Both the position numbers and the translations under genes were made by a program. Shown here piece by piece: positions 1 through 64,000 of a stretch of 64,000 nucleotides of DNA. Position 1 is the first letter of the stretch. Each line of letters begins with the position of its first letter. Under the pieces are notes generated by a model. It did not search any database, was not told the DNA's origin, and was given only the letters and a program-made list of their open reading frames with translations. This DNA comes from Bartonella tamiae Th239 (GTDB lineage Bacteria > Pseudomonadota > Alphaproteobacteria > Rhizobiales > Rhizobiaceae): NCBI RefSeq assembly GCF_000278275.1, contig NZ_JH725147.1, positions 1,743,063 to 1,807,062 on the forward strand, given 5' to 3'.

Positions 1-297
1 AGCAATATTTTGTTTCACTGTAAGATTAGGAAATAATGCATAAGATTGAAATACTATGCCAAAATCACGTTTTAAAGCTGGTTGATTAGTGACATCCTCA
101 CCTTTAATAAAAATACGTCCTTCATTTTGACGTTCAAGTCCGGCTATCAATCTAAGAAGTGTTGTTTTACCACACCCTGAAGGCCCTAAAAAACATACGA
201 ACTCCCCTTCTTCAATCGACAAAGAAACATCGTTAAGCGCTATAAAGTTTTTAAATCGCTTCATTGCATGATCAATTACAATATGTGGAGTCGTCAT
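1..297 (-). CDS. ABC transporter ATP-binding protein (partial, C-terminal part outside window)
   Basis: The first 99 codons of an ABC import ATPase, starting at ATG 297-295 and running off the left edge. The Walker A motif GPSGCGKT is at about residues 38-45, and the Q-loop region with [12 protein letters not shown] is near residues 83-94. This pattern is typical of the FbpC/PotA/PhnT group of solute importers. It lies about 115 bp downstream of a periplasmic binding protein gene on the same strand, so the two probably form one importer operon, with permease genes expected beyond the window. The substrate is inferred from the binding protein. No Walker B or signature motif can be seen because the gene is cut. 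Confidence 0.93.
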
Positions 298-412
298 TTT
301 ATATTTTCCTTAGGAAATTAGTTTTTTGACACATTCGCTTTACTTAAATGATAGCCAAAAATTAATAGTCTTTAGCAAAAACAGGAAATGTTTGAGTCAT
401 AAAACGTAAAAG

Positions 413-1438
413 TTAGTGAAATTGATCTTTCTTTTGGCTTCCAACATCAAAGCGTTTTGTCCACTCTGCTATAATGCGCTCACGATTTTGCGCTGCCCAA
501 GAAAAATCATTATCAATCATTTTTTCATGAACGTTCTTAGGAAAATTTTCTACAGGCTTTTCAAATGATGGAACACCCAAAACACCATAGCCAACACTAT
601 ACATGTTCATTGCTTCATCGCTAATTGAGAAATCTAACAACTTTTTTGCAGCGTCAAGATTTTTCGTTCCTTTAACAATGCCAATTGCTTCAGCTTCCCA
701 ACCTATACCTTCTTGCGGAATGATAACTTCAATTGGTGCACCAGATGACTTTTCTTTTGCTCCACGAAAATCAAATGAAATACCAATGACAAATTCTCCA
801 CGCGCTGCATCTTTACATGGCTTTGAACCTGAATGCGAATATGATGAAATGTTTTTATGTAAAGCATCCATATAGGACCAAGCTTTTTCTTCACCAAACA
901 TTTGTATCCAGCCACTTACATCAAGAAATCCTGTCCCTGATGAAGCTGGATTGGGCATGACGATCATATCTTTATATTCAGGCTTTGCTAGATCAGCCCA
1001 GCTTTGCGGCATCGATACACCTACTTTTGCCAATTCAGCGGTATTGACACAAAGAGCGGCTGCATAAGCATCTAATCCCAACCAACTTGGAGGATTAGAA
1101 GCGTCACGAAATTTTGGTGTTAAACGCTCAACACCTTTAGCAGCATATGGTTCTAACATACCTTCATTTTTGAATAAAGCGAGAGAACTTGCTGAAACGC
1201 CCCAAATTACATCTGCCTTTGGATTATTTTTTTCAGCTAAAAGCTTGGCTGTAACAACACCTGTTGAATCTCTGACCCAATCAATCTTAATATCAGGATA
1301 AGCTGCTTCAAAAGTATCTTTATAACGTTTAAGATCTTCTGCTTCAAAAGCACTATAAACAGTTAAACGTGTTTCTGCTAATGCAGTGCTTGAAAAACAA
1401 ATCGTCGATAACATTATGATCGAAATAATTTTGTACAT
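413..1438 (-). CDS. Periplasmic solute-binding protein of ABC importer, 2-aminoethylphosphonate/iron type
   Basis: A 341-aa extracytoplasmic binding protein with a Sec signal peptide (residues 1-21, ending STALA before ETRLTVYSA). The body matches the bacterial solute-binding family 1 that includes FbpA/AfuA iron-binding proteins and the putative 2-aminoethylphosphonate binding proteins (PhnS2 type): an N-terminal LTVYSAFEAEDL strand, then DVIWG, and a PNPASSGTG segment. It is the first gene of a minus-strand unit followed by the ATPase. The iron-binding tyrosine pair of FbpA is not obvious, which favours an organophosphonate-type ligand, but this is inference. A growth or binding assay would be needed to fix the ligand. 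Confidence 0.85.
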   Translation of the reverse strand: MYKIISIIMLSTICFSSTALAETRLTVYSAFEAEDLKRYKDTFEAAYPDIKIDWVRDSTGVVTAKLLAEKNNPKADVIWGVSASSLALFKNEGMLEPYAAKGVERLTPKFRDASNPPSWLGLDAYAAALCVNTAELAKVGVSMPQSWADLAKPEYKDMIVMPNPASSGTGFLDVSGWIQMFGEEKAWSYMDALHKNISSYSHSGSKPCKDAARGEFVIGISFDFRGAKEKSSGAPIEVIIPQEGIGWEAEAIGIVKGTKNLDAAKKLLDFSISDEAMNMYSVGYGVLGVPSFEKPVENFPKNVHEKMIDNDFSWAAQNRERIIAEWTKRFDVGSQKKDQFH

Positions 1439-1979
1439 ACATTACTCCTACTTAAAATCATATTAAGCAGGCGTAATAATCATGTTATGTTACTGACATG
1501 TGACAAAATTAAAAAAGAATTTAATAAATAATCAATATCTAATTAATAAAGTCTCAACTAGAGATATTCTTACTGGAACCCATAAAACAAAAATATATTT
1601 GTCTTTTAATATATACTCTCAATCTTCCATCATTTATAGACTGCAACATTTCTTAAAATGAGCAATTATTTTATCATAAATGAATGTGACTGTAGTTTTA
1701 ACATAAACACAACAAATCTAATTAAGCGCATTCTTTAAATAATTAGAAAACAAAACATATAGCCCCTTACTCTCACTAAATTTGATGCCGCATACAAAAG
1801 GCCATTTTTTATAAAAATTTGGCGTAGTACGAATTATTAAATTAAATTTTTTGTTTTTTATTCAAAACACTCAGGCCTATTTCTTAGATGATAATGATTA
1901 AAATACATATTAGAATATTATGATGCATATATGGTAAATTTAGGCAGATATAGCTCTTATTACTCATGAAAGTTTTGGA
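1439..1979. other. Non-coding AT-rich gap, nothing recognised
   Basis: About 540 bp of very AT-rich sequence between the start of the binding-protein gene and the end of the acetyltransferase gene. It must hold the promoter of the importer operon. I see no convincing ORF, RNA gene or strong hairpin. Confidence 0.6.
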
Positions 1980-2510
1980 TCATTTCCATTTTTCAATCAA
2001 AACATCTTTAAAGTCTATAGGTTCAAAACCACATTTTTGATAGAGTTGTAACGCACGAGGGTTATCCAATGTATTGGTTTGGATAATGATTTTTTCAGGA
2101 TTTTCATCCCATAAAGATAAAATAATTTCTTGCAAAAAAAACTTTGACAATCTTCTTCCTTGATAATCAGGAACAAGACCAAAATACACTATTTCACCCC
2201 TTTCAGGCATTTGGCGTAAATTAATTTCGGCAAAACCTGCAGGACAGCCATCCACATAAAGTATGTGAATTTGTGTTAACGTCGATGATAACAGGTTTTT
2301 AAGTGTTTGATCATCCATACGATGACGCACGATCCAATGGTGTTGTTTACCGATAAGCTCATATAAATAACGATAAAAATGAACTGGAACATCAAAGGCT
2401 TTCATAATAGCCAACCGTTGATGAAGAGGTGGTGTTACTGAATTTTGAGGACGTTTATACATTTCTAAAAAAGTAACACGTGCTTGAAGATAATTTGAAT
2501 TTTTTATCAT
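1980..2510 (-). CDS. GNAT family N-acetyltransferase
   Basis: A 176-aa protein with the GCN5-related acetyltransferase fold in its C-terminal half. The acetyl-CoA binding signature appears as VPDYQGRRLSKFFLQEI near residues 113-129 (the Q/RxxGxG/A type), followed by the usual NTLDNPRALQLYQKCGFEP segment near residues 146-164. Its start is separated by one base from the stop of the sulfurtransferase gene upstream, so the two are probably co-transcribed. The acceptor substrate cannot be told from sequence. Confidence 0.9.
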   Translation of the reverse strand: MIKNSNYLQARVTFLEMYKRPQNSVTPPLHQRLAIMKAFDVPVHFYRYLYELIGKQHHWIVRHRMDDQTLKNLLSSTLTQIHILYVDGCPAGFAEINLRQMPERGEIVYFGLVPDYQGRRLSKFFLQEIILSLWDENPEKIIIQTNTLDNPRALQLYQKCGFEPIDFKDVLIEKWK

Positions 2511-2511
2511 A

Positions 2512-3381
2512 TTATTTATGGCCTACTGCAACTGGTGAGTCTTTTTTTGTCCCCCACTCACTCCATGAACCATCATAAAGCCTAACATTGTCATTTCCAA
2601 GCGATTCGAGCGCAAGTATAAGCACGGCTGCTGTGATACCTGAACCGCAAGTTGTGACAATAGGTTTTGAAATATCAATGTCTGCATTTTCAAAAATCGT
2701 TTTCAACTCTTTTTTAGATTTTAACAAACCATTTTCAGACAATAACGCATAAGGCACATTATACGCATTCGGCATATGCCCAAGACGCAAACCTTGACGT
2801 GGCTCAACCTCATGACCAAAAAAACGTTGCGATGACCGCGCATCAATAATTTGAATATTTGTATTTGAAACAATTTTGATCATTTCTTCATAAAAAACAA
2901 CTTTGTCCCTTTGAAAATCTGTTAAAAATGAAGCAGGTGCGACTTTTGTAATTTGATTGGTGACAGGCAAACCTGCATCTTTCCATCCTTTTAGTCCACC
3001 ATCAAGAATAAAGACTTTTTTGGCACCCATAATGCGCATCATCCACCAAACGCGTGGTGCTGAAAAAAAACCATTGGTTTCATAAATAATGATTGTATCC
3101 TTTTGAGTAACACCCATGGCACTAACATAACGAGCGAAATCTTCTGGTTTTGGAAGGGTATGAGGAAGATTCGTTTTTTGATCAGAAACAAGTTCATGAT
3201 CAAAAAAAACAGCACCTATAATATGTGTATTTGCATATTCTTCACGCGCATCTCTATGAGCGGCGGGTAAAAACCATGAACCATCAATAATTGAAATATC
3301 AGGACGTTCAATGTGATGCTTCAGCCACTCTTGTGTCACAAGAAATGGATTATAGTCGTGATGTTGATAGTCTTTGCTCAT
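2512..3381 (-). CDS. sseA: 3-mercaptopyruvate sulfurtransferase (two-domain rhodanese)
   Basis: A 289-aa protein with two rhodanese domains, the usual length for this family. The catalytic loop of the second domain is CGSGITA with Cys245. CGSG-[IV]-T marks 3-mercaptopyruvate sulfurtransferases, whereas thiosulfate sulfurtransferases carry CRKGVT. The enzyme moves sulfur from 3-mercaptopyruvate to thiol or cyanide acceptors in the cytoplasm and links cysteine catabolism to sulfur trafficking. No signal peptide is seen. It is followed one base later by the acetyltransferase gene. Confidence 0.93.
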   Translation of the reverse strand: MSKDYQHHDYNPFLVTQEWLKHHIERPDISIIDGSWFLPAAHRDAREEYANTHIIGAVFFDHELVSDQKTNLPHTLPKPEDFARYVSAMGVTQKDTIIIYETNGFFSAPRVWWMMRIMGAKKVFILDGGLKGWKDAGLPVTNQITKVAPASFLTDFQRDKVVFYEEMIKIVSNTNIQIIDARSSQRFFGHEVEPRQGLRLGHMPNAYNVPYALLSENGLLKSKKELKTIFENADIDISKPIVTTCGSGITAAVLILALESLGNDNVRLYDGSWSEWGTKKDSPVAVGHK

Positions 3382-3690
3382 GAAAAAACCTTCTCAACGT
3401 TCATATTTCAATTCAAAAATATATCGTGATAATTGAATTCATCATTTTTAATTTATGTCAAAAATAATGAACTTCAAATTGTTTAATCCCCGTTTGCATA
3501 AGAAAAATTGACAATAATGAGAACGCTTTCGTGCATAATTGCGATATTGAGTGAAACACTATAAGACTGATCATATGAAACCATGCCGATAATAATTTTA
3601 ATTTGATGAATAAAACACAATCTAAAAAGATAAAAATCATCGCTAATATTTTACGTATCACTTACTAAGCTCTCGCAAAATTTTTTATGA
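3382..3690. other. Intergenic gap, no gene supported
   Basis: About 310 bp between the sulfurtransferase start and the helicase terminator. A 67-codon open frame on the minus strand (3458-3661) has no ribosome-binding site and a composition dominated by Leu, Ile and Phe from the AT-rich DNA. I do not accept it as a gene. Confidence 0.5.
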
Positions 3691-3691
3691 A

Positions 3692-3722
3692 AAAAGCGAG
3701 AGAAAAACATTCTCTCGCTTTT
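3692..3722 (-). terminator. Rho-independent terminator of the DEAD-box helicase gene
   Basis: An 11-12 bp near-perfect stem (AAAGCGAGAGAA paired with its complement, short T-rich loop) with a T-run on the minus-strand side. It sits about 50 bp past the helicase stop codon. Confidence 0.85.
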
Positions 3723-3769
3723 ACTTTGATTATGATTGCGACTTCATCAACATTTGTAACTTATTTAAA

Positions 3770-5182
3770 TTAAGCAGCTCTTTTTACAGATTTGCGCAAG
3801 CGAACTGGTTTTGAACGTTTTTTAGAAGGTTTAGTATTCATCCTACGATTGCCTTCTTCATGTGGGCGTCCTTTTTGATTGTTTCTATCTTCACCTTTTG
3901 CACGAAAAGGACGTTTGCGTTTATTCGGTTTAGAAGAACGACGGTTATTGCTAGATTTTTCCTTTGTCTCATCCGACTTATAAGGTTTATCCGGTAATTG
4001 ACCAAATTGAGGAGGCACCTCTTCTCGAGGAAGTTTCATACGAATAACCCGTTCAACTCCTCTTAAACGCGCGCGTTCAATGGATTCATCATAAAGTGTA
4101 ATGGCTTCACCATTCGCTCCATTTCGACCAGTCCGTCCAATACGATGAACATAACTTTCAGCTTCATCTGGCAATTCATAATTAATCACATGGCTTATGC
4201 CTGGCACATCAATACCACGAGCTGCAATATCTGTAGCCACAAGAACACGAACAGAGCCATCTCTAAAACTTTTTAGGGCACGTTGACGCGCATTTTGCGA
4301 TTTATTACCATGAATGGCAGCGACTGAATAACCTGTTTTTTCTAAATGACGCGTCACCGCATCAGCCCCATGTTTTGTACGTGTAAAAACAATGACTGAT
4401 GAAAAAGCTGGATTTGTCAAAAGCTTACACAAAACGTCTTTTTTCTCCCGATTATTCACAGGATGAAGCTTTTGTAAAATTTCGGCGGCAGTTGTACCTT
4501 GTGGTGCTACTTCAATACGGACAGGATCATTTAAAAGGCTGTCGGCAAGAGAAGAAATCTCTTTCGGCATTGTGGCTGAAAAAAGGGCCGTTTGCCGTTC
4601 TGCGTGAACAAGTTTTGCAATTTGGCGAACGTCTTTAATAAACCCCATATCAAGCATACGATCCGCTTCATCAAGAACCAAAAAACGTGTTTGAGAAAGA
4701 TCAACACATTTTTCACGTACCAAATCCATCAAACGTCCAGGCGTTGCAATCAAGACATCAACACCTGGAGCCATACGTTTAATCTGAGACAAACGCGACA
4801 CCCCGCCTAAAATAAGACAGGTTGCCAAATGAGCGCCTTTTGATGCCATACGCACTGTCTCTTCAATTTGTACAGCAAGTTCACGCGTTGGTGCCAAAAT
4901 AAGTGTGCGCGCAGTTTTAGGTCGTCGTTTATCACCTAAAGCAACAACTTTTGCTAAAAGTGGCAGGCTAAAAGCCAATGTTTTACCAGAGCCCGTTTGG
5001 GCAATGCCCAAAATATCATGACCTTGCAACATCGCTGGAATCGCTTCTTGCTGAATAGGTTTTGCCGATGTTATTCCAGCCTGCTCAAGATTTTTTACAA
5101 GGATAGAAGGTAAAGTAAAGGTTTGAAAACCTTTTAAAGTTTGTTCTGTCAAAATATTATCTTTCAAAAGCCCAATGATCAT
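3770..5182 (-). CDS. DEAD-box ATP-dependent RNA helicase (RhlE-like)
   Basis: A helicase of about 470 aa from the chosen start (ATG 5182-5180). The open frame extends 61 codons further upstream, but that part is not helicase-like. Motifs in order: Q-motif region ending PIQQEAIP, motif I AQTGSGKT, Ia APTRELA, II DEAD (VLDEADRMLDMGF), III SAT, IV-V with ATDIAARGIDVPG, and VI HRIGRTGRNG. The tail after about residue 385 is rich in Lys, Arg and Asn, as in RhlE proteins, and probably binds RNA. It likely unwinds structured RNA in cold or ribosome assembly. The start is uncertain, since neither candidate has a good ribosome-binding site. Confidence 0.93.
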   Translation of the reverse strand: MIIGLLKDNILTEQTLKGFQTFTLPSILVKNLEQAGITSAKPIQQEAIPAMLQGHDILGIAQTGSGKTLAFSLPLLAKVVALGDKRRPKTARTLILAPTRELAVQIEETVRMASKGAHLATCLILGGVSRLSQIKRMAPGVDVLIATPGRLMDLVREKCVDLSQTRFLVLDEADRMLDMGFIKDVRQIAKLVHAERQTALFSATMPKEISSLADSLLNDPVRIEVAPQGTTAAEILQKLHPVNNREKKDVLCKLLTNPAFSSVIVFTRTKHGADAVTRHLEKTGYSVAAIHGNKSQNARQRALKSFRDGSVRVLVATDIAARGIDVPGISHVINYELPDEAESYVHRIGRTGRNGANGEAITLYDESIERARLRGVERVIRMKLPREEVPPQFGQLPDKPYKSDETKEKSSNNRRSSKPNKRKRPFRAKGEDRNNQKGRPHEEGNRRMNTKPSKKRSKPVRLRKSVKRAA

Positions 5183-5482
5183 AGAATCGTAAGGCGATAT
5201 ATCAGGCTTCCGCGCAATCAGAATCCTCAACACAATTTTTGGACGAAACGCTAAAAAGGCAAAACCTTGAAGCGACTTGCGCGGCCAATGAACATCCTTA
5301 TAAAAAGAATATAACCGCTTGTTAAAGGCTATTATACACATTTTTTTAAGTATGCGTGACGCCACAAGTCTGCTTATTCAGAAAGCGGACAATACTCCGC
5401 CTTAGCGCCTATTATCAGCTTATCGTTTAAATACGGCAAAAAAGCAACAGCATTTTAAAATACATTAAATATTTATAATCTC

Positions 5483-6013
5483 TTATTTTGTCGTAACGAT
5501 TTGTTCTGGTATGCTTACATCTTTAAAAGCAGGATAAATTTCGAGAAAAATGGGATTTTGTACCGTTTTTTGTCCACCATAGATAAGATGCCATTTTGTA
5601 TTATCAAAAATTGCCAATGTTTGATAATGGGCTATTGTATCATTCGTTTCTACACGTGTGGGCACCAAAGCATAAAATGTTTTGTTCTGTGTCTCATGAT
5701 AAGAAATATTATTATTGTCTAAATGATAAGCACCTGCAGGAAGATTGGCAAACTGGTTTTCCAGCTGTTCGACTAAATTATCGCGTAAAGCCATTTCTTT
5801 TGTATTTAATCGACGTGCCATTTCTTTAAAAAGTCGTGTCGGCATATTATTGGCAATAACGCTCATATTCTTATTTTCTGCAGCAATGTTAAGTTGCGTG
5901 ATAAGACTATTTAATTCTGCTTTTTGCATTCTGTTGGGCTCAGCGCCTAATGAAACACTCATAAGCGAGATAAATAAAACACAAAGTGCAATTATAGAAG
6001 AAACAAATTTCAC
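5483..6013 (-). CDS. Small secreted protein of unknown function
   Basis: A 176-aa protein with a clear signal peptide (residues 1-23: basic start, hydrophobic core, cleavage near LGA-EPN), so it is probably periplasmic. The mature part has a helical N-terminal half (MQKAELNSLITQL...) and a strand-rich C-terminal half with YALVPTRVET and KWHLIYGG. This layout resembles small NTF2-like or SnoaL-like folds, though I cannot assign a family. It lies 35 bp upstream of ilvA on the same strand, so they may be co-transcribed. Confidence 0.7.
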   Translation of the reverse strand: MKFVSSIIALCVLFISLMSVSLGAEPNRMQKAELNSLITQLNIAAENKNMSVIANNMPTRLFKEMARRLNTKEMALRDNLVEQLENQFANLPAGAYHLDNNNISYHETQNKTFYALVPTRVETNDTIAHYQTLAIFDNTKWHLIYGGQKTVQNPIFLEIYPAFKDVSIPEQIVTTK

Positions 6014-6048
6014 AATATTTACCTTTTAATTGATACTTTAAACATGTC

Positions 6049-7338
6049 TTAAATCACAAAATCTGCAAGAACTTTATCGTTCGTTATATCACGATAAGCC
6101 CAACCTGAATCATCGAATTTCTTTGCCAACACAGCAAAATTTTCATAATTTTTTGTTTCAATGGCAATCAGCACAGAACCAAAATTGCGGGCTGATTTTT
6201 TTAAATATTCAAACCGTGCCACATCATCATCGGGACCTAACTGATCAAGAAAGCGTCGAAGCGCGCCGGGGCGCTGAGGAAAACGAAATATAAAATATTT
6301 TTTTAATCCCTCATATCGTAATGCACGCTCTTTCACATCAGGCAAGCGTTCAAAATCAAAATTTCCTCCTGAAACAATCAAAACGATTTTTTTGCCTTTA
6401 ATATCTTGAGGAGAGAGGCTTTTTAAAGCATCAATGGCTAGTCCACCTGCTGGTTCTAAAACAATGCCTTCAACATTAAGCATTTCAATCATTGTTGCGC
6501 ATAAACGATTTTCTGGAATAACTGAAACGTCAAATGGCGAAAATGATTTCAAAATATCATAATTTATCGCTCCGATTTCTGCAACAGCTGCCCCGTCAAC
6601 AAAATTATCAATATCATCCAGTTTGAGACGTTTTTTCTGCTCCAAACAAGCGCGAAGACTAGCCGCATTTTCCGGTTCACTAAAACGTAATTGTGTTTGC
6701 CAGCCCTTTTCTTGCAAAAAAAGCTTTGTTCCACTGGCAAGTCCACCACCGCCTACAGGTACTATAACCATGTCAGGAACAGTATTTTTATCCATTCCAG
6801 TTTGATCATCATTCAAAAGTTTTTGCCATTGTTCAGCAATTTCATGCATAACTGTGGCTTGACCTTTCACGATTTCATAATGATCAAAAGGAGGTGCCAT
6901 GACACCTCCTACCTCTGCAACATAGGTTTGTGCTGCGGCATAACATTCATCAAATGTGTCACCAATCAGCTTTATTTCTATTGCATCACCGCCAAAAATA
7001 CGTGTTTTATCTATTTTTTGTTGTGGCGTGGTCACTGGCATAAAAATGACCCCTTTGCACTTAAAATAATTACATACAAATGCAAGGCCCTGCGCATGGT
7101 TGCCTGCTGATGCGCAAACAAATACAGAATCTTGTGGCCGCTCATGCAACATTTTTGAAACAAAATTAAATGCGCCCCTTATCTTATAAGAACGAACAGG
7201 CGTAAGATCTTCACGTTTGAGATAAATTTCTGCACCATATTTTTTGCTTAAAAAATGATTGAGCTGCAGTGGTGTTTCAACAAAAAGTTCGCGTAAACTT
7301 TTCGCTGCAAGGGAAACATCATGTAAAAATTCACTCAT
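6049..7338 (-). CDS. ilvA: Threonine dehydratase (threonine ammonia-lyase, biosynthetic)
   Basis: A 429-aa PLP enzyme of the fold-type II family that converts L-threonine to 2-oxobutanoate and ammonia, the first step to isoleucine. The PLP lysine is K52 in SYKIRGAFNF, and the phosphate-binding glycine loop is PVGGGGLASG. The C-terminal 90 residues form the ACT-like regulatory domain (YFIFRFPQRPGALRRF), here a single copy as in the shorter class of IlvA with about 400-420 residues. ilvC, a later step of the branched-chain pathway, lies separately at 36 kb. Confidence 0.95.
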   Translation of the reverse strand: MSEFLHDVSLAAKSLRELFVETPLQLNHFLSKKYGAEIYLKREDLTPVRSYKIRGAFNFVSKMLHERPQDSVFVCASAGNHAQGLAFVCNYFKCKGVIFMPVTTPQQKIDKTRIFGGDAIEIKLIGDTFDECYAAAQTYVAEVGGVMAPPFDHYEIVKGQATVMHEIAEQWQKLLNDDQTGMDKNTVPDMVIVPVGGGGLASGTKLFLQEKGWQTQLRFSEPENAASLRACLEQKKRLKLDDIDNFVDGAAVAEIGAINYDILKSFSPFDVSVIPENRLCATMIEMLNVEGIVLEPAGGLAIDALKSLSPQDIKGKKIVLIVSGGNFDFERLPDVKERALRYEGLKKYFIFRFPQRPGALRRFLDQLGPDDDVARFEYLKKSARNFGSVLIAIETKNYENFAVLAKKFDDSGWAYRDITNDKVLADFVI

Positions 7339-7495
7339 AATGAACTATATTCCTTTTTATAAGGGTAATTGAAGTTCCTTGTAGCGCTCATGGTGTATTT
7401 TGTCAGCTAAAAACTCTTAATAACAAAAATTTATATCATTTTTCTAAAATTTCGACTTCACAGATAGAAAATCATTATTTATAAGAGCGACACAA

Positions 7496-7581
7496 GCGGT
7501 CGTGGCGGAATTGGTAGACGCAAGGGACTTAAAATCCCTCGATCCTAGATCGTGTGGGTTCGATTCCCACCGTCCGCACCA
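7496..7581 (+). tRNA. tRNA-Leu (anticodon TAA)
   Basis: An 86-nt class II tRNA including an encoded CCA end. Acceptor arms are GCGGTCG and CGTCCGC with one U-U mismatch. The anticodon stem AGGGA/TCCCT carries loop CTTAAAA (anticodon TAA). The long variable arm is TCGATCCTAGATCG, and the T arm is GTGGG/CCCAC with TTCGATT. Confidence 0.98.
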
Positions 7582-8028
7582 AGATACTTTATGATTTTCA
7601 TTTGTCATTTTCTAAGATTGATAGGTTTTATAAAGCTTAGAACATACGTTTATATGTTCCATTGATAAAAATAATTTTATAGCTTTTGAGAAATTTTAAT
7701 AATTTTTATTCAACCACATTTTCACAATATACTGAAACACTCTGCTTTACACATAAGTGAATACAAAAAACATGAGTGAATATACATCAAAAAATTAGGC
7801 TTCTTCAAATATAATTAATAAATATTAACAGAGACTTACAACACTTTTTTGACAAAAAAGTTATAACATAAAATTTTTGTCTTTGATGAATAATATAAGT
7901 TTTTTGTTTAGTATAAGTTTTAATTTTCCAACGATAACATTGGAACGAATAACCGCGCATTTCGTTTATGCCTTCATCAAGAATCAAGAAAATCAATACA
8001 AAATTGATGCATTGTTGGAGGCTTTAAA
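7582..8028. other. AT-rich gap upstream of the glycosyltransferase cluster
   Basis: About 450 bp with no gene I can support. It should contain the promoter of the glycosyltransferase run. A 65-codon frame (from about 7886 to 8083) overlaps the start of the first glycosyltransferase and might be a remnant of a lost upstream gene. It has no recognisable domain. Confidence 0.5.
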
Positions 8029-9285
8029 GTGTTATCGTCAGAAAAAAATTTCGCCCTACCTGAAACGTATCGAGAAATTTTAGAAGGAGCGCATAACCGC
8101 GCAAAATTAAAAAATTGGACGCCTTCGCCACATCGTTTCACTTGTCTTCCCGATTATATCATTGTGATACCTGCGCAAAATGAGGAAAAACGAATCATAA
8201 ATTGTCTTGATTCATGCGCCCAAAGTATGAACACCGCTAGAGCCGCAGGACGGATATTACTTATTGTTAATAATACAAATGATTTGACCTCAACTCTTGC
8301 ACGGAAATGGGCACAAAATAATCCATTTGCTTTAGACATTTTAGACATTACCCTTCCTAAAAAAATTGCTTCAGCAGGCTATGCACGTGCCTTGGGTTTT
8401 GATATTGCTCATACGCTTCTTAACCCGCGCGGCGTTATATTAACAACCGATGCGGACAGTCTTGTCGATAAAGGGTGGATTGGAGGTCATTTACATGCAG
8501 CCACTTTAGGTGCGGCACTTACGTGTGGCCATGTAATAGTTAACAATCATGAACGAGCATATTTGCCCGATTGGCTGCTTGAAAAAGCATATCTTGAGCA
8601 AGAATATCTAAATTTATCAAGAAAATTACAGGCAGATCTTGATCCTGATCCTTTCAATCCATGGCCTCACCACGGAGACGAATCAGGAGCCAATATGTCT
8701 ATAGTTGCTTTTGCATTTGACCATATAGGTGGCGCACCACGCGTGACAGCAAGTGAGGATCGCGAACTTGTTAAATGCATTATTGATAAAGACATGCCCG
8801 TACACTATTGCAACAAATCACGTGTTACGACGTCCATGAGACTTCATGGAAGAGCACGAGGTGGTATGGCTGAAACAATGAAACACAGATTAAACACCAA
8901 GGACTATCTTTGTGATGAGCGCATTGAACGTGCTGATATGATTGCTTATCGTATAACAACACGCCAAGCATTACGCACTGCATATAAAAATGAAACAGAA
9001 TGTTTAGACTTATTAAAAAAACTTGGATTAAACTCAGCACAACGCCGTCAAGCCATGCATTTTTATACTTTTGGCGCGATGTGGCATTATGTTGAAAAAT
9101 ATAGTCCTTATTTACGCCAACATCGATTGTGTTTCAGTGAGATGATTGCACAACTACCACGTTTGCGACAACTTTCAGAAACAACCGCTAGTTTATCGGA
9201 TAAACCTCATTTGCATATGAATTTAAAGGATTCAAAATCCCGTCATAGTCTTCAACCAAGCCCATGGCATTATGCAATGGCTTAA
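8029..9285 (+). CDS. Glycosyltransferase family 2 protein
   Basis: A 418-aa GT-A fold glycosyltransferase. The nucleotide-binding strand is YIIVIPAQNEEKRI near residues 44-57, and the metal-binding motif is TDADS near residue 143. A later SEDRELV segment follows GGAPRVTA and matches the ED/acceptor region of GT2 enzymes. The start is GTG with a GGAG ribosome-binding site 8 bases upstream. No transmembrane segment is obvious. It opens a run of four glycosyltransferases on the same strand, so it probably adds one sugar of a shared glycan. Donor and acceptor are unknown. Confidence 0.85.
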   Translation: MLSSEKNFALPETYREILEGAHNRAKLKNWTPSPHRFTCLPDYIIVIPAQNEEKRIINCLDSCAQSMNTARAAGRILLIVNNTNDLTSTLARKWAQNNPFALDILDITLPKKIASAGYARALGFDIAHTLLNPRGVILTTDADSLVDKGWIGGHLHAATLGAALTCGHVIVNNHERAYLPDWLLEKAYLEQEYLNLSRKLQADLDPDPFNPWPHHGDESGANMSIVAFAFDHIGGAPRVTASEDRELVKCIIDKDMPVHYCNKSRVTTSMRLHGRARGGMAETMKHRLNTKDYLCDERIERADMIAYRITTRQALRTAYKNETECLDLLKKLGLNSAQRRQAMHFYTFGAMWHYVEKYSPYLRQHRLCFSEMIAQLPRLRQLSETTASLSDKPHLHMNLKDSKSRHSLQPSPWHYAMA

Positions 9286-9365
9286 ATTTTCATCAATTTT
9301 CGGAACTCTATCTAAAAAAATACGTTTAATAATAAACGAAACAAATTAAATGAGAGGAACACTCA

Positions 9366-9593
9366 ATGCGCATACTTAACTGTACAACACTTACACTTCT
9401 TATAATAGGCGGTATTAACTGGCTACTTGTTGGTCTGTTTCAATTTGATCTTGTTGCGGCATTATTTGGCGGACAAGCAGCAATTTTATCACGTATCATC
9501 TATGTTGTGGTGGGGCTATCCGCACTTTACCAAATTTCGACATTGATAAGTTTTGCATCTCACAGTGAACCGTTGCGCCATAACAAATATTAA
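9366..9593 (+). CDS. DUF378 family small membrane protein
   Basis: A 75-aa protein with two hydrophobic segments (about residues 8-27 and 37-60), separated by the FDLVAALFGG turn. The pattern IGGINWLLVGLF...LVAALFGG...IIYVVVGLSALY is characteristic of DUF378 (YuzA-like). It is preceded by GAGAGGAAC as a ribosome-binding site and followed by a strong hairpin. Function is not known for the family. It sits between two glycosyltransferases, which may be chance. Confidence 0.85.
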   Translation: MRILNCTTLTLLIIGGINWLLVGLFQFDLVAALFGGQAAILSRIIYVVVGLSALYQISTLISFASHSEPLRHNKY

Positions 9594-9601
9594 TCAAATA
9601 C

Positions 9602-9625
9602 GAGCCCGTTTATAACGGGCTCTTT
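9602..9625 (+). terminator. Hairpin terminator after the DUF378 gene
   Basis: A 9-bp GC-rich stem (GAGCCCGTT with AACGGGCTC, loop TAT) followed by TTTC. It lies 8 bp past the DUF378 stop and may limit read-through into the downstream glycosyltransferases. Confidence 0.8.
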
Positions 9626-9666
9626 CAAAATTATAAGATTTCCATAAAGCGTAGCAAGAGAATAAA

Positions 9667-10842
9667 ATGTCAAAACGCAAAATTGCGATTATTGCGCATT
9701 TAAAATATCCAATTTCTGAACCTTTTGCTGGTGGATTAGAAATGCACACGCATATGTTAGCCTCCAAATTGCAAAAAAAAGGTCATGATGTCACTCTTTT
9801 CGCTGCGGCAAATAGTGCAACAGACATTAAAACGTATCCAATATGTGATGCAACTGAATTGAGCAATATTGGCACGCAAGAAGCGCATAATGAGGTTTTT
9901 TTTAAAGAACATCATGCGTACATGAAACTGATGTGTACATTAAAACGAAATCAATTCGATATTGTACATAATAATTCTCTACATTATTTACCGATAGCAA
10001 TGGCTGATATTTTGCCTATGCCGGTGGTTACTACTCTTCATACGCCTCCATTTTGTTGGCTTGAAAGTGGGTTTCGCTGTGCATCAGGTCAAAACAACAC
10101 AGTTGTTGCGATATCTAACACCACTGCAAAAATGTGGGAAAATATACTTAGAGTCGATAGTGTAATTCCAAATGGAATAGATTTAGATAAGTTTGCCTTT
10201 TCTCCACATTGGGACCAATCACTCTTAAATAAGCAACAAGAAACTTACGTTATTTGGTATGGGCGCATTGTAAGAGAAAAAGGATTACACCACGCCATTG
10301 ATGCTGCACGCCTTGCACAAGTTCATTTAAAAATAGCTGGCCCTATTTGGGACGAATATTATTATACAAAAGAAATAAAACCACGGTTAGGTTCTGACAC
10401 AGAATATCTTGGTCATGTTTCTCATGAAAAGCTTGCCCAACTTATTGCAGGAGCACGTGCATCTATTTGCACCCCATGTTGGGAGGAACCTTTTGGTCTT
10501 GTTGTTGTAGAATCTCTCTCTGTAGGCGTTGCAGTGGCAGCATTTGCACGTGGAGCGATGAGTGAGCTTCTTGATGAAAAAAGTGGTGCACTTGCATCTC
10601 CAAATGATGCACGATCACTTGCTCAGGCCATAAAAAAAGCCATGAATTGCAACCGAGCAGATTGTCGACAACGCGCTGAAGAAATTGCCAATGCCGATAA
10701 AATGATTTCACACTATGAGCGTCTTTATGAGCATCTAATTGAAAAGAAAAAAGCCAAACTTTTATCCAATTCCATAAATAAATCCCAAAAAACAAGATTG
10801 GATCAGTTTATTCAACCTGCGCATTTAAGAGTAAAAGTGTGA
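9667..10842 (+). CDS. Glycosyltransferase family 4 protein (GT-B fold)
   Basis: A 391-aa retaining-type glycosyltransferase. The N-terminal domain starts with a KIAIIAH strand and a glycine-rich GGLEMH loop. The C-terminal donor domain begins with IPNGIDLDKF, then WYGRIVREKGLHHAIDAA, and ends with the EX7E motif in EEPFGLVVVESL (near residues 276-287). It has a short A+G-rich ribosome-binding site. Its stop overlaps the start of the next gene (TGATG), so the two are translationally coupled. Confidence 0.9.
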   Translation: MSKRKIAIIAHLKYPISEPFAGGLEMHTHMLASKLQKKGHDVTLFAAANSATDIKTYPICDATELSNIGTQEAHNEVFFKEHHAYMKLMCTLKRNQFDIVHNNSLHYLPIAMADILPMPVVTTLHTPPFCWLESGFRCASGQNNTVVAISNTTAKMWENILRVDSVIPNGIDLDKFAFSPHWDQSLLNKQQETYVIWYGRIVREKGLHHAIDAARLAQVHLKIAGPIWDEYYYTKEIKPRLGSDTEYLGHVSHEKLAQLIAGARASICTPCWEEPFGLVVVESLSVGVAVAAFARGAMSELLDEKSGALASPNDARSLAQAIKKAMNCNRADCRQRAEEIANADKMISHYERLYEHLIEKKKAKLLSNSINKSQKTRLDQFIQPAHLRVKV

Positions 10843-11891
10843 TGGTGCAAATTGGTATATATGTCCATCATCATGGCGAAGGACATCTCTCACGTGCCAT
10901 GAAGATCGCACGATCTGCTCCTCATCACTTTACCTTACTCGGCACGGGTTTAAACGGCAAAACCGAGACATTAAAAACGATTGATTTACCAGATGATAAA
11001 CAAACCAATCATGAAACAGTCATCTCCCATCCAGCACTGCATTATACTCCTTTATATCATGAAGGAATAAGAGAGAGAAATCACCTTATAACAAAATGGA
11101 TGAAAGAGGTACAACCCGCATTGATGCTTATTGATATATCCGTTGAAATCGCAATGCTTTCATGTCTCAATGCAACGCCTTTTATCTATACGCGCTTGTC
11201 AGGAAACAGAACAGATGTCGCACATAATTTTATCTTTAAGGCGGCACAACGCGTTTTATGCCCTTTTCATCCATTATTAGAAAGCCCACAAACACCTAAA
11301 TGGCTCCGTGAAAAATCAGATTATTTTTCAAGTTTAACATCTAAAATAAAATCTTATCCTTCAGATGATAAAAGAATTTTGCTCGTTTTAGGAAAAGGCG
11401 GACATAATATAAAATCCGATCTTTTGTTTTTAATGGCCCAAGAACTTTCTGATTGGACAATTGACGTTATTGGACCATTTCAAAATCAAATCACGCTTCC
11501 CAAAAACATCAATATACATGGTTGGGTCAATAATGTTCATTCTTTTATGGCAAGAGCTACAATTGTGGCTGGTGCATGTGGTGATGGTTTGCTTTCAGAC
11601 GTCATGGCAATGAACAAACTTTTTATCGCTTTGCCTCAAAAAAGACCGTTTGATGAACAAGTCGAAAAAGCACGATTATTGCATAAAAATAGTTTTGCAG
11701 TTTCATACGAAAAATGGCCGTCATCTTGGCGAAAAGCGATCAAAAAAGCACAAAATTTACGCCATTCTTTTTCAGATTTACATGACAATAATGGAATTGA
11801 ATCTGCTGCAAATTATCTTATTAGTATGGCACAACGGACTGCTAAAAAATATAAATCCCAGTTAGTTATAGATACACCTATAGAGTTATGA
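10842..11891 (+). CDS. Glycosyltransferase, GT28/MurG-like C-terminal domain
   Basis: A protein of about 349 aa that starts at ATG 10842 (a GTG one codon earlier is possible) inside the stop codon of the GT4 gene. The N-terminus IGIYVHHHGEGHLSRA has the glycine/histidine loop seen in MurG and UDP-glycosyltransferases (GxGHxxRA). The C-terminal half has KRILLVLGKGGHN, the WVNNVHSFMARATIVAGACGDGLLSDV segment and PQKRPFDEQVEKA, matching the GT28 donor site where the sugar nucleotide is held. The sugar is unknown. It is tightly coupled to the genes on either side. Confidence 0.8.
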   Translation: MVQIGIYVHHHGEGHLSRAMKIARSAPHHFTLLGTGLNGKTETLKTIDLPDDKQTNHETVISHPALHYTPLYHEGIRERNHLITKWMKEVQPALMLIDISVEIAMLSCLNATPFIYTRLSGNRTDVAHNFIFKAAQRVLCPFHPLLESPQTPKWLREKSDYFSSLTSKIKSYPSDDKRILLVLGKGGHNIKSDLLFLMAQELSDWTIDVIGPFQNQITLPKNINIHGWVNNVHSFMARATIVAGACGDGLLSDVMAMNKLFIALPQKRPFDEQVEKARLLHKNSFAVSYEKWPSSWRKAIKKAQNLRHSFSDLHDNNGIESAANYLISMAQRTAKKYKSQLVIDTPIEL

Positions 11892-11895
11892 GCTT

Positions 11896-12705
11896 ATGAT
11901 GAAATGCAGCGTCTTAACTTTGAATAAAAATCGTGTTCAACATCTCATCAATCTTATCATTGGTTTAGAAAACAACAGTCAAAAACCTGATGAACTCATT
12001 ATAATCGAAATGAGTGATCAGGACTATACTCTACCGCAAATGAGCTTTCCGATTTTGAAGATTCATTTATTATCACATGAGCGATTGCCATTAGCGGTTG
12101 CACGTAATCTAGCAGTTCAACATGCTTCTTACGATAATTTAATATTTTTGGATGTCGATTGCATTCCCGCACACAATTTTGTTAAAACTTTAACGCATAT
12201 ATCTCAACGCCAAAATGCAATCATTAGTCCTGAAATATTGTATCTTTCAAATCAACCACTGCCTTCTCCATGGACAGAAAAAGATCTTATGGAAAAAGGA
12301 AGTCCGCATGATGCACGGTTTTTTCCCAAAAAGGGTCTTAAACGGGAAGAAGATCCAGGCTTGTTTTGGTCACTGGCTTTTTTTGTGACACGTTTTAATT
12401 TTGATAAAATAGGGGGTTTTTATGAAGAATATGAAGGCTATGGTGGTGAAGATACAGATTTTGGTTTTCAAGCGAAAAAGTCTCATGTCGATCATTTTTT
12501 AACAGCTCAAACTCGTGCTTATCATCAATATCACGAAACTTTGAACCCACCTTACAATCATTTTAACGATATTATAAAAAACGCTACTTTATTTCATAAA
12601 CGCTGGGGCGTTTGGCCTATGCATGGTTGGCTTGAATCTTTCAGAAAACAAGGGTTGATTAATTGGCATGAAGATCACATTGAAATTAAAAAAATGCCTT
12701 CTTAG
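11896..12705 (+). CDS. Glycosyltransferase family 2 (galactosyltransferase-like C-terminus)
   Basis: A 269-aa GT-A enzyme, 4 bp after the previous gene. The metal site is DVDCI near residue 81. The C-terminal segment FDKIGGFYEEYEGYGGEDTDFGFQA is the classical glyco_transf_7C motif (the WGGEDDD-like site of galactosyltransferases). It is the last gene of the cluster, and no clear terminator follows within the AT-rich 100 bp before the convergent gene. It probably acts on the same glycan as the three upstream transferases. Confidence 0.87.
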   Translation: MMKCSVLTLNKNRVQHLINLIIGLENNSQKPDELIIIEMSDQDYTLPQMSFPILKIHLLSHERLPLAVARNLAVQHASYDNLIFLDVDCIPAHNFVKTLTHISQRQNAIISPEILYLSNQPLPSPWTEKDLMEKGSPHDARFFPKKGLKREEDPGLFWSLAFFVTRFNFDKIGGFYEEYEGYGGEDTDFGFQAKKSHVDHFLTAQTRAYHQYHETLNPPYNHFNDIIKNATLFHKRWGVWPMHGWLESFRKQGLINWHEDHIEIKKMPS

Positions 12706-12807
12706 ATGTTCTTTCAAATAAATCTCTGCTCCTGCTGAAATCAAATAATTCTTTTTTTTAAAAAAACTTCACAAAAAATAAAGAAAAATTCTTAATTCTT
12801 TTAAATT

Positions 12808-13077
12808 TTATTGAAAACGCGCACGACCACGTATTATGCTAATGTTATCTTCTGCCTTAATGGCAAAACGATCACCATTCGGAAATGTTATAAAACAACC
12901 TTTAGAACATATATCTACTTTTTGATCTGTTTTTAACAAAACATCGCGACGGCTACTGCCTTCTGTTATAATCAATGTTTGAGTTTCTGTATCAGAATTT
13001 ACAAGAGTTGCTGCATTTGTTTGAATTGTTGTGAACAACAATAATAGTGATGCAGAAATGATCAAATATTTTATCAT
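12808..13077 (-). CDS. Small secreted hypothetical protein
   Basis: An 89-aa protein with a signal peptide (residues 1-22, ending TNA-ATLV). The mature 67 residues contain two cysteines in VDICSKGCFITFPNGDRFAI that could form a disulfide in the periplasm. The start codon directly follows the stop of the mechanosensitive channel gene, so it is translated from the same mRNA. I recognise no named domain. Confidence 0.75.
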   Translation of the reverse strand: MIKYLIISASLLLLFTTIQTNAATLVNSDTETQTLIITEGSSRRDVLLKTDQKVDICSKGCFITFPNGDRFAIKAEDNISIIRGRARFQ

Positions 13078-15462
13078 TTATAAAATTCCTTCATCCAAAA
13101 ATCGCTTTTGAATAGCAAAACGCAATGCATTTGTTGCTGACGTTGTTGCTGTAATATCCGGAAGATAAACCGATAAGGAAAAATTTAGACTATTACTATC
13201 AAAGGAAGAAAAATTTACCCATGGAGCTGGATTTTTCAACACACCTTCAACATTTGAAGCAATTTCCATCAATACGTCGACGACGTGTTGAGGATCAATC
13301 ATCGCAGGAACAGTAAGAGGAATATCCACACGCCCGATTTTATTACGATGTGTCCAATTTCCAACATTATTGTTGATCAGGCTTGAATTGGGAACAATCA
13401 TTGTTTCATGTTTAAATGTTTCAACTTCAGTAGCACGAACACTGATGCGTTTCACAATACCACTGACTGTACCCGTTTCAACATAATCACCAACTTTGAA
13501 TGGTCGCTCTGCTAACAATATGAGACCTGAAACAAAATTTTGAACAATATTTTGTAAACCAAAACCAATACCGAGAGACAGTCCTCCTGCAATAAGCGCC
13601 ACACTGCCTAAATTAAAACCAGCAGCAGACAAACCAATAACCGCAGATAAAGCAAGTCCGCAATAACCAATAATCGTTGAGATAGAATTTCTAAGACCCG
13701 AATCCACTTTTCCCCGCGCAAGAACTGAATTATCAAGCCAGCGCACAAAAAAACGTACCAAAAACCAACTGACCAAAAAGAAAACAATGCCCGTTAAAAT
13801 AGCGATTAACGAGATAGAAACATTTCCAATCTGGAATCCTGTAAGAAAATGCTTAAACGCATTGTTAATATCATGCGATGTGAAACCAAATTGCATAACA
13901 ATTGGTGGAATACATAAAGCGAGAACAATAAAGTAGAGAAATATAGCTGTAAAAAGACCTAATTGATCCATAGTTCCGTCTTTAACGTTAAAACGTTTAG
14001 CGATATTGCGCCCTATGATTGTTTGTGAAAAAGCCCCTTCAGATGCTATTGCACGCGCTGTTTGAAAACCAAGATACATAAGAACAAGAAAAGCGCCACT
14101 AATCACGATTTGCTGCACGATAAAACGTGCCAAGCCGATATACCCTAAAAAAGCAATCACTATGGGTATTAATCCAAATAAAATTAAAGGAATACGGATA
14201 TAAAATGGCCAAGAAGTCATCAAGTCTTCATCTGTTTTGGGATGTCGTACTTTAATAAAAGAGATAGCAAAGATTATGATGCAAACAAGGAATACAGATA
14301 CAAAACTTTTAACAATAACAAGATGAGTAGGCGCAGAAACTGCGTGATAAATGGCATCCATCACATAGTCTGCAGCCATAACAAACGCTAAAAGAGATAA
14401 TAAAAATACGAGTAAAACAGCAGGGCGATGCGCGACATTAAGCAAACGAATATCAGGATTTTTTGATATAAGAATAACGTAAGACATACGCGCAATGAAA
14501 AAAACAAACACTATTTGATGAGAAATAGTGCGGAAAACATGCCGAAGTTCTGGCCAAAATAACTTAAAATAATTGGACATTCCAAATATTGAAAACACAA
14601 AAAATGCACAAATAAGAGTTGGAATGAGGGTTGATAGAAAAACAAGTGATAGACGTTTTAAGAAAGGAATATTATCCTCTTCTAAGATGATTGTTTGTCT
14701 AAGATTGCGCATCATTCTATGAGAAAAATACGTAATGAGAGTTGTTAATAAAAATGGAATCAAAATAGAAACAAAAAGCTCTATCATTTTGAAATTATAA
14801 ATAAATTGCCACCAAGAAATTATTAAAGCATTAAAATCGTGCATTGCTTCCTTAGCAAAGATTTTAATCTGTTCACCCAGAGCAAAGGAAAAGTGGACAC
14901 GATGGGTTAATGTTTGCGTAAAAAGCTGGCGCGAAAGCATCATAGAATTTTCAATAAGACGATTAGCCGTCAAATATGATGTATCTAATTGCGCCACCAA
15001 AACATTGATCTGATTTTTTTCCTGTCTTAGACGGCTACGTTCATCATCAACACTGACAGCATCAACATTGCCTTCATCTGGTTCACTTATTTGATCCAAT
15101 CGCAGATTGATATCATTTAATGGCGCTCGAAATTTTAAAGCAGCTGTAATGATTTGATTTTTAATATCTTCTGCTTTGATACGAATGTCATTTAATAAAG
15201 AACTATCATAAGTGTCATTTTCAAGTTGGTTCTTTAAGTTTTCTAAATGCATTTGCGCATTATTTGCCAATTCTTGTTGTCTTTCTAAAAACTCGTCTTG
15301 TGAAATTATACCGTTATTATTTAATAATAACGCATCACTTTGTACTGTTTGCGCTTGTGCAAAAAAACCAACATTTTCAATTAAGGAAGAAGATATTAAA
15401 AAAACAACCGCCCCCAAAATAAGCATTATGGTAGTACAGACGTTTTTTTTAACCAACACCAC
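13078..15462 (-). CDS. MscS-family mechanosensitive channel with large N-terminal periplasmic domain (DUF3772 type)
   Basis: A 794-aa membrane protein. After an N-terminal hydrophobic leader (about residues 12-32) comes a coiled-coil-rich periplasmic domain (to about residue 200). About ten membrane segments follow, then the MscS core. The pore-lining helix and gate region read GGLSLGIGFGLQNIVQNFVSGLILL, followed by the beta domain FKVGDYVETGTVSGIVKRISVRATEVET. The architecture is that of the long MscS proteins of Hyphomicrobiales, which release solutes on hypo-osmotic shock. The next gene starts at the base after its stop. Confidence 0.92.
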   Translation of the reverse strand: MVLVKKNVCTTIMLILGAVVFLISSSLIENVGFFAQAQTVQSDALLLNNNGIISQDEFLERQQELANNAQMHLENLKNQLENDTYDSSLLNDIRIKAEDIKNQIITAALKFRAPLNDINLRLDQISEPDEGNVDAVSVDDERSRLRQEKNQINVLVAQLDTSYLTANRLIENSMMLSRQLFTQTLTHRVHFSFALGEQIKIFAKEAMHDFNALIISWWQFIYNFKMIELFVSILIPFLLTTLITYFSHRMMRNLRQTIILEEDNIPFLKRLSLVFLSTLIPTLICAFFVFSIFGMSNYFKLFWPELRHVFRTISHQIVFVFFIARMSYVILISKNPDIRLLNVAHRPAVLLVFLLSLLAFVMAADYVMDAIYHAVSAPTHLVIVKSFVSVFLVCIIIFAISFIKVRHPKTDEDLMTSWPFYIRIPLILFGLIPIVIAFLGYIGLARFIVQQIVISGAFLVLMYLGFQTARAIASEGAFSQTIIGRNIAKRFNVKDGTMDQLGLFTAIFLYFIVLALCIPPIVMQFGFTSHDINNAFKHFLTGFQIGNVSISLIAILTGIVFFLVSWFLVRFFVRWLDNSVLARGKVDSGLRNSISTIIGYCGLALSAVIGLSAAGFNLGSVALIAGGLSLGIGFGLQNIVQNFVSGLILLAERPFKVGDYVETGTVSGIVKRISVRATEVETFKHETMIVPNSSLINNNVGNWTHRNKIGRVDIPLTVPAMIDPQHVVDVLMEIASNVEGVLKNPAPWVNFSSFDSNSLNFSLSVYLPDITATTSATNALRFAIQKRFLDEGIL

Positions 15463-15867
15463 TTTGACCTCACTTAAAAAGCAAATTATGCAGACGCATC
15501 ATAATAAAAATTTTAACTGCATTTCAATTATCATCTTAATATATTGCCAATAACTAAAAAAACGGGGCATTAAATATTAAAAATAACAATTATAATTCTA
15601 TTCATAAGAATAGTCTTATGTGAAGAATAAAAATCATTAAGAGTTCCATCAATGATCAAATAATCACTCTAAATCCACATAAATAATATAATTTTGACTT
15701 CTCATATGCTTTCCCTTGACGAGGATTGCTGATAAGGATGAAATCTAAAAGACACATTTTTTCATCTTGAGGTGCAAACCACCCTTATCTTTAAGGATGC
15801 GATGGATATATGTGAGCTTTAAATGAAACTATAAACATAATAAACGTGCGAATAGAAAGTATATGAC
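15463..15867. other. Intergenic region with possible structured RNA
   Basis: About 400 bp between divergent genes. Most is featureless and AT-rich, but 15716-15790 contains a TTGACG box followed by sequence able to form a compact three-way junction (listed separately). Confidence 0.5.
15731..15789. other. Sequence with three-way-junction folding potential
   Basis: Three helices can form together: GATAAGG (15731-15737) with CCTTATC (15783-15789), ATGAAA (15738-15743) with TTTCAT (15760-15765), and GGTG (15771-15774) with CACC (15780-15783). TTGAC lies just upstream at 15716. It could be a small RNA or leader on either strand. I cannot match it to a known riboswitch family. Confidence 0.35.
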
Positions 15868-16299
15868 ATGCCCTTATCGCATCAACGCCTAAAAAATGAA
15901 AATATGGCCTTGCTGTCGAGTTATATATTACTAGGCGGTTTTTTATTGTGGCTTACATCAAGTTTTATTCCTCAGATCAATTTACTCTCGCATCGAGAAA
16001 CGTATCGTGAAAAAACACTTCATCACAAATCATTTGAAGAAAAAAATGTAGACAAAATAGATCGTTTTGCACAGCAAGAAAACAGACAAAAAAAGCTGCA
16101 TATTCTTTCGTTTGATAAACGTTCATTACACTCTCAACATAGCGTTGAACACATTTTTTTTAAATATACTTTCATAGCATTTCCTATTAATTATGATAGC
16201 ATTTTGGCCTTTACTTTATTTAAAGTTATAAAAAAGTCACAACATGATATAAAAGCGGTTCAACGCGCGCCGCCATTAACGACTAATCCGCTTTTATAA
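15868..16299 (+). CDS. Hypothetical membrane-anchored protein
   Basis: A 143-aa open frame with one hydrophobic segment (about residues 14-32, ALLSSYILLGGFLLWLTSS), followed by a charged, Lys/His-rich region and a second weakly hydrophobic stretch. The ribosome-binding site is weak. It ends 62 bp before secDF on the same strand. Its length and the membrane segment make it plausible, but I recognise no family, and the AT-rich context allows chance frames of this size. Confidence 0.4.
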   Translation: MPLSHQRLKNENMALLSSYILLGGFLLWLTSSFIPQINLLSHRETYREKTLHHKSFEEKNVDKIDRFAQQENRQKKLHILSFDKRSLHSQHSVEHIFFKYTFIAFPINYDSILAFTLFKVIKKSQHDIKAVQRAPPLTTNPLL

Positions 16300-16361
16300 A
16301 TTCATAATACTCTGTCGCGCGTTTTAAATTTTGTTCATCGCGCTCAATACTGGAAAATAAT

Positions 16362-18899
16362 ATGCGTACATCACGCTGGCTCACAGCTTTTTACTTTCTT
16401 ATCGTCTTGGCTGGCATTATCATTGCTTTGCCCAATCTTTTCACAAAACAACAAAGGCAAGACTATTTAAGTTTCCTACCAGATACCAGTGTGACACTTG
16501 GTCTTGATCTTCAAGGCGGATCTTATCTCGTCTTAGAAGTGGATGCTGATGCTTTAAAAAGAGACCAATTGCGTATAGTTTTGAATAATGTTCGCGCAAA
16601 ATTACGTGAAGAACAAATTTCTACAACAAGTGTCCGTATGGTTGGTGATGCCATTGTTGCTACAATCTCTGACTCAGCCCAACGTGAACGAGCACTTAAT
16701 GCATTAAATGCGTTAATTGCGCCCACACAAACAGCTTTTGGCACTTCGCCTGCAGATCTCGATATTGGGGAACAAAATGGCACCATTCGCGTGGCCTTAA
16801 CCCAAGCTGGTCTTAATTACCGTATCAATAATGCCGTTACGCAAAGCATTGAAATTATCCGTAATCGCGTTGACCAAGTAGGGGTTTCTGAACCTTCTAT
16901 TCAAAAAATCGGAACTGACCGCATAATGGTTCAACTACCAGGTCTTGAAGATCCTAATCAATTACGCCAACTTTTAGGTACAACAGCCAAGATGACTTTT
17001 CATCTGGTACCGACAAATGTTGACATGAACAATCCGCCAGCAGGTGTTTCCGTAGTATCAGGATATTCCGATGACACACAACGCTATGCAATTTATGACG
17101 ATGTTGCTCTTGATGGAAGCACCCTTGAAACTGCTGCGCAATCATTTAATCCACAAAATCCAGGCCAACCAATCATTACATTTAAGCTGGATCAAGTTGG
17201 AAGCCGCATTTTTGCTGATATATCGCGTGAAAATATTGGTCGTCCATTTGCGATCGTGCTGGACAATAAAGTTTTAACAGCACCTGTTTTGCAAAGCGTT
17301 ATCCCAAATGGAAATGGACAAATCACAGGCGATTTTGATGCAAAAGAAGCCTCCACCATTGCCGCTTTATTGCGTGCTGGCGCCCTCCCTACTCCTTTAA
17401 CCGTTATTGAAGAACGAACCGTTGGACCTGAACTTGGTGCAGATGCCATTAAAATGGGTCTGTTCACTGGAATATTCGGCTTTGCACTTGTTGCCGTTTT
17501 TATCTTTTTTCTTTATGGCTTATGGGGCCTTATTGCCGATATTGCGTTAGCATTTCACACAATTTTAACGCTCGCTGTTTTAGGACTATTAAATGCAGCA
17601 CTCACACTTCCCGGCATTGCAGGTATTATTTTAGGAATTGGGATAGCTGTTGATGCCAATATTTTGATTAATGAGCGTATACGCGAAGAAAGTCGCAAAG
17701 GTGTTGGCGCAATGGCAGCGCTTGATCGTGGCTTCAAACATGCATTTGCAACCATTGTCGATGCGAATGTGACAGCAGTTATTGCAACCATTTTACTTTT
17801 TTGGTTTGGCACAGGTCCAATTCGTGGATTTGCCGTGACGATGCTGCTTGGTATTATTATTTCTATGTTCACTGATATTACTATTGTGCGCATTATTATG
17901 GCATGGGTTATACGTAAGTTTAAAATTAAAACGCTTCATATTCAGCCTTTTTTTAATTTCATTCCACAACATACGAATTTCCATTTTATGAATGCTCGTT
18001 TTCTCGGTATTGGTATTTCAGTTGCCTTATCACTAGCATCTATCTTTTTATTTTTTAAACCTGGGCTAAATTTTGGAATTGATTTTATTGGTGGCAGTCA
18101 GGTTGCAATTACAACAAAAGAGCCTGCAGATCTTGCGACAATGCGTGCACAATTATCCAATATAGGTGTTGGTGAAGTTGCTTTGCAAAATGTCGATAAT
18201 GAAAATACAATTATGATCCGCGTTCAACAACAAGAAGGCGGTGAGAGTGAGCAATCAAATGCTGTTGAAAAAGTAAAAGCTGCTGTCCAATCACTCTATC
18301 CAGATGTCACATTTGATGAAACACAAGTCGTTGGACCCAAAGTCTCTGGTGAACTTGCAACGGCAGGTTTTACAGCAGTAATTTTAGCAGCTTTGGCCAT
18401 GACACTTTATATTTGGTGGCGATTTGAATGGTTCTTTGCAGTTGGTGCTATTGTAACTCTTGTTTTGGACACGACCAAAATGGTCGGTTTTTTTGCTCTT
18501 TTTCAACTTGACTTTAATCTTACTGCAATTGCCGCACTTTTAACAATTGTTGGCTATTCAATTAATGATAAGGTTGTGGTCTATGATCGGATGCGTGAAA
18601 ATATGCGTCTGTATAAAAAAATGCCCTTACGTGAATTGATCGATATGTCTATCAATCAAGTATTAGTAAGATGTATTTTTACCTCTATGACAACTGTTTT
18701 AGCAATGTTGCCGATGGCGATTTGGGGTGGAAATGCTGTTCATAATTTTGCACTTCCAATGGTTGTTGGTATAATTGTGGCCACATCATCTTCTATTTTT
18801 ATCGCCGCGCCCATTCTTTTGTTCTTGGGAAATTGGTGGCACAAACACCATAAAGGGCGTGCAGATTTACAGAAACTTGAAACAGCAAATAAACAATAA
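16362..18899 (+). CDS. secDF: Protein translocase subunit SecDF (fused)
   Basis: An 845-aa fusion of SecD and SecF, which use the proton gradient to help SecYEG-driven export at the inner membrane. The SecD part has the first membrane helix, then LGLDLQGGSYLV near residues 47-58, the large P1 periplasmic domain, and the helix with GIGIAVDANILINERIREE. The SecF part begins near residue 545 with its own first helix and GLNFGIDFIGGSQV, and ends with VGYSINDKVVVYDRMREN. The fusion and length match other alphaproteobacteria and some Gram-positives. A strong terminator follows. Confidence 0.97.
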   Translation: MRTSRWLTAFYFLIVLAGIIIALPNLFTKQQRQDYLSFLPDTSVTLGLDLQGGSYLVLEVDADALKRDQLRIVLNNVRAKLREEQISTTSVRMVGDAIVATISDSAQRERALNALNALIAPTQTAFGTSPADLDIGEQNGTIRVALTQAGLNYRINNAVTQSIEIIRNRVDQVGVSEPSIQKIGTDRIMVQLPGLEDPNQLRQLLGTTAKMTFHLVPTNVDMNNPPAGVSVVSGYSDDTQRYAIYDDVALDGSTLETAAQSFNPQNPGQPIITFKLDQVGSRIFADISRENIGRPFAIVLDNKVLTAPVLQSVIPNGNGQITGDFDAKEASTIAALLRAGALPTPLTVIEERTVGPELGADAIKMGLFTGIFGFALVAVFIFFLYGLWGLIADIALAFHTILTLAVLGLLNAALTLPGIAGIILGIGIAVDANILINERIREESRKGVGAMAALDRGFKHAFATIVDANVTAVIATILLFWFGTGPIRGFAVTMLLGIIISMFTDITIVRIIMAWVIRKFKIKTLHIQPFFNFIPQHTNFHFMNARFLGIGISVALSLASIFLFFKPGLNFGIDFIGGSQVAITTKEPADLATMRAQLSNIGVGEVALQNVDNENTIMIRVQQQEGGESEQSNAVEKVKAAVQSLYPDVTFDETQVVGPKVSGELATAGFTAVILAALAMTLYIWWRFEWFFAVGAIVTLVLDTTKMVGFFALFQLDFNLTAIAALLTIVGYSINDKVVVYDRMRENMRLYKKMPLRELIDMSINQVLVRCIFTSMTTVLAMLPMAIWGGNAVHNFALPMVVGIIVATSSSIFIAAPILLFLGNWWHKHHKGRADLQKLETANKQ

Positions 18900-18910
18900 T
18901 GAATGGGTAT

Positions 18911-18937
18911 GGCGCGAAAAATTTTTCGCGCCATTTT
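18911..18937 (+). terminator. Terminator of secDF
   Basis: A perfect palindrome (GGCGCGAAAAA with TTTTTCGCGCC) followed by ATTTTTAT, 11 bp past the secDF stop. Confidence 0.9.
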
Positions 18938-19061
18938 TATAAAACCACTAGGCAAATATAAAACAAGACCATAAGCTTAAATAAAATGAATCAAATTAAT
19001 TTTATATGCACTACTCTTGGACAGTATGACCTAACTATTAAAGAGAAAGACTTCGTTTAAA

Positions 19062-20837
19062 ATGCCGCATGATACGCCATTGATAACAACTATTGTCGTC
19101 GGTTTATGTTTGGCATATCTTTTTGGTATTACTGCCAATCGTCTGCGCATCTCTCCTCTTGTCGGGTATTTATTAGCTGGTGTTATTGTGGGACCTTATA
19201 CAGGTGGTTTTAGGGCTGATCCTGAAATCACCAATCAACTTGCTGAAATTGGCGTTATTCTTTTAATGTTCGGTGTTGGTTTACATTTTTCATTAAAAGA
19301 TCTTCTCTCAGTTAAAACTATAGCCATACCAGGTGCGATCGCGCAAATGCTTGTCGCAACGTTATTAGGCGTAGCTCTTGGTAGTCTTTTAGGTTGGAGT
19401 TTTGCGACAAGTATTCTTTTCGGTGTCGCTTTATCAACAGCAAGTACGGTTGTTTTAATAAGAGCTTTGCAAGAACGTCGGCTGATTGAGACTGAACGAG
19501 GCAAAATTGCGGTTGGTTGGCTTATTGTCGAAGATATGGCAATGGTTTTATGTCTTGTTCTTGTTCCAGCACTTGCAAGCATTGCTGACACGCAAATTAA
19601 TGCACCCACAGATCCTATCATTGGCTGGCTTAATCTTGGTATATGGGGTGTTATTGGTTTTACAATCATTAAAGTTATACTTTTTATTGCTGTTATGCTT
19701 ATTGTTGGACGTCGATTGATACCTTGGCTTTTAAAAATAACAGCACAATCAGGATCTCGCGAACTTTTTCGTTTAGGTGTTTTAGCCATTGCGCTTGGTG
19801 TGGCGTTTGGTGCTGCCACTCTTTTTGGTGTATCCTTAGCGCTTGGTGCTTTTTTTGCTGGTATGATTATGAGTGAATCAGAACTTAGTCATCGTGCAGC
19901 AGAAGAAACACTCCCCTTGCGCGATGCTTTTGCCGTTTTATTTTTCATATCAGTGGGTATGTTATTTAATCCAATTGAATTGCTTCAAGATTTCTTTCCA
20001 CTTCTTGCAACCCTTTTTATTATTATCATTGGAAAGTCCTTTGCTGCTTTCTTCATTGTACGCGCTTTTCGTCATTCAAAAGCAACAGCACTGACAATAT
20101 CTGCAAGCCTTGCACAAATTGGCGAATTTTCATTCATATTGGCAAGTTTGGGATCCAATATTGGGCTTTTAAACGACACAGCACGTGATCTTATTGTTGC
20201 AGGCGCGATCTTATCAATTCTGTTCAATCCGCTTGTGTTTATTGTGATTGACAAACTTAAATTGCGATTTGAAACCATTAAATATGATGAAGAAATACCA
20301 ACAGTTATTGAAATTGATCCTATCAAAAATTTTGATAACGGTTTTAATATGACAACAAAAAGCAATCACATTGTTATTGTAGGTTATGGTCGTGTTGGCA
20401 AAAAGGTAGCGCAGCACTTATTTAATAAAAATGAAAATGTCATTTTAATAGAAGATTCCACCAAAATTGCGGAAAGCGCAAAACAAGACGATATTGAAAC
20501 AATTTGTGGTAATGCCATTAATCGCGATATCCTTATCGCAAGCAATATCATCCAAGCGCGTCAATTAATTATCGCCATGCGAAGTACAATTGAAGCTGGT
20601 GAAGTTTTGGCACAAGCGCGTGCCATTCATAATAATTTAATGATCATTACCCATGCTGTCTCAGAAATTGAAGCACAATATTTACTAGAATTAGGCGCCA
20701 ATATTGTCGTGACAGATGAAGATGAAATTGCAAATGGAATTCTAAAACATATAATCGATCCTTGTCTTGAAGAAACGCAAAACTTAGATGAGGAAACAAC
20801 ACTGACAAAGCAAAACAATGCTGATTTCGATAAATGA
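19062..20837 (+). CDS. CPA2-family monovalent cation:proton antiporter with RCK/TrkA-N domain (YbaL/KefB-like)
   Basis: A 591-aa protein. The first 390 residues form about twelve membrane helices of the CPA2 exchanger fold, with the characteristic LLMFGVGLHFSLKDLL and ALSLAQ/ASLAQIGEFSFIL segments. A cytoplasmic TrkA-N domain follows from about residue 425, with the nucleotide-binding loop VIVGYGRVGKKVAQHL and GNAINRDIL further on. Such proteins exchange K+ or Na+ for protons under nucleotide or glutathione control. There is no KefG-like partner nearby. The next gene starts 10 bp downstream, so an operon is likely. Confidence 0.92.
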   Translation: MPHDTPLITTIVVGLCLAYLFGITANRLRISPLVGYLLAGVIVGPYTGGFRADPEITNQLAEIGVILLMFGVGLHFSLKDLLSVKTIAIPGAIAQMLVATLLGVALGSLLGWSFATSILFGVALSTASTVVLIRALQERRLIETERGKIAVGWLIVEDMAMVLCLVLVPALASIADTQINAPTDPIIGWLNLGIWGVIGFTIIKVILFIAVMLIVGRRLIPWLLKITAQSGSRELFRLGVLAIALGVAFGAATLFGVSLALGAFFAGMIMSESELSHRAAEETLPLRDAFAVLFFISVGMLFNPIELLQDFFPLLATLFIIIIGKSFAAFFIVRAFRHSKATALTISASLAQIGEFSFILASLGSNIGLLNDTARDLIVAGAILSILFNPLVFIVIDKLKLRFETIKYDEEIPTVIEIDPIKNFDNGFNMTTKSNHIVIVGYGRVGKKVAQHLFNKNENVILIEDSTKIAESAKQDDIETICGNAINRDILIASNIIQARQLIIAMRSTIEAGEVLAQARAIHNNLMIITHAVSEIEAQYLLELGANIVVTDEDEIANGILKHIIDPCLEETQNLDEETTLTKQNNADFDK

Positions 20838-20847
20838 GTAATAAAGC

Positions 20848-21789
20848 GTGAAACTAAAGAAATATATATGGCCACTTATAGGTATCACCGCTATGGTGGT
20901 ATCAATTTATCTTCTATTTGAGAAATTATCGTCAATTTCTTTTGACGATATTGTCATCAGATTAAGAGATTTAAGTCCCCATCAATGGCTCTTTGCTTTG
21001 TTCTCATCTCTTGTCGCTTATGCGGCTCTTGCAGGATATGATCGCATTGCGCTTCAACATCTTGGCAAAAAGATTTCGTGGCTTTTTATAGCCATTTGCT
21101 CATTTACCACTTATGCATTGTCCCATAATATTGGTGCTTCTGTCTTTTCTGGTGCGGTTGTTCGCTACCGTGCTTATAGTATGAAGGGATTGAGTGGCGC
21201 TGAAGTCGCGGTTCTTGTTGGCTTTTGTTCATTCACTTTTGCTTTAGGTACGGTATTATTATCTGGAATAGTTTTGTTAATAAAACCAGAACTGATAGAA
21301 TTGGTGCATGACGGAATACCGTTTTGGTTGGCTCTTGTTATTGGTGCCGTCATGCTTCTACTTGTAGGTCTCTACATACTTGGAAGTTTATTAGGTTTTA
21401 AACCTCTTAAACTAGGAAAAAATTTATCCATAACCTATCCTCGGTTTCATATTGTTGCGCAACAGCTTATTGTTGGTCCGTTAGAATTATTAGGTGCAGC
21501 GGGAATTATTTACGCCGTCTTACCAGAAGTTGGAAATCCTGGTTTTATTGCTGTTCTTGGAGTTTTTCTGGTGTCTTTTACTGTAACAATATTATCAAAT
21601 GCTCCAGCTGGTGGAGTTGGGGTATTAGAAGCGGTTTTTATGGCTGGTATGCCAACCATGAATCCTGCTGATGTCATTGCAGCACTTATTGTTTTTCGAT
21701 TACTTTATTTGATTATTCCACTTATTATTTCTTTGTTTTTTGTCGCAATATTTGAAATTGATCAATATCGAAAACGAAAAAACACTTAA
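20848..21789 (+). CDS. YbhN/UPF0104 family integral membrane protein
   Basis: A 313-aa protein with about eight membrane segments, starting at GTG 10 bp after the antiporter gene. The family signature SHNIGASVFSGAVVRYRAYSMKGLSGAEV (about residues 92-120) and SNAPAGGVGVLEAVFMAG near residue 251 match the lysylphosphatidylglycerol synthase transmembrane region family (YbhN, AglD-like). The catalytic cytosolic transferase domain of MprF is absent, so it is not a lysyl-PG synthase. Exact role unknown. Confidence 0.87.
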   Translation: MKLKKYIWPLIGITAMVVSIYLLFEKLSSISFDDIVIRLRDLSPHQWLFALFSSLVAYAALAGYDRIALQHLGKKISWLFIAICSFTTYALSHNIGASVFSGAVVRYRAYSMKGLSGAEVAVLVGFCSFTFALGTVLLSGIVLLIKPELIELVHDGIPFWLALVIGAVMLLLVGLYILGSLLGFKPLKLGKNLSITYPRFHIVAQQLIVGPLELLGAAGIIYAVLPEVGNPGFIAVLGVFLVSFTVTILSNAPAGGVGVLEAVFMAGMPTMNPADVIAALIVFRLLYLIIPLIISLFFVAIFEIDQYRKRKNT

Positions 21790-21832
21790 CCACATGAATA
21801 AAAATGACAATTTGTATTCCTTTGTATTGTTG

Positions 21833-22858
21833 TCATGATATATTTATGCGCTCTATCTCCACGCCGACTGCTGCTGGACCCAATTCTAATTTATCAACGC
21901 GTACAATGACCTTTTGAACAAGTGGATAGGCTAGGATAAAAGCAGCTATACGTTCAGCCAATGTTTCAACAAGTTCAACATGCCCAAGTGAAACGAGTGT
22001 TTTTATTCCATCAAGTATAAGATCATAAGAAAAAATATGACGCATATCTTCTGGATTTCTTGTCTGTCGAACCACGTCAGCAATAATATTAAAACGGACT
22101 TTTTGCTGACGTCCATATTCTCCCCGATAAGCACCAATTTCAATGGGCAAAATAAAATCCTCGACGATTATTCGATCTGTTCCAAGTGTATTTTTTTCAG
22201 CAATCTCATGATTTTGCAATTCGAAAGGAACAAGTGCACGAATAAGTCTATTGGTTTCACTATCACCAAAATGGCCAGGTTTTATTGGTTTTTTGATACA
22301 AAACCCAAGCCAATTTGGTGTAAAAGGAAGTAATCTGGGAATATCAGGGGCTTCTATATCTCCAAGAAAACCCGTTTTTAAGCCGATTTTTTGCGTTTTA
22401 CTTAAAACATCGCCAATTTCTGAAATATCATGAAGACTTAATAAAGGGCTTTCAAAATTGTTATATTGCCAAATAAGCCCATTAAAACCATTTTTTTCAA
22501 TGTTTTGAATAAAGGTGAAATCAGCATTTTGCATCATATTCACCATAGCAATTGTTTGATAATAATCAAAATGAGACTGAAATGTAGCCAATTCTTTCTG
22601 ATCATCATTGTTAAAAGATAAGGATAAAACAACAGCATCGGGATTAAAAATTTTAAAAGCAGAATGCTTATTTGCTATTTTCTTATTGCATATAAGCCAG
22701 AGATGCAGTTGCCTATTACTATAATCACTTAATAATTCACGAAGAAATTTTTCATGCACAACAGCATCATCAGCGGAAATTAAAATAATATCCGCTTGCG
22801 CTTCAGCTGCAATTTGTAAATCTTCACATGATTGAATATGTACCAACAATTTTGACAT
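21833..22858 (-). CDS. Fusion: degenerate MfnB-like (DUF556) barrel + dihydroneopterin aldolase (FolB)
   Basis: A 341-aa protein, three times the usual length of FolB. Residues about 227-341 are a complete dihydroneopterin aldolase domain with VEDFILPIEIGAYRGEYGRQQ, the conserved VETLAERIA and the lysine in VRVDKLELG. It would cleave 7,8-dihydroneopterin in folate synthesis. Residues 1-215 align in pattern with (5-formylfuran-3-yl)methyl phosphate synthase (MfnB), a TIM barrel. The lysines expected in the VKxP, IKVG and second-half motifs are replaced (ADIILISADD, PDAVVLSLS, LIWQYNN), so this half is probably catalytically dead. Other folate genes are not adjacent. Confidence 0.82.
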   Translation of the reverse strand: MSKLLVHIQSCEDLQIAAEAQADIILISADDAVVHEKFLRELLSDYSNRQLHLWLICNKKIANKHSAFKIFNPDAVVLSLSFNNDDQKELATFQSHFDYYQTIAMVNMMQNADFTFIQNIEKNGFNGLIWQYNNFESPLLSLHDISEIGDVLSKTQKIGLKTGFLGDIEAPDIPRLLPFTPNWLGFCIKKPIKPGHFGDSETNRLIRALVPFELQNHEIAEKNTLGTDRIIVEDFILPIEIGAYRGEYGRQQKVRFNIIADVVRQTRNPEDMRHIFSYDLILDGIKTLVSLGHVELVETLAERIAAFILAYPLVQKVIVRVDKLELGPAAVGVEIERINIS

Positions 22859-23112
22859 TTTTTTACCTATTTATCGTCACCATTGTCCGTGTATGAAGCA
22901 CTATTATCTTTCATAAAGTTGCATAATTTCATAAACACACAATGAATTTTGTACAACTTAAAAAATGCAAACAACTATGATCATAATGAAACATTTAATG
23001 TTTTATGAACACTTCAATCAAATAAAACAGTGTTGCGATATCTTAGAAAAATCTTTTAACCGCTTTTATAAAAGATCTTAGCTTAATGATTATTAAGTTT
23101 TCATAAAAACAG

Positions 23113-24681
23113 TTACTCATCATGATCTTCATTCTTTAAAGGTGTAATCAAGACCTTTGCAATGTTGCGCCGTTCCATTTCAACTACTTCAAAGTGCAAA
23201 CCTTCAGATTCAAATCCTTCACCAGCAACTGGCAAATGGCCAAAATGCCATAACATAAATCCGGCCAACGTTGTATAACGATCATTTTCATCAACTAAAT
23301 GTTTATCCAAATACCCACTTAACCGACGAATATCAGCATATCCTTCAACCAGCAAACTACCATTATCAAGCTGTTCAGCAACTACAGAATCTTCATCATC
23401 ATCTGGAAAATCACCTGCAATCGCTTCCAATATATCTGTTGGTGTTGCAACACCTTCAAACGAGCCATGCTCATCAACAACAATGGCAAGTTGAATTGGC
23501 GAATCGCGTAATTGTTCCATCACACGAAGAACACTGGTATTTTCATGAACAACTAAAGGTTGGCGCATTGCTTTTTGCCAATCAATATTTTGACCTTCAG
23601 CAAGATCAAGAAGAAGATCTTTAGTGAGCGCAACACCAACAAATTCATCAATCTTATCGCGTGCTAATACCAAGCGACTATGCTTAAACTGCTTTAACTC
23701 TTCACGCATTTCAGCTTCTGCAGCATCAAGATCGAGCCATTCAATCTCATTACGGGGCGTCATGATAGAACGAACCGGACGATCAGCAAGATAAAGAACA
23801 CCGCGTATCATTTCCTTTTCTTCTGGTCGAAATAAATCTGACGTTGCGGCCTGTTCAGCAATAACATCAACAGTTTCTCCAAGATTTCCTTCTTGTTTAC
23901 CTCCTCCTAACAAGCGCAAAACAGCACCAGCTGTCCGTTCACGTAAATCATTGGTTGTGATAAGTTTTTCTCTGTTGTGTCGCCCAATTTGATTGAAAGC
24001 CTCGATAAGCACAGAAAAACCAATAGCAGCGTAAAGATATCCTTTTGGAATATGGAAACCAAAACCTTCAACGACCAAGCTAAAGCCAATCATCATTAAA
24101 AAGCCAAGACAAAGAATAACAACCGTTGGATGGCGATTGACAAAATGCATCAGTGGACCAGATCCCCACATCATGACGCCCATAGCAACAATAACGGCAA
24201 TATACATAACCGCCATTTGATCTTTTGGGATCATTCCTGTGGCTGTTATAATACTATCAAGTGAGAAAATCGCATCAAGAACAACAATCTGTACAATAAC
24301 TTGCCAAAAAACAGCATGTGCGGCACCCAGTTTTTTTTCATGGGATTCACCCTCCAAGCGCTCATGCAATTCAAGAGTGCCTTTTGCTAATAAGAATGCT
24401 CCACCCACAATTAAAATCATACTGTGCCAGCTAAAATCAAACGAACCAATAGAAAACACTGTTTCATCAAGCGTCATGACCCAGCCTATCACCATTAAGA
24501 GTGATAAGCGCATAATGAGCGCTAGGCTTAAACCAGTTAAACGGGCACGATTACGTAACCGAACAGGTAATTTTTCAGCAAGAATTGCAATAAAAACGAG
24601 GTTGTCAATGCCAAGAACAATTTCAAGAAAGATCAACGTTACAAGACCTAACCAAGCGTGAGGATCAATAATCCATTCCAT
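23113..24681 (-). CDS. TerC-family membrane protein with CBS pair and CorC_HlyC domain
   Basis: A 522-aa protein like YegH/YoaE. Residues 1-225 are the TerC membrane domain, with the acidic metal-site motifs EIVLGIDNLVF near residue 20 and LDAIFSLDSIITATGM near 135-150. TerC proteins are tied to Mn2+ efflux or metal loading of exported proteins. A CBS pair follows (about 300-420, starting MTPRNEIEWLD), then a transporter-associated CorC_HlyC domain to the end. It is preceded by a roughly 250-nt leader with strong structure, suggesting metal-sensing control. Confidence 0.93.
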   Translation of the reverse strand: MEWIIDPHAWLGLVTLIFLEIVLGIDNLVFIAILAEKLPVRLRNRARLTGLSLALIMRLSLLMVIGWVMTLDETVFSIGSFDFSWHSMILIVGGAFLLAKGTLELHERLEGESHEKKLGAAHAVFWQVIVQIVVLDAIFSLDSIITATGMIPKDQMAVMYIAVIVAMGVMMWGSGPLMHFVNRHPTVVILCLGFLMMIGFSLVVEGFGFHIPKGYLYAAIGFSVLIEAFNQIGRHNREKLITTNDLRERTAGAVLRLLGGGKQEGNLGETVDVIAEQAATSDLFRPEEKEMIRGVLYLADRPVRSIMTPRNEIEWLDLDAAEAEMREELKQFKHSRLVLARDKIDEFVGVALTKDLLLDLAEGQNIDWQKAMRQPLVVHENTSVLRVMEQLRDSPIQLAIVVDEHGSFEGVATPTDILEAIAGDFPDDDEDSVVAEQLDNGSLLVEGYADIRRLSGYLDKHLVDENDRYTTLAGFMLWHFGHLPVAGEGFESEGLHFEVVEMERRNIAKVLITPLKNEDHDE

Positions 24682-24805
24682 GTTTTTTGTATTCCTAAAA
24701 ATAATTAAACGAAAAAGTTATGTGTAGCTTGGAATATGGAGATCTATTCACGCAAATTGTGCAAATCAAAATGATAAAAAAGATTGAGCACAACATCACT
24801 AATGT

Positions 24806-24824
24806 CGCCATTAAAATAATGGCG
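24806..24824 (-). promoter_or_regulatory. Perfect 8-bp hairpin in the terC leader
   Basis: CGCCATTA and TAATGGCG with a three-base loop. On the minus strand it lies between the upstream structured element and the terC start. It could be part of an expression switch. Confidence 0.45.
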
Positions 24825-24844
24825 CATTCTAATTTTTTTAAGAG

Positions 24845-24929
24845 AACAAAAATCGAATAGCGGCCTACACCGCACGATACAACTGGAAGGGTCTTCCAAA
24901 CTTTGGCCGGGCATTACGCTCGAACTTCC
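24845..24929 (-). ncRNA. Candidate structured leader (possible yybP-ykoY-like Mn2+ riboswitch) of terC
   Basis: On the minus strand the leader opens with AAGGAAG, which pairs with CTTCC 34 bases later just after GGAAGACC. A GC-rich hairpin GCGG/CCGC follows, then U-rich sequence. The AAGACC-then-CUUCC/CUUGCC tract near the 3' side, and the position in front of a TerC gene, resemble manganese riboswitches, but the canonical GGGGAGUAG tract is not present as such. The family is therefore uncertain, although a structured leader is well supported. Confidence 0.4.
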
Positions 24930-24934
24930 TTTTA

Positions 24935-24964
24935 ATATAGCACTTCAAATGTGCTTAATTGCAA
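24935..24964 (-). promoter_or_regulatory. Candidate promoter of the terC leader
   Basis: On the minus strand TTGCAA is followed after 18 bp by CTATAT, a good alphaproteobacterial -35/-10 pair. Transcription would start about 24929, right at the first paired bases of the structured leader. Confidence 0.5.
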
Positions 24965-25105
24965 AAAAACTAATAATTGCATATTTTTTTTAAAAATCAA
25001 GAGTTATCATAAAGTATTATGAAAAAAATTATATTTAAAATATGATAGACAATCCTTCATGTGATAGATATACATCATTTTTTAAACATACTGATCATTT
25101 TATTA

Positions 25106-25181
<76 letters not shown>

Positions 25182-25802
25182 TTAAAATTAATAAATTGTG
25201 TTAATCTTTCCTATTATTGTTTTAAATTGAATAGGGAAATGTTTTGGAAGGTATTTCTGTCTTGCCTTATCATAAATGTCGGCCTTCCATAATTCAACTT
25301 ACATCTATTACAAAACAGTACCAAAAAAAGCTTAGCTTCATCCGCAATAATAACAACTTTGTGGATAAAATCAGCGGTGATCTGCCTTATTACAATGTTG
25401 TCTGTTGCATTTTATCTCGCATTGGCTGTCCTTGGTTGATGAAAGAGTCACTTTGCCAGATTGTGTTCAATCCATTGCTGTCTGCTACGGATAACTGGCA
25501 AATTTCTTTTTATGCATTTCATAACGATATACATCGCTATACCACCCAGAAACTCTTATGATGCGCTCCTTCAAGTCCCGTCTGCACTGTACTTTTTGGA
25601 AAAATCATCACTATCTGGATAGTCGAAGTCAATCAGCTTCGATGATCGGGTCGGTATTGCTTTGTTTCACCTATCTGGAGCGCCTACCATTTCTTTCTTC
25701 CGTGCCGTTGGCAAGCATCCTTTTAACTGAAACAAAGTTGCCGTGTTGTAACCACGACACTCTTTTTTTTTATCAATCCATGTTTCTACAGACATAAGGT
25801 AA
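25182..25802. other. Left end of the island, no intact gene
   Basis: About 620 bp after tRNA-Lys. A 105-codon plus-strand frame (25244-25561) and a 79-codon frame (25558-25797) are open but show no domain. They are probably decayed sequence of the same conjugative element as the TraG fragment that follows. GC rises along this stretch. No integrase is present here. Confidence 0.4.
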
Positions 25803-26165
25803 AGCTCACTATTTTCTGACTCGCAGCTTGCCGCTCGTATCCAGACAGCTCCTGACCTTAAAGAGCTACAACGTGATTACCAGAGCAATCCATGGACTGG
25901 TAGCATCAAGGCACCGCATCAACAAGAGCAGTTAATCCCAACTGATACCAATCCGGCCAACAGTGGCATACGACGCGAACCCAATCTGCCAGATCATGAG
26001 GAAATCGTACCGTTGAAACCTGATTACGATCCATCGGCGGAATTTTCCATGCTCGATGATGCCGAAGAAGAACATACAAGTCGCAATGTTCGGCAGATGA
26101 AAAACGACATGCACGACCTTGTTCGTAAGGCAACACTCGACTCCAATGATGGTATCGACCTTTGA
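25803..26165 (+). pseudogene. C-terminal remnant of TraG/VirD4 conjugative coupling protein
   Basis: About 120 codons, open from an upstream in-frame stop and without a start. The end reads QMKNDMHDLVRKATLDSNDGIDL, matching the conserved tail of TraG/VirD4 coupling proteins (MRxVARQxxLDPDDGIxL). The preceding DLKELQRDYQSNPWTG segment also fits. The ATPase domain with the Walker motifs is missing. The piece is more GC-rich than its surroundings, as expected of DNA from a conjugative element. Eleven bases later comes its usual neighbour, a ribbon-helix-helix gene, which supports the call. Confidence 0.75.
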
Positions 26166-26176
26166 AAGGAACACCT

Positions 26177-26442
26177 ATGAAAATCCGCAATACGTTCTAT
26201 CTCACATCTAAATTACAAATTCAGCTCTATCGGCTGGCTAAGGCCAAAAAACTATCCCGAACGTCAATCATCGAGACCTCCATTGCTTTGTTGTTATCAG
26301 CCGATGCCCAGGATCGGCAGTAGGCAGCCTTCACCCATCTTCTTGACCAGATGAGCCGCCAGTTACAGTGCCTTGAGAGCGATACCCTGATCCTCACGAA
26401 CATGACAGCTCTGTTCATCCGCTTCTGGCTGTTGGCGACTTT
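26177..26442 (+). pseudogene. Broken CopG/ribbon-helix-helix gene of a conjugative transfer region
   Basis: It starts at ATG 26177 with an AAAGGA ribosome-binding site. MKIRNTFYLTSKLQIQLYRLAKAKKLSRTSIIE is a ribbon-helix-helix DNA-binding domain. An in-frame TAG at 26321-26323 interrupts it after 48 codons, and the same frame then continues with a helical tail ending ALFIRFWLLAT, typical of the small CopG proteins encoded after traG in rhizobial-type Tra/Trb regions. The reading frame then runs into unrelated MFS-like sequence, so a deletion junction lies near 26440. Confidence 0.7.
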
Positions 26443-26751
26443 GATAAGTCTTGTTATATTTTTAAAAATATTTGCTTTATTCGCCGATAATAAAATAATT
26501 GTAATGATATCCATGTTAGGAATTGGTTTCGTTGGCGTGACAATGAAACCAGCTATAGTTTCGCGTGTTAGCAAATCGTCAATGGTCACTCGTTAGTGAA
26601 TATAGTACATATATTCTTGATAACCTTTGGGATAATGATCGGTGTTTTTATCGGAGGACCAGTCCTGTCTCATGGATTGGGTCTTAGGGCACCGCTGTGG
26701 GTTTGCGTTATTTAGGCGATTATGTGGTTATTGTGTTTAACTCCTGAATAA
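26443..26751 (+). pseudogene. MFS transporter remnant
   Basis: The C-terminal part of a drug-efflux type MFS permease in two frames. GIGFVGVTMKPAIVSRV in the first frame is the helix with the MFS proline/arginine pattern. After a frame change near 26597, GIMIGVFIGGPVLSHGLGLRAPLWVCVI matches the conserved GxxxGxxxGGxxxxxGLGYRAPLWV stretch of AraJ-like exporters. A stop (26713) interrupts before the last dozen codons. The N-terminal half is missing. Confidence 0.65.
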
Positions 26752-26790
26752 CCGAAACGTATTATAGATCATCAATATGAGGAGATTTAA

Positions 26791-27218
26791 ATGTCTAATT
26801 TAGATGGGAAAATTGCTGTCGTTGTAGGTGGCAGTCGAGACATAGGTGCAAAATAGTGAAATCGTTAGCTCATCAGGGATCTGAAGTTATAGTCATATAT
26901 AGAAACAATCGAGATGCGGCTATAAAGCTAAATGACATTAACAAGATAGGCGGTCGTTTACGTGCTGTTCAATGAGACCTTATGAACTTCAATGATATAA
27001 AATCGTCAATTATTGAAATTCAGAAACTCCATTGCAAAATTGATATTCTCATTAACAGTGCTGGTTATATGGACAGCGGCAGAACATCCCTTGGTTCGAT
27101 TACTCTAGATAATAAAGTGGAGCGATTTTTTGTTAAAGTAAGGTGTATTTATGAAGAGTTCCTATTCAGCGAGATGCAGATTGTCACTATCCTGAAACTG
27201 ATGACCCTGGTATTCTGA
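26791..27218 (+). pseudogene. Short-chain dehydrogenase/reductase remnant
   Basis: It has an intact start with GAGGAG ribosome-binding site. MSNLDGKIAVVVGGSRDIGAK is the start of the Rossmann fold with the TGxxxGIG-type glycine motif (GGSRDIGA). A stop at once follows, and the frame recovers as KIVKSLAHQGSEVIVIYRNN. A second break occurs near 26970, then IDILINSAGYM matches the NNAG motif of SDR enzymes. The catalytic YxxxK region is deleted. At least two frame breaks show that the gene is dead. Confidence 0.8.
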
Positions 27219-27737
27219 TTAAGGACATTTGCCGGCAGGCATCATCATCGTTCCATCTTTATTAGCCGTTCTCATTTGCTTGCTTTTGCCTATGTGACGT
27301 TGCTTCTTACTGCCGCTCTTCAGTTTGCTTAATACGCCCAACCTTCGTCACTTTCCAACGGACTGTGATTGCAGAAGCGTCACCAGGGCCAGTGATATTA
27401 TTGGCGAAGTTATAGCTGGAGCGCTCCTTGCTACCATCACTAAATGAGATCTCCAATCTGGGCGATAGCATCATAATATTAGGCAAAATTGCCGCAATGT
27501 TTTTCGTCAACAACCATCGATTTAAAAAGCTATAATGCCAATCTGAAGTCCTCTACTTGATAAAAGTCTGAATATTTACTTTTTTGGCTCTCTCAATATG
27601 GCCAATCCTTTTTTCAAGACGACTTATATTATTAAATCTATTAGGTTATGTACTTCTATCTAGTTTCAGGACAGATTCATTTTATAGAGTCCATTTTTGG
27701 TGGTTTGTGTTTCATTGGTTCGAGGGAGGATTGACCA
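27219..27737. other. Island spacer with one unassigned minus-strand frame
   Basis: About 520 bp between the SDR remnant and the transposase. A 68-codon minus-strand frame (27307-27513) with LEISFSDGSKERSSYNFANN is open and may be a gene tail, but I recognise no family. No inverted terminal repeat of the insertion sequence could be placed with confidence. Confidence 0.35.
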
Positions 27738-28142
27738 ATGAATGATTTAGTTTTGTTGAGCGAAAATCAGATGGCACGGATATCACCCTTTTCCTACTTT
27801 CTCACGGAGTTTTTCGTGTTGATAACCAGTGTGGTGACAGCAGTATTGTCTATGTCATTAAGCATGGTCTGCAATGCAAAGATGCACCTGTTGGCTATGG
27901 TCGGCATAAAACACTCTATAAACGTTTTATTCGCTGGAGCCGAATGGGTGTGTTTGACCGCATCTTTACAGCCCTTGCTGGGCAAGACCCAAAGCCTCAA
28001 CGTATCACGATTGATGCCACACATCTCAAGGCACACCGCACGGCAGCACGCCTCTTAAAAGGGGGATGTTCCCCGCCACATCGGGCGCACGAAAGGTAGC
28101 TTGAGCTCTAAACGGCATACAGTCTGCAATCAAGATAGAAAG
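27738..28142 (+). mobile_element. IS5-family (IS427-group) transposase remnant
   Basis: It starts MNDLVLLSENQMARISPF behind GGGAGGATTGACCAATG, typical of IS427-like elements. After a frame change the other frames give HKTLYKRFIRWSRMGVFDRIFTALA and ITIDATHLKAHRTAARL, which contains the first catalytic Asp (DAT) of the DDE domain. The sequence breaks off after the segment that normally reads KLHAV, so the second and third catalytic residues are missing. Phage-like sequence follows at once. The element is dead and truncated at its right end. Confidence 0.8.
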
Positions 28143-28547
28143 CCGTATTTAAAATTGTTGATTGGGCTGTGTCTAATAATGTTCATGTTCATCTTGTTGC
28201 TCATGCCCGAAAATCTAATTCTGACACAGGTATTCAAGGAACGGAAGAGGTCAAAGGTGCATCAGAAATCGGTGCGAACGCATTTAACATCATAACATTA
28301 TGGCGTAATCGTAAACTTGAAGAGAAACTAAGCGCAGCTAAAACAGAAGAAGAAAAAGCTGAACTTACTGAAAAACCAAGTGTTGTGATGAACGTAGCCA
28401 AACGACTTAATGGAGACTTTGAAGGTATGGTTGGGCTTTGGTTCGATCATAAAAGCGTATCGTTATTTTTCGTCATACGACAATAGAACTTGGCAACGTA
28501 GTTATTTAGAACGGCAAACAAAATATCATTTGGAGGCCGCAGAATGA
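28143..28547 (+). pseudogene. Phage replicative helicase/RecA-like ATPase, C-terminal remnant with frameshift
   Basis: KIVDWAVSNNVHVHLVAHARK, then TEEVKGASEIGANAFNIITLWRNRK and KRLNGDFEGMVGLWFDH, match the C-terminal motor region of phage primase-helicases and twinkle-like ATPases. The N-terminal Walker A part is missing, cut by the insertion sequence remnant. A frameshift near 28450 ends the first frame. The second frame continues with AYRYFSSYDNRTWQRSYLER to a stop at 28547 that overlaps the next frame, as in an intact phage operon. Confidence 0.7.
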
Positions 28548-28830
28548 AGCTTATCAACTACTGGCTTTAAAAAAACCTGTCAAAAAAACATGGAAAGGAT
28601 CTGCAAAAGGATATTACCCAATAGGTTTAGGGTGTCGTGAAGTATTCTTCAACCTTTATGAAGATGATAAGGTAAAACGTTCATATACAGAACACTTAGG
28701 GCAAGAATTTACCAACATACCACGCAAAGCAGACTTTAGTGCAAAAGCACAAGTTGATGCTTGGGCAAATTCAAAAGCACCTTTGCCTCGTTGTCTTTTC
28801 GACCCTTTTGAAAACGTGGGGAAACTGTAA
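28543..28830 (+). pseudogene. Phage-type hypothetical protein, start lost
   Basis: 96 codons open in one frame: EAYQLLALKKPVKKTWKG to CLFDPFENVGKL. It carries no start codon in frame, because the ATG at 28544 is out of frame, which points to a small indel at the start. The frame is packed between the helicase remnant and the DUF1064 gene with the tight overlaps of a phage operon. Function not recognised. Confidence 0.55.
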
Positions 28831-28831
28831 T

Positions 28832-29189
28832 ATGCGAAAGAATGTATCTGATTATAAACAATCTATAACTAAACCTACGCGCAGTAAGTATGGCAATAAA
28901 AAAACTGTATTTAATGGACGAACATACGATAGCAAAGCAGAGGCAAGATATGCAGCTGAATTGATGCTACGTTTTAGCTGGTGAAGTTTCAAACATAGAA
29001 GAACAAAACCCATTTCCTTTAATCGTTGCTGCTGGCCGCCTGATTGGTAATTACAAAGCGGACTTTGTATTTTACGACCACATTTTAAAGCGTAACAGAA
29101 TTATTGTTGTCAAACGCATTGAAACACAAATTTTCAAACTCAAAAAAATAGTTGAGGTTCTTTATGGAGTTGAGGTTGAATGTGTATAG
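28832..29189 (+). pseudogene. DUF1064 phage nuclease-like gene with a one-base frameshift
   Basis: MRKNVSDYKQSITKPTRSKYG then NKKTVFNGRTYDSKAEARYAAEL is the DUF1064 N-terminus (SKYGNKKT...F DSKxEA). At about 28972 a run of four T shifts the frame into a stop. Removing one T restores GEVSNIEEQNPFPLIV, YKADFVFYDH, then VVKRIETQIFKLKKIVEVLYGVEVE to the stop at 29189. This is the expected DUF1064 endonuclease core (RADF...V(E/K)xVKG...K). The damage is small and recent looking compared with the rest of the island. Confidence 0.8.
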
Positions 29190-29197
29190 GTGGGGTC

Positions 29198-29470
29198 ATG
29201 AATTATTTTAAGGCAAAAGCTGAAAAGACGTATAAAGGGTGAAATGCCGTTGTAAAGCCTCCCCATAAAGGCAAAGATATTATAATCATTAATGATGAAA
29301 GAAAGCCTTTAGTTTTCATAATAAAAGTTTATGCAATGAAAGCCGTTACTGAAAATTTATTAAAATTTTTAAATGGCGATTATCGTTCATGGCATGATTT
29401 TTCAGTTGATAATGCAGCACGACAAAAAGCCAAACTACTATTCAAAAACCAATCATCAGAAAGCGTTTGA
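29198..29470 (+). pseudogene. Phage-type hypothetical gene with in-frame stop
   Basis: 91 codons from ATG 29198 to TGA 29468, with one internal TGA at codon 15. The remainder (KGKDIIIINDERKPLVFIIK, then FLNGDYRSWHDFSVDNAARQKAKLLF) looks like a real protein by composition. It lies between DUF1064 and the next phage gene with the stop four bases before the next start. Function not known. Confidence 0.5.
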
Positions 29471-29471
29471 T

Positions 29472-30022
29472 ATGGCTAAGATAAAAAGAAAAAAGCAAAA
29501 CAATGAAAAGATTGGCCATTTGAAAGCTCATGTCGTTACAATAGAGGTTGAAAATCCATATTTTCAAAAATCAGACAAAGAAAGTAGAACTAACCAAAAT
29601 ACAATTAAAGTTCATGTGAATGCAAATGAAAGTGCAATAGAAACTTTATATAGTCGTGGAAGCATTGATCTTGCTCATAAGCTTGCCGATGATAAATTAA
29701 GATATTTATGGGAAGCTTGCGGCGGTAAAGGTGCGAGTGCTATTGATTATTCACGTGAGCAAGTTGACGGTCGAGCAACTATAACGTGTGTTACAGATAA
29801 ATAACTTGAAGCGGCAGAGAAATTAAAACAATGTCAAATATGGCTTGGCGATGATGGTTACAAATTAGTCATTAAATTGCTGGACAAGGCTATTAGCTGT
29901 CAGAGCTTTTTAAAGATAAAACCCAAAGAATATATGCATCTGAACATTTCAAAAAAAGCATAGACCTATTAGCCGTTAAATGGAATTATGCTAATAGGAG
30001 AAAATTTGAAATATGTGCTTGA
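29472..30022 (+). pseudogene. Prophage-type protein gene with nonsense and frameshift
   Basis: It starts at ATG 29472 and reads 110 codons to TAA at 29802. The segment SRGSIDLAHKLADDKLRYLWEACGG then GASAIDYSREQVDG matches a protein common in Hyphomicrobiales prophages. The same frame continues past the TAA with LEAAEKLKQCQIWLGDDGYKLVIKLLDKAI. After a frame change near 29905, SELFKDKTQRIYASEHFKKSIDLLAVKW runs to TGA 30020. The family normally carries these parts in one chain. Role in the phage is not established. Confidence 0.7.
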
Positions 30023-30094
30023 CCTCGGTAACCGAATAAGGTATATAAATACCATAATCAGAATTGTAACTAATATTAAGTTACCTAAAATCAG

Positions 30095-30137
30095 AACCCA
30101 CACGCCTCTTAATAATGCGAACCAGTGGGTTTATTTA
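30095..30137 (+). terminator. Hairpin terminator at the end of the phage module
   Basis: AACCCAC (30095-30101) can pair with GTGGGTT (30125-30131), followed by TATTTATTTA. It stands between the last phage gene and the tRNA-like sequence. Confidence 0.5.
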
Positions 30138-30142
30138 TTTAA

Positions 30143-30217
30143 CGCGGAATGGAGCAGAAGCAGCTCGCTTGGCTCATACCCCAAAAGATGCAGGTGCAAG
30201 TTCTTCTTCCGCGACCA
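30143..30217 (+). tRNA. Degenerate tRNA-Met-like gene (anticodon CAT)
   Basis: A 75-nt tRNA-shaped sequence with an encoded CCA. Acceptor CGCGGAA/TTCCGCG pairs perfectly, the D stem is GAGC/GCTC, and the loop CTCATAC holds anticodon CAT. The T stem GCAGG/TCTTC has one mismatch and one G-U pair, and the anticodon stem has two mismatches. The body resembles initiator tRNA (GGAGCAG...AGCTCG...GGCTCAT), but position 1 pairs with position 72, unlike true initiators. It is probably a phage-borne tRNA in decay. Confidence 0.6.
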
Positions 30218-30708
30218 GCGCATAATATAAAAATGCATTCTTGTTCAAAATAAAATAAATGAATATTTGTACTACATTTACTATCGTCTTGATTAAGGCA
30301 ACCGAGGGAAACCAAGGCGGTCTTTGCTTTATGTGGTGTGTCCTTTGCCTATTTATTGTTTTGATAAAAAGTCAAAGCTGCTTCAGTTATTTCATAAAAG
30401 CCATATGGTTGGATATTTCAAAAACCACTGTTTTTAAATTCGTTAAGAATTTCAACTTTTTGATTTTTATCATATTCCTGTAAGTACTACTCAACCGTAA
30501 CAGGTGTAAACCCAAGATTTGCAGTAATGTTGGGATTGTATTTATACATTGCTTTCATATAAGCTATTAAATCGCTATCAGTAGCATTAAAAACTTTAAC
30601 GTTATCATTTGATTTAATATACCTTATAAAAATAATACATTAACAACAGTAAGTGCTTCTGCCCGTTCTTATATAACAACATCACAGTCAATTTACGATT
30701 TCAATTAG
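30218..30708. other. Island spacer with a minus-strand gene tail
   Basis: About 490 bp. On the minus strand 30645-30487 is open for 50 codons and ends in a stop, reading SNDNVKVFNATDSDLIAYMK and YKYNPNITANLGFTP. This looks like the tail of a real protein that I cannot assign. A plus-strand 74-codon frame (30259-30483) is rich in Cys/Phe/Leu and not convincing. Confidence 0.35.
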
Positions 30709-31515
30709 ATTGTTGCTACAATAGTAAAAAGAGCAAATGGAATTCATTATCACTAGGGCAAGTTAAGTGAAAAAGAATTTGAAAATTTCAAAGCTGCATT
30801 TATTGAAGCAGGTATAAATTTAAAGCAATTCATTCATATTGAATGGGCTGATAATTTAGGTCAATCAATGCTTGATAAAGCCGTTGATCTTTTTGTTACA
30901 ACATTTCCAATCTGTTCAGCTCTGACTGAGGTTAAAATGATGTCTTCAGGCATACCTATACTTAATCACTATGTTATTAACCCATCAATTTATCCTACAG
31001 CAGATTTTTGTGATCCTAATCAATTCTTATGGTATGATAAAGATGATTTGCTAGCTATTATTAGCACGCTCAATGCCGATATATTAACACAAAAAAGCAA
31101 ATCAGCTAAAGCGTGGTTCTTATCGCATAATGACTATCAACTCTATATAAGTAGTTTATTAAATTCATTAAAAAAATCTTATCCAGTAAATAAGAAGCCT
31201 TGAATTCACATATATGATTATGATACTTTTACAGAAAATAACTTTTCTGTAAAAGTATTTAAGATTACATATTATAGCTCGAGCTTCGAAAAACAAAAAG
31301 ATTTTAACACTATTCTCTTAGAAAAGATTGAAGAAAATAAATGCGATATTCAAAATATTGTAAATGAAATACAACAAGCAAATACAAATATTTCAAACAG
31401 TATGGAGCAGGTGAGCTCTAAAATAATTTTAGAGATTGAGGATAAATTTATAAAATTAAATAATAAACGCTTATCACGACGCTTTAAAAGCTTTTTAAAA
31501 AAAATACATTTTTAG
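30709..31515 (+). pseudogene. GT41/O-GlcNAc-transferase-like glycosyltransferase, truncated and with two in-frame stops
   Basis: The donor-binding C-terminal half of a GT-B glycosyltransferase. GIHYH is followed by TAG (30754), then GKLSEKEFENFKAAFIEAG, FIHIEWADNLGQSMLDKAVDLFVTTFP, EVKMMSSGIPIL and the tail to TGA 31201. The pattern with E-x-M-x-SG-x-P matches enzymes of the HMW1C/SPINDLY type. The same frame stays open another 104 codons past the TGA to 31513, with a coiled-coil-like section (EKIEENKCDIQNIVNEIQQA) and a basic end. The N-terminal half is absent. A 111-codon piece (from ATG 30868) could still be translated. Confidence 0.7.
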
Positions 31516-31533
31516 AATGTATGTTGAGGTAGA

Positions 31534-32586
31534 ATGATGGATAAAATTGATAAAAAACTAACAATTGTGATGGCTGTATATAATAAGGAAAACCTTATCA
31601 AACGTGCTATTGATTCAATTCTATGCCAAGAAACAGATTATTTATATAAAATAGTTATTATTGATGATTGTTCATCAGATGGATCACAGATCGTTATAGA
31701 AGAATATAAAAAACAATATCCAAATATTATTGAGTTTCATCAAAATAAAAAAAATATGCGTTATTTTGGGGCAGTTCTTACTGGATGCAAAAAAATTACC
31801 ACACCATATTGGACTGTTCTTGATCCTGATGACTACTGGACAGACAAAAAACATCTTAATGATGCCGTAGAGTTTTTAGAAAACAATGAAGACTATGCAT
31901 TATATGCTTCCAACGCAATGATGTTAAGCGATACTGGAAAAGAAATGGGGGTTATAAGTCCACTTTTTTCATGCCCTAATTATAGTCTTAAAACATCAGA
32001 TATTTGCCCATATACACATACATCAGCTACCTTTTATAGAAATTATTATACACCTACCGATATTGCAGATTTAAAAAAATATATAAATACACCTTATGAA
32101 AAAGTGATTGAAGGGGATAGTTTTAGAAATTTTTGGCATTTAAATAAAGGTAAAGGTTTCTATTGCAGTACCATTAAGAGTGTTTATGAAGTTGATCAAA
32201 AAGGTATTTATTCCATTTTAAGTGATATACAAAAAGATATTTTAAATGCAAAATTATTTTATTTTTGTTATTTGTTTTTTGATAAAAATATAGAATTTAA
32301 ATTTTTAAAGACAACGCATTTCTTTTTAAGAAAAATATATTCTTCACTTGCTTTCATTGATCTTGATCAGAAAGTAAAAAATGAAGTGTTTGATCTAAGT
32401 AATATTGTTTTTTTCATCAATAAAGAGTGTTCTCAGGTAGTGCCTGTTAATATCATTCGTGAGAAGCAAAATAAAAGATATTATTTATTTAAGTTCATAC
32501 CAATTCTAAATGTAAAATATCGCAAAAATATTTGTAGAGTGTATATTTTTGGATTTATACCTATTTTGAAAATAAGGTACAAATAA
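31534..32586 (+). CDS. Glycosyltransferase family 2 protein (intact)
   Basis: A 350-aa protein starting behind TTGAGGTAG. The GT-A domain has TIVMAVYNKENLIKRAIDSIL at residues 9-29, IIDDCSSDG near 50, and the metal site LDPDDYW near 98. A KVIEGDSFRNFW segment follows near residue 192. The C-terminus holds two copies of a hydrophobic-basic motif (FKFIPILNVKYR and FGFIPILKIRYK). It is one of only two intact genes in the island. It likely adds a sugar to a surface glycan, but the acceptor is unknown. Confidence 0.88.
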   Translation: MMDKIDKKLTIVMAVYNKENLIKRAIDSILCQETDYLYKIVIIDDCSSDGSQIVIEEYKKQYPNIIEFHQNKKNMRYFGAVLTGCKKITTPYWTVLDPDDYWTDKKHLNDAVEFLENNEDYALYASNAMMLSDTGKEMGVISPLFSCPNYSLKTSDICPYTHTSATFYRNYYTPTDIADLKKYINTPYEKVIEGDSFRNFWHLNKGKGFYCSTIKSVYEVDQKGIYSILSDIQKDILNAKLFYFCYLFFDKNIEFKFLKTTHFFLRKIYSSLAFIDLDQKVKNEVFDLSNIVFFINKECSQVVPVNIIREKQNKRYYLFKFIPILNVKYRKNICRVYIFGFIPILKIRYK

Positions 32587-32587
32587 A

Positions 32588-33556
32588 GTGAATAAAATAA
32601 GTTTTATTGTCATTTGCTATAATCAAGTTGATGATATTGATAATGTTTTTGAAAGTATCTTTAATCAAAATGTTGATCAAGATTACGAAGTCATTGTAAG
32701 TGATGATGGGTCGACTGATGGGACTATTGAAAAAATTCAGAAATGGAAAGAAAAGTACCATGATAAATTAAAATTATTCATTCAACCACGCGATAAAAAC
32801 ATTGCTATCAATGTTATGACAAGAATTGCTAATTCATTCAAATGTGCAATGAAAAACATGACCGGCCAATATTTTTGCTTATTTGATGGCGACGATTATT
32901 GCGTTAATAATAATTTTGCTAAAAATGCTATTGAAATAATGGATAAAGATAGCTCCATTGGGTCTGTTGTTTTTGATTTTGAATATAGGTTCCTTGATAA
33001 ACGGGAAAAAGCTTACTATCATGTTTCAGATGAAGGCATAGTTGATAAATATGCCTTTTTTGCTAATAATTATGCGCATTCTGGAACTTTTGTTTTTAGA
33101 AACAATTTAAATAATTCGCGCATAGATGAATTAACAAATTCACCTTTTGTTATAGATAATACAATTATCCCATTCATGTTGCAGTTTGGTAATTTATATT
33201 ACAAACCTGAATTATCTTATTCTTATAGAGTGTTTGGAGGCACTTGGGATAAAAGAATAGATGAAGAGAAGTTTGTGTTTACTGTGCTGATTTCAGCTAT
33301 TATAAGTAAAATTTCTTCAAGATTCCAAGCTGCATTTGATAAAAGGATTTTTCAAAGCTTTAAATACATATATGATAACAAACAAAATCTACGACCTAAT
33401 ATGGATAAAGATACATTCGATCAATATGTAAAAATAGCTAAGGATTATAAAAGTTATTTCATTTATGATTGTTTGTTTTGGAATGAAATAAATTTTCTAA
33501 AAAGAATTAGGTTATTTTTTTGCTACAAATTATTAAAATCCAAATTAGGTTTATGA
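32588..33556 (+). CDS. Glycosyltransferase family 2 protein (intact)
   Basis: A 322-aa protein with a GTG start two bases after the previous stop, so the two are coupled. Motifs are SFIVICYNQVDDIDNVFESI at residues 4-23, VSDDGSTDGT near 38-47, and the metal site FDGDDYC near 98-104. A conserved acceptor-side region with FVIDNTIIPFMLQFG lies near residue 200. It is as AT-rich as its partner and clearly under selection compared with the broken genes on both sides. Confidence 0.88.
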   Translation: MNKISFIVICYNQVDDIDNVFESIFNQNVDQDYEVIVSDDGSTDGTIEKIQKWKEKYHDKLKLFIQPRDKNIAINVMTRIANSFKCAMKNMTGQYFCLFDGDDYCVNNNFAKNAIEIMDKDSSIGSVVFDFEYRFLDKREKAYYHVSDEGIVDKYAFFANNYAHSGTFVFRNNLNNSRIDELTNSPFVIDNTIIPFMLQFGNLYYKPELSYSYRVFGGTWDKRIDEEKFVFTVLISAIISKISSRFQAAFDKRIFQSFKYIYDNKQNLRPNMDKDTFDQYVKIAKDYKSYFIYDCLFWNEINFLKRIRLFFCYKLLKSKLGL

Positions 33557-33687
33557 TAATGGCAAGCTAAAATTATTGATATTTCATACCGAAAGTCTAC
33601 ATGAGAATGGTAGTTGCCTTAAAGTTAATAGAAATAATGTACGACTTATCTAATATGATAACAAGTAATTTAGAGCATCATATATTT

Positions 33688-34450
33688 ATGAAAGAAATCA
33701 ATAAAAAGAAAAGTCTTTTCAAAAGAATAAGAATTGTTTTTTCTCCTTCACTCTTGAAGTGACATTACCGTGTAGCTCGTAACGCAAGAGAAATACTTGA
33801 ATTAGGACGGTACAGAGAGGCGTGTAAGCAAGCAGGTATTCCTCTGTATCTAAAAGCGCAAATCTCTGGAAGCATTACAAAAAACTAGGCTCTAAAAAGA
33901 ATATTAATCCTTGCCAGTTATTTGATGTAATTTGGTATAACAATCGTTATTTCTCAGAAGATCCAGAGATTAATCCACTTGTACACTATTTAGTTATAGG
34001 CGAATGCCGAGGCTATAACGTAAATGACCTTCTTATTCCTAACGATGTTTATAAAGCGCTTTCAAATGAAATGCCGTATGGTAAAAGTTATATTTTGGGG
34101 CTTATGAAAAAGTACAAAGTCCTACAGAATAATGATTTATTTAATTTTGATTTAAAATTTTTTGAAATCTATTTTGACAAAAAAAGATATAATCTTGTAG
34201 ATGGTATAACATAAGCCAAGACAAATAATATTGCATATTACTTTATAGATAAAAACAATCCATATAACAAAGATTATGGTTTTTATTTAAAAATTCAATT
34301 TTTGTATTTCAAATGCCTTATTACACAACCTTTGATCACGTTAAAATATTGGCAAATACATCCGATATTATTTTTGATAATGATAATCTCATTAATGATC
34401 TTTTCTCAAGAAATAATTCAATTTGTTTGTTTTCCAATAGTCAACGATAA
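33688..34450 (+). pseudogene. Broken polysaccharide-biosynthesis protein with WYxxxYF...NPLxHYxxxG repeat
   Basis: The gene starts at ATG 33688 and breaks at TGA 33760. The same frame goes on as HYRVARNAREILELGRYREA, then a frameshift near 33860 leads to LFDVIWYNNRYFSEDPEINP-LVHYLVIGECRGYNVN. This motif (FDxxWYxxxYxxxxxxxxNPLxHYxxxGxxxG) occurs in glycosyltransferases of rhizobial and other alphaproteobacterial surface polysaccharide clusters. A TAA at 34213 and another frame change near 34310 follow before IIFDNDNLINDLFSR ends at 34450. At least four lesions. Confidence 0.65.
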
Positions 34451-34452
34451 AT

Positions 34453-34540
34453 ACTGCGTCTATATTATTTGAATAATGTTTTGGCTTCATGATCGTAGAA
34501 TTTTATTTATGAAAACCAAACAAATAATATAAGGCGCAGT
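34453..34540. repeat. 88-bp element bounded by 19-20 bp inverted repeats
   Basis: ACTGCG-TC-TATATTATTTG at 34453-34471 is the inverse of CAAATAATATA-AGG-CGCAGT at 34521-34540, with a 49-bp centre. It could be a miniature inverted-repeat element or a large hairpin. It lies at the right end of the island. Confidence 0.55.
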
Positions 34541-34768
34541 CTTGATGATTATCACTATATTATTATCATGCATTGCTCTCTTTACAGTATTTAAAATAGG
34601 ATAATCAGACCATCAGATGACGATTCAATCAAATGTTTTGATATTTCTCGTCATATAAGTATAAACAGACATCAAAAAAAAATTTTAAGAATTTTATGAG
34701 TGTTATATAAATCTTGTCATTTTAAATATTTAAGAACACATTTTTTTGATTTTTTTGGTATAAAATCA
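34541..34768. other. Right flank of the island, nothing recognised
   Basis: About 230 bp of AT-rich sequence between the inverted-repeat element and the terminator of the DUF992 gene. No copy of the tRNA-Lys 3' end is visible here, so a classical attachment site was not found. Confidence 0.45.
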
Positions 34769-34800
34769 AAAACCCATCGTAAATTTGCGATGGGTTTTTT
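34768..34800. terminator. Bidirectional terminator
   Basis: AAACCCATCG (34770-34779) pairs with CGATGGGTTT (34788-34797), with T-runs on both strands. It closes the DUF992 gene on the minus strand and would also stop plus-strand transcription leaving the island. Confidence 0.9.
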
Positions 34801-34860
34801 TAAAAGTAAAAAAATAAAATATACTAAACATAATATACGTTATTTTTGTCAATCATACCT

Positions 34861-35349
34861 TTATTTTGCTCGTAAGGTTAGTTTTGAGACACCAAGTGCC
34901 AAATTTGCACCTTCATGCGCTTCAACACTTACAGGCTGCAATGAAAATGCCTTGTTATTACCAACGAGAATGCGTGCGCCAGCGCCAACACCTGCGGCCG
35001 CATTGACGCCGACACCCCCATATTCACCAGAAAGCACACCTTTGCTATAAGCATCTTTACTTGCCGCAAGAACAAGCCAAGAGATTTGCCCTGCCCCTGT
35101 TTGCCCAACATCAAGACCAAATTCTTCAATTTTACCTTTATAATGATCAGCTTGGGCACCTTTATTATTCGGCTGGTAAATACAAGAAAGTTCTTCACTG
35201 CTTTTAAAAATCTGCCCCGTCTTACCTTGTCCAGTACAAACCAACATTCCCACTGTTACCTTATCAGCCGCAAAAATATTCGATGTAGAAAATAATGCTG
35301 TTACGGTTGTGAGACCGGCAATAAAAGCAGTTTTCAACATATGAGACAT
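34861..35349 (-). CDS. DUF992 family periplasmic protein
   Basis: A 162-aa protein with a signal peptide (residues 1-28, cut near IFA-ADK). The mature part has the DUF992 pattern: KVTVGMLVCTGQG, then ELSCIYQP, HYKGKIEEFGLDVGQTGAGQISWLVLA and GVGAGARILVGNNKAFSLQPVSVEAHEGANLALGV. Two cysteines may form a disulfide. The start is supported by AAAGGA nine bases upstream. The family is widespread in Hyphomicrobiales and of unknown function. Confidence 0.9.
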   Translation of the reverse strand: MSHMLKTAFIAGLTTVTALFSTSNIFAADKVTVGMLVCTGQGKTGQIFKSSEELSCIYQPNNKGAQADHYKGKIEEFGLDVGQTGAGQISWLVLAASKDAYSKGVLSGEYGGVGVNAAAGVGAGARILVGNNKAFSLQPVSVEAHEGANLALGVSKLTLRAK

Positions 35350-35514
35350 TTGTTTTTCCTTTCTATAATCATCATAATTAAAATTAATGCGCCCATATCG
35401 GTTTTACGTCTATAAATTTTTTAATTTTTTGATGAATTCTTCGTGAGGCATTTTTTTTATTATAGGATTGAATTTTTAAGAAAAGAACCAATGTATGGAT
35501 TAAGGGAGAAAAAT

Positions 35515-35856
35515 ATGTTGGTTAAAAAATTAACAGTTTTAGCTTTAATGACTTCAATAATTTTCAGCTTGTCTCTGAAAGGTTATACGATTGAAATTAA
35601 CAGTCCTTTGGCACCTATTGCCCCACCCAAAATAGCACCTCTACCAAAAAGTGATTATGCACCTTTAAAAACCAATCGTAATTTTGAATCCCACAAAACT
35701 ATTCCATCAAAACCAAGTTTTAAATTAAACAAAGGACCTGATATCAACCATCAACAATGGTGTAAAAGCCGTTTTCAAGCATATCGATCATCTGATAATA
35801 CTTATGTTGATCACGGTGGAGTGAGGCAAGCTTGCAACTCACCTTTTTCTCAGTAA
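35515..35856 (+). CDS. BA14K-family secreted protein
   Basis: 113 aa from ATG 35515, chosen because GGGAG lies 8-10 bases upstream and a signal peptide follows at once (MLVKKLTVLALMTSIIFSLS). The frame itself opens 24 codons earlier. A proline-rich linker (PLAPIAPPKIAPLPK) leads to a C-terminal domain WCKSRFQAYRSSDNTYVDHGG-VRQAC. This is the BA14K pattern known from Brucella and Bartonella envelope proteins with lectin-like or immunoreactive activity. Confidence 0.85.
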   Translation: MLVKKLTVLALMTSIIFSLSLKGYTIEINSPLAPIAPPKIAPLPKSDYAPLKTNRNFESHKTIPSKPSFKLNKGPDINHQQWCKSRFQAYRSSDNTYVDHGGVRQACNSPFSQ

Positions 35857-35933
35857 AAAATTGTATTTTAACAATTTGTTTGAAATAAAACAATCAATCT
35901 TATCAAATTTTAATCATAAAAATTTCTGAGTTA

Positions 35934-35960
35934 AAAAGGGCATTGAAATTGCCCTTTTAG
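35934..35960. terminator. Bidirectional terminator between BA14K gene and ilvC
   Basis: AAAAGGGC (35934-35941) and GCCCTTTT (35951-35958), with an A-run on one side and a T-run on the other. It serves the two convergent genes. Confidence 0.88.
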
Positions 35961-35972
35961 CTCATTTTTACA

Positions 35973-37651
<1,679 letters not shown>

Positions 37652-37674
37652 TCTTTTTTTTAACCTTATTTATA

Positions 37675-37688
37675 GTACCGTACGGTAC
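37675..37688. promoter_or_regulatory. Perfect palindrome, candidate TetR operator
   Basis: GTACCGTACGGTAC, 14 bp, with further matching bases outside (CCGTACGGTACGG). It lies 24 bp upstream of the regulator start codon, the usual place for an autoregulatory TetR operator. Confidence 0.75.
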
Positions 37689-37772
37689 GGTTCTTGAGGT
37701 ATGCAATATTTAAATTAAAAATGCAATACATATTTTTATGTCTAAAAGGAAATTTTCATAACAAAATATTTT

Positions 37773-37807
37773 ATTGCTCATACAGTTTTTTTAACTGTAT
37801 GAGCAAT
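37773..37807. terminator. 15-bp perfect hairpin downstream of kup
   Basis: ATTGCTCATACAGTT pairs with AACTGTATGAGCAAT around a T5 loop, about 60 bp past the kup stop. It lacks a clean T-run on either side, so termination or 3'-end protection is inferred. Confidence 0.55.
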
Positions 37808-37868
37808 ACATTGTTACACGGTTTGTAAAAGAATGCTCTACAATGATATCTTAGATATATGTATAATA

Positions 37869-39794
37869 TTAGACCGTAACTTGTGTTCCAATTTCGACAA
37901 CACGACCAGTTGGAATTTGGAAGTATTCAGTAGCATCCGAAGCCGTACCCGCAAGAAAAATAAAAAACTTATCTTGCCATAAAGGCATATTAGAATTTGT
38001 TGCAGGTTTGATTGACCGACGAGAAAGAAAAAAAGAGGTTGTCATAATATCAAATGTCCAACCGAGCTTGCGGCATATAGCCAAAGCCCTTGGTATATTT
38101 GGATGCTCCATATAGCCAAAAGTTAAAGTCACCTGCATGAAACGCTTATTAAATTGCGACACACGAGCACGATCAGCCGCCATAACTCTTGGTGTAGGTG
38201 CAGTTTTAACTGTCAAAATTACATTATTTTCATGCAAAACTTTATAATGCTTTAAACTATGCATTAATGCACTAGGTGCATTTTGAGGATCACCTGTTAA
38301 AAACACAGCTGTACCCGGAACAATTGTTGGCGGATTTTCGCGCATTTTTTTCGCAATAAAATCAAGTGGAACTTCATTTTTACGGCTTTTTTTAAACAAT
38401 TGCCGACTGCCGCGCACCCACGTCCACATAATCGTAACAATAATAAGCGCCATACCAATTGATGCCCATCCGCCTTCATGAACTTTAACAAGATTGGCAC
38501 TAAAAAACAAAAGATCAATGGATAAGAAACACACGGTGATAAGAAGACCTAAAATGAAGCTCCATTTCCAAATTCGTGTCATGACAATAAATAAAAGGGA
38601 CGTTGTAACGAGCATATTGCCTGTTACAGAAATACCGTATGCAGCAGCGAGATTTGACGATTTTTCAAAACCTATCACCAAAATAACAACGACAATTGCT
38701 AAAAATAAATTAACCCGAGGCATGTAAATCTGCCCCAAAGTTTTTTCGGATGTATGCCGAATTTCTAAACGTGGTAATATATTAAGCTGAACAGCTTGGC
38801 GCGCCATAGAAAAAGCACCTGTTATAACGGCTTGAGAGGCAATAACCGTTGCCATTGTTGCTAGAATAATCATTGGTATAAGTGACCATTCAGGAAGCAT
38901 TTGGTAAAATGGATTAGCCGCTGCCTGACCATGAGATAATATAAAAGCCCCCTGCCCCAAGTAATTGAGAATAAGACAAGGAAAAACCACCCAAAGCCAA
39001 GCCGCAACGATTGGTTTGCGGCCAAAATGGCCAAGATCTGCATAAAGTGCTTCTGCACCTGTTACAGCCAAAAACACCGCCCCAACAGCAGCAAATGATG
39101 TTGCAGGATTATCCAATATATAATTTATACCATGCCAAGGTAAAAGTGCTTTAAAAATCGATAAATCATCGAAAATATGATAAAGTCCAAAACCACCAAG
39201 GGCTAAAAACCAAAGAAGCGTTATCGGTCCGAATATAGTGGCCACTTTTCCTGTACCAAACCTTTGGACAGAAAATAGAGCGATCAGAATACTTACCGTA
39301 ATAGGCACAACATAAGGTTGTAAATTAGGTGCCACTATTTCCATTCCCTCCACGGCCGAAAGAACAGAGACAGCTGGTGTAATCACTGCATCGCCAAAAA
39401 AAAGTGACGCCCCTAAAATACCAACGGCAACAGCCCATCCCCCTTTTTTCTTGAATGTTGTGCGTGCTAAAGCCATGAGTGATAATATACCACCTTCGCC
39501 GTTATTATCGGCACGTAAAACAAAAACCACATATTTTATAGTAACGATAAGAACCAAAGCCCAAAAAATGAGCGAAATCACACCAAAAATATCAGCTTGA
39601 ACGATCGCTTCAGATCCAGCACCTGCGTGCAAAGCTTCACGAAAAGCATAGATTGGGCTTGTGCCAATATCACCATAGACGACACCGATCGCGCCAAGCA
39701 AAAGCATACGAAAACTTTCTTTGCTATGATCGCTTGTTTCATCCAATTTGGATATTTCTGTTTCAGAAAGGTCTTTGTCTTCAACCGTAGCCAT
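37869..39794 (-). CDS. kup: Low-affinity K+ transporter Kup
   Basis: A 641-aa membrane protein of the KUP/HAK/KT family that imports K+ with protons. The family start GAIGVVYGDIGTSPIYAFREAL is at about residues 34-55, and twelve membrane segments follow to about residue 460. Within them are NGEGGILSLMALA near 97 and FFGDAVITPAVSVLSAVEG near 130. The cytoplasmic C-terminal domain ends FFLSRRSIKP...MPLWQDKFFIFLAGTASDATEYFQIP, a typical tail. Length and motifs are complete. Confidence 0.97.
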   Translation of the reverse strand: MATVEDKDLSETEISKLDETSDHSKESFRMLLLGAIGVVYGDIGTSPIYAFREALHAGAGSEAIVQADIFGVISLIFWALVLIVTIKYVVFVLRADNNGEGGILSLMALARTTFKKKGGWAVAVGILGASLFFGDAVITPAVSVLSAVEGMEIVAPNLQPYVVPITVSILIALFSVQRFGTGKVATIFGPITLLWFLALGGFGLYHIFDDLSIFKALLPWHGINYILDNPATSFAAVGAVFLAVTGAEALYADLGHFGRKPIVAAWLWVVFPCLILNYLGQGAFILSHGQAAANPFYQMLPEWSLIPMIILATMATVIASQAVITGAFSMARQAVQLNILPRLEIRHTSEKTLGQIYMPRVNLFLAIVVVILVIGFEKSSNLAAAYGISVTGNMLVTTSLLFIVMTRIWKWSFILGLLITVCFLSIDLLFFSANLVKVHEGGWASIGMALIIVTIMWTWVRGSRQLFKKSRKNEVPLDFIAKKMRENPPTIVPGTAVFLTGDPQNAPSALMHSLKHYKVLHENNVILTVKTAPTPRVMAADRARVSQFNKRFMQVTLTFGYMEHPNIPRALAICRKLGWTFDIMTTSFFLSRRSIKPATNSNMPLWQDKFFIFLAGTASDATEYFQIPTGRVVEIGTQVTV

Positions 39795-39926
39795 CAGGCA
39801 TTCCTTTCACAAAAGCCTTACATAAAAGGCAATGTTAATATTGAAAATTAATGTAATTTGACAAAAAGAGTGCGCATATTAAGCAAATTAAAAACGACAT
39901 ACATCGTATGTTTCATGGATCTTAAG

Positions 39927-40661
39927 TCATGATATTGCACTTTTAAAACGTTTCACTGTGTCTATCATACCATATTCAAGCGCATCTGCAATTAAACCAT
40001 GGCCAATTGAAACCTCATCAAGCCAATTGATGGCTTTCACCAACGCAGGAAGGTTCTCTACTGTCAAATCATGACCTGCATTTACACCAAGTCCAAGCTT
40101 TTTTGCTTTTTGCGCGGCTGCAACAAGACAATTTAATGCCTCGCTTTGTTTTTTTAAATCATCATATGCATCACCGTAGGGACCTGTATAGAATTCAATA
40201 CGGTCACAATCTAAATCTTTTGCCTTTTCTAACCCTTGAACTGTGGGATCAGCAAAAAGAGATACACGGATATTATTCTTCTTTATGTTATGAATTATAG
40301 GAGATAAAAAGTTTTCATCCTTTATAAAATCCCAGCCATGATCTGACGTCGACTGTGTTGGAGAATCAGGAACCAGAGTAATCTGATTTGCAAACGTACA
40401 AGCATTCTCTAAAAAATGCGATGTCGGATAACCTTCAATATTAAATTCAGCATGAGGAAATTCTTCATCAATCAATTTGCGTATATCGGCCAGATCACGA
40501 AAACGGATATGTCGTTCATCTGGTCTTGGATGTACAGTAAGTCCATCAGCTCCTGCATTTAGCGCTATACGCCCCATTTTAATAATATTTGGCCATGGCA
40601 AATTCCGTCTATTGCGTAAGACCGCGATGGCATTTAAATTAACTGAAAGTTTTATCGTCAT
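39927..40661 (-). CDS. pdxJ: Pyridoxine 5'-phosphate synthase
   Basis: A 244-aa TIM-barrel enzyme that joins 1-deoxyxylulose 5-phosphate and 3-amino-2-oxopropyl phosphate to pyridoxine 5'-phosphate. Recognisable motifs are [15 protein letters not shown] at the start, [16 protein letters not shown] near 33-48, FNIEGYP near 74, TLVPDSP (phosphate/substrate loop, normally VPE/D) near 97, and [19 protein letters not shown] at the end. No partner gene lies next to it, and the genes on both sides are unrelated. Confidence 0.96.
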
Positions 40662-40775
40662 CGATTAAACCTTTTTCCACATCACCCATTTTGCAAAATA
40701 AGATCATAAGAGGGGTTGGAACCAAATGGGACTGTCTACATATAACTTTATGAAGACAAATGAAAGGGCAAAAAA

Positions 40776-41189
40776 ATGTTACCAGAAAATACTCTATCAG
40801 CAATTAAAAAAATTAAAACAAATCGTGAAAATGCATTTGCATTCTCAATAAATGGTTTACTGACATCCGCTGATGTGGAAAATTTTTATGGATTATTTGT
40901 TGCCGCGTCTACTAATCAAGAAACTATTGATATGATTATTATCTTTAATGAATATGATGGCATTGATTGGGGAACATTATTTAATGAAGATACGAGTGCC
41001 ATTCGGGCTGAAGCTTTTAAAAAACTTCATAGATATGCAATTGTCGGCGGACCTGCATGGCTTAATCTTGCAATCGAATTCTTCCGTCCCTTTGGAATCA
41101 TTCAAACAAAATGGTTTAATATCAATGACATTGATAAAGGATGGGAATATATTGATGCTCAACCTGTTGAGGATGATATATCTTCATAA
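40776..41189 (+). CDS. SpoIIAA-like STAS/SEC14 domain protein
   Basis: A 137-aa soluble protein with a GAAAGG ribosome-binding site. The pattern AFSINGLLTSADVENFYGLF, then WGTLFNEDTSAIRAEAFKKLHRYAIVGGPAWLNLAIEFFRPF, and FNINDIDKGWEYI is the SpoIIAA-like (DUF3478) family fold related to lipid-binding SEC14 domains. Function is unknown in bacteria. It is monocistronic. Confidence 0.82.
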   Translation: MLPENTLSAIKKIKTNRENAFAFSINGLLTSADVENFYGLFVAASTNQETIDMIIIFNEYDGIDWGTLFNEDTSAIRAEAFKKLHRYAIVGGPAWLNLAIEFFRPFGIIQTKWFNINDIDKGWEYIDAQPVEDDISS

Positions 41190-41668
41190 AAAAATGAAAC
41201 AATATTTCCAAACATCGTATATTTCGTTGTTTTTAAGATCACGTCTTTATTTACGATCATAGCACACTACGTTGTCACGTTGATTTTACCTATGAAAATG
41301 TAGGCGAAACTTACTCTTTACGTATCTTTTCCTAATAAAATTAAATGCAACATCTCCATCATTATAAATTATGAAATACGATAAAATTAACTCTTATCAC
41401 ATCTAGAAAACTCGTTTTTTCTCATTTTTTGAATGAGAATAACAGCCTGTATTGATTTTTTTGTAGATTTTACGAAAATTTAAGTGGAAAAAAATAACAG
41501 ATCTTTGTAACAAGAAAGCAAAAGTCATGTTATCACTTCATTCATGGCGATAAATTTTTAAAATGATCGATTCTTAATGAGATCATTGTAACAAACTTAC
41601 CATTAGTACAGATGCCAGTGACAAACCTTAAATGGTCAAAAGGCAGCTGCACGACAAAAGGGAGGCCC
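41190..41668. other. Long upstream region of dctA, nothing recognised
   Basis: About 480 bp of AT-rich sequence before the dicarboxylate carrier. It should hold the dctA promoter. I could not identify a -24/-12 sigma-54 site (GG-N10-GC) with confidence, nor an RNA gene. Confidence 0.5.
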
Positions 41669-42979
41669 ATGGCTTACGAAATTGAAGAATTAAAAACACC
41701 GCGTCCTCATCGCGCTTTTTATCGACACCTTTATGTACAAGTTATATTCGCAATTATATGTGGCATAGCTTTAGGACATTTTTGGCCTGAAATTGGTGTA
41801 TCCTTTAAACCTCTTGGCGATGCATTTATTAAATTGGTAAAAATGATCATCGCACCTGTTATTTTCTTAACAATTGTTACAGGCATCGCAGGTATGAGTG
41901 ACTTAAAAAAAGTTGGTCGTGTTGCAGCTAAAGCGATGATTTACTTCTTAACATTTTCAACTTTGGCATTAATCATTGGTTTGATTATCGGCAACGTGGT
42001 GCAACCAGGTGCCGGCATGCACATCGATCCGACAACATTAGATGAAAATGCCGTTAAAGGCTACGCTCAGCAAGCACATGATTCTTCTATCATTGATTTT
42101 TTAATCAATATTATTCCTAATACTGTCGTTTCTGCATTTGCTGATGGGAATATTTTGCAAGTCCTTTTCTTTTCTGTTTTATTTGGAATTGCACTTGGAG
42201 GTGTTGGTGAAAAAGGAAAGCCTGTTCTTGATTTCATACAGGCTTTGACGACACCAATTTTTAAACTTGTTTCCATCTTAATGAAAGCCGCTCCAATCGG
42301 TGCATTTGGTGCAATGGCTTTCACGATTGGACGTTATGGAATCGGATCTGTTGCCAATTTGTTTTTTCTGATTGCAACATTTTACATTACATCAGCACTA
42401 TTCGTCATCATGGTCCTAGGAATAGTCTGCCGTTATAACGGATTTTCAATCTTTTCTCTTATTCGCTACATTAAAGATGAATTACTATTGGTTTTAGGAA
42501 CATCATCATCAGAAGCCGCTCTTCCCTCACTTATGGATAAAATGGAAAAAGCTGGCGCAAAAAGATCCGTTGTAGGACTTGTTATTCCAACAGGATATTC
42601 TTTTAATCTTGATGGTACAAATATCTATATGACTTTAGCGACGCTTTTTATCGCTCAAGCTTTGGATATTCCATTGAGTTTAGAACATCAAATTCTCGTT
42701 CTCATCGTTGCAATGATTTCTTCTAAAGGTGCAGCCGGCATTACTGGAGCAGGCTTCATCACATTGGCGGCAACACTTGGCGCCGTACCTGCAATACCTG
42801 TTGCTGGTATGGCTATCATTCTTGGTATTGACCGTTTTATGTCTGAATGCCGCGCACTAACAAACATTGTTGGCAATGCTGTTGCTTGTATTGTTGTTGC
42901 ACGGTGGGAAAAGGAATTGGATACTGACCAATTACATAAAGTCCTTGGCGGACATGAACGTGGATCCCATACTGCTTAA
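41669..42979 (+). CDS. dctA: C4-dicarboxylate:cation symporter (DAACS family)
   Basis: 436 aa from ATG 41669, chosen because GGGAGG precedes it and [25 protein letters not shown] is the normal DctA N-terminus. The frame is open 19 codons further up. Motifs of the glutamate/dicarboxylate fold: [22 protein letters not shown] near 51-72, the serine-rich re-entrant loop [18 protein letters not shown] near 280, and [23 protein letters not shown] near 308. It imports succinate, fumarate and malate. A strong terminator follows. Confidence 0.95.
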
Positions 42980-43040
42980 CGCGACAAAATAAAACAAAGC
43001 CAACGGTGACTGGACATATAGCTTCCGACACTTTTGAAGA

Positions 43041-43068
43041 AAAGCCCCTTTTAAAGGGGCTTTTTTTA
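43041..43068 (+). terminator. Terminator of dctA
   Basis: AAAGCCCCTTT followed by AAAGGGGCTTTTTTT, about 60 bp past the dctA stop. Confidence 0.92.
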
Positions 43069-43225
43069 AAATTTCTTCCTATCTTGTAAACAAAAAGCAA
43101 TATTTTAAATTATTTTAACATTATGAGATTTGTATTTATAAATTAAACATTGTTTTTCTTCTGTCTATAGGCAGAAAATACAAAACGCGCCTCTTTCTTT
43201 TTCGATAGAGTTTCCTTATATTAAG

Positions 43226-43540
43226 GTGGCTGGCTTGCCAGCTATGGTAATAAATGGACAATGAAATAAACCTATTGGACCCGGGGGCGGTACCCGGCGC
43301 CTCCACCATAAATCAAAAATAATGTTTGCTTTATGATGGGGGCGAAATAGGATCGACAAGGGCGTAAAGATTGATCTTTTACTCGGTATTGTACCACCGT
43401 TATCGGGCTAACTTAGTAGTTGCAAATGACAACTATGCGGAAGCTCGTCTCGCTGCTTAATTGCGGCGCGTACGCTTCAAATTGAGTCTTAAGCCGTCGC
43501 AGGTTTAAGCGGGGTTCGGAGGCACCTGGCAACAGAAGCC
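43226..43540 (+). ncRNA. ssrA: Two-piece (circularly permuted) tmRNA
   Basis: The acceptor piece comes first and ends CGCCTCCACCA at 43308. After a short spacer the coding piece starts at 43338 with GGGGGCG, which pairs with CGCCTCC of the acceptor piece (one G-U), and continues AAATAGGATCGACA. The tag frame runs 43422-43460 and encodes ANDNYAEARLAA plus stop. The spacer 43309-43337 is removed during maturation in alphaproteobacteria. The outer borders are approximate. tmRNA rescues stalled ribosomes, and the tag is read by SspB and ClpXP. sspB lies 150 bp downstream. Confidence 0.96.
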
Positions 43541-43691
43541 TTCACTTTATTTCTATATTTTTTTATGCAATTCACAAAAAATAAACAATAATCAGGTGCA
43601 TCCTATAAAAATTCTTGCTAGCAAGAAAAATATATACTTAAAATCATTATGCTGCTTGCGTCGTAAAACTATCAATAGGAACAGGTTTCCC

Positions 43692-44279
43692 ATGGTTCAA
43701 GATCAGATCCGTTATGACATTCTCGTTCAAGATGCCCTACGTGGTGTCATTGCAAAAGTACTTGCTGAAGTGGCTAAAGCGGGACTGCCAGGTGACCATC
43801 ATTTTTTTATTACTTTTATGACAACAGCGCCGGGTGTAAAAATATCTTCGCGCCTTAAAGAGCGTTATCCAGAACAAATGACCATTGTGCTGCAGCATCA
43901 ATTTTGGGATCTTAATGTTCACGACAATGGATTTGAAGTGAGTCTGCATTTTGGTGATATTCCAGAAAAACTCAGTGTTCCCTTTTCAGCAGTGCAAGTA
44001 TTTTATGATCCAACGGCTGCCTTTGAAGCCGCATTTGACTTGCCAACGGATCATTTAACAACTGACGATGAAAACGATGGTACAGAAACAGCTGATTTAA
44101 AAGTTTTAAAACAAAATAAAGACGAAAAAACGCCAAGTAAAACCAACAAAACCACAAAATCAGCAAAACCAAACTTAAATAAGTCAAAAGCCACTGAATC
44201 ATCAGAAAAAGAAACGAGTGGTGATGACAAACCGTCGGCTGATGTGGTTTCTTTGGATGCTTTTAGAAAAAATAAATAA
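43692..44279 (+). CDS. sspB: SspB-family ClpXP adaptor (alphaproteobacterial type)
   Basis: 195 aa from ATG 43692 (the frame opens 32 codons earlier without family similarity). Residues 1-125 are the SspB fold: IRYDILVQDALRGVIAKVLAEVA, HHFFITFMTTAPGVKISSRLKERYPEQMTIVLQHQFWDL, and FEVSLHFGDIPEKLSVPFSAVQVFYDP. A long acidic and Lys/Ser-rich linker leads to the C-terminal ClpX-binding end (SADVVSLDAFRKNK). It carries ssrA-tagged proteins to ClpXP. It lies just downstream of the tmRNA gene. Confidence 0.94.
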   Translation: MVQDQIRYDILVQDALRGVIAKVLAEVAKAGLPGDHHFFITFMTTAPGVKISSRLKERYPEQMTIVLQHQFWDLNVHDNGFEVSLHFGDIPEKLSVPFSAVQVFYDPTAAFEAAFDLPTDHLTTDDENDGTETADLKVLKQNKDEKTPSKTNKTTKSAKPNLNKSKATESSEKETSGDDKPSADVVSLDAFRKNK

Positions 44280-44286
44280 TCATACA

Positions 44287-44520
44287 ATGAATGATATTAC
44301 CAATCTGCGTCAATTTCGCAAAAAGAAACAACTTGAAAAAGAAGAACAATTGGCCGAACAAAATCGCCATCTCTTTGGACGAACAAAAGCTGAAAAACAA
44401 TTTGATTTACGACTAAAAATTAAAAATAAACGTTTGAATGAAGTGGCTCGGTTAGACAAAGACCAAATGGAACAACATAAAATCAATGATGTGATGACCA
44501 CAAGTGATGAGCATGATTGA
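44287..44520 (+). CDS. DUF4169 family protein
   Basis: A 77-aa very charged protein. The N-terminus NLRQFRKKKQLEKEEQLAEQNRHLFGRTKAEK is the DUF4169 signature, and the rest is a Lys-rich helix. It starts 7 bp after sspB and overlaps the next gene, so the three form an operon. Function unknown; this neighbourhood is conserved in related bacteria as far as I know. Confidence 0.88.
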   Translation: MNDITNLRQFRKKKQLEKEEQLAEQNRHLFGRTKAEKQFDLRLKIKNKRLNEVARLDKDQMEQHKINDVMTTSDEHD

Positions 44521-44761
44521 TAATTTTGACTGGTCGAAGGCAAAACTTCAAAAAGTATCGGTTCGCATTGATGGACATTCAACCAGTATTTCTCTTGAAC
44601 CATATTATATAGATTTTTTAAAAAACTATGCTGCAAAAGAAAACATTTCATTTACACAACTTGTTCAATTCATTGACAAAAAACGTATAGGTGACGTCAC
44701 ATTATCTGCAGCTTTGCGTTTTTTTGCGTTTCATTTATTAAAAGGTCAAATTTCAAAATAA
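44507..44761 (+). CDS. Ribbon-helix-helix (RHH_4) domain protein
   Basis: 84 aa from ATG 44507, overlapping the DUF4169 stop by 14 bases. KVSVRIDGHSTSISLEPYYIDFLKNYAAKENISFTQLVQFI is the RHH_4 pattern (RSVxIxGHxTSVSLE...W/F), and LSAALRFFAFHLL closes the domain. It may bind DNA and repress a nearby promoter, but no operator is evident. Confidence 0.85.
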   Translation: MSMIDNFDWSKAKLQKVSVRIDGHSTSISLEPYYIDFLKNYAAKENISFTQLVQFIDKKRIGDVTLSAALRFFAFHLLKGQISK

Positions 44762-44958
44762 AAGGAAAATATACAGATCTCAATTAAAACAAAACGGGTT
44801 TTGAAAATTGATAATTTCTTAAAAAGCGTTTTATGTAAAATCAAAATAGCCTAAATAGCGTTACAAAAACGTTTCAATTAACAAAAATATGCCTAACAAA
44901 ATATATTTTATCGTGAAAGTGGCTTGATTGAATTGTCTTGAGCGTCTAACTCAATCTC

Positions 44959-46053
44959 ATGAAAAATTTAAAACATCAAAAAACCTTTAAACAACAAGAG
45001 ACACCACAAATTTTGCAAGACTTTGTGGTTGAATCTGTTTTAAAACGTGATGTTTTTTCAGAAACACGCGTCGGTCATTTTGTAAATACGCCCAATGAAC
45101 GCATTGTTCATCGCATTGTGACAGCTGCTCCTTGGTGGTCACGTCCTCTCGCCTGGATTTTAGCAAAACGAGAAATTAGAGCATTAAAAAAAGTCTATGG
45201 ACAAGAAGGGGTTCCTCAACTCATTGCGGTTGACAGTGATGGATTATTTCGCTCATGGAGTGAGGGAACACCCTTACATTTAGCGCGGCCTAATACGGCT
45301 GAATTTTATAAGACCGCGCATAAAATTTTGCGTTGCATGCGACAAATGGGTATTACACACAACGATCTTGCCAAACCTCAAAATTGGCTTATGACCCCAA
45401 AAGGCGAAGCATCAATCATTGATTTTCAGCTTGCTAGTACGCATAAGCGTAAAGGAATGCTTTATCGTTATTTTGCTTATGAAGATTTTCGCCATTTAAT
45501 CAAACAAAAAAAAAGTTTTGCAAGTCATCTTCTCACACCAACCGAAAAGCGCATTTTAAACAATCGCTCATGGCCTTCTCAATTGTGGTTAGCAACAGGA
45601 AAACGAATTTATAATTTTTGGACGAAAGGAGTCTTTAAATGGTCTGATGGTGAAGGTACCGGGGATCGTATCCAAGAACAAGCCTCCACAATTCGTCAAT
45701 TATTAAAACAAGATGAAAATATTCACGATCTTGCATTTGCAACTTATACGCTACCTGCAAAAGGCGTTGGTCTTTATCTCTTTGTAGAAACGACACATTT
45801 GGATGAAAAGCACATTCGAAACCTTTTAAAAGGACAAAAAGTTGAATTGTTGCAACCTGTTTGTCGTTTACCACGTCGAGAAGATGGTAGTATACGCGAT
45901 GATGTGATGAAACTTATTGCCATGAATGAGATGACAGATTTAGAAGATGTGCTCAAGCGTGAAAACGATCTTGAAGAAATTGTTCGTCCCATTATCAACG
46001 ATAGACTTAATTTTACCGATCGGCGCGTCTATGCCTATGAAAAAAATCGTTAA
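44959..46053 (+). CDS. Kinase-like protein with ANL-type C-terminal region
   Basis: A 364-aa protein. Residues 40-200 have a protein-kinase-like core of the RIO/LPS-kinase kind: ITHNDLAKPQNWLM with Asp136 and Asn142 (HxDxxxxN) and Asp155 in SIIDFQLAS (DFG-like). A glycine-rich loop is not evident. From about residue 230 the sequence looks like the end domain of acyl-CoA ligases: a helix with STIRQLLKQDENIHDLAFATYTLP, then CRLPRREDGSIRDDVMKLIAMNEM, compare LPRTxxGKxRRDxLRLI. The combination is unusual, and the substrate is unknown. Confidence 0.72.
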   Translation: MKNLKHQKTFKQQETPQILQDFVVESVLKRDVFSETRVGHFVNTPNERIVHRIVTAAPWWSRPLAWILAKREIRALKKVYGQEGVPQLIAVDSDGLFRSWSEGTPLHLARPNTAEFYKTAHKILRCMRQMGITHNDLAKPQNWLMTPKGEASIIDFQLASTHKRKGMLYRYFAYEDFRHLIKQKKSFASHLLTPTEKRILNNRSWPSQLWLATGKRIYNFWTKGVFKWSDGEGTGDRIQEQASTIRQLLKQDENIHDLAFATYTLPAKGVGLYLFVETTHLDEKHIRNLLKGQKVELLQPVCRLPRREDGSIRDDVMKLIAMNEMTDLEDVLKRENDLEEIVRPIINDRLNFTDRRVYAYEKNR

Positions 46054-46135
46054 AACGCGAAACTATTGTGATTTTTCGTTAAAAAAAACTTAATGCTCTA
46101 TTATAATGTGCAAAAAAAGACTAAATCATTATTTA

Positions 46136-48736
46136 ATGAACGATATATCAAATACTATACCTTTTTTTGATGATGATGAAAACGCCACACAGCCTAACAA
46201 ATTAAAACATTTAGGCAATGATGGCGTAAAAGAAAGTCAATCAGATAATATGACTTGCCAAGATGATGCAGAACATATCGCTTCCCAAGAAAATAACGAG
46301 CAAAGCGAAAAACAGACTTCCCATGAACAAACTGCCTCCCTACATACTGGTGGCGGAATTGCAGCTCGTGCCATCGCTGCTAGACAGGGTGTACAAAAAA
46401 CAGCTGACTATTTAGAAAAGCTCAATCCTGAACAACGTCAAGCTGTTGAAACAACTGAAGGAGCCGTTTTGGTGCTTGCGGGTGCGGGAACTGGCAAAAC
46501 ACGCGTATTAACAACACGCATTGCGCATATTTTAAATCTTGGCCTTTGCACACCTAGCCAAATTTTAGCTGTTACATTTACCAATAAAGCCGCACGTGAA
46601 ATGAAACAGCGTATCGGCAGTTTGGTAGGCGGCGCGATTGAAGGAATGCCATGGCTTGGAACATTCCACTCCATTGGCGTTAAAATTTTACGCCGCCATG
46701 CTGAATTGGTGGGTTTAAAAAGCACTTTTACGATATTAGACACGGATGATGTCATTCGACTGATTAAGCAACTTATTCAAGCAGAAGGTCTTGATGATAA
46801 ACGTTGGCCACCGCGCAGTTTTGCACATATGATTGATGGTTGGAAAAACCGTGGTCTTTCACCTGAACATATTCCAGAGGGTGATGCGCGTTCCTTTGGC
46901 AATGGAAAAGGACGAGAACTGTACCACGCGTATCAAGATCGCTTAAAAACACTTAATGCGTGTGATTTTGGCGATCTTTTAATGCATCCCATTCATATAT
47001 TTCAACATAATCCCGATATATTAAGCGAATATCATAAAAAATTCCGTTATATTTTGGTTGATGAATATCAAGATACAAATACTGCTCAATATTTATGGCT
47101 ACGCCTTTTGGCACAAAGGCAAAAAGGACAAAAAGTTAATTTATGCTGTGTTGGCGATGACGATCAGTCCATTTATGGATGGCGCGGTGCAGAAGTCGAT
47201 AATATATTACGTTTTGAGAAAGATTTTCCCGGTGCAATTGTTATTCGTTTGGAGCGTAATTATCGTTCTACCGTGCATATATTAGGTGCGGCTTCTCATC
47301 TTATTGCACATAATGATGGACGTTTGGGCAAAACACTTTTTACAGATCAAAACATTGATGAAGCAACAAAAGTTCAGGTGCATGCAGCTTGGGATTCTGA
47401 AGAAGAAGCACGCGCTATTGGTGAAGAGATTGAGCAGGCACAACACCATGGTCATCCCTTAAATGGCATAGCAATATTAGTACGCGCTTCATTTCAAATG
47501 CGAGAATTTGAAGACCGTTTTGTCACATTAGGTCTTAACTATAGAGTAATTGGTGGTCCACGCTTTTATGAACGTATGGAAATACGCGATGCAATGGCTT
47601 ACTTTCGTGTGGTTACACAACCTGCTGACGATCTTGCTTTTGAACGCATTATCAACACACCAAAACGCGGTTTGGGTGAAGCAGCACTTCGACAAATCCA
47701 CGACGCAGCGCGTATGCGTAATATACCTTTGTTTACAGTAGCGATAGAAATGGTTGAAACAGATGAGTTAAAACCAAAACCACGCAGTGCTTTGCGTGAA
47801 GTGGTGGAAAATTTTCGCCGCTGGCAAGAAATGCTGGATAATACACCACATACTGAACTCGCTGAAATTATTCTTGATGATTCAGGATATACAGCCATGT
47901 GGCAAGCCGATCGTTCTGCAGAAGCACCAGGGCGGCTTGAGAATTTAAAAGAATTAATACGCTCTATGGAAGACTTTGAAAGCTTACGCAGCTTTCTTGA
48001 GCATGTTTCTCTCGTTATGGATGCAGACAAAAATGAAGATTTAGATGCTGTTAATATTATGACATTGCATTCCGCCAAAGGACTTGAATTTGACACCGTC
48101 TTTTTACCAGGCTGGGAAGAAGGATTGTTTCCACATCAACGCTCGCTTGATGAAGGCGGAAGATCAGGACTTGAAGAAGAACGCAGACTTGCTTATGTCG
48201 GTTTAACACGTGCAAAAAAAGATTTACATCTTTGGTTTGTCGCCAATCGTCGCATACATGGTTTATGGCAATCAACGGTTCCATCACGTTTTTTAGATGA
48301 ATTGCCTGAAACACATGTTGAAATTGCTGAGATTGAAACATCTTATGGCGGTTATGGACAATCACGTTTTGATCGTCATGAACCTTTTGAAAATAATTAT
48401 TCAACACCAGGTTGGCGACGTGCCAAAAAAAATACAAATGAAGCAACGCGCAATAATTGGGGGTCACGTTCAGGCGCCAATGTTGAACGTGTTGGATATG
48501 GCGAAGTTGATTCAGGTTTTGGAGCAGGAACTTCAGCGAAGATCAAAACAATTGATGGTGAATTGGTTGCGAAATCCGTTTCAGATAGTCCTTCTACTTT
48601 TGCTATTGGCGAGCGTGTTTTTCACTTAAAGTTTGGTAATGGTAATATCCGTTTTATTGATGGAAATAAATTAACAGTCGCTTTTGATAAGGCAGGAGAA
48701 AAACGCGTTCTCGATAATTTTGTGCAACGGGCATAA
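46136..48736 (+). CDS. uvrD: UvrD/PcrA-type superfamily I DNA helicase
   Basis: 866 aa from ATG 46136, with another start 10 codons upstream. After a variable acidic N-terminal region of about 90 residues come LNPEQRQAVETTEGAVLVLAGAGTGKTRVL (Q-motif and Walker A), FTNKAAREMKQRI (Ia), ILVDEYQDTNTAQYLWL (II, DEYQD), VGDDDQSIYGWRGA (III), RLERNYRS (IV), TLHSAKGLEFDTVFLPG (V) and EERRLAYVGLTRAK (VI). The C-terminal 70 residues form the Tudor-like domain (FAIGERVFHLKFGNG). It acts in nucleotide excision and mismatch repair. A hairpin terminator follows. Confidence 0.96.
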   Translation: MNDISNTIPFFDDDENATQPNKLKHLGNDGVKESQSDNMTCQDDAEHIASQENNEQSEKQTSHEQTASLHTGGGIAARAIAARQGVQKTADYLEKLNPEQRQAVETTEGAVLVLAGAGTGKTRVLTTRIAHILNLGLCTPSQILAVTFTNKAAREMKQRIGSLVGGAIEGMPWLGTFHSIGVKILRRHAELVGLKSTFTILDTDDVIRLIKQLIQAEGLDDKRWPPRSFAHMIDGWKNRGLSPEHIPEGDARSFGNGKGRELYHAYQDRLKTLNACDFGDLLMHPIHIFQHNPDILSEYHKKFRYILVDEYQDTNTAQYLWLRLLAQRQKGQKVNLCCVGDDDQSIYGWRGAEVDNILRFEKDFPGAIVIRLERNYRSTVHILGAASHLIAHNDGRLGKTLFTDQNIDEATKVQVHAAWDSEEEARAIGEEIEQAQHHGHPLNGIAILVRASFQMREFEDRFVTLGLNYRVIGGPRFYERMEIRDAMAYFRVVTQPADDLAFERIINTPKRGLGEAALRQIHDAARMRNIPLFTVAIEMVETDELKPKPRSALREVVENFRRWQEMLDNTPHTELAEIILDDSGYTAMWQADRSAEAPGRLENLKELIRSMEDFESLRSFLEHVSLVMDADKNEDLDAVNIMTLHSAKGLEFDTVFLPGWEEGLFPHQRSLDEGGRSGLEEERRLAYVGLTRAKKDLHLWFVANRRIHGLWQSTVPSRFLDELPETHVEIAEIETSYGGYGQSRFDRHEPFENNYSTPGWRRAKKNTNEATRNNWGSRSGANVERVGYGEVDSGFGAGTSAKIKTIDGELVAKSVSDSPSTFAIGERVFHLKFGNGNIRFIDGNKLTVAFDKAGEKRVLDNFVQRA

Positions 48737-48737
48737 A

Positions 48738-48762
48738 AAAGCGGCGATAGGCGCCGCTTTTA
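48738..48762. terminator. Bidirectional terminator between uvrD and poxB
   Basis: AAAGCGGCG (48738-48746) with CGCCGCTTT (48752-48760), A-run before and T-run after. It serves two convergent genes. Confidence 0.9.
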
Positions 48763-48784
48763 AAGTCAGATCAGTATACATTCA

Positions 48785-50500
48785 TTACTTCACAAAATTA
48801 TTGACGAGAAGGTCTTTCACATCTTTTACACGACCTTGCAATATGGCTTTTGTACCATAAAGTGCCATGCTAGAAACCTCATTAGCAGTAATTTTCGGTG
48901 GCATAACCAATTCATATCCATTGGTTTTAACGTCAAGCAGTGCAGCACCTTTATGTGACAAAAAAGCTTTTACCGAACTTTCAAGATCTTCTGGCTTATC
49001 AACTTTCCAGCCTTTAATACCCACAACTTCAGCAAGCTTGGAAAAATCTGGATTATGAAGATCCGTATAATGATCAACGAGACCTTCAACTTTTTGCTCT
49101 AATTCAACAAAATTAAGAGAAGAATTATTAAAAACAATAATCTTTAAATCAATTTTTTCTTGCACCACCGTCAAAAGCTCACCCAAAAGCATCGCTAACC
49201 CACCATCGCCTGAAAGTGAGATAACCTGACGATCATCGTAAGTTTTTTTCAGACCAATTGCTTGTGGCAATGCATTGGCCATAGTTCCATGGCTCAAACT
49301 TGCCAATGTCCTACGTTTGCCGTTTGTTTTAAAATGGCGCAACATCCAAACCATAGGCGAACCGCTATCAGCAACCGCCATGGCATCATCATCAGCATAT
49401 TGGCTCACAAGTGCAACAAGGTGTTGCGGATGAATGATTGATTTGGCATCTGCTGTTTCTTTTTCTTCTTTTTTCAATGCCTCCTCACGATTCTTAAGAC
49501 ATTTATCAAGGAAAGATGTGTCTGTTTTTTCTTCAACCACTTTTAATAACGCTTTCACGGTATCTTTTACATCGCCGATAACGCCTAAATCGACAGGATG
49601 ACGATGGCCAAGATGTGTTCCATCAATATCAACTTGTATCAGTGTGGCTTTATCAGGATAAAATTGGGTATAGGCAAAATCTGTTCCTAACAGCAATAAA
49701 GTATCGCATTCTTGAATCATATCAAAACCAGATTTTGAACCTAACATACCGTTCATCCCAACATTATAGGGATTATCATATTCAATAAAATCTTTAGAAC
49801 GTGTTGTGTGGCCAATCGGTGCTTTCAAACGCTTTGCCAGTTCAACCACTTCATCATGCGCGCCATTGACACCCACACCAACATAAATACCAACTTTCTT
49901 ACCTTTATGAAGAAGAGCAGCAATATCGTTTAATTCTTTATCAGAAGGACGAATAACTGGATGTGCACGATGAACACTATAATTGGTCACATGACGAATG
50001 CTTTGCGCAGATATATCTGATGGCAAAATAATGACTGCAACGCCCTGCTTGCTTATTGCCGCTTGACACGCTGCTGTAACAAGACGTTGCGCATCTTCAG
50101 GATTAAAAAGCTGTTCACAAAAAACGGAACAATGAGAATATATCGCTTTAAAATCTACTTCTTGCGGAAAATTTGTTCCAAGGTTCGTCGTATCGATTTG
50201 ACTGGCGATTAATACGACAGGAGCGCGATTTCGATTGGATTCAAAAATACCATTAATAAGGTGCAAACTACCAGGACCACATGACCCAGCACATGCCGTT
50301 AATTCACCACTAACATAGGCTTCAGCACCAGCTGCAAAAGCACCTGCTTCTTCATGGCGCATATGCACCCATTCAATTTTTGATCGGAAAATTGCATCTG
50401 TGACGTGATTAAGTGTATCCCCCACAATGCCGTAGCAATGTTTGACACCAGCATTTTCCAAGGTTTCAACAACAATATCGGCAACGCGTTTGGCAGACAT
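48785..50500 (-). CDS. poxB: Pyruvate dehydrogenase (quinone) / pyruvate oxidase, ThDP enzyme
   Basis: A 571-aa enzyme, the same length as E. coli PoxB, that oxidises pyruvate to acetate and CO2 and passes electrons to ubiquinone through FAD. The N-terminal Pyr domain has the catalytic Glu in HMRHEEAGAFAAGAEAYVSG near residues 46-65. The middle FAD domain follows, and the PP domain has the ThDP signature SLSGDGGLAMLLGEL...IVFNNSSLNF. The C-terminal helix region (ILQGRVKDVKDLLVNNF) may bind the membrane. The gene is followed by the terminator shared with uvrD. Confidence 0.93.
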   Translation of the reverse strand: MSAKRVADIVVETLENAGVKHCYGIVGDTLNHVTDAIFRSKIEWVHMRHEEAGAFAAGAEAYVSGELTACAGSCGPGSLHLINGIFESNRNRAPVVLIASQIDTTNLGTNFPQEVDFKAIYSHCSVFCEQLFNPEDAQRLVTAACQAAISKQGVAVIILPSDISAQSIRHVTNYSVHRAHPVIRPSDKELNDIAALLHKGKKVGIYVGVGVNGAHDEVVELAKRLKAPIGHTTRSKDFIEYDNPYNVGMNGMLGSKSGFDMIQECDTLLLLGTDFAYTQFYPDKATLIQVDIDGTHLGHRHPVDLGVIGDVKDTVKALLKVVEEKTDTSFLDKCLKNREEALKKEEKETADAKSIIHPQHLVALVSQYADDDAMAVADSGSPMVWMLRHFKTNGKRRTLASLSHGTMANALPQAIGLKKTYDDRQVISLSGDGGLAMLLGELLTVVQEKIDLKIIVFNNSSLNFVELEQKVEGLVDHYTDLHNPDFSKLAEVVGIKGWKVDKPEDLESSVKAFLSHKGAALLDVKTNGYELVMPPKITANEVSSMALYGTKAILQGRVKDVKDLLVNNFVK

Positions 50501-51093
50501 TTCAAAAATCCTTTCTAAAATTATCTCATTACTTTAATATGAACACTTAAATTAAAAATCCCAACCATTATCATTTTTGATCACGCGATTTTGACTATTC
50601 ATTCTTTTTCATTTCTGGATAAAATTCTTAGATGCCAGATGGTATCTGTGTATTAAAACATTATAAAGACTATGAAACATTTCATATGGCGGTATAATAG
50701 TGATTATTTCGCACAAGCAATCATATTTTCTTTGATCTACAAACAGTATACTGATCAATTGTATAATGCTGATTTATCATTCCAAACACTTTTACTGATG
50801 ATAAATGTTCTATTATTTAATGTCACTTCAATGAAAAAAGACATTTTTTAAGACTTTGCAACACTCATCTTTTGCGACAAAAACAACATCGATGAAATAA
50901 GTTGGTTATAAATTATTCATTCAATATCGTTTTATCATTTATTTTAAACACCAATTTCAAACGAAAGACTGCGACCTTTTAACCGCCATACAGACCATTG
51001 CCGTACGCTTTATAGACAATTATGATAAGATAAAATAAAACTGATCGGTATCGCTGATTAATCATTATATGCGTCTTATAAGGATAGGAATGA
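50501..51093. other. Divergent promoter region of poxB and senC, no gene seen
   Basis: About 590 bp of AT-rich DNA between divergent genes. It must hold both promoters. I see no RNA gene and no strong hairpin. Confidence 0.5.
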
Positions 51094-51675
51094 ATGAAAA
51101 ATTTTGTGCGTTTTGTTATCATTATAGTTGTTTTTATTGCTGCGGTTTTTGCTTATGATCATTTCACGAACCCGCCCTTAGGCGATGATTTTAGTTTAAC
51201 AGACTCAAATGGTAACACAGTCACGCAAGATGATATTCGTGCCAAACCAAGTGCGATATTTTTTGGATACACTATGTGTCCTGATATATGCCCCACAACA
51301 TTGGTTGATCTTGACCATTGGTTGACAGAGCTTGGGCCTGATGCGGATAAATTAGGAATCTGGTTTGTAACTATTGATCCTGAGCGCGATACACCTGAAG
51401 TATTGCATGGTTATTTAGAAAATTTCACCGATAAAATCATAGGTATTAGCGGTGATCCTAAAAAGGTACATGCCCTTGTCTCCTCCTTTAATATCGCAGC
51501 CGAAAAAGTACCGGGTGAAGATGGTGACTACACCTATGACCATACAGCTGCAATAATATTGATGAAAAAGGGTGGAAAACTTTCAGGGATCATTCCTTAT
51601 AATGTTGAAGAAAGCGACAATGCGCTAAAAGATGATATTGCTATTGAACGCTTAAAAAAATTAACAACGCAATAA
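51094..51675 (+). CDS. SCO1/SenC copper chaperone
   Basis: A 193-aa membrane-anchored protein. One N-terminal helix (residues 5-22, VRFVIIIVVFIAAVFAY) holds a thioredoxin-fold domain in the periplasm. The copper ligands are Cys and Cys in FGYTMCPDICPTTLVDL near residues 63-79 and a His in YDHTAAIILM near residue 149. It helps load CuA of cytochrome c oxidase. The gene is separated by 28 bp from prmA. Confidence 0.93.
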   Translation: MKNFVRFVIIIVVFIAAVFAYDHFTNPPLGDDFSLTDSNGNTVTQDDIRAKPSAIFFGYTMCPDICPTTLVDLDHWLTELGPDADKLGIWFVTIDPERDTPEVLHGYLENFTDKIIGISGDPKKVHALVSSFNIAAEKVPGEDGDYTYDHTAAIILMKKGGKLSGIIPYNVEESDNALKDDIAIERLKKLTTQ

Positions 51676-51703
51676 GAAATATGACACAATAAGGATTTAA
51701 AGT

Positions 51704-52570
51704 TTGGGACAACTCCGTTTATATCATCGGGCACCAAAAATTGAGGCTGAGCACGCTTATCAAGCAATGGAAATTGCTTTTGAAAATGACGGGCTTCCCC
51801 TTGCTATCACTGTAATTGACGAACATGAAGCACTTTATGAAGTTTCGCTCTATCTTGATGCTGAGATAAAAGAAACGGTTCTTGATCAATTATCAAAACT
51901 TCTCAACATTTCAATCGATAAAATTGAAGTAGAAGAGATTCCTGACATTGATTGGGTAAGCCACAGCTTAGAAGGATTGCAGCCCGTTCGTGCTGGCGTT
52001 TTTTTCGTTCATGGTAGCCATGATCGTGATAAAATAACACCCGATGATCTGGCTATTGAAATTGAGGCGGGACAAGCCTTTGGCACAGGACATCATGGAA
52101 CAACAGCTGGTTGCCTTGAAATGATCACGAAGGTCATGAAGACTGAAAATCCTCAAAATGCACTTGATCTTGGAACAGGAAGTGGTGTTCTTGCCATTGC
52201 TATTGCGTTGCTAAAACCAATTTCAATACTCGCAACAGACAATGATGCTATTGCCATTCAGGTGGCGGAAGACAATTTTAAATTAAATGGAGTTGATAAG
52301 GCGATTACCGCCATAACTGCAGCTGGCTTTTCCCATGAAAAAATTGTTGCACATGCCCCCTTTGATTTGATAGTTGCCAATATTTTAGCCAATCCGTTAA
52401 TTGAGTTGGCATCTGATTTAATGGCGGCGCATAAAAAGGGTGGCTCTATCATTTTATCTGGTATTCTTGAAGAACAACATGATCGTGTTTTGCAAGCCTA
52501 TCTTGATCAAGGCGCACGACATAAAGAAACACTTCATCGTGAAGGTTGGGTTACTATTCATCTTGTCTAA
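51704..52570 (+). CDS. prmA: Ribosomal protein L11 methyltransferase
   Basis: A 288-aa enzyme with a TTG start behind AAGGAT, chosen because no in-frame ATG precedes it before a stop. The N-terminal substrate domain ([21 protein letters not shown]) is followed by [19 protein letters not shown], then the S-adenosylmethionine motif [14 protein letters not shown] near residue 150 and [16 protein letters not shown] (motif IV, NxxP/L). It trimethylates L11 of the ribosome. Confidence 0.94.
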
Positions 52571-52591
52571 CACTTAAATAAGGTCGTCTTC

Positions 52592-54418
52592 ATGTTTCAG
52601 TCTTTTGATATGACAACAAATCCTGCCAATGCGAAAGAACGCGTTGAACGTCTGCGTTATGAAATGGAAAAACAAAATTTGGATGGTTTCCTTGTACCTC
52701 GCGCTGATGAACATCAAGGCGAATATGTACCACCGCATGCTCAAAGATTAGCATGGCTTACAGGTTTTACAGGTTCTGCAGGTATCGCTCTTATTTTAAA
52801 AAAAAGCGCAATTTTATTCGTTGATGGTCGTTACACCTTACAAGTTAAACAACAAACAGATCCATCCATATTCGATTATTGCGATCTTATTGCCACTCCT
52901 CCCGCAACATGGCTGACACAAAATGCAGCAGGCTTAAATATTGGATTTGACCCTTGGTTACATACAATAAACGATGTAAAAAATTTAAAGAAAAGTCTTG
53001 AGAACCAAACAGACACCCATCTTATAGCGGTGCAAAAAAATCTTGTTGATCTTGTATGGGATGATCAGCCAGAGCCACCTTTATCACCTGTTCGCTTGCA
53101 ACCTTTGGCTTTTGCAGGCGTATCTACAGATGAAAAATTACCTCTTATTCAAACTGACATTGCCAAGCATCATTGTGATTTAGCTTTATTAAGTGATCCT
53201 TCTTCCATTGCTTGGATATTTAACATTCGTGGCAATGATGTTTCCAATACACCATTTGCATTATCCTTTGCTCTTATGCCAGCGCATGGGCGTCCCATGC
53301 TTTTTATTGATTCACGCAAATTAGGCAATGAACAACGCGATTATTTAAAAAATTATAGCGATATTTATTCGCCAGATCAGCTTATTTTACACATACAAAA
53401 ACAAGCGAAAGAGCATAAATGTTTCGCACTTGATCCAACGCTGGTCGGACAAAAATTTGCTGGTGAAATAACAGAATATGGTGGTAAAATTAAATATGTC
53501 AGTGACCCTGCTAAATTACCACGTGCTATTAAAAATAAAAGCGAACTTGATGGATCTCGCAATGCACATGCGCGTGATGGCATCGCATTATGCCGTTTTT
53601 TTGCTTGGTTAAGCCGTCAACCTTTTGGCAGTGTAAGCGAAATTTCAGCGGCAAAAAAACTTGAAGAAATACGTTTTCAAACCGCCTTAGAACAGGGATC
53701 AAAACTTGAAGACCTTTCTTTTGATACAATCTCAGGAACAGGTCCAGATGGCGCGATCATTCATTATCGTGTGACCACACCTACCAATCGCATATTAAAT
53801 GAGGGGGATCTTTATCTCGTTGATTCTGGCGCGCAATATCGTGATGGAACAACTGACGTCACCAGAACTGTGGCTATTGGTCAGGTAGGTGATGAAGAAA
53901 AACGTTGTTTTACCCTTGTTTTAAAAGGAATGATTGGCATTTCAACCGCCCATTTCCCACAATCAACAAGAGGACAAGACATTGATGCACTTGCACGTAT
54001 CAACCTTTGGAAAGCAGGCTTAGATTTTGCTCATGGAACAGGTCATGGTGTGGGTGCATATCTTGCAGTCCATGAAGGACCGCAAAATCTATCAAAACGT
54101 GGTGTTCAAGAATTATTTGCAGGCATGATTGTTTCTAATGAGCCGGGATATTATCGTGAGGGCGCATTTGGTATTCGTATTGAAAATCTTCTTGCGATAA
54201 AGCCAGCTGAGCAGATTACAGGTGGCGATTATCCAATGTTATCTTTTGAAACCCTCACCTATTGTCCTATAGATCGCGATCTTATCAATGTGAATATGTT
54301 AACCGAAGAAGAACGTCAATGGATCAACGCCTATCATAAAGAGGTTTTTGACCGCCATTCAACCTATCTTAATGATGAAGATAAAGCATGGCTTAAAAAT
54401 GTTACCCAATCTATTTGA
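52592..54418 (+). CDS. pepP: Xaa-Pro aminopeptidase (M24B)
   Basis: A 608-aa protein, the long three-domain form of aminopeptidase P. Two creatinase-like N-terminal domains (first: GFLVPRADEHQGEYVPPHAQRLAWLTGFTGSAG) precede the pita-bread catalytic domain. The metal ligands are Asp in YLVDSGAQYRDGTTDVTRT, His in FAHGTGHGVGAYLAVHEGP, and Glu residues in SNEPGYY and FGIRIENL. It removes N-terminal residues before proline using two Mn2+ or Zn2+ ions. It lies 21 bp after prmA. Confidence 0.95.
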   Translation: MFQSFDMTTNPANAKERVERLRYEMEKQNLDGFLVPRADEHQGEYVPPHAQRLAWLTGFTGSAGIALILKKSAILFVDGRYTLQVKQQTDPSIFDYCDLIATPPATWLTQNAAGLNIGFDPWLHTINDVKNLKKSLENQTDTHLIAVQKNLVDLVWDDQPEPPLSPVRLQPLAFAGVSTDEKLPLIQTDIAKHHCDLALLSDPSSIAWIFNIRGNDVSNTPFALSFALMPAHGRPMLFIDSRKLGNEQRDYLKNYSDIYSPDQLILHIQKQAKEHKCFALDPTLVGQKFAGEITEYGGKIKYVSDPAKLPRAIKNKSELDGSRNAHARDGIALCRFFAWLSRQPFGSVSEISAAKKLEEIRFQTALEQGSKLEDLSFDTISGTGPDGAIIHYRVTTPTNRILNEGDLYLVDSGAQYRDGTTDVTRTVAIGQVGDEEKRCFTLVLKGMIGISTAHFPQSTRGQDIDALARINLWKAGLDFAHGTGHGVGAYLAVHEGPQNLSKRGVQELFAGMIVSNEPGYYREGAFGIRIENLLAIKPAEQITGGDYPMLSFETLTYCPIDRDLINVNMLTEEERQWINAYHKEVFDRHSTYLNDEDKAWLKNVTQSI

Positions 54419-54910
54419 TGTCAAAATATCATCATGAAGAGTGTTTTTAAAACTATGCAATGGCATCATAATTATTTCACTTATGGATAAAAACATTCTC
54501 AGATCAGGACATTGGCAACTTCGTGACCAAATAATTATCATCCATAAATAGTATTTCTCAATGACGAAAATATGCGTCAGACACTAACAAACTTTAAACG
54601 AGAAGTGAGAGGATTAACTTTTTTTTCAAAAAATGGTTATTTATAACTATAAATTACAATTTATTATTTTTAATAAGGCAATATATTATTTAATAAAGAC
54701 ATAACAATTAATCATCATAAAAATACAAAATTTGCAGTCATATTTTGCGAACTCATCACTTATTGACGACATTCTTTGAGCTAATGATTGAAAATATTTA
54801 CGACAAAATTTCAAGGTAATGATGGAACGAATGCACATCCGTGATTACGAAAAAAGTTGATATAGCACTCACCCATCAATTGTCTTAAAGTTATTCATTT
54901 AAAACATCTG
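54419..54910. other. Intergenic AT-rich gap, nothing recognised
   Basis: About 490 bp between convergent genes, with many short repeats of A and T. I found no strong terminator hairpin, ORF or RNA gene. Confidence 0.5.
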
Positions 54911-58010
<3,100 letters not shown>

Positions 58011-58238
58011 TCAATCACACGATTACAAACATGGCGCGTTGCATAAAAAGGTACAATAAGCTTGCTAAGAACATTTGTGTATAAACAACTCATATAAATC
58101 TCATTTTACAATAGTGTTCCAAAATTATAGAACATAAGCAGTTCATTTAAAAAGCACCATTATAGACTTATAGTTTATCAGCTACAAAACTATCGCTTAA
58201 ATTATGTCTCTTTTTCAATACAAGCTAAAATTTTAAAA

Positions 58239-59906
58239 TTAGTGACGTGCCAATAATTTTTGAGCAGCAGCACGTGCTTCCTGCGTAACATGTTCTCCTG
58301 CCAGCATACGAGCGATCTCTTCTTCCCGTTCACTCCATTGCATTTCATGCACTTGTGTAAAAAGACGCTCATCTGCCTGTTCGGCTTTCTTAGAAATGAG
58401 AAAGTGGTTGTCTGCTTTCGCTGCCACTTGCGGTGCATGCGTAACTGATAAAACTTGAATGTTTTTTGCCAATCTTGATAATCTTTGCCCAATAGCATCA
58501 GCAACTGAACCACCAACTCCTGTATCAATTTCATCAAAAATTAATGTTGGCGCTGAACCGCGATCAGCTAAAGCGACCTTTAATGCCAGTAAAAAACGCG
58601 ACAATTCACCACCAGAAGCAACTTTCAATATTGGACCTGCATGCGTTCCTGGATTGGTTCTAACCCAATACTCTACTTTATCGATACCATAAATATGACG
58701 ATTAAGAGGATCCGTTTCAATTCGAACCATAAAATCAGCGCGCTCAAGTTTAAGTGCAGGTAACTCTGCCATTACATTTTCTGCCAGTTCTTTTCCAACA
58801 GTATGGCGGCTCTGCGATAAATCTATTGCAGCTTCATCATATTCTTTACTTGCCACTTTTACATCATTTTCAAGTTGAGTAAGTGCTGTTTGCCCCTGTT
58901 CAAGAGCATTTAATTCATTTCTCATTTTTTCGCGAAGTGTACTCAAATCATCAACCATGACATGATGTTTGCGTGCACTTGCACGAAGTGCAAAAAGACG
59001 TTCTTCTACCCTTTCAAGTTCATGAGGATCAAAATCTAAAGAACGCACAGCATCTTGGATGTGGTCTTGTGCCTGAGCGAGAGCTTCCAAAGCATTATCC
59101 ATTGATTGAACAATAGGCGCAATATGTTCTTCCGCTTCTTGCACCTTACGCTCAAGACGACGCACCAAATTTGATATTAAGAAAACGGGGGAATCTGCAC
59201 CACTTAATATCTCTTCAGCCTCGTGAATGTCACCAGCAATCTTTTCAGATTTCATCATTTCACTACGACGTATCGCCAATTGTTCTTCTTCACCCAATTG
59301 AGGATTAAGCGTATCTAATTCTTCAATCGCAGTCAGCAAATAATCCGCTTCTTTTGCTCTTTCTTCAATTTTTGTGCGCTGTGATGTCAGCTCCGTTTCT
59401 AAAGTTTTAAGCCGTTTAAAACAATTTTGAACGGTTTCAACCTTTTGTTCTAAACCACCAAAAGCATCAAGCAAATTTCTATGGGTATCAATATCCACCA
59501 ATGCCCGATCATCATGTTGACCATGAATTTCAACCAATTTTGAACCAAGCATACGCATAAGCGCGACACTGGCTGCTTGATCATTAATAAAAACACGACT
59601 ACGTCCGTCTTTTGCCTGAATACGACGAAAAATAATATCACCTTCATCATGCAAGCCATGTTCACGCATTATAGCGCGAATAGGATGATTTATAGAAAGA
59701 TCAAAAACCGCGCGCACTTCACCATTTTCTGCACCATTGCGCACAAGCGAGGCATCACCTCTGCCCCCAAGAGCGAGAGAAAGAGAATCAAGTAAAATTG
59801 ATTTTCCTGCACCCGTTTCACCCGTCAAAACCGACAGACCCGTTTCAAAGCTGATATCGAGCCTTTCGATCAGAACAATGTCGCGGATCGAAAGCTGTAT
59901 AAGCAT
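58239..59906 (-). CDS. recN: DNA repair protein RecN (SMC-like ATPase)
   Basis: A 555-aa coiled-coil ATPase of double-strand break repair. Walker A is GETGAGKS at residues 29-36, with the SMC-like head LTGETGAGKSILLDSLSLALGGRGDASLVR. Two helical arms follow with a central break. The C-terminal head has the signature ASGGELSRFLLALKV and Walker B PTLIFDEIDTGVGG, then VLSVTHAPQVAAKADNHFLISK. It is followed by about 240 bp before ligA. It starts 6 bp after bamD on the same strand. Confidence 0.96.
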   Translation of the reverse strand: MLIQLSIRDIVLIERLDISFETGLSVLTGETGAGKSILLDSLSLALGGRGDASLVRNGAENGEVRAVFDLSINHPIRAIMREHGLHDEGDIIFRRIQAKDGRSRVFINDQAASVALMRMLGSKLVEIHGQHDDRALVDIDTHRNLLDAFGGLEQKVETVQNCFKRLKTLETELTSQRTKIEERAKEADYLLTAIEELDTLNPQLGEEEQLAIRRSEMMKSEKIAGDIHEAEEILSGADSPVFLISNLVRRLERKVQEAEEHIAPIVQSMDNALEALAQAQDHIQDAVRSLDFDPHELERVEERLFALRASARKHHVMVDDLSTLREKMRNELNALEQGQTALTQLENDVKVASKEYDEAAIDLSQSRHTVGKELAENVMAELPALKLERADFMVRIETDPLNRHIYGIDKVEYWVRTNPGTHAGPILKVASGGELSRFLLALKVALADRGSAPTLIFDEIDTGVGGSVADAIGQRLSRLAKNIQVLSVTHAPQVAAKADNHFLISKKAEQADERLFTQVHEMQWSEREEEIARMLAGEHVTQEARAAAQKLLARH

Positions 59907-59912
59907 GATACC

Positions 59913-60800
59913 CTAAGACGCTTTCTTTCCACCGCCAAAGGCTTGTGAAATCCATGATCCAGAATTTTCTTGCGGGGAAACCCCCCCTTTACGTAACAGA
60001 TTATAAGCGTTTAGATACCACTTACTTTCAGGATAATTTTGTCCTAAAACTGCTGCCGCTGTTTGCGCCTCAGAAGTTAAACCAAGAGCATAATTGGCTT
60101 CAGTTAACCGATACAGGGCTTCTTCAACTTGATTGGTATTAGAATATTCTTCTACAACATTACGATAACGTTTTAAAGCAGCCAAATATTGTTTACGTTC
60201 TTGATAATAGCGGCCAATTTGCATCTCTTTGCCAGCCAATTGCTCACGTCCAAAACGAATTTTTGTACGTGCATCATCAACATATTCAGAATCGGGATAA
60301 CGATCCACCACTTCCTGCATAGCTGCCACTGCACGTTTTGTATCTTTTTGATCACGTGTAATGTCAGGAATTTGGCGGAAATATGCAAGCCCAATAATAT
60401 AATATGCATAAGCAGATTCTTCAGATGTTGGATAAAGTGCTAAATAGCGCTTTGCCATATTCACTGCTTCATCATAATTGCCTTGCCTATAATTGGTAAA
60501 GGCACCCATGACCAATGCCTTGCGCGCCCATTCAGTATAAGGATGTTGACGATCAATGGTTTCAAATTTTTTCGATGCTTCACCAAAGCGACCATCTTCA
60601 AGATTTGCCAAAGCTTGATTGTAAAGCACATCGGGTGGGTCAATCGTCTCAACATAAGCACTCAAATCAAGATCATCATCCTTGTTTGAACAGGCTGCAA
60701 GCAAACTCACGCTTACAAGCATAAGACCGACGCATATTTTTTTCGAAATATCAAAATGTGCGTTTTTAACGTTTTTTACAAACGAAATAGACTTCGTCAT
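59913..60800 (-). CDS. bamD: Outer membrane assembly lipoprotein BamD
   Basis: A 295-aa lipoprotein of the BAM complex that folds outer-membrane beta-barrels. The signal and lipobox are LLAACSNK with lipidated Cys37. The mature part has five tetratricopeptide-like helix pairs: [75 protein letters not shown] and others. The N-terminal extension of about 20 residues before the hydrophobic core is longer than usual, so translation may begin further in. Confidence 0.94.
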
Positions 60801-61055
60801 ATTTTCTCTGGCCTTCCCACACTGCCTTTAACAATTGCCATGCCAAAATTAAAAAATTCTGCACTTTTTAACGCATAAAGCACACAATCTCAATCAGCAA
60901 GATCAAATTTATACAACAAAACCAAATTTGGCTTTATCATTAATGAGTCTTTTCAATCAGCTTTCAAATGAAATACCCGATTAGTTTAATATTGGTCAAT
61001 CATTGCTTGACGGCTCAATTGTGGCAAAAACAAAAAAAACCATTTTTTTTTGAAT

Positions 61056-61985
61056 TTATGCTGTTAAAGCTCTTAATTCATAAGCCTTATGATTATCCAA
61101 AAGTGCTTTAACCAATTGAGCATTTAATGCATGTCCACCCCGGTAAGAGCGAAACAACCCTATAAAAGGTGCGCCTAAAAGCGCGGTATCACCAATTGCA
61201 TCCAATAATTTATGGCGCACAAATTCATTATCATAATAAAGACCTTGAGGATTGACGATTGTATCATCATCACCAATAACAATAGAATTTTCTAAAGATG
61301 AACCAAGCGCCATCCCCTTAGCCCGTAACATTTCGACATCCTTTAAAAATCCAAAAGTGCGTGCCCGCGAGATTTCCTTTTGAAAGGCAACGCGCTCCAA
61401 ATCGAAAATTAATTTACTCGAACCAATTGCAGGTGAAGAAAATGCAATTGAAACGTCGAACCGTCGTCCAGAAAATGGACAAAACTCCGCATAAGATTCC
61501 CCTGATTCGACACGTATTGGCTGTTTAATTATGATATATTTACGCAATGCTTTTTGGCGTAAAAGTCCTGTTTCTTCAAAAGCTGTGCAATAAGTTAAAG
61601 AACCACCATCAAGAATTGGAATTTCGTTAGAACTAACATGAATCATTATATTATCAATATTAAAAGCTGAAATTGCCGCCATAAGATGTTCAATTGTTTC
61701 AACGCGTATGTCCCCCTCACCCAAAACTGTTGATAAAGAAGTTGCACCCGTCTCACTGGAATGCGCATTAAATTGGTATTTCGTACCATCAGCTTTTTTC
61801 CGTACGAAAACAATGCCTGTATCAATTTCAGCAGGCATAAGTGTAAGTGTGCACGCGCGCCCACTATGAACACCGACACCTTCAAATGTAATCGTCTTAC
61901 GTATTGTCGATTGAAACTCTGGTTGCATCATCGCATCGACTGGTATGTCATTCTTAACACTCATAGGTTTGTTCAAAGTGCTCAT
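61056..61985 (-). CDS. lpxC: UDP-3-O-acyl-N-acetylglucosamine deacetylase
   Basis: A 309-aa zinc amidase, the committed step of lipid A synthesis. The two sub-domains carry GVGVHSGRACTLTLMPAE, the zinc ligand His in TIEHLMAAISAF, and His238/Asp242-type ligands in VRHKLLDAIGDTALLGAPFIG. The catalytic His lies in RGGHALNAQLVKALL near the end. The start is taken at the first ATG; the first 25 residues before STIRKTITFEGVGVHSG are an extension. The order ftsZ-lpxC-bamD-recN on one strand is typical of related alphaproteobacteria. Confidence 0.96.
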   Translation of the reverse strand: MSTLNKPMSVKNDIPVDAMMQPEFQSTIRKTITFEGVGVHSGRACTLTLMPAEIDTGIVFVRKKADGTKYQFNAHSSETGATSLSTVLGEGDIRVETIEHLMAAISAFNIDNIMIHVSSNEIPILDGGSLTYCTAFEETGLLRQKALRKYIIIKQPIRVESGESYAEFCPFSGRRFDVSIAFSSPAIGSSKLIFDLERVAFQKEISRARTFGFLKDVEMLRAKGMALGSSLENSIVIGDDDTIVNPQGLYYDNEFVRHKLLDAIGDTALLGAPFIGLFRSYRGGHALNAQLVKALLDNHKAYELRALTA

Positions 61986-62125
61986 AATTTTATTCCAATT
62001 TTTTTATATAAAATATCACGTAATGAAATCAAAAGATAAAACTCATTTACAACTATAGTCGATATTTTTTTTATGTGGTGAAACTATGCACACCATTCTC
62101 ATTATATTTTTCTTAAACATAAAAA

Positions 62126-62147
62126 AACCGCTGTCGAAACAGCGGTT
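62126..62147 (-). terminator. Terminator of ftsZ
   Basis: AACCGCTGT and ACAGCGGTT with a CGAA loop. On the minus strand the stem is followed by TTTTTTT, about 80 bp past the ftsZ stop. Confidence 0.92.
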
Positions 62148-62225
62148 AAATAAGGAATAAGGGCTTTTTTAGAAGAAGAGATAATTAAATCTCCTCTTTT
62201 AATATAGTGGTTTCATCTCAAGATT

Positions 62226-64000
62226 TTAATGAGATTGACGACGCAAAAAGGCTGGAATTTCCAATTGATCCTCTTCACTCATATTTGAACGTTGTTGCTG
62301 CTGTTGTGGCTGAGGGCGTACTTGATTATCAGCATTGCGACGTGGTGCATAAACATTTGCATCAGGAGAAATTGCACGGCGATTTTCCATTTGTGGCATA
62401 GAAGGACGGCGTGGCGATGGATTTGAAGCGGGTTCTAAACGCGCCGTAGGTTCTGCTTCATCACGATGCATTAAACTTTGTGTAAGTTTTTGCCACAAAC
62501 TACGCGGTCCTGGTTGTGGTGTGCTGCGTTCATGTGAAGCTGCCATTTGTTCACGACCAACAGAAGGAAAATCACTCAATTCAGGCATCCGCGCTGGTGC
62601 AGAACGCTGAACTTGACGAGGAGAAGAATTTTCCTGTGATACATCAAATGCATTATCAACCATTTCATTTTGAGCAGGTTCTTCTAAAACACGCGCAGTT
62701 GCTTCCATTGATACTTGCTGTGTCATATGTTGCTGTGGCACAGCTTGACCACCCATTCGCGGAGCTCCAAATGCCTGCGCTTGACCACCGGCGTGATGTG
62801 AGTTTGCATGAGAATGGGCGCCACTATTATTGTGCATTTGTGCATAAGCACCAGCAGGAGCTTGTGCATGCGAACGCTGTTGTGCATGCCCCACTTGAGA
62901 TGTTGGTGATTTGAAAATTTGGCTTTTAGGTCTGAAAGGCTCATTAACAGGTTGATTGATTTCAACCTCAAGCGCTTCCATAACCTCAACCATAGATTCA
63001 TGGCGGCTTTCTGATTTAGGTGCTGAAGCAGCAACAGGCTTAGAAGCGGTTGCAGCTTCTTGTTTACGTATTGGTGCCGACATACGTTGAGCGGCAAAAT
63101 CACCCGGCTGGATACCATCCGCTGCGACACGGTCAATACCTGTAGCAACGACAGAGACACGAACAACCCCTTCCAAAGATTCATCATCAATGGCACCAAA
63201 GATAACATTGGCATCTGAATCAACTTCTTCACGGATACGATTGGCCGCTTCATCAACCTCAAACAAGGTAAGATCGCGACCACCTGTGATAGAAATTAAC
63301 AGTCCGCGTGCGCCGCGCATAGATGTTTCATCCAAAAGTGGGTTTGCAATTGCAGCTTCAGCAGCAGCAAGGGCGCGCCCTTCACCTGATGCTTCACCAG
63401 TTCCCATCATTGCACGGCCCATTTCATGCATCACAGAGCGGACATCTGCAAAGTCAAGATTAATCAAACCTTCTTTGATCATCAAATCTGTGATTGAAGC
63501 AACACCAGAATAAAGCACCTGATCTGCCATCATAAACGCATCAGCAAAAGTCGTTTTTTCATTCGCGATACGGAAAAGATTTTGATTAGGAATAACAATT
63601 AATGTATCGACAGATTTTTGCAGTTCTTCAATTCCAGCTTCTGCCGTTTTCATACGACGCGCCCCTTCAAAATGAAAAGGCTTGGTTACGACGCCAACGG
63701 TAAGAATACCTTTTTCACGAGCAGCACGCGCAACAACAGGTGCCGCACCTGTACCCGTACCACCACCCATGCCGCAAGTGATAAACACCATATGCGAATT
63801 TCCAAGATAATCTTTGATTTCGTCCAAGCACTCTTCGGCAGCCGCTTGTCCGACCTCAGGCAAGGCACCAGCACCCAAACCTTCCGTAACAGCAGCACCT
63901 AATTGAATAACGCGATCTGCCTTAGACATTGTTAAAGCTTGTGCGTCAGTGTTTGCCACAACAAAATCAACGCCGCGCATACCAGCATTAATCATATTAT
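62226..64000 (-). CDS. ftsZ: Cell division protein FtsZ (N-terminus outside window)
   Basis: At least 590 codons are visible, and the true start lies beyond the right edge. The GTPase part has NTDAQAL (start of the nucleotide site), the tubulin signature [18 protein letters not shown] and [14 protein letters not shown]. The synergy loop and core end by about residue 310. Then comes a long Ala/Gln/His/Pro-rich linker (about 220 residues) and a conserved C-terminal tail [12 protein letters not shown] that binds FtsA-type partners. The long linker is typical of Bartonella and rhizobial FtsZ. The protein forms the division ring. Confidence 0.97.

Follow-up and report, generated by a model that had tools for sequence, protein, structure and literature searches.

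The fusion gene and its neighbourhood

The window, the 64,000-nucleotide stretch of Bartonella tamiae Th239 analysed here, carries on its minus strand (21833..22858, read from 22858 down to 21833) one uninterrupted open reading frame with an ATG start, which encodes a protein of 341 residues. Residues 1–215 (22214..22858, minus strand) form a barrel, which is assigned to MfnB (4-HFC-P synthase) from the predicted structure, Foldseek and hhalign and lacks the catalytic residues of that enzyme. Residues 227–338 (21845..22180, minus strand) form the FolB (dihydroneopterin aldolase) domain, assigned from Pfam, fold matches and conserved residues. They are connected by a linker (residues 216–226; 22181..22213, minus strand), which is in part of low confidence, with pLDDT <50 at residues 213–222. 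The list of open reading frames also has a plus-strand frame inside the gene (22037-22333).

The gene is single-copy in its own genome (G000; 2.25 Mb, 2 contigs). Homologues with the same architecture occur at 17 loci of Bartonella (including B. apis, B. apihabitans and B. choladocola), Phyllobacterium and Mesorhizobium. Within Bartonella the gene is found in 8 of 37 genomes including its own, and the other 29 give no match at E ≤ 0.001. The gene order in the window is secDF, a CPA2 antiporter, an MprF-like membrane protein, the fusion and a putative TerC/CBS-type protein. The four Bartonella loci set against it (L023, L027, L029 and L032) show this order as well, except that no match to the CPA2 antiporter was found in the flank of L032. 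Around the fusion in L034, L039 and L214 the flanking genes of the window have no match. None of the four window neighbours examined is a folate or C1 gene. Since 8 of 37 genomes of the genus carry the gene and its flanks are matched in the compared Bartonella loci, the fusion is not a matter of chance. With barrel and FolB in one frame, and with its FolB inside the MfnB-associated clade described below, the protein belongs to the family of MfnB–FolB fusions.

The barrel is that of MfnB and lacks its catalytic residues

Direct matches of the barrel to MfnB families are weak. The Pfam family PF04476 matches residues 112–186 at E 2.3e-4 with 21.4 bits, below the gathering score of 22.4, and the MfnB-type NCBIfam model NF002576 matches at E 7e-12 with 45 bits, below the cut-off of 297. 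However, hhalign of nine Bartonella barrels (this one included) against 15 intact fused barrels gives a probability of 99.75% and E 3e-27 over 184 columns, and one of the intact relatives, P0002 from genome G371, aligns to the MfnB protein MJ1099 at E 1.5e-26.

The AlphaFold2 model, made from 16 aligned sequences (mean pLDDT 78, pTM 0.66), has eight beta/alpha repeats at residues 3–209, followed by FolB. When the Foldseek matches of the predicted model are re-examined, MJ1099 is the top structural match of the barrel (Z 19.7, rmsd 2.7, 202 residues aligned) and PdxJ is the next fold (Z 17.5); ranked by the E-value of Foldseek itself, MJ1099 has several barrels roughly level with it. Other TIM-barrel enzymes considered as the identity of the barrel (PdxJ, KGPDC and PRAI) all score under MJ1099 and were rejected. 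Homology to MfnB is thus settled by the intermediate homologues together with hhalign and the predicted fold, and by profile and predicted fold the barrel is MfnB. The preliminary description, which saw an MfnB-like TIM barrel joined to FolB, is borne out by the single frame of 341 residues, the Pfam match of FolB, hhalign and the predicted fold; the structure prediction that it proposed for residues 1–215 gives a barrel closest to MfnB and no other fold.

Four catalytic positions were compared, which are K28, K86, D140 and K144 of P0002 and correspond to K27, K85, D151 and K155 of MJ1099, the offset of the PDB chain being 7 residues by hand count. K85 and D151 of MJ1099 we take to be among its essential residues. 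All four positions are lost in the window protein. By alignment and hhalign, S28 (22775..22777, minus strand) replaces the Schiff-base lysine K28, V77 (22628..22630, minus strand) replaces K86, Q131 (22466..22468, minus strand) replaces D140, and K144 stands opposite a gap. Lys27 is reported to form the Schiff base, with two lysines and two aspartates essential (PMC6604932), and PMC11365854 has Lys155 as a catalytic residue in one legend and as a substrate-binding one in its discussion. Restoration of the lysines by a shifted alignment was considered and rejected, for the hhalign profile alignment gives none. The earlier claim that the catalytic lysines are gone therefore stands.

Hence, the window protein shares with MfnB (PF04476; MJ1099, PDB 4U9P and 4RC1) the predicted barrel fold and a lineage traced via intact fused relatives, but it has none of the four catalytic residues, and its genome has no match to the methylofuran formyltransferase or Fae. 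Intact MfnB–FolB fusions of Rhizobiaceae and of family f5 (Mesorhizobium LHD-90, G371, G091) have the same architecture and the same sequence motif discussed below; unlike the window protein, they keep all four residues.

The fusion is the only FolB of the genome

The FolB domain is matched by PF02152 at residues 230–336 with E 5.2e-15 and 56.4 bits, above the gathering score of 31.8, and stays below the equivalog cut-off of TIGR00525 (40.1 vs 72.15 bits). In the predicted model it has the FolB fold, with Z 15.9 and rmsd 2.3 over 114–115 residues aligned to 7su7 and 6ojo. E247, Y278, E298 and K323, which we take to be the catalytic Glu, Tyr, Glu and Lys of FolB, are intact, and the corresponding residues are kept in all 69 rows of the family survey below. 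The domain is probably active. A second FolB in the genome was considered and rejected, as there is one PF02152 match at E ≤ 0.001. The fusion is the sole FolB of this genome, which also has folE, folP and folK.

The same 8 of the 37 Bartonella genomes have one FolB match each and folK, whereas the other 29 have no FolB match; folP is present in the same 8 among the 25 Bartonella genomes searched for it, and folE in all 41 genomes searched. A table in PMC1971073 also lists Bartonella henselae without FolK and FolP. In the B. tamiae genome folP (L137:721-1566) shares bases with folK (L137:1542-2054) and no folB separates the two, whereas in G041, G043, G046 and G049 folP, folB and folK are consecutive by their coordinates. 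The FolB of the window differs in type from the FolB of these operons: it lies in the MfnB-associated clade and has an N-terminal barrel, unlike the canonical FolB of Rhizobiaceae, with which it shares fold and catalytic-type residues.

This type of FolB is tied to one-carbon gene sets

The MfnB family is present in 92 of 397 genomes of the order, and at 29 of 30 MfnB loci of the order a FolB is found, fused or nearby, within the few kb examined. Eleven genomes of g102 (family f11) have divergent MfnB-family matches with E 1e-13 to 1e-19, and G238, also of g102, has an ordinary one with E 3e-55. Among the known MfnB proteins is Orf22 of Methylorubrum, named in PMC8141765.

The tree of FolB comprises 141 rows and 118 columns and takes in 15 of the 30 canonical loci; many of its forks are unresolved and its bootstrap is not settled. 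In it the fused and the MfnB-adjacent FolB form one clade (96/93). Nested in it is a clade of fused proteins (99/99) that holds the fused FolB of Rhizobiaceae, of f5 and of L077 (f42), while two in-frame fusions of family f31, L085 and L088, fall outside this nested clade. The 15 canonical FolB of Rhizobiaceae are separated from the MfnB-associated type by a branch with 100/99 support.

Genome G371 shows the surroundings of an intact fusion. There an 18.5-kb stretch, with the fusion close to one of its ends, holds the methylofuran formyltransferase (its gene ~16 kb from the fusion), a methylene-H4MPT dehydrogenase domain, MCH and Fae, and also an amidohydrolase (putatively FhcA-like), ATP-grasp proteins and a CitG-family protein. 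Fusion and formyltransferase are ≤25 kb apart on one contig in 30 of the 46 genomes with an intact fusion.

FolB is joined to other enzymes in known systems, such as the eukaryotic FolB–FolK–FolP described in PMC4224340 and the FolK–FolB of Bifidobacterium longum described in PMC1971073. In these fusions the partners belong to folate synthesis, unlike the one-carbon cofactor synthesis enzyme of the window fusion. No paper on an MfnB–FolB fusion was among the top matches listed from the open-licence PMC literature.

Barrel state goes with the methylofuran pathway in the survey

FolB is found in 287 of 297 Rhizobiaceae genomes, with scores that fall into two classes. The survey sample consists of 69 genomes of 33 genera whose best PF02152 E-value is worse than ~1e-21, G244 being added. 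The fused-protein profile is matched in all 69, and 68 carry the fused FolB type; G542 has a different, stand-alone FolB. Among these 68 genomes the methylofuran formyltransferase is present in 46 and absent in 22, and Fae gives the same split. Neither has a match at E ≤ 0.001 in the B. tamiae genome, nor in the congeners G007, G013 and G020.

All four MfnB residues (KKDK) are found, in one copy, in 46/46 formyltransferase-positive genomes and in 0/22 negative ones. The 22 negative genomes comprise 21 decayed barrels and one genome without a barrel (G513). The association has a Fisher p of 4e-17, which ignores relatedness. Both states occur within each of five genera (g188, g196, g200, g214 and g223). 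On the tree of FolB, parsimony gives 8 changes over 78 rows, and the three supported independent pairs are all concordant (p 0.25), with absence of the formyltransferase (label 0) assumed from the genomes searched for all Bartonella rows except G000 and G013. Barrel decay recurs across the family in relatives without the one-carbon pathway. The suggestion that the barrel is a relic of a C1 pathway gains support from this co-occurrence and from the fusion in the C1 cluster of G371.

Ten genomes with two FolB matches were left out of the survey sample. Four of them (G462, G484, G679 and G699), included in no count, combine a FolB that scores better with one of the fused type. Three of these four have the complete set of MfnB residues, and in G484, where the match begins at model position 33, the last three are present. 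Small genomes keep the fusion too. Six genomes of 1.0–1.5 Mb (G602, G437, G657, G535 (g147), G517 and G501) have open frames of 304–356 residues, in which the fused type is the only FolB match and the barrel, weakly matched in G517 and G501, has no catalytic residues.

Two cases show this FolB type without a whole barrel. In G513 (L215) FolB belongs to the fused clade but stands alone; directly upstream of it lies a frame that resembles a short-chain dehydrogenase, and there is no barrel. In Bartonella choladocola (L030:5726-6753) residues 1 to ~80 of the barrel lie in another frame, the homologue match begins only at residue 92, and the frame remains open through FolB and the later half of the barrel. 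Unless these are sequence errors, the whole barrel may be dispensable, and dependence of FolB on it is not absolute.

Selection and a retained motif in the decayed barrels

Selection was estimated as dN/dS (omega) by the Nei–Gojobori method; because many pairs are saturated, only pairs with barrel dS <0.5 are quoted. Omega of the decayed barrel is 0.08–0.31 in six such pairs, which are not independent (five Bartonella, one Phyllobacterium), compared with 0.02–0.18 in eight pairs of intact barrels and 0.00–0.04 for FolB in the same six decayed-barrel pairs. Selection on the decayed barrels thus looks relaxed yet present, and these close pairs are under purifying selection. In g214 omega is 0.57–0.61 for the decayed barrel and 0.27–0.42 for FolB.

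One stretch of the barrel stands out, the motif EAPDIPRLL at residues 169–177 (22328..22354, minus strand), which is kept in decayed and live barrels of the fused clade. The D and R of E-x-P-D-[IV]-P-R are present in 21/21 decayed and 46/46 live barrels, compared with 4/10 (D) and 1/10 (R) of unfused MfnB, in which the E and the first P are found in 0/10. The ten unfused proteins were hand-picked, nine from the order-wide MfnB loci and L022 from the genus search; L084, L087, L092 and L095 among them come from f31, the family of the fused L085 and L088. The strongest columns of the decayed barrels, in P0002 numbering, are D182 and R185 (21/21) and P184 and G176 (19/21), then E179, P181, L170 and L221 (18/21), and they fall mostly in the E-x-P-D-[IV]-P-R-L-L stretch. 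The motif is also found in the f5 fusions and in L077, and it is missing from the f31 in-frame fusions L085 and L088; it therefore marks one fused clade and not fusion as such. It is kept without catalysis, and we suggest that it is a putative contact surface.

The decayed barrel might be a passive relic, an N-terminal tail on FolB whose deletion has so far been prevented by its position behind the start codon and the upstream signals. The missing barrel of G513 and the frame break of B. choladocola agree with this, as do the high omega of g214 and the mean conservation of decayed barrels, which is 0.35 vs 0.66 in FolB. Nevertheless, we consider it unlikely: the six low-divergence pairs are constrained, the D and R of the motif persist in every decayed barrel, the barrel is predicted to fold, and it is retained in four of the genomes of 1.0–1.5 Mb and weakly matched in two more.

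Even less probable, in our estimate, is that the barrel catalyses some new reaction or serves as a ligand-binding regulator of FolB. Such a function would go with the purifying selection and with the glycine of the MfnB GSL loop (G176 of P0002), which is one of the retained columns above. But 21 of the 22 best-conserved columns listed for the decayed barrels match intact P0002 and the other is a V to L change, so that no new shared polar residue is seen in them. That the barrel still works as an MfnB, its catalytic lysines having moved to other positions, is hardly credible, for although single residues persist in the decayed barrels (K28 in 2/21, K86 in 2/21, D140 in 7/21; the column-28 lysine of G013 and G436 may be a chance alignment), neither K144 nor the conserved arginine R197 occurs in any of the 21, all four residues are kept in 0/21, profile alignment gives no substitute lysine, and these genomes have no formyltransferase or Fae match.

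Proposed history and role of the fusion

We suggest, with a probability of about 0.7, that the fusion is the sole FolB for folate synthesis in this genome, derived from a methylotrophy-type FolB, and that its MfnB half is now non-catalytic and probably a structural domain. The proposed sequence of events is the following.

The starting point would be a FolB that stands beside MfnB, or is fused to it, in the tetrahydromethanopterin/methylofuran gene sets of the order. In the lineage of the window protein this one-carbon-type FolB would have taken the place of the canonical FolB of the folP-folB-folK operon and, as the only dihydroneopterin aldolase of the cell, would supply the pterin of folate.

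With the loss of the one-carbon pathway FolB would still be required. The fusion would thus be retained, and only the active site of MfnB would decay.

The barrel would still fold after this decay and probably acts as a docking or oligomer-shaping domain via the side that carries E-x-P-D-I-P-R-L-L. More specifically, fusion may have made FolB structurally dependent on the barrel, the motif face docking on either FolB or a neighbouring barrel and thereby shaping the oligomer, with the barrel turning from enzyme to scaffold upon loss of the methylofuran pathway; we hold this version tentatively, at somewhat below even odds. The idea of a structural relic in the preliminary description is supported in part. 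An omega well under 1 and the retained motif speak for a structural role, whereas the deletion in G513 and the frame break in L030 speak against a strict need for the barrel. The regulatory role that it offered as an alternative gains no support here but may still hold. The recurrence of decay in the family and the difference of this FolB from the operon type go beyond that description.

Arguments on how an enzyme turns into a non-catalytic structural domain often draw on one case at a time. In this family one two-domain protein occurs in the intact and in the dead state, five genera hold both, and the likely cause of decay, absence of the user of the cofactor, can be read from each genome. 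For those Bartonella species that have retained folP and folK, the analysis also proposes that the dihydroneopterin aldolase step is carried out by a one-carbon-type FolB and not by that of the usual operon. If our suggestion is true, the family presents a natural experiment in the origin of pseudoenzymes via fusion-made dependence, repeated several times, and the change from enzyme to scaffold extends down to genomes near 1 Mb.

Decayed copies in Phyllobacterium

Last, we note that the Phyllobacterium genomes G571, G713 and G714, of which the latter two were reached via named loci, have one intact and one decayed copy each and keep the pathway. G712 (L036, plasmid p_3) has a decayed copy only, with no formyltransferase but with a Fae homologue. 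These decayed copies speak against a simple one-to-one rule of barrel state and pathway, and the decayed fusion and Fae may form a separate module in this genus.

As for their arrangement, in G571 two frames (L213:3652-4134, plus strand, and L213:4141-5259, minus strand) bring the decayed copy and a Fae homologue tail to tail, 6 bases apart, and a Fae of similar score adjoins the decayed copy in G712, G713 and G714.
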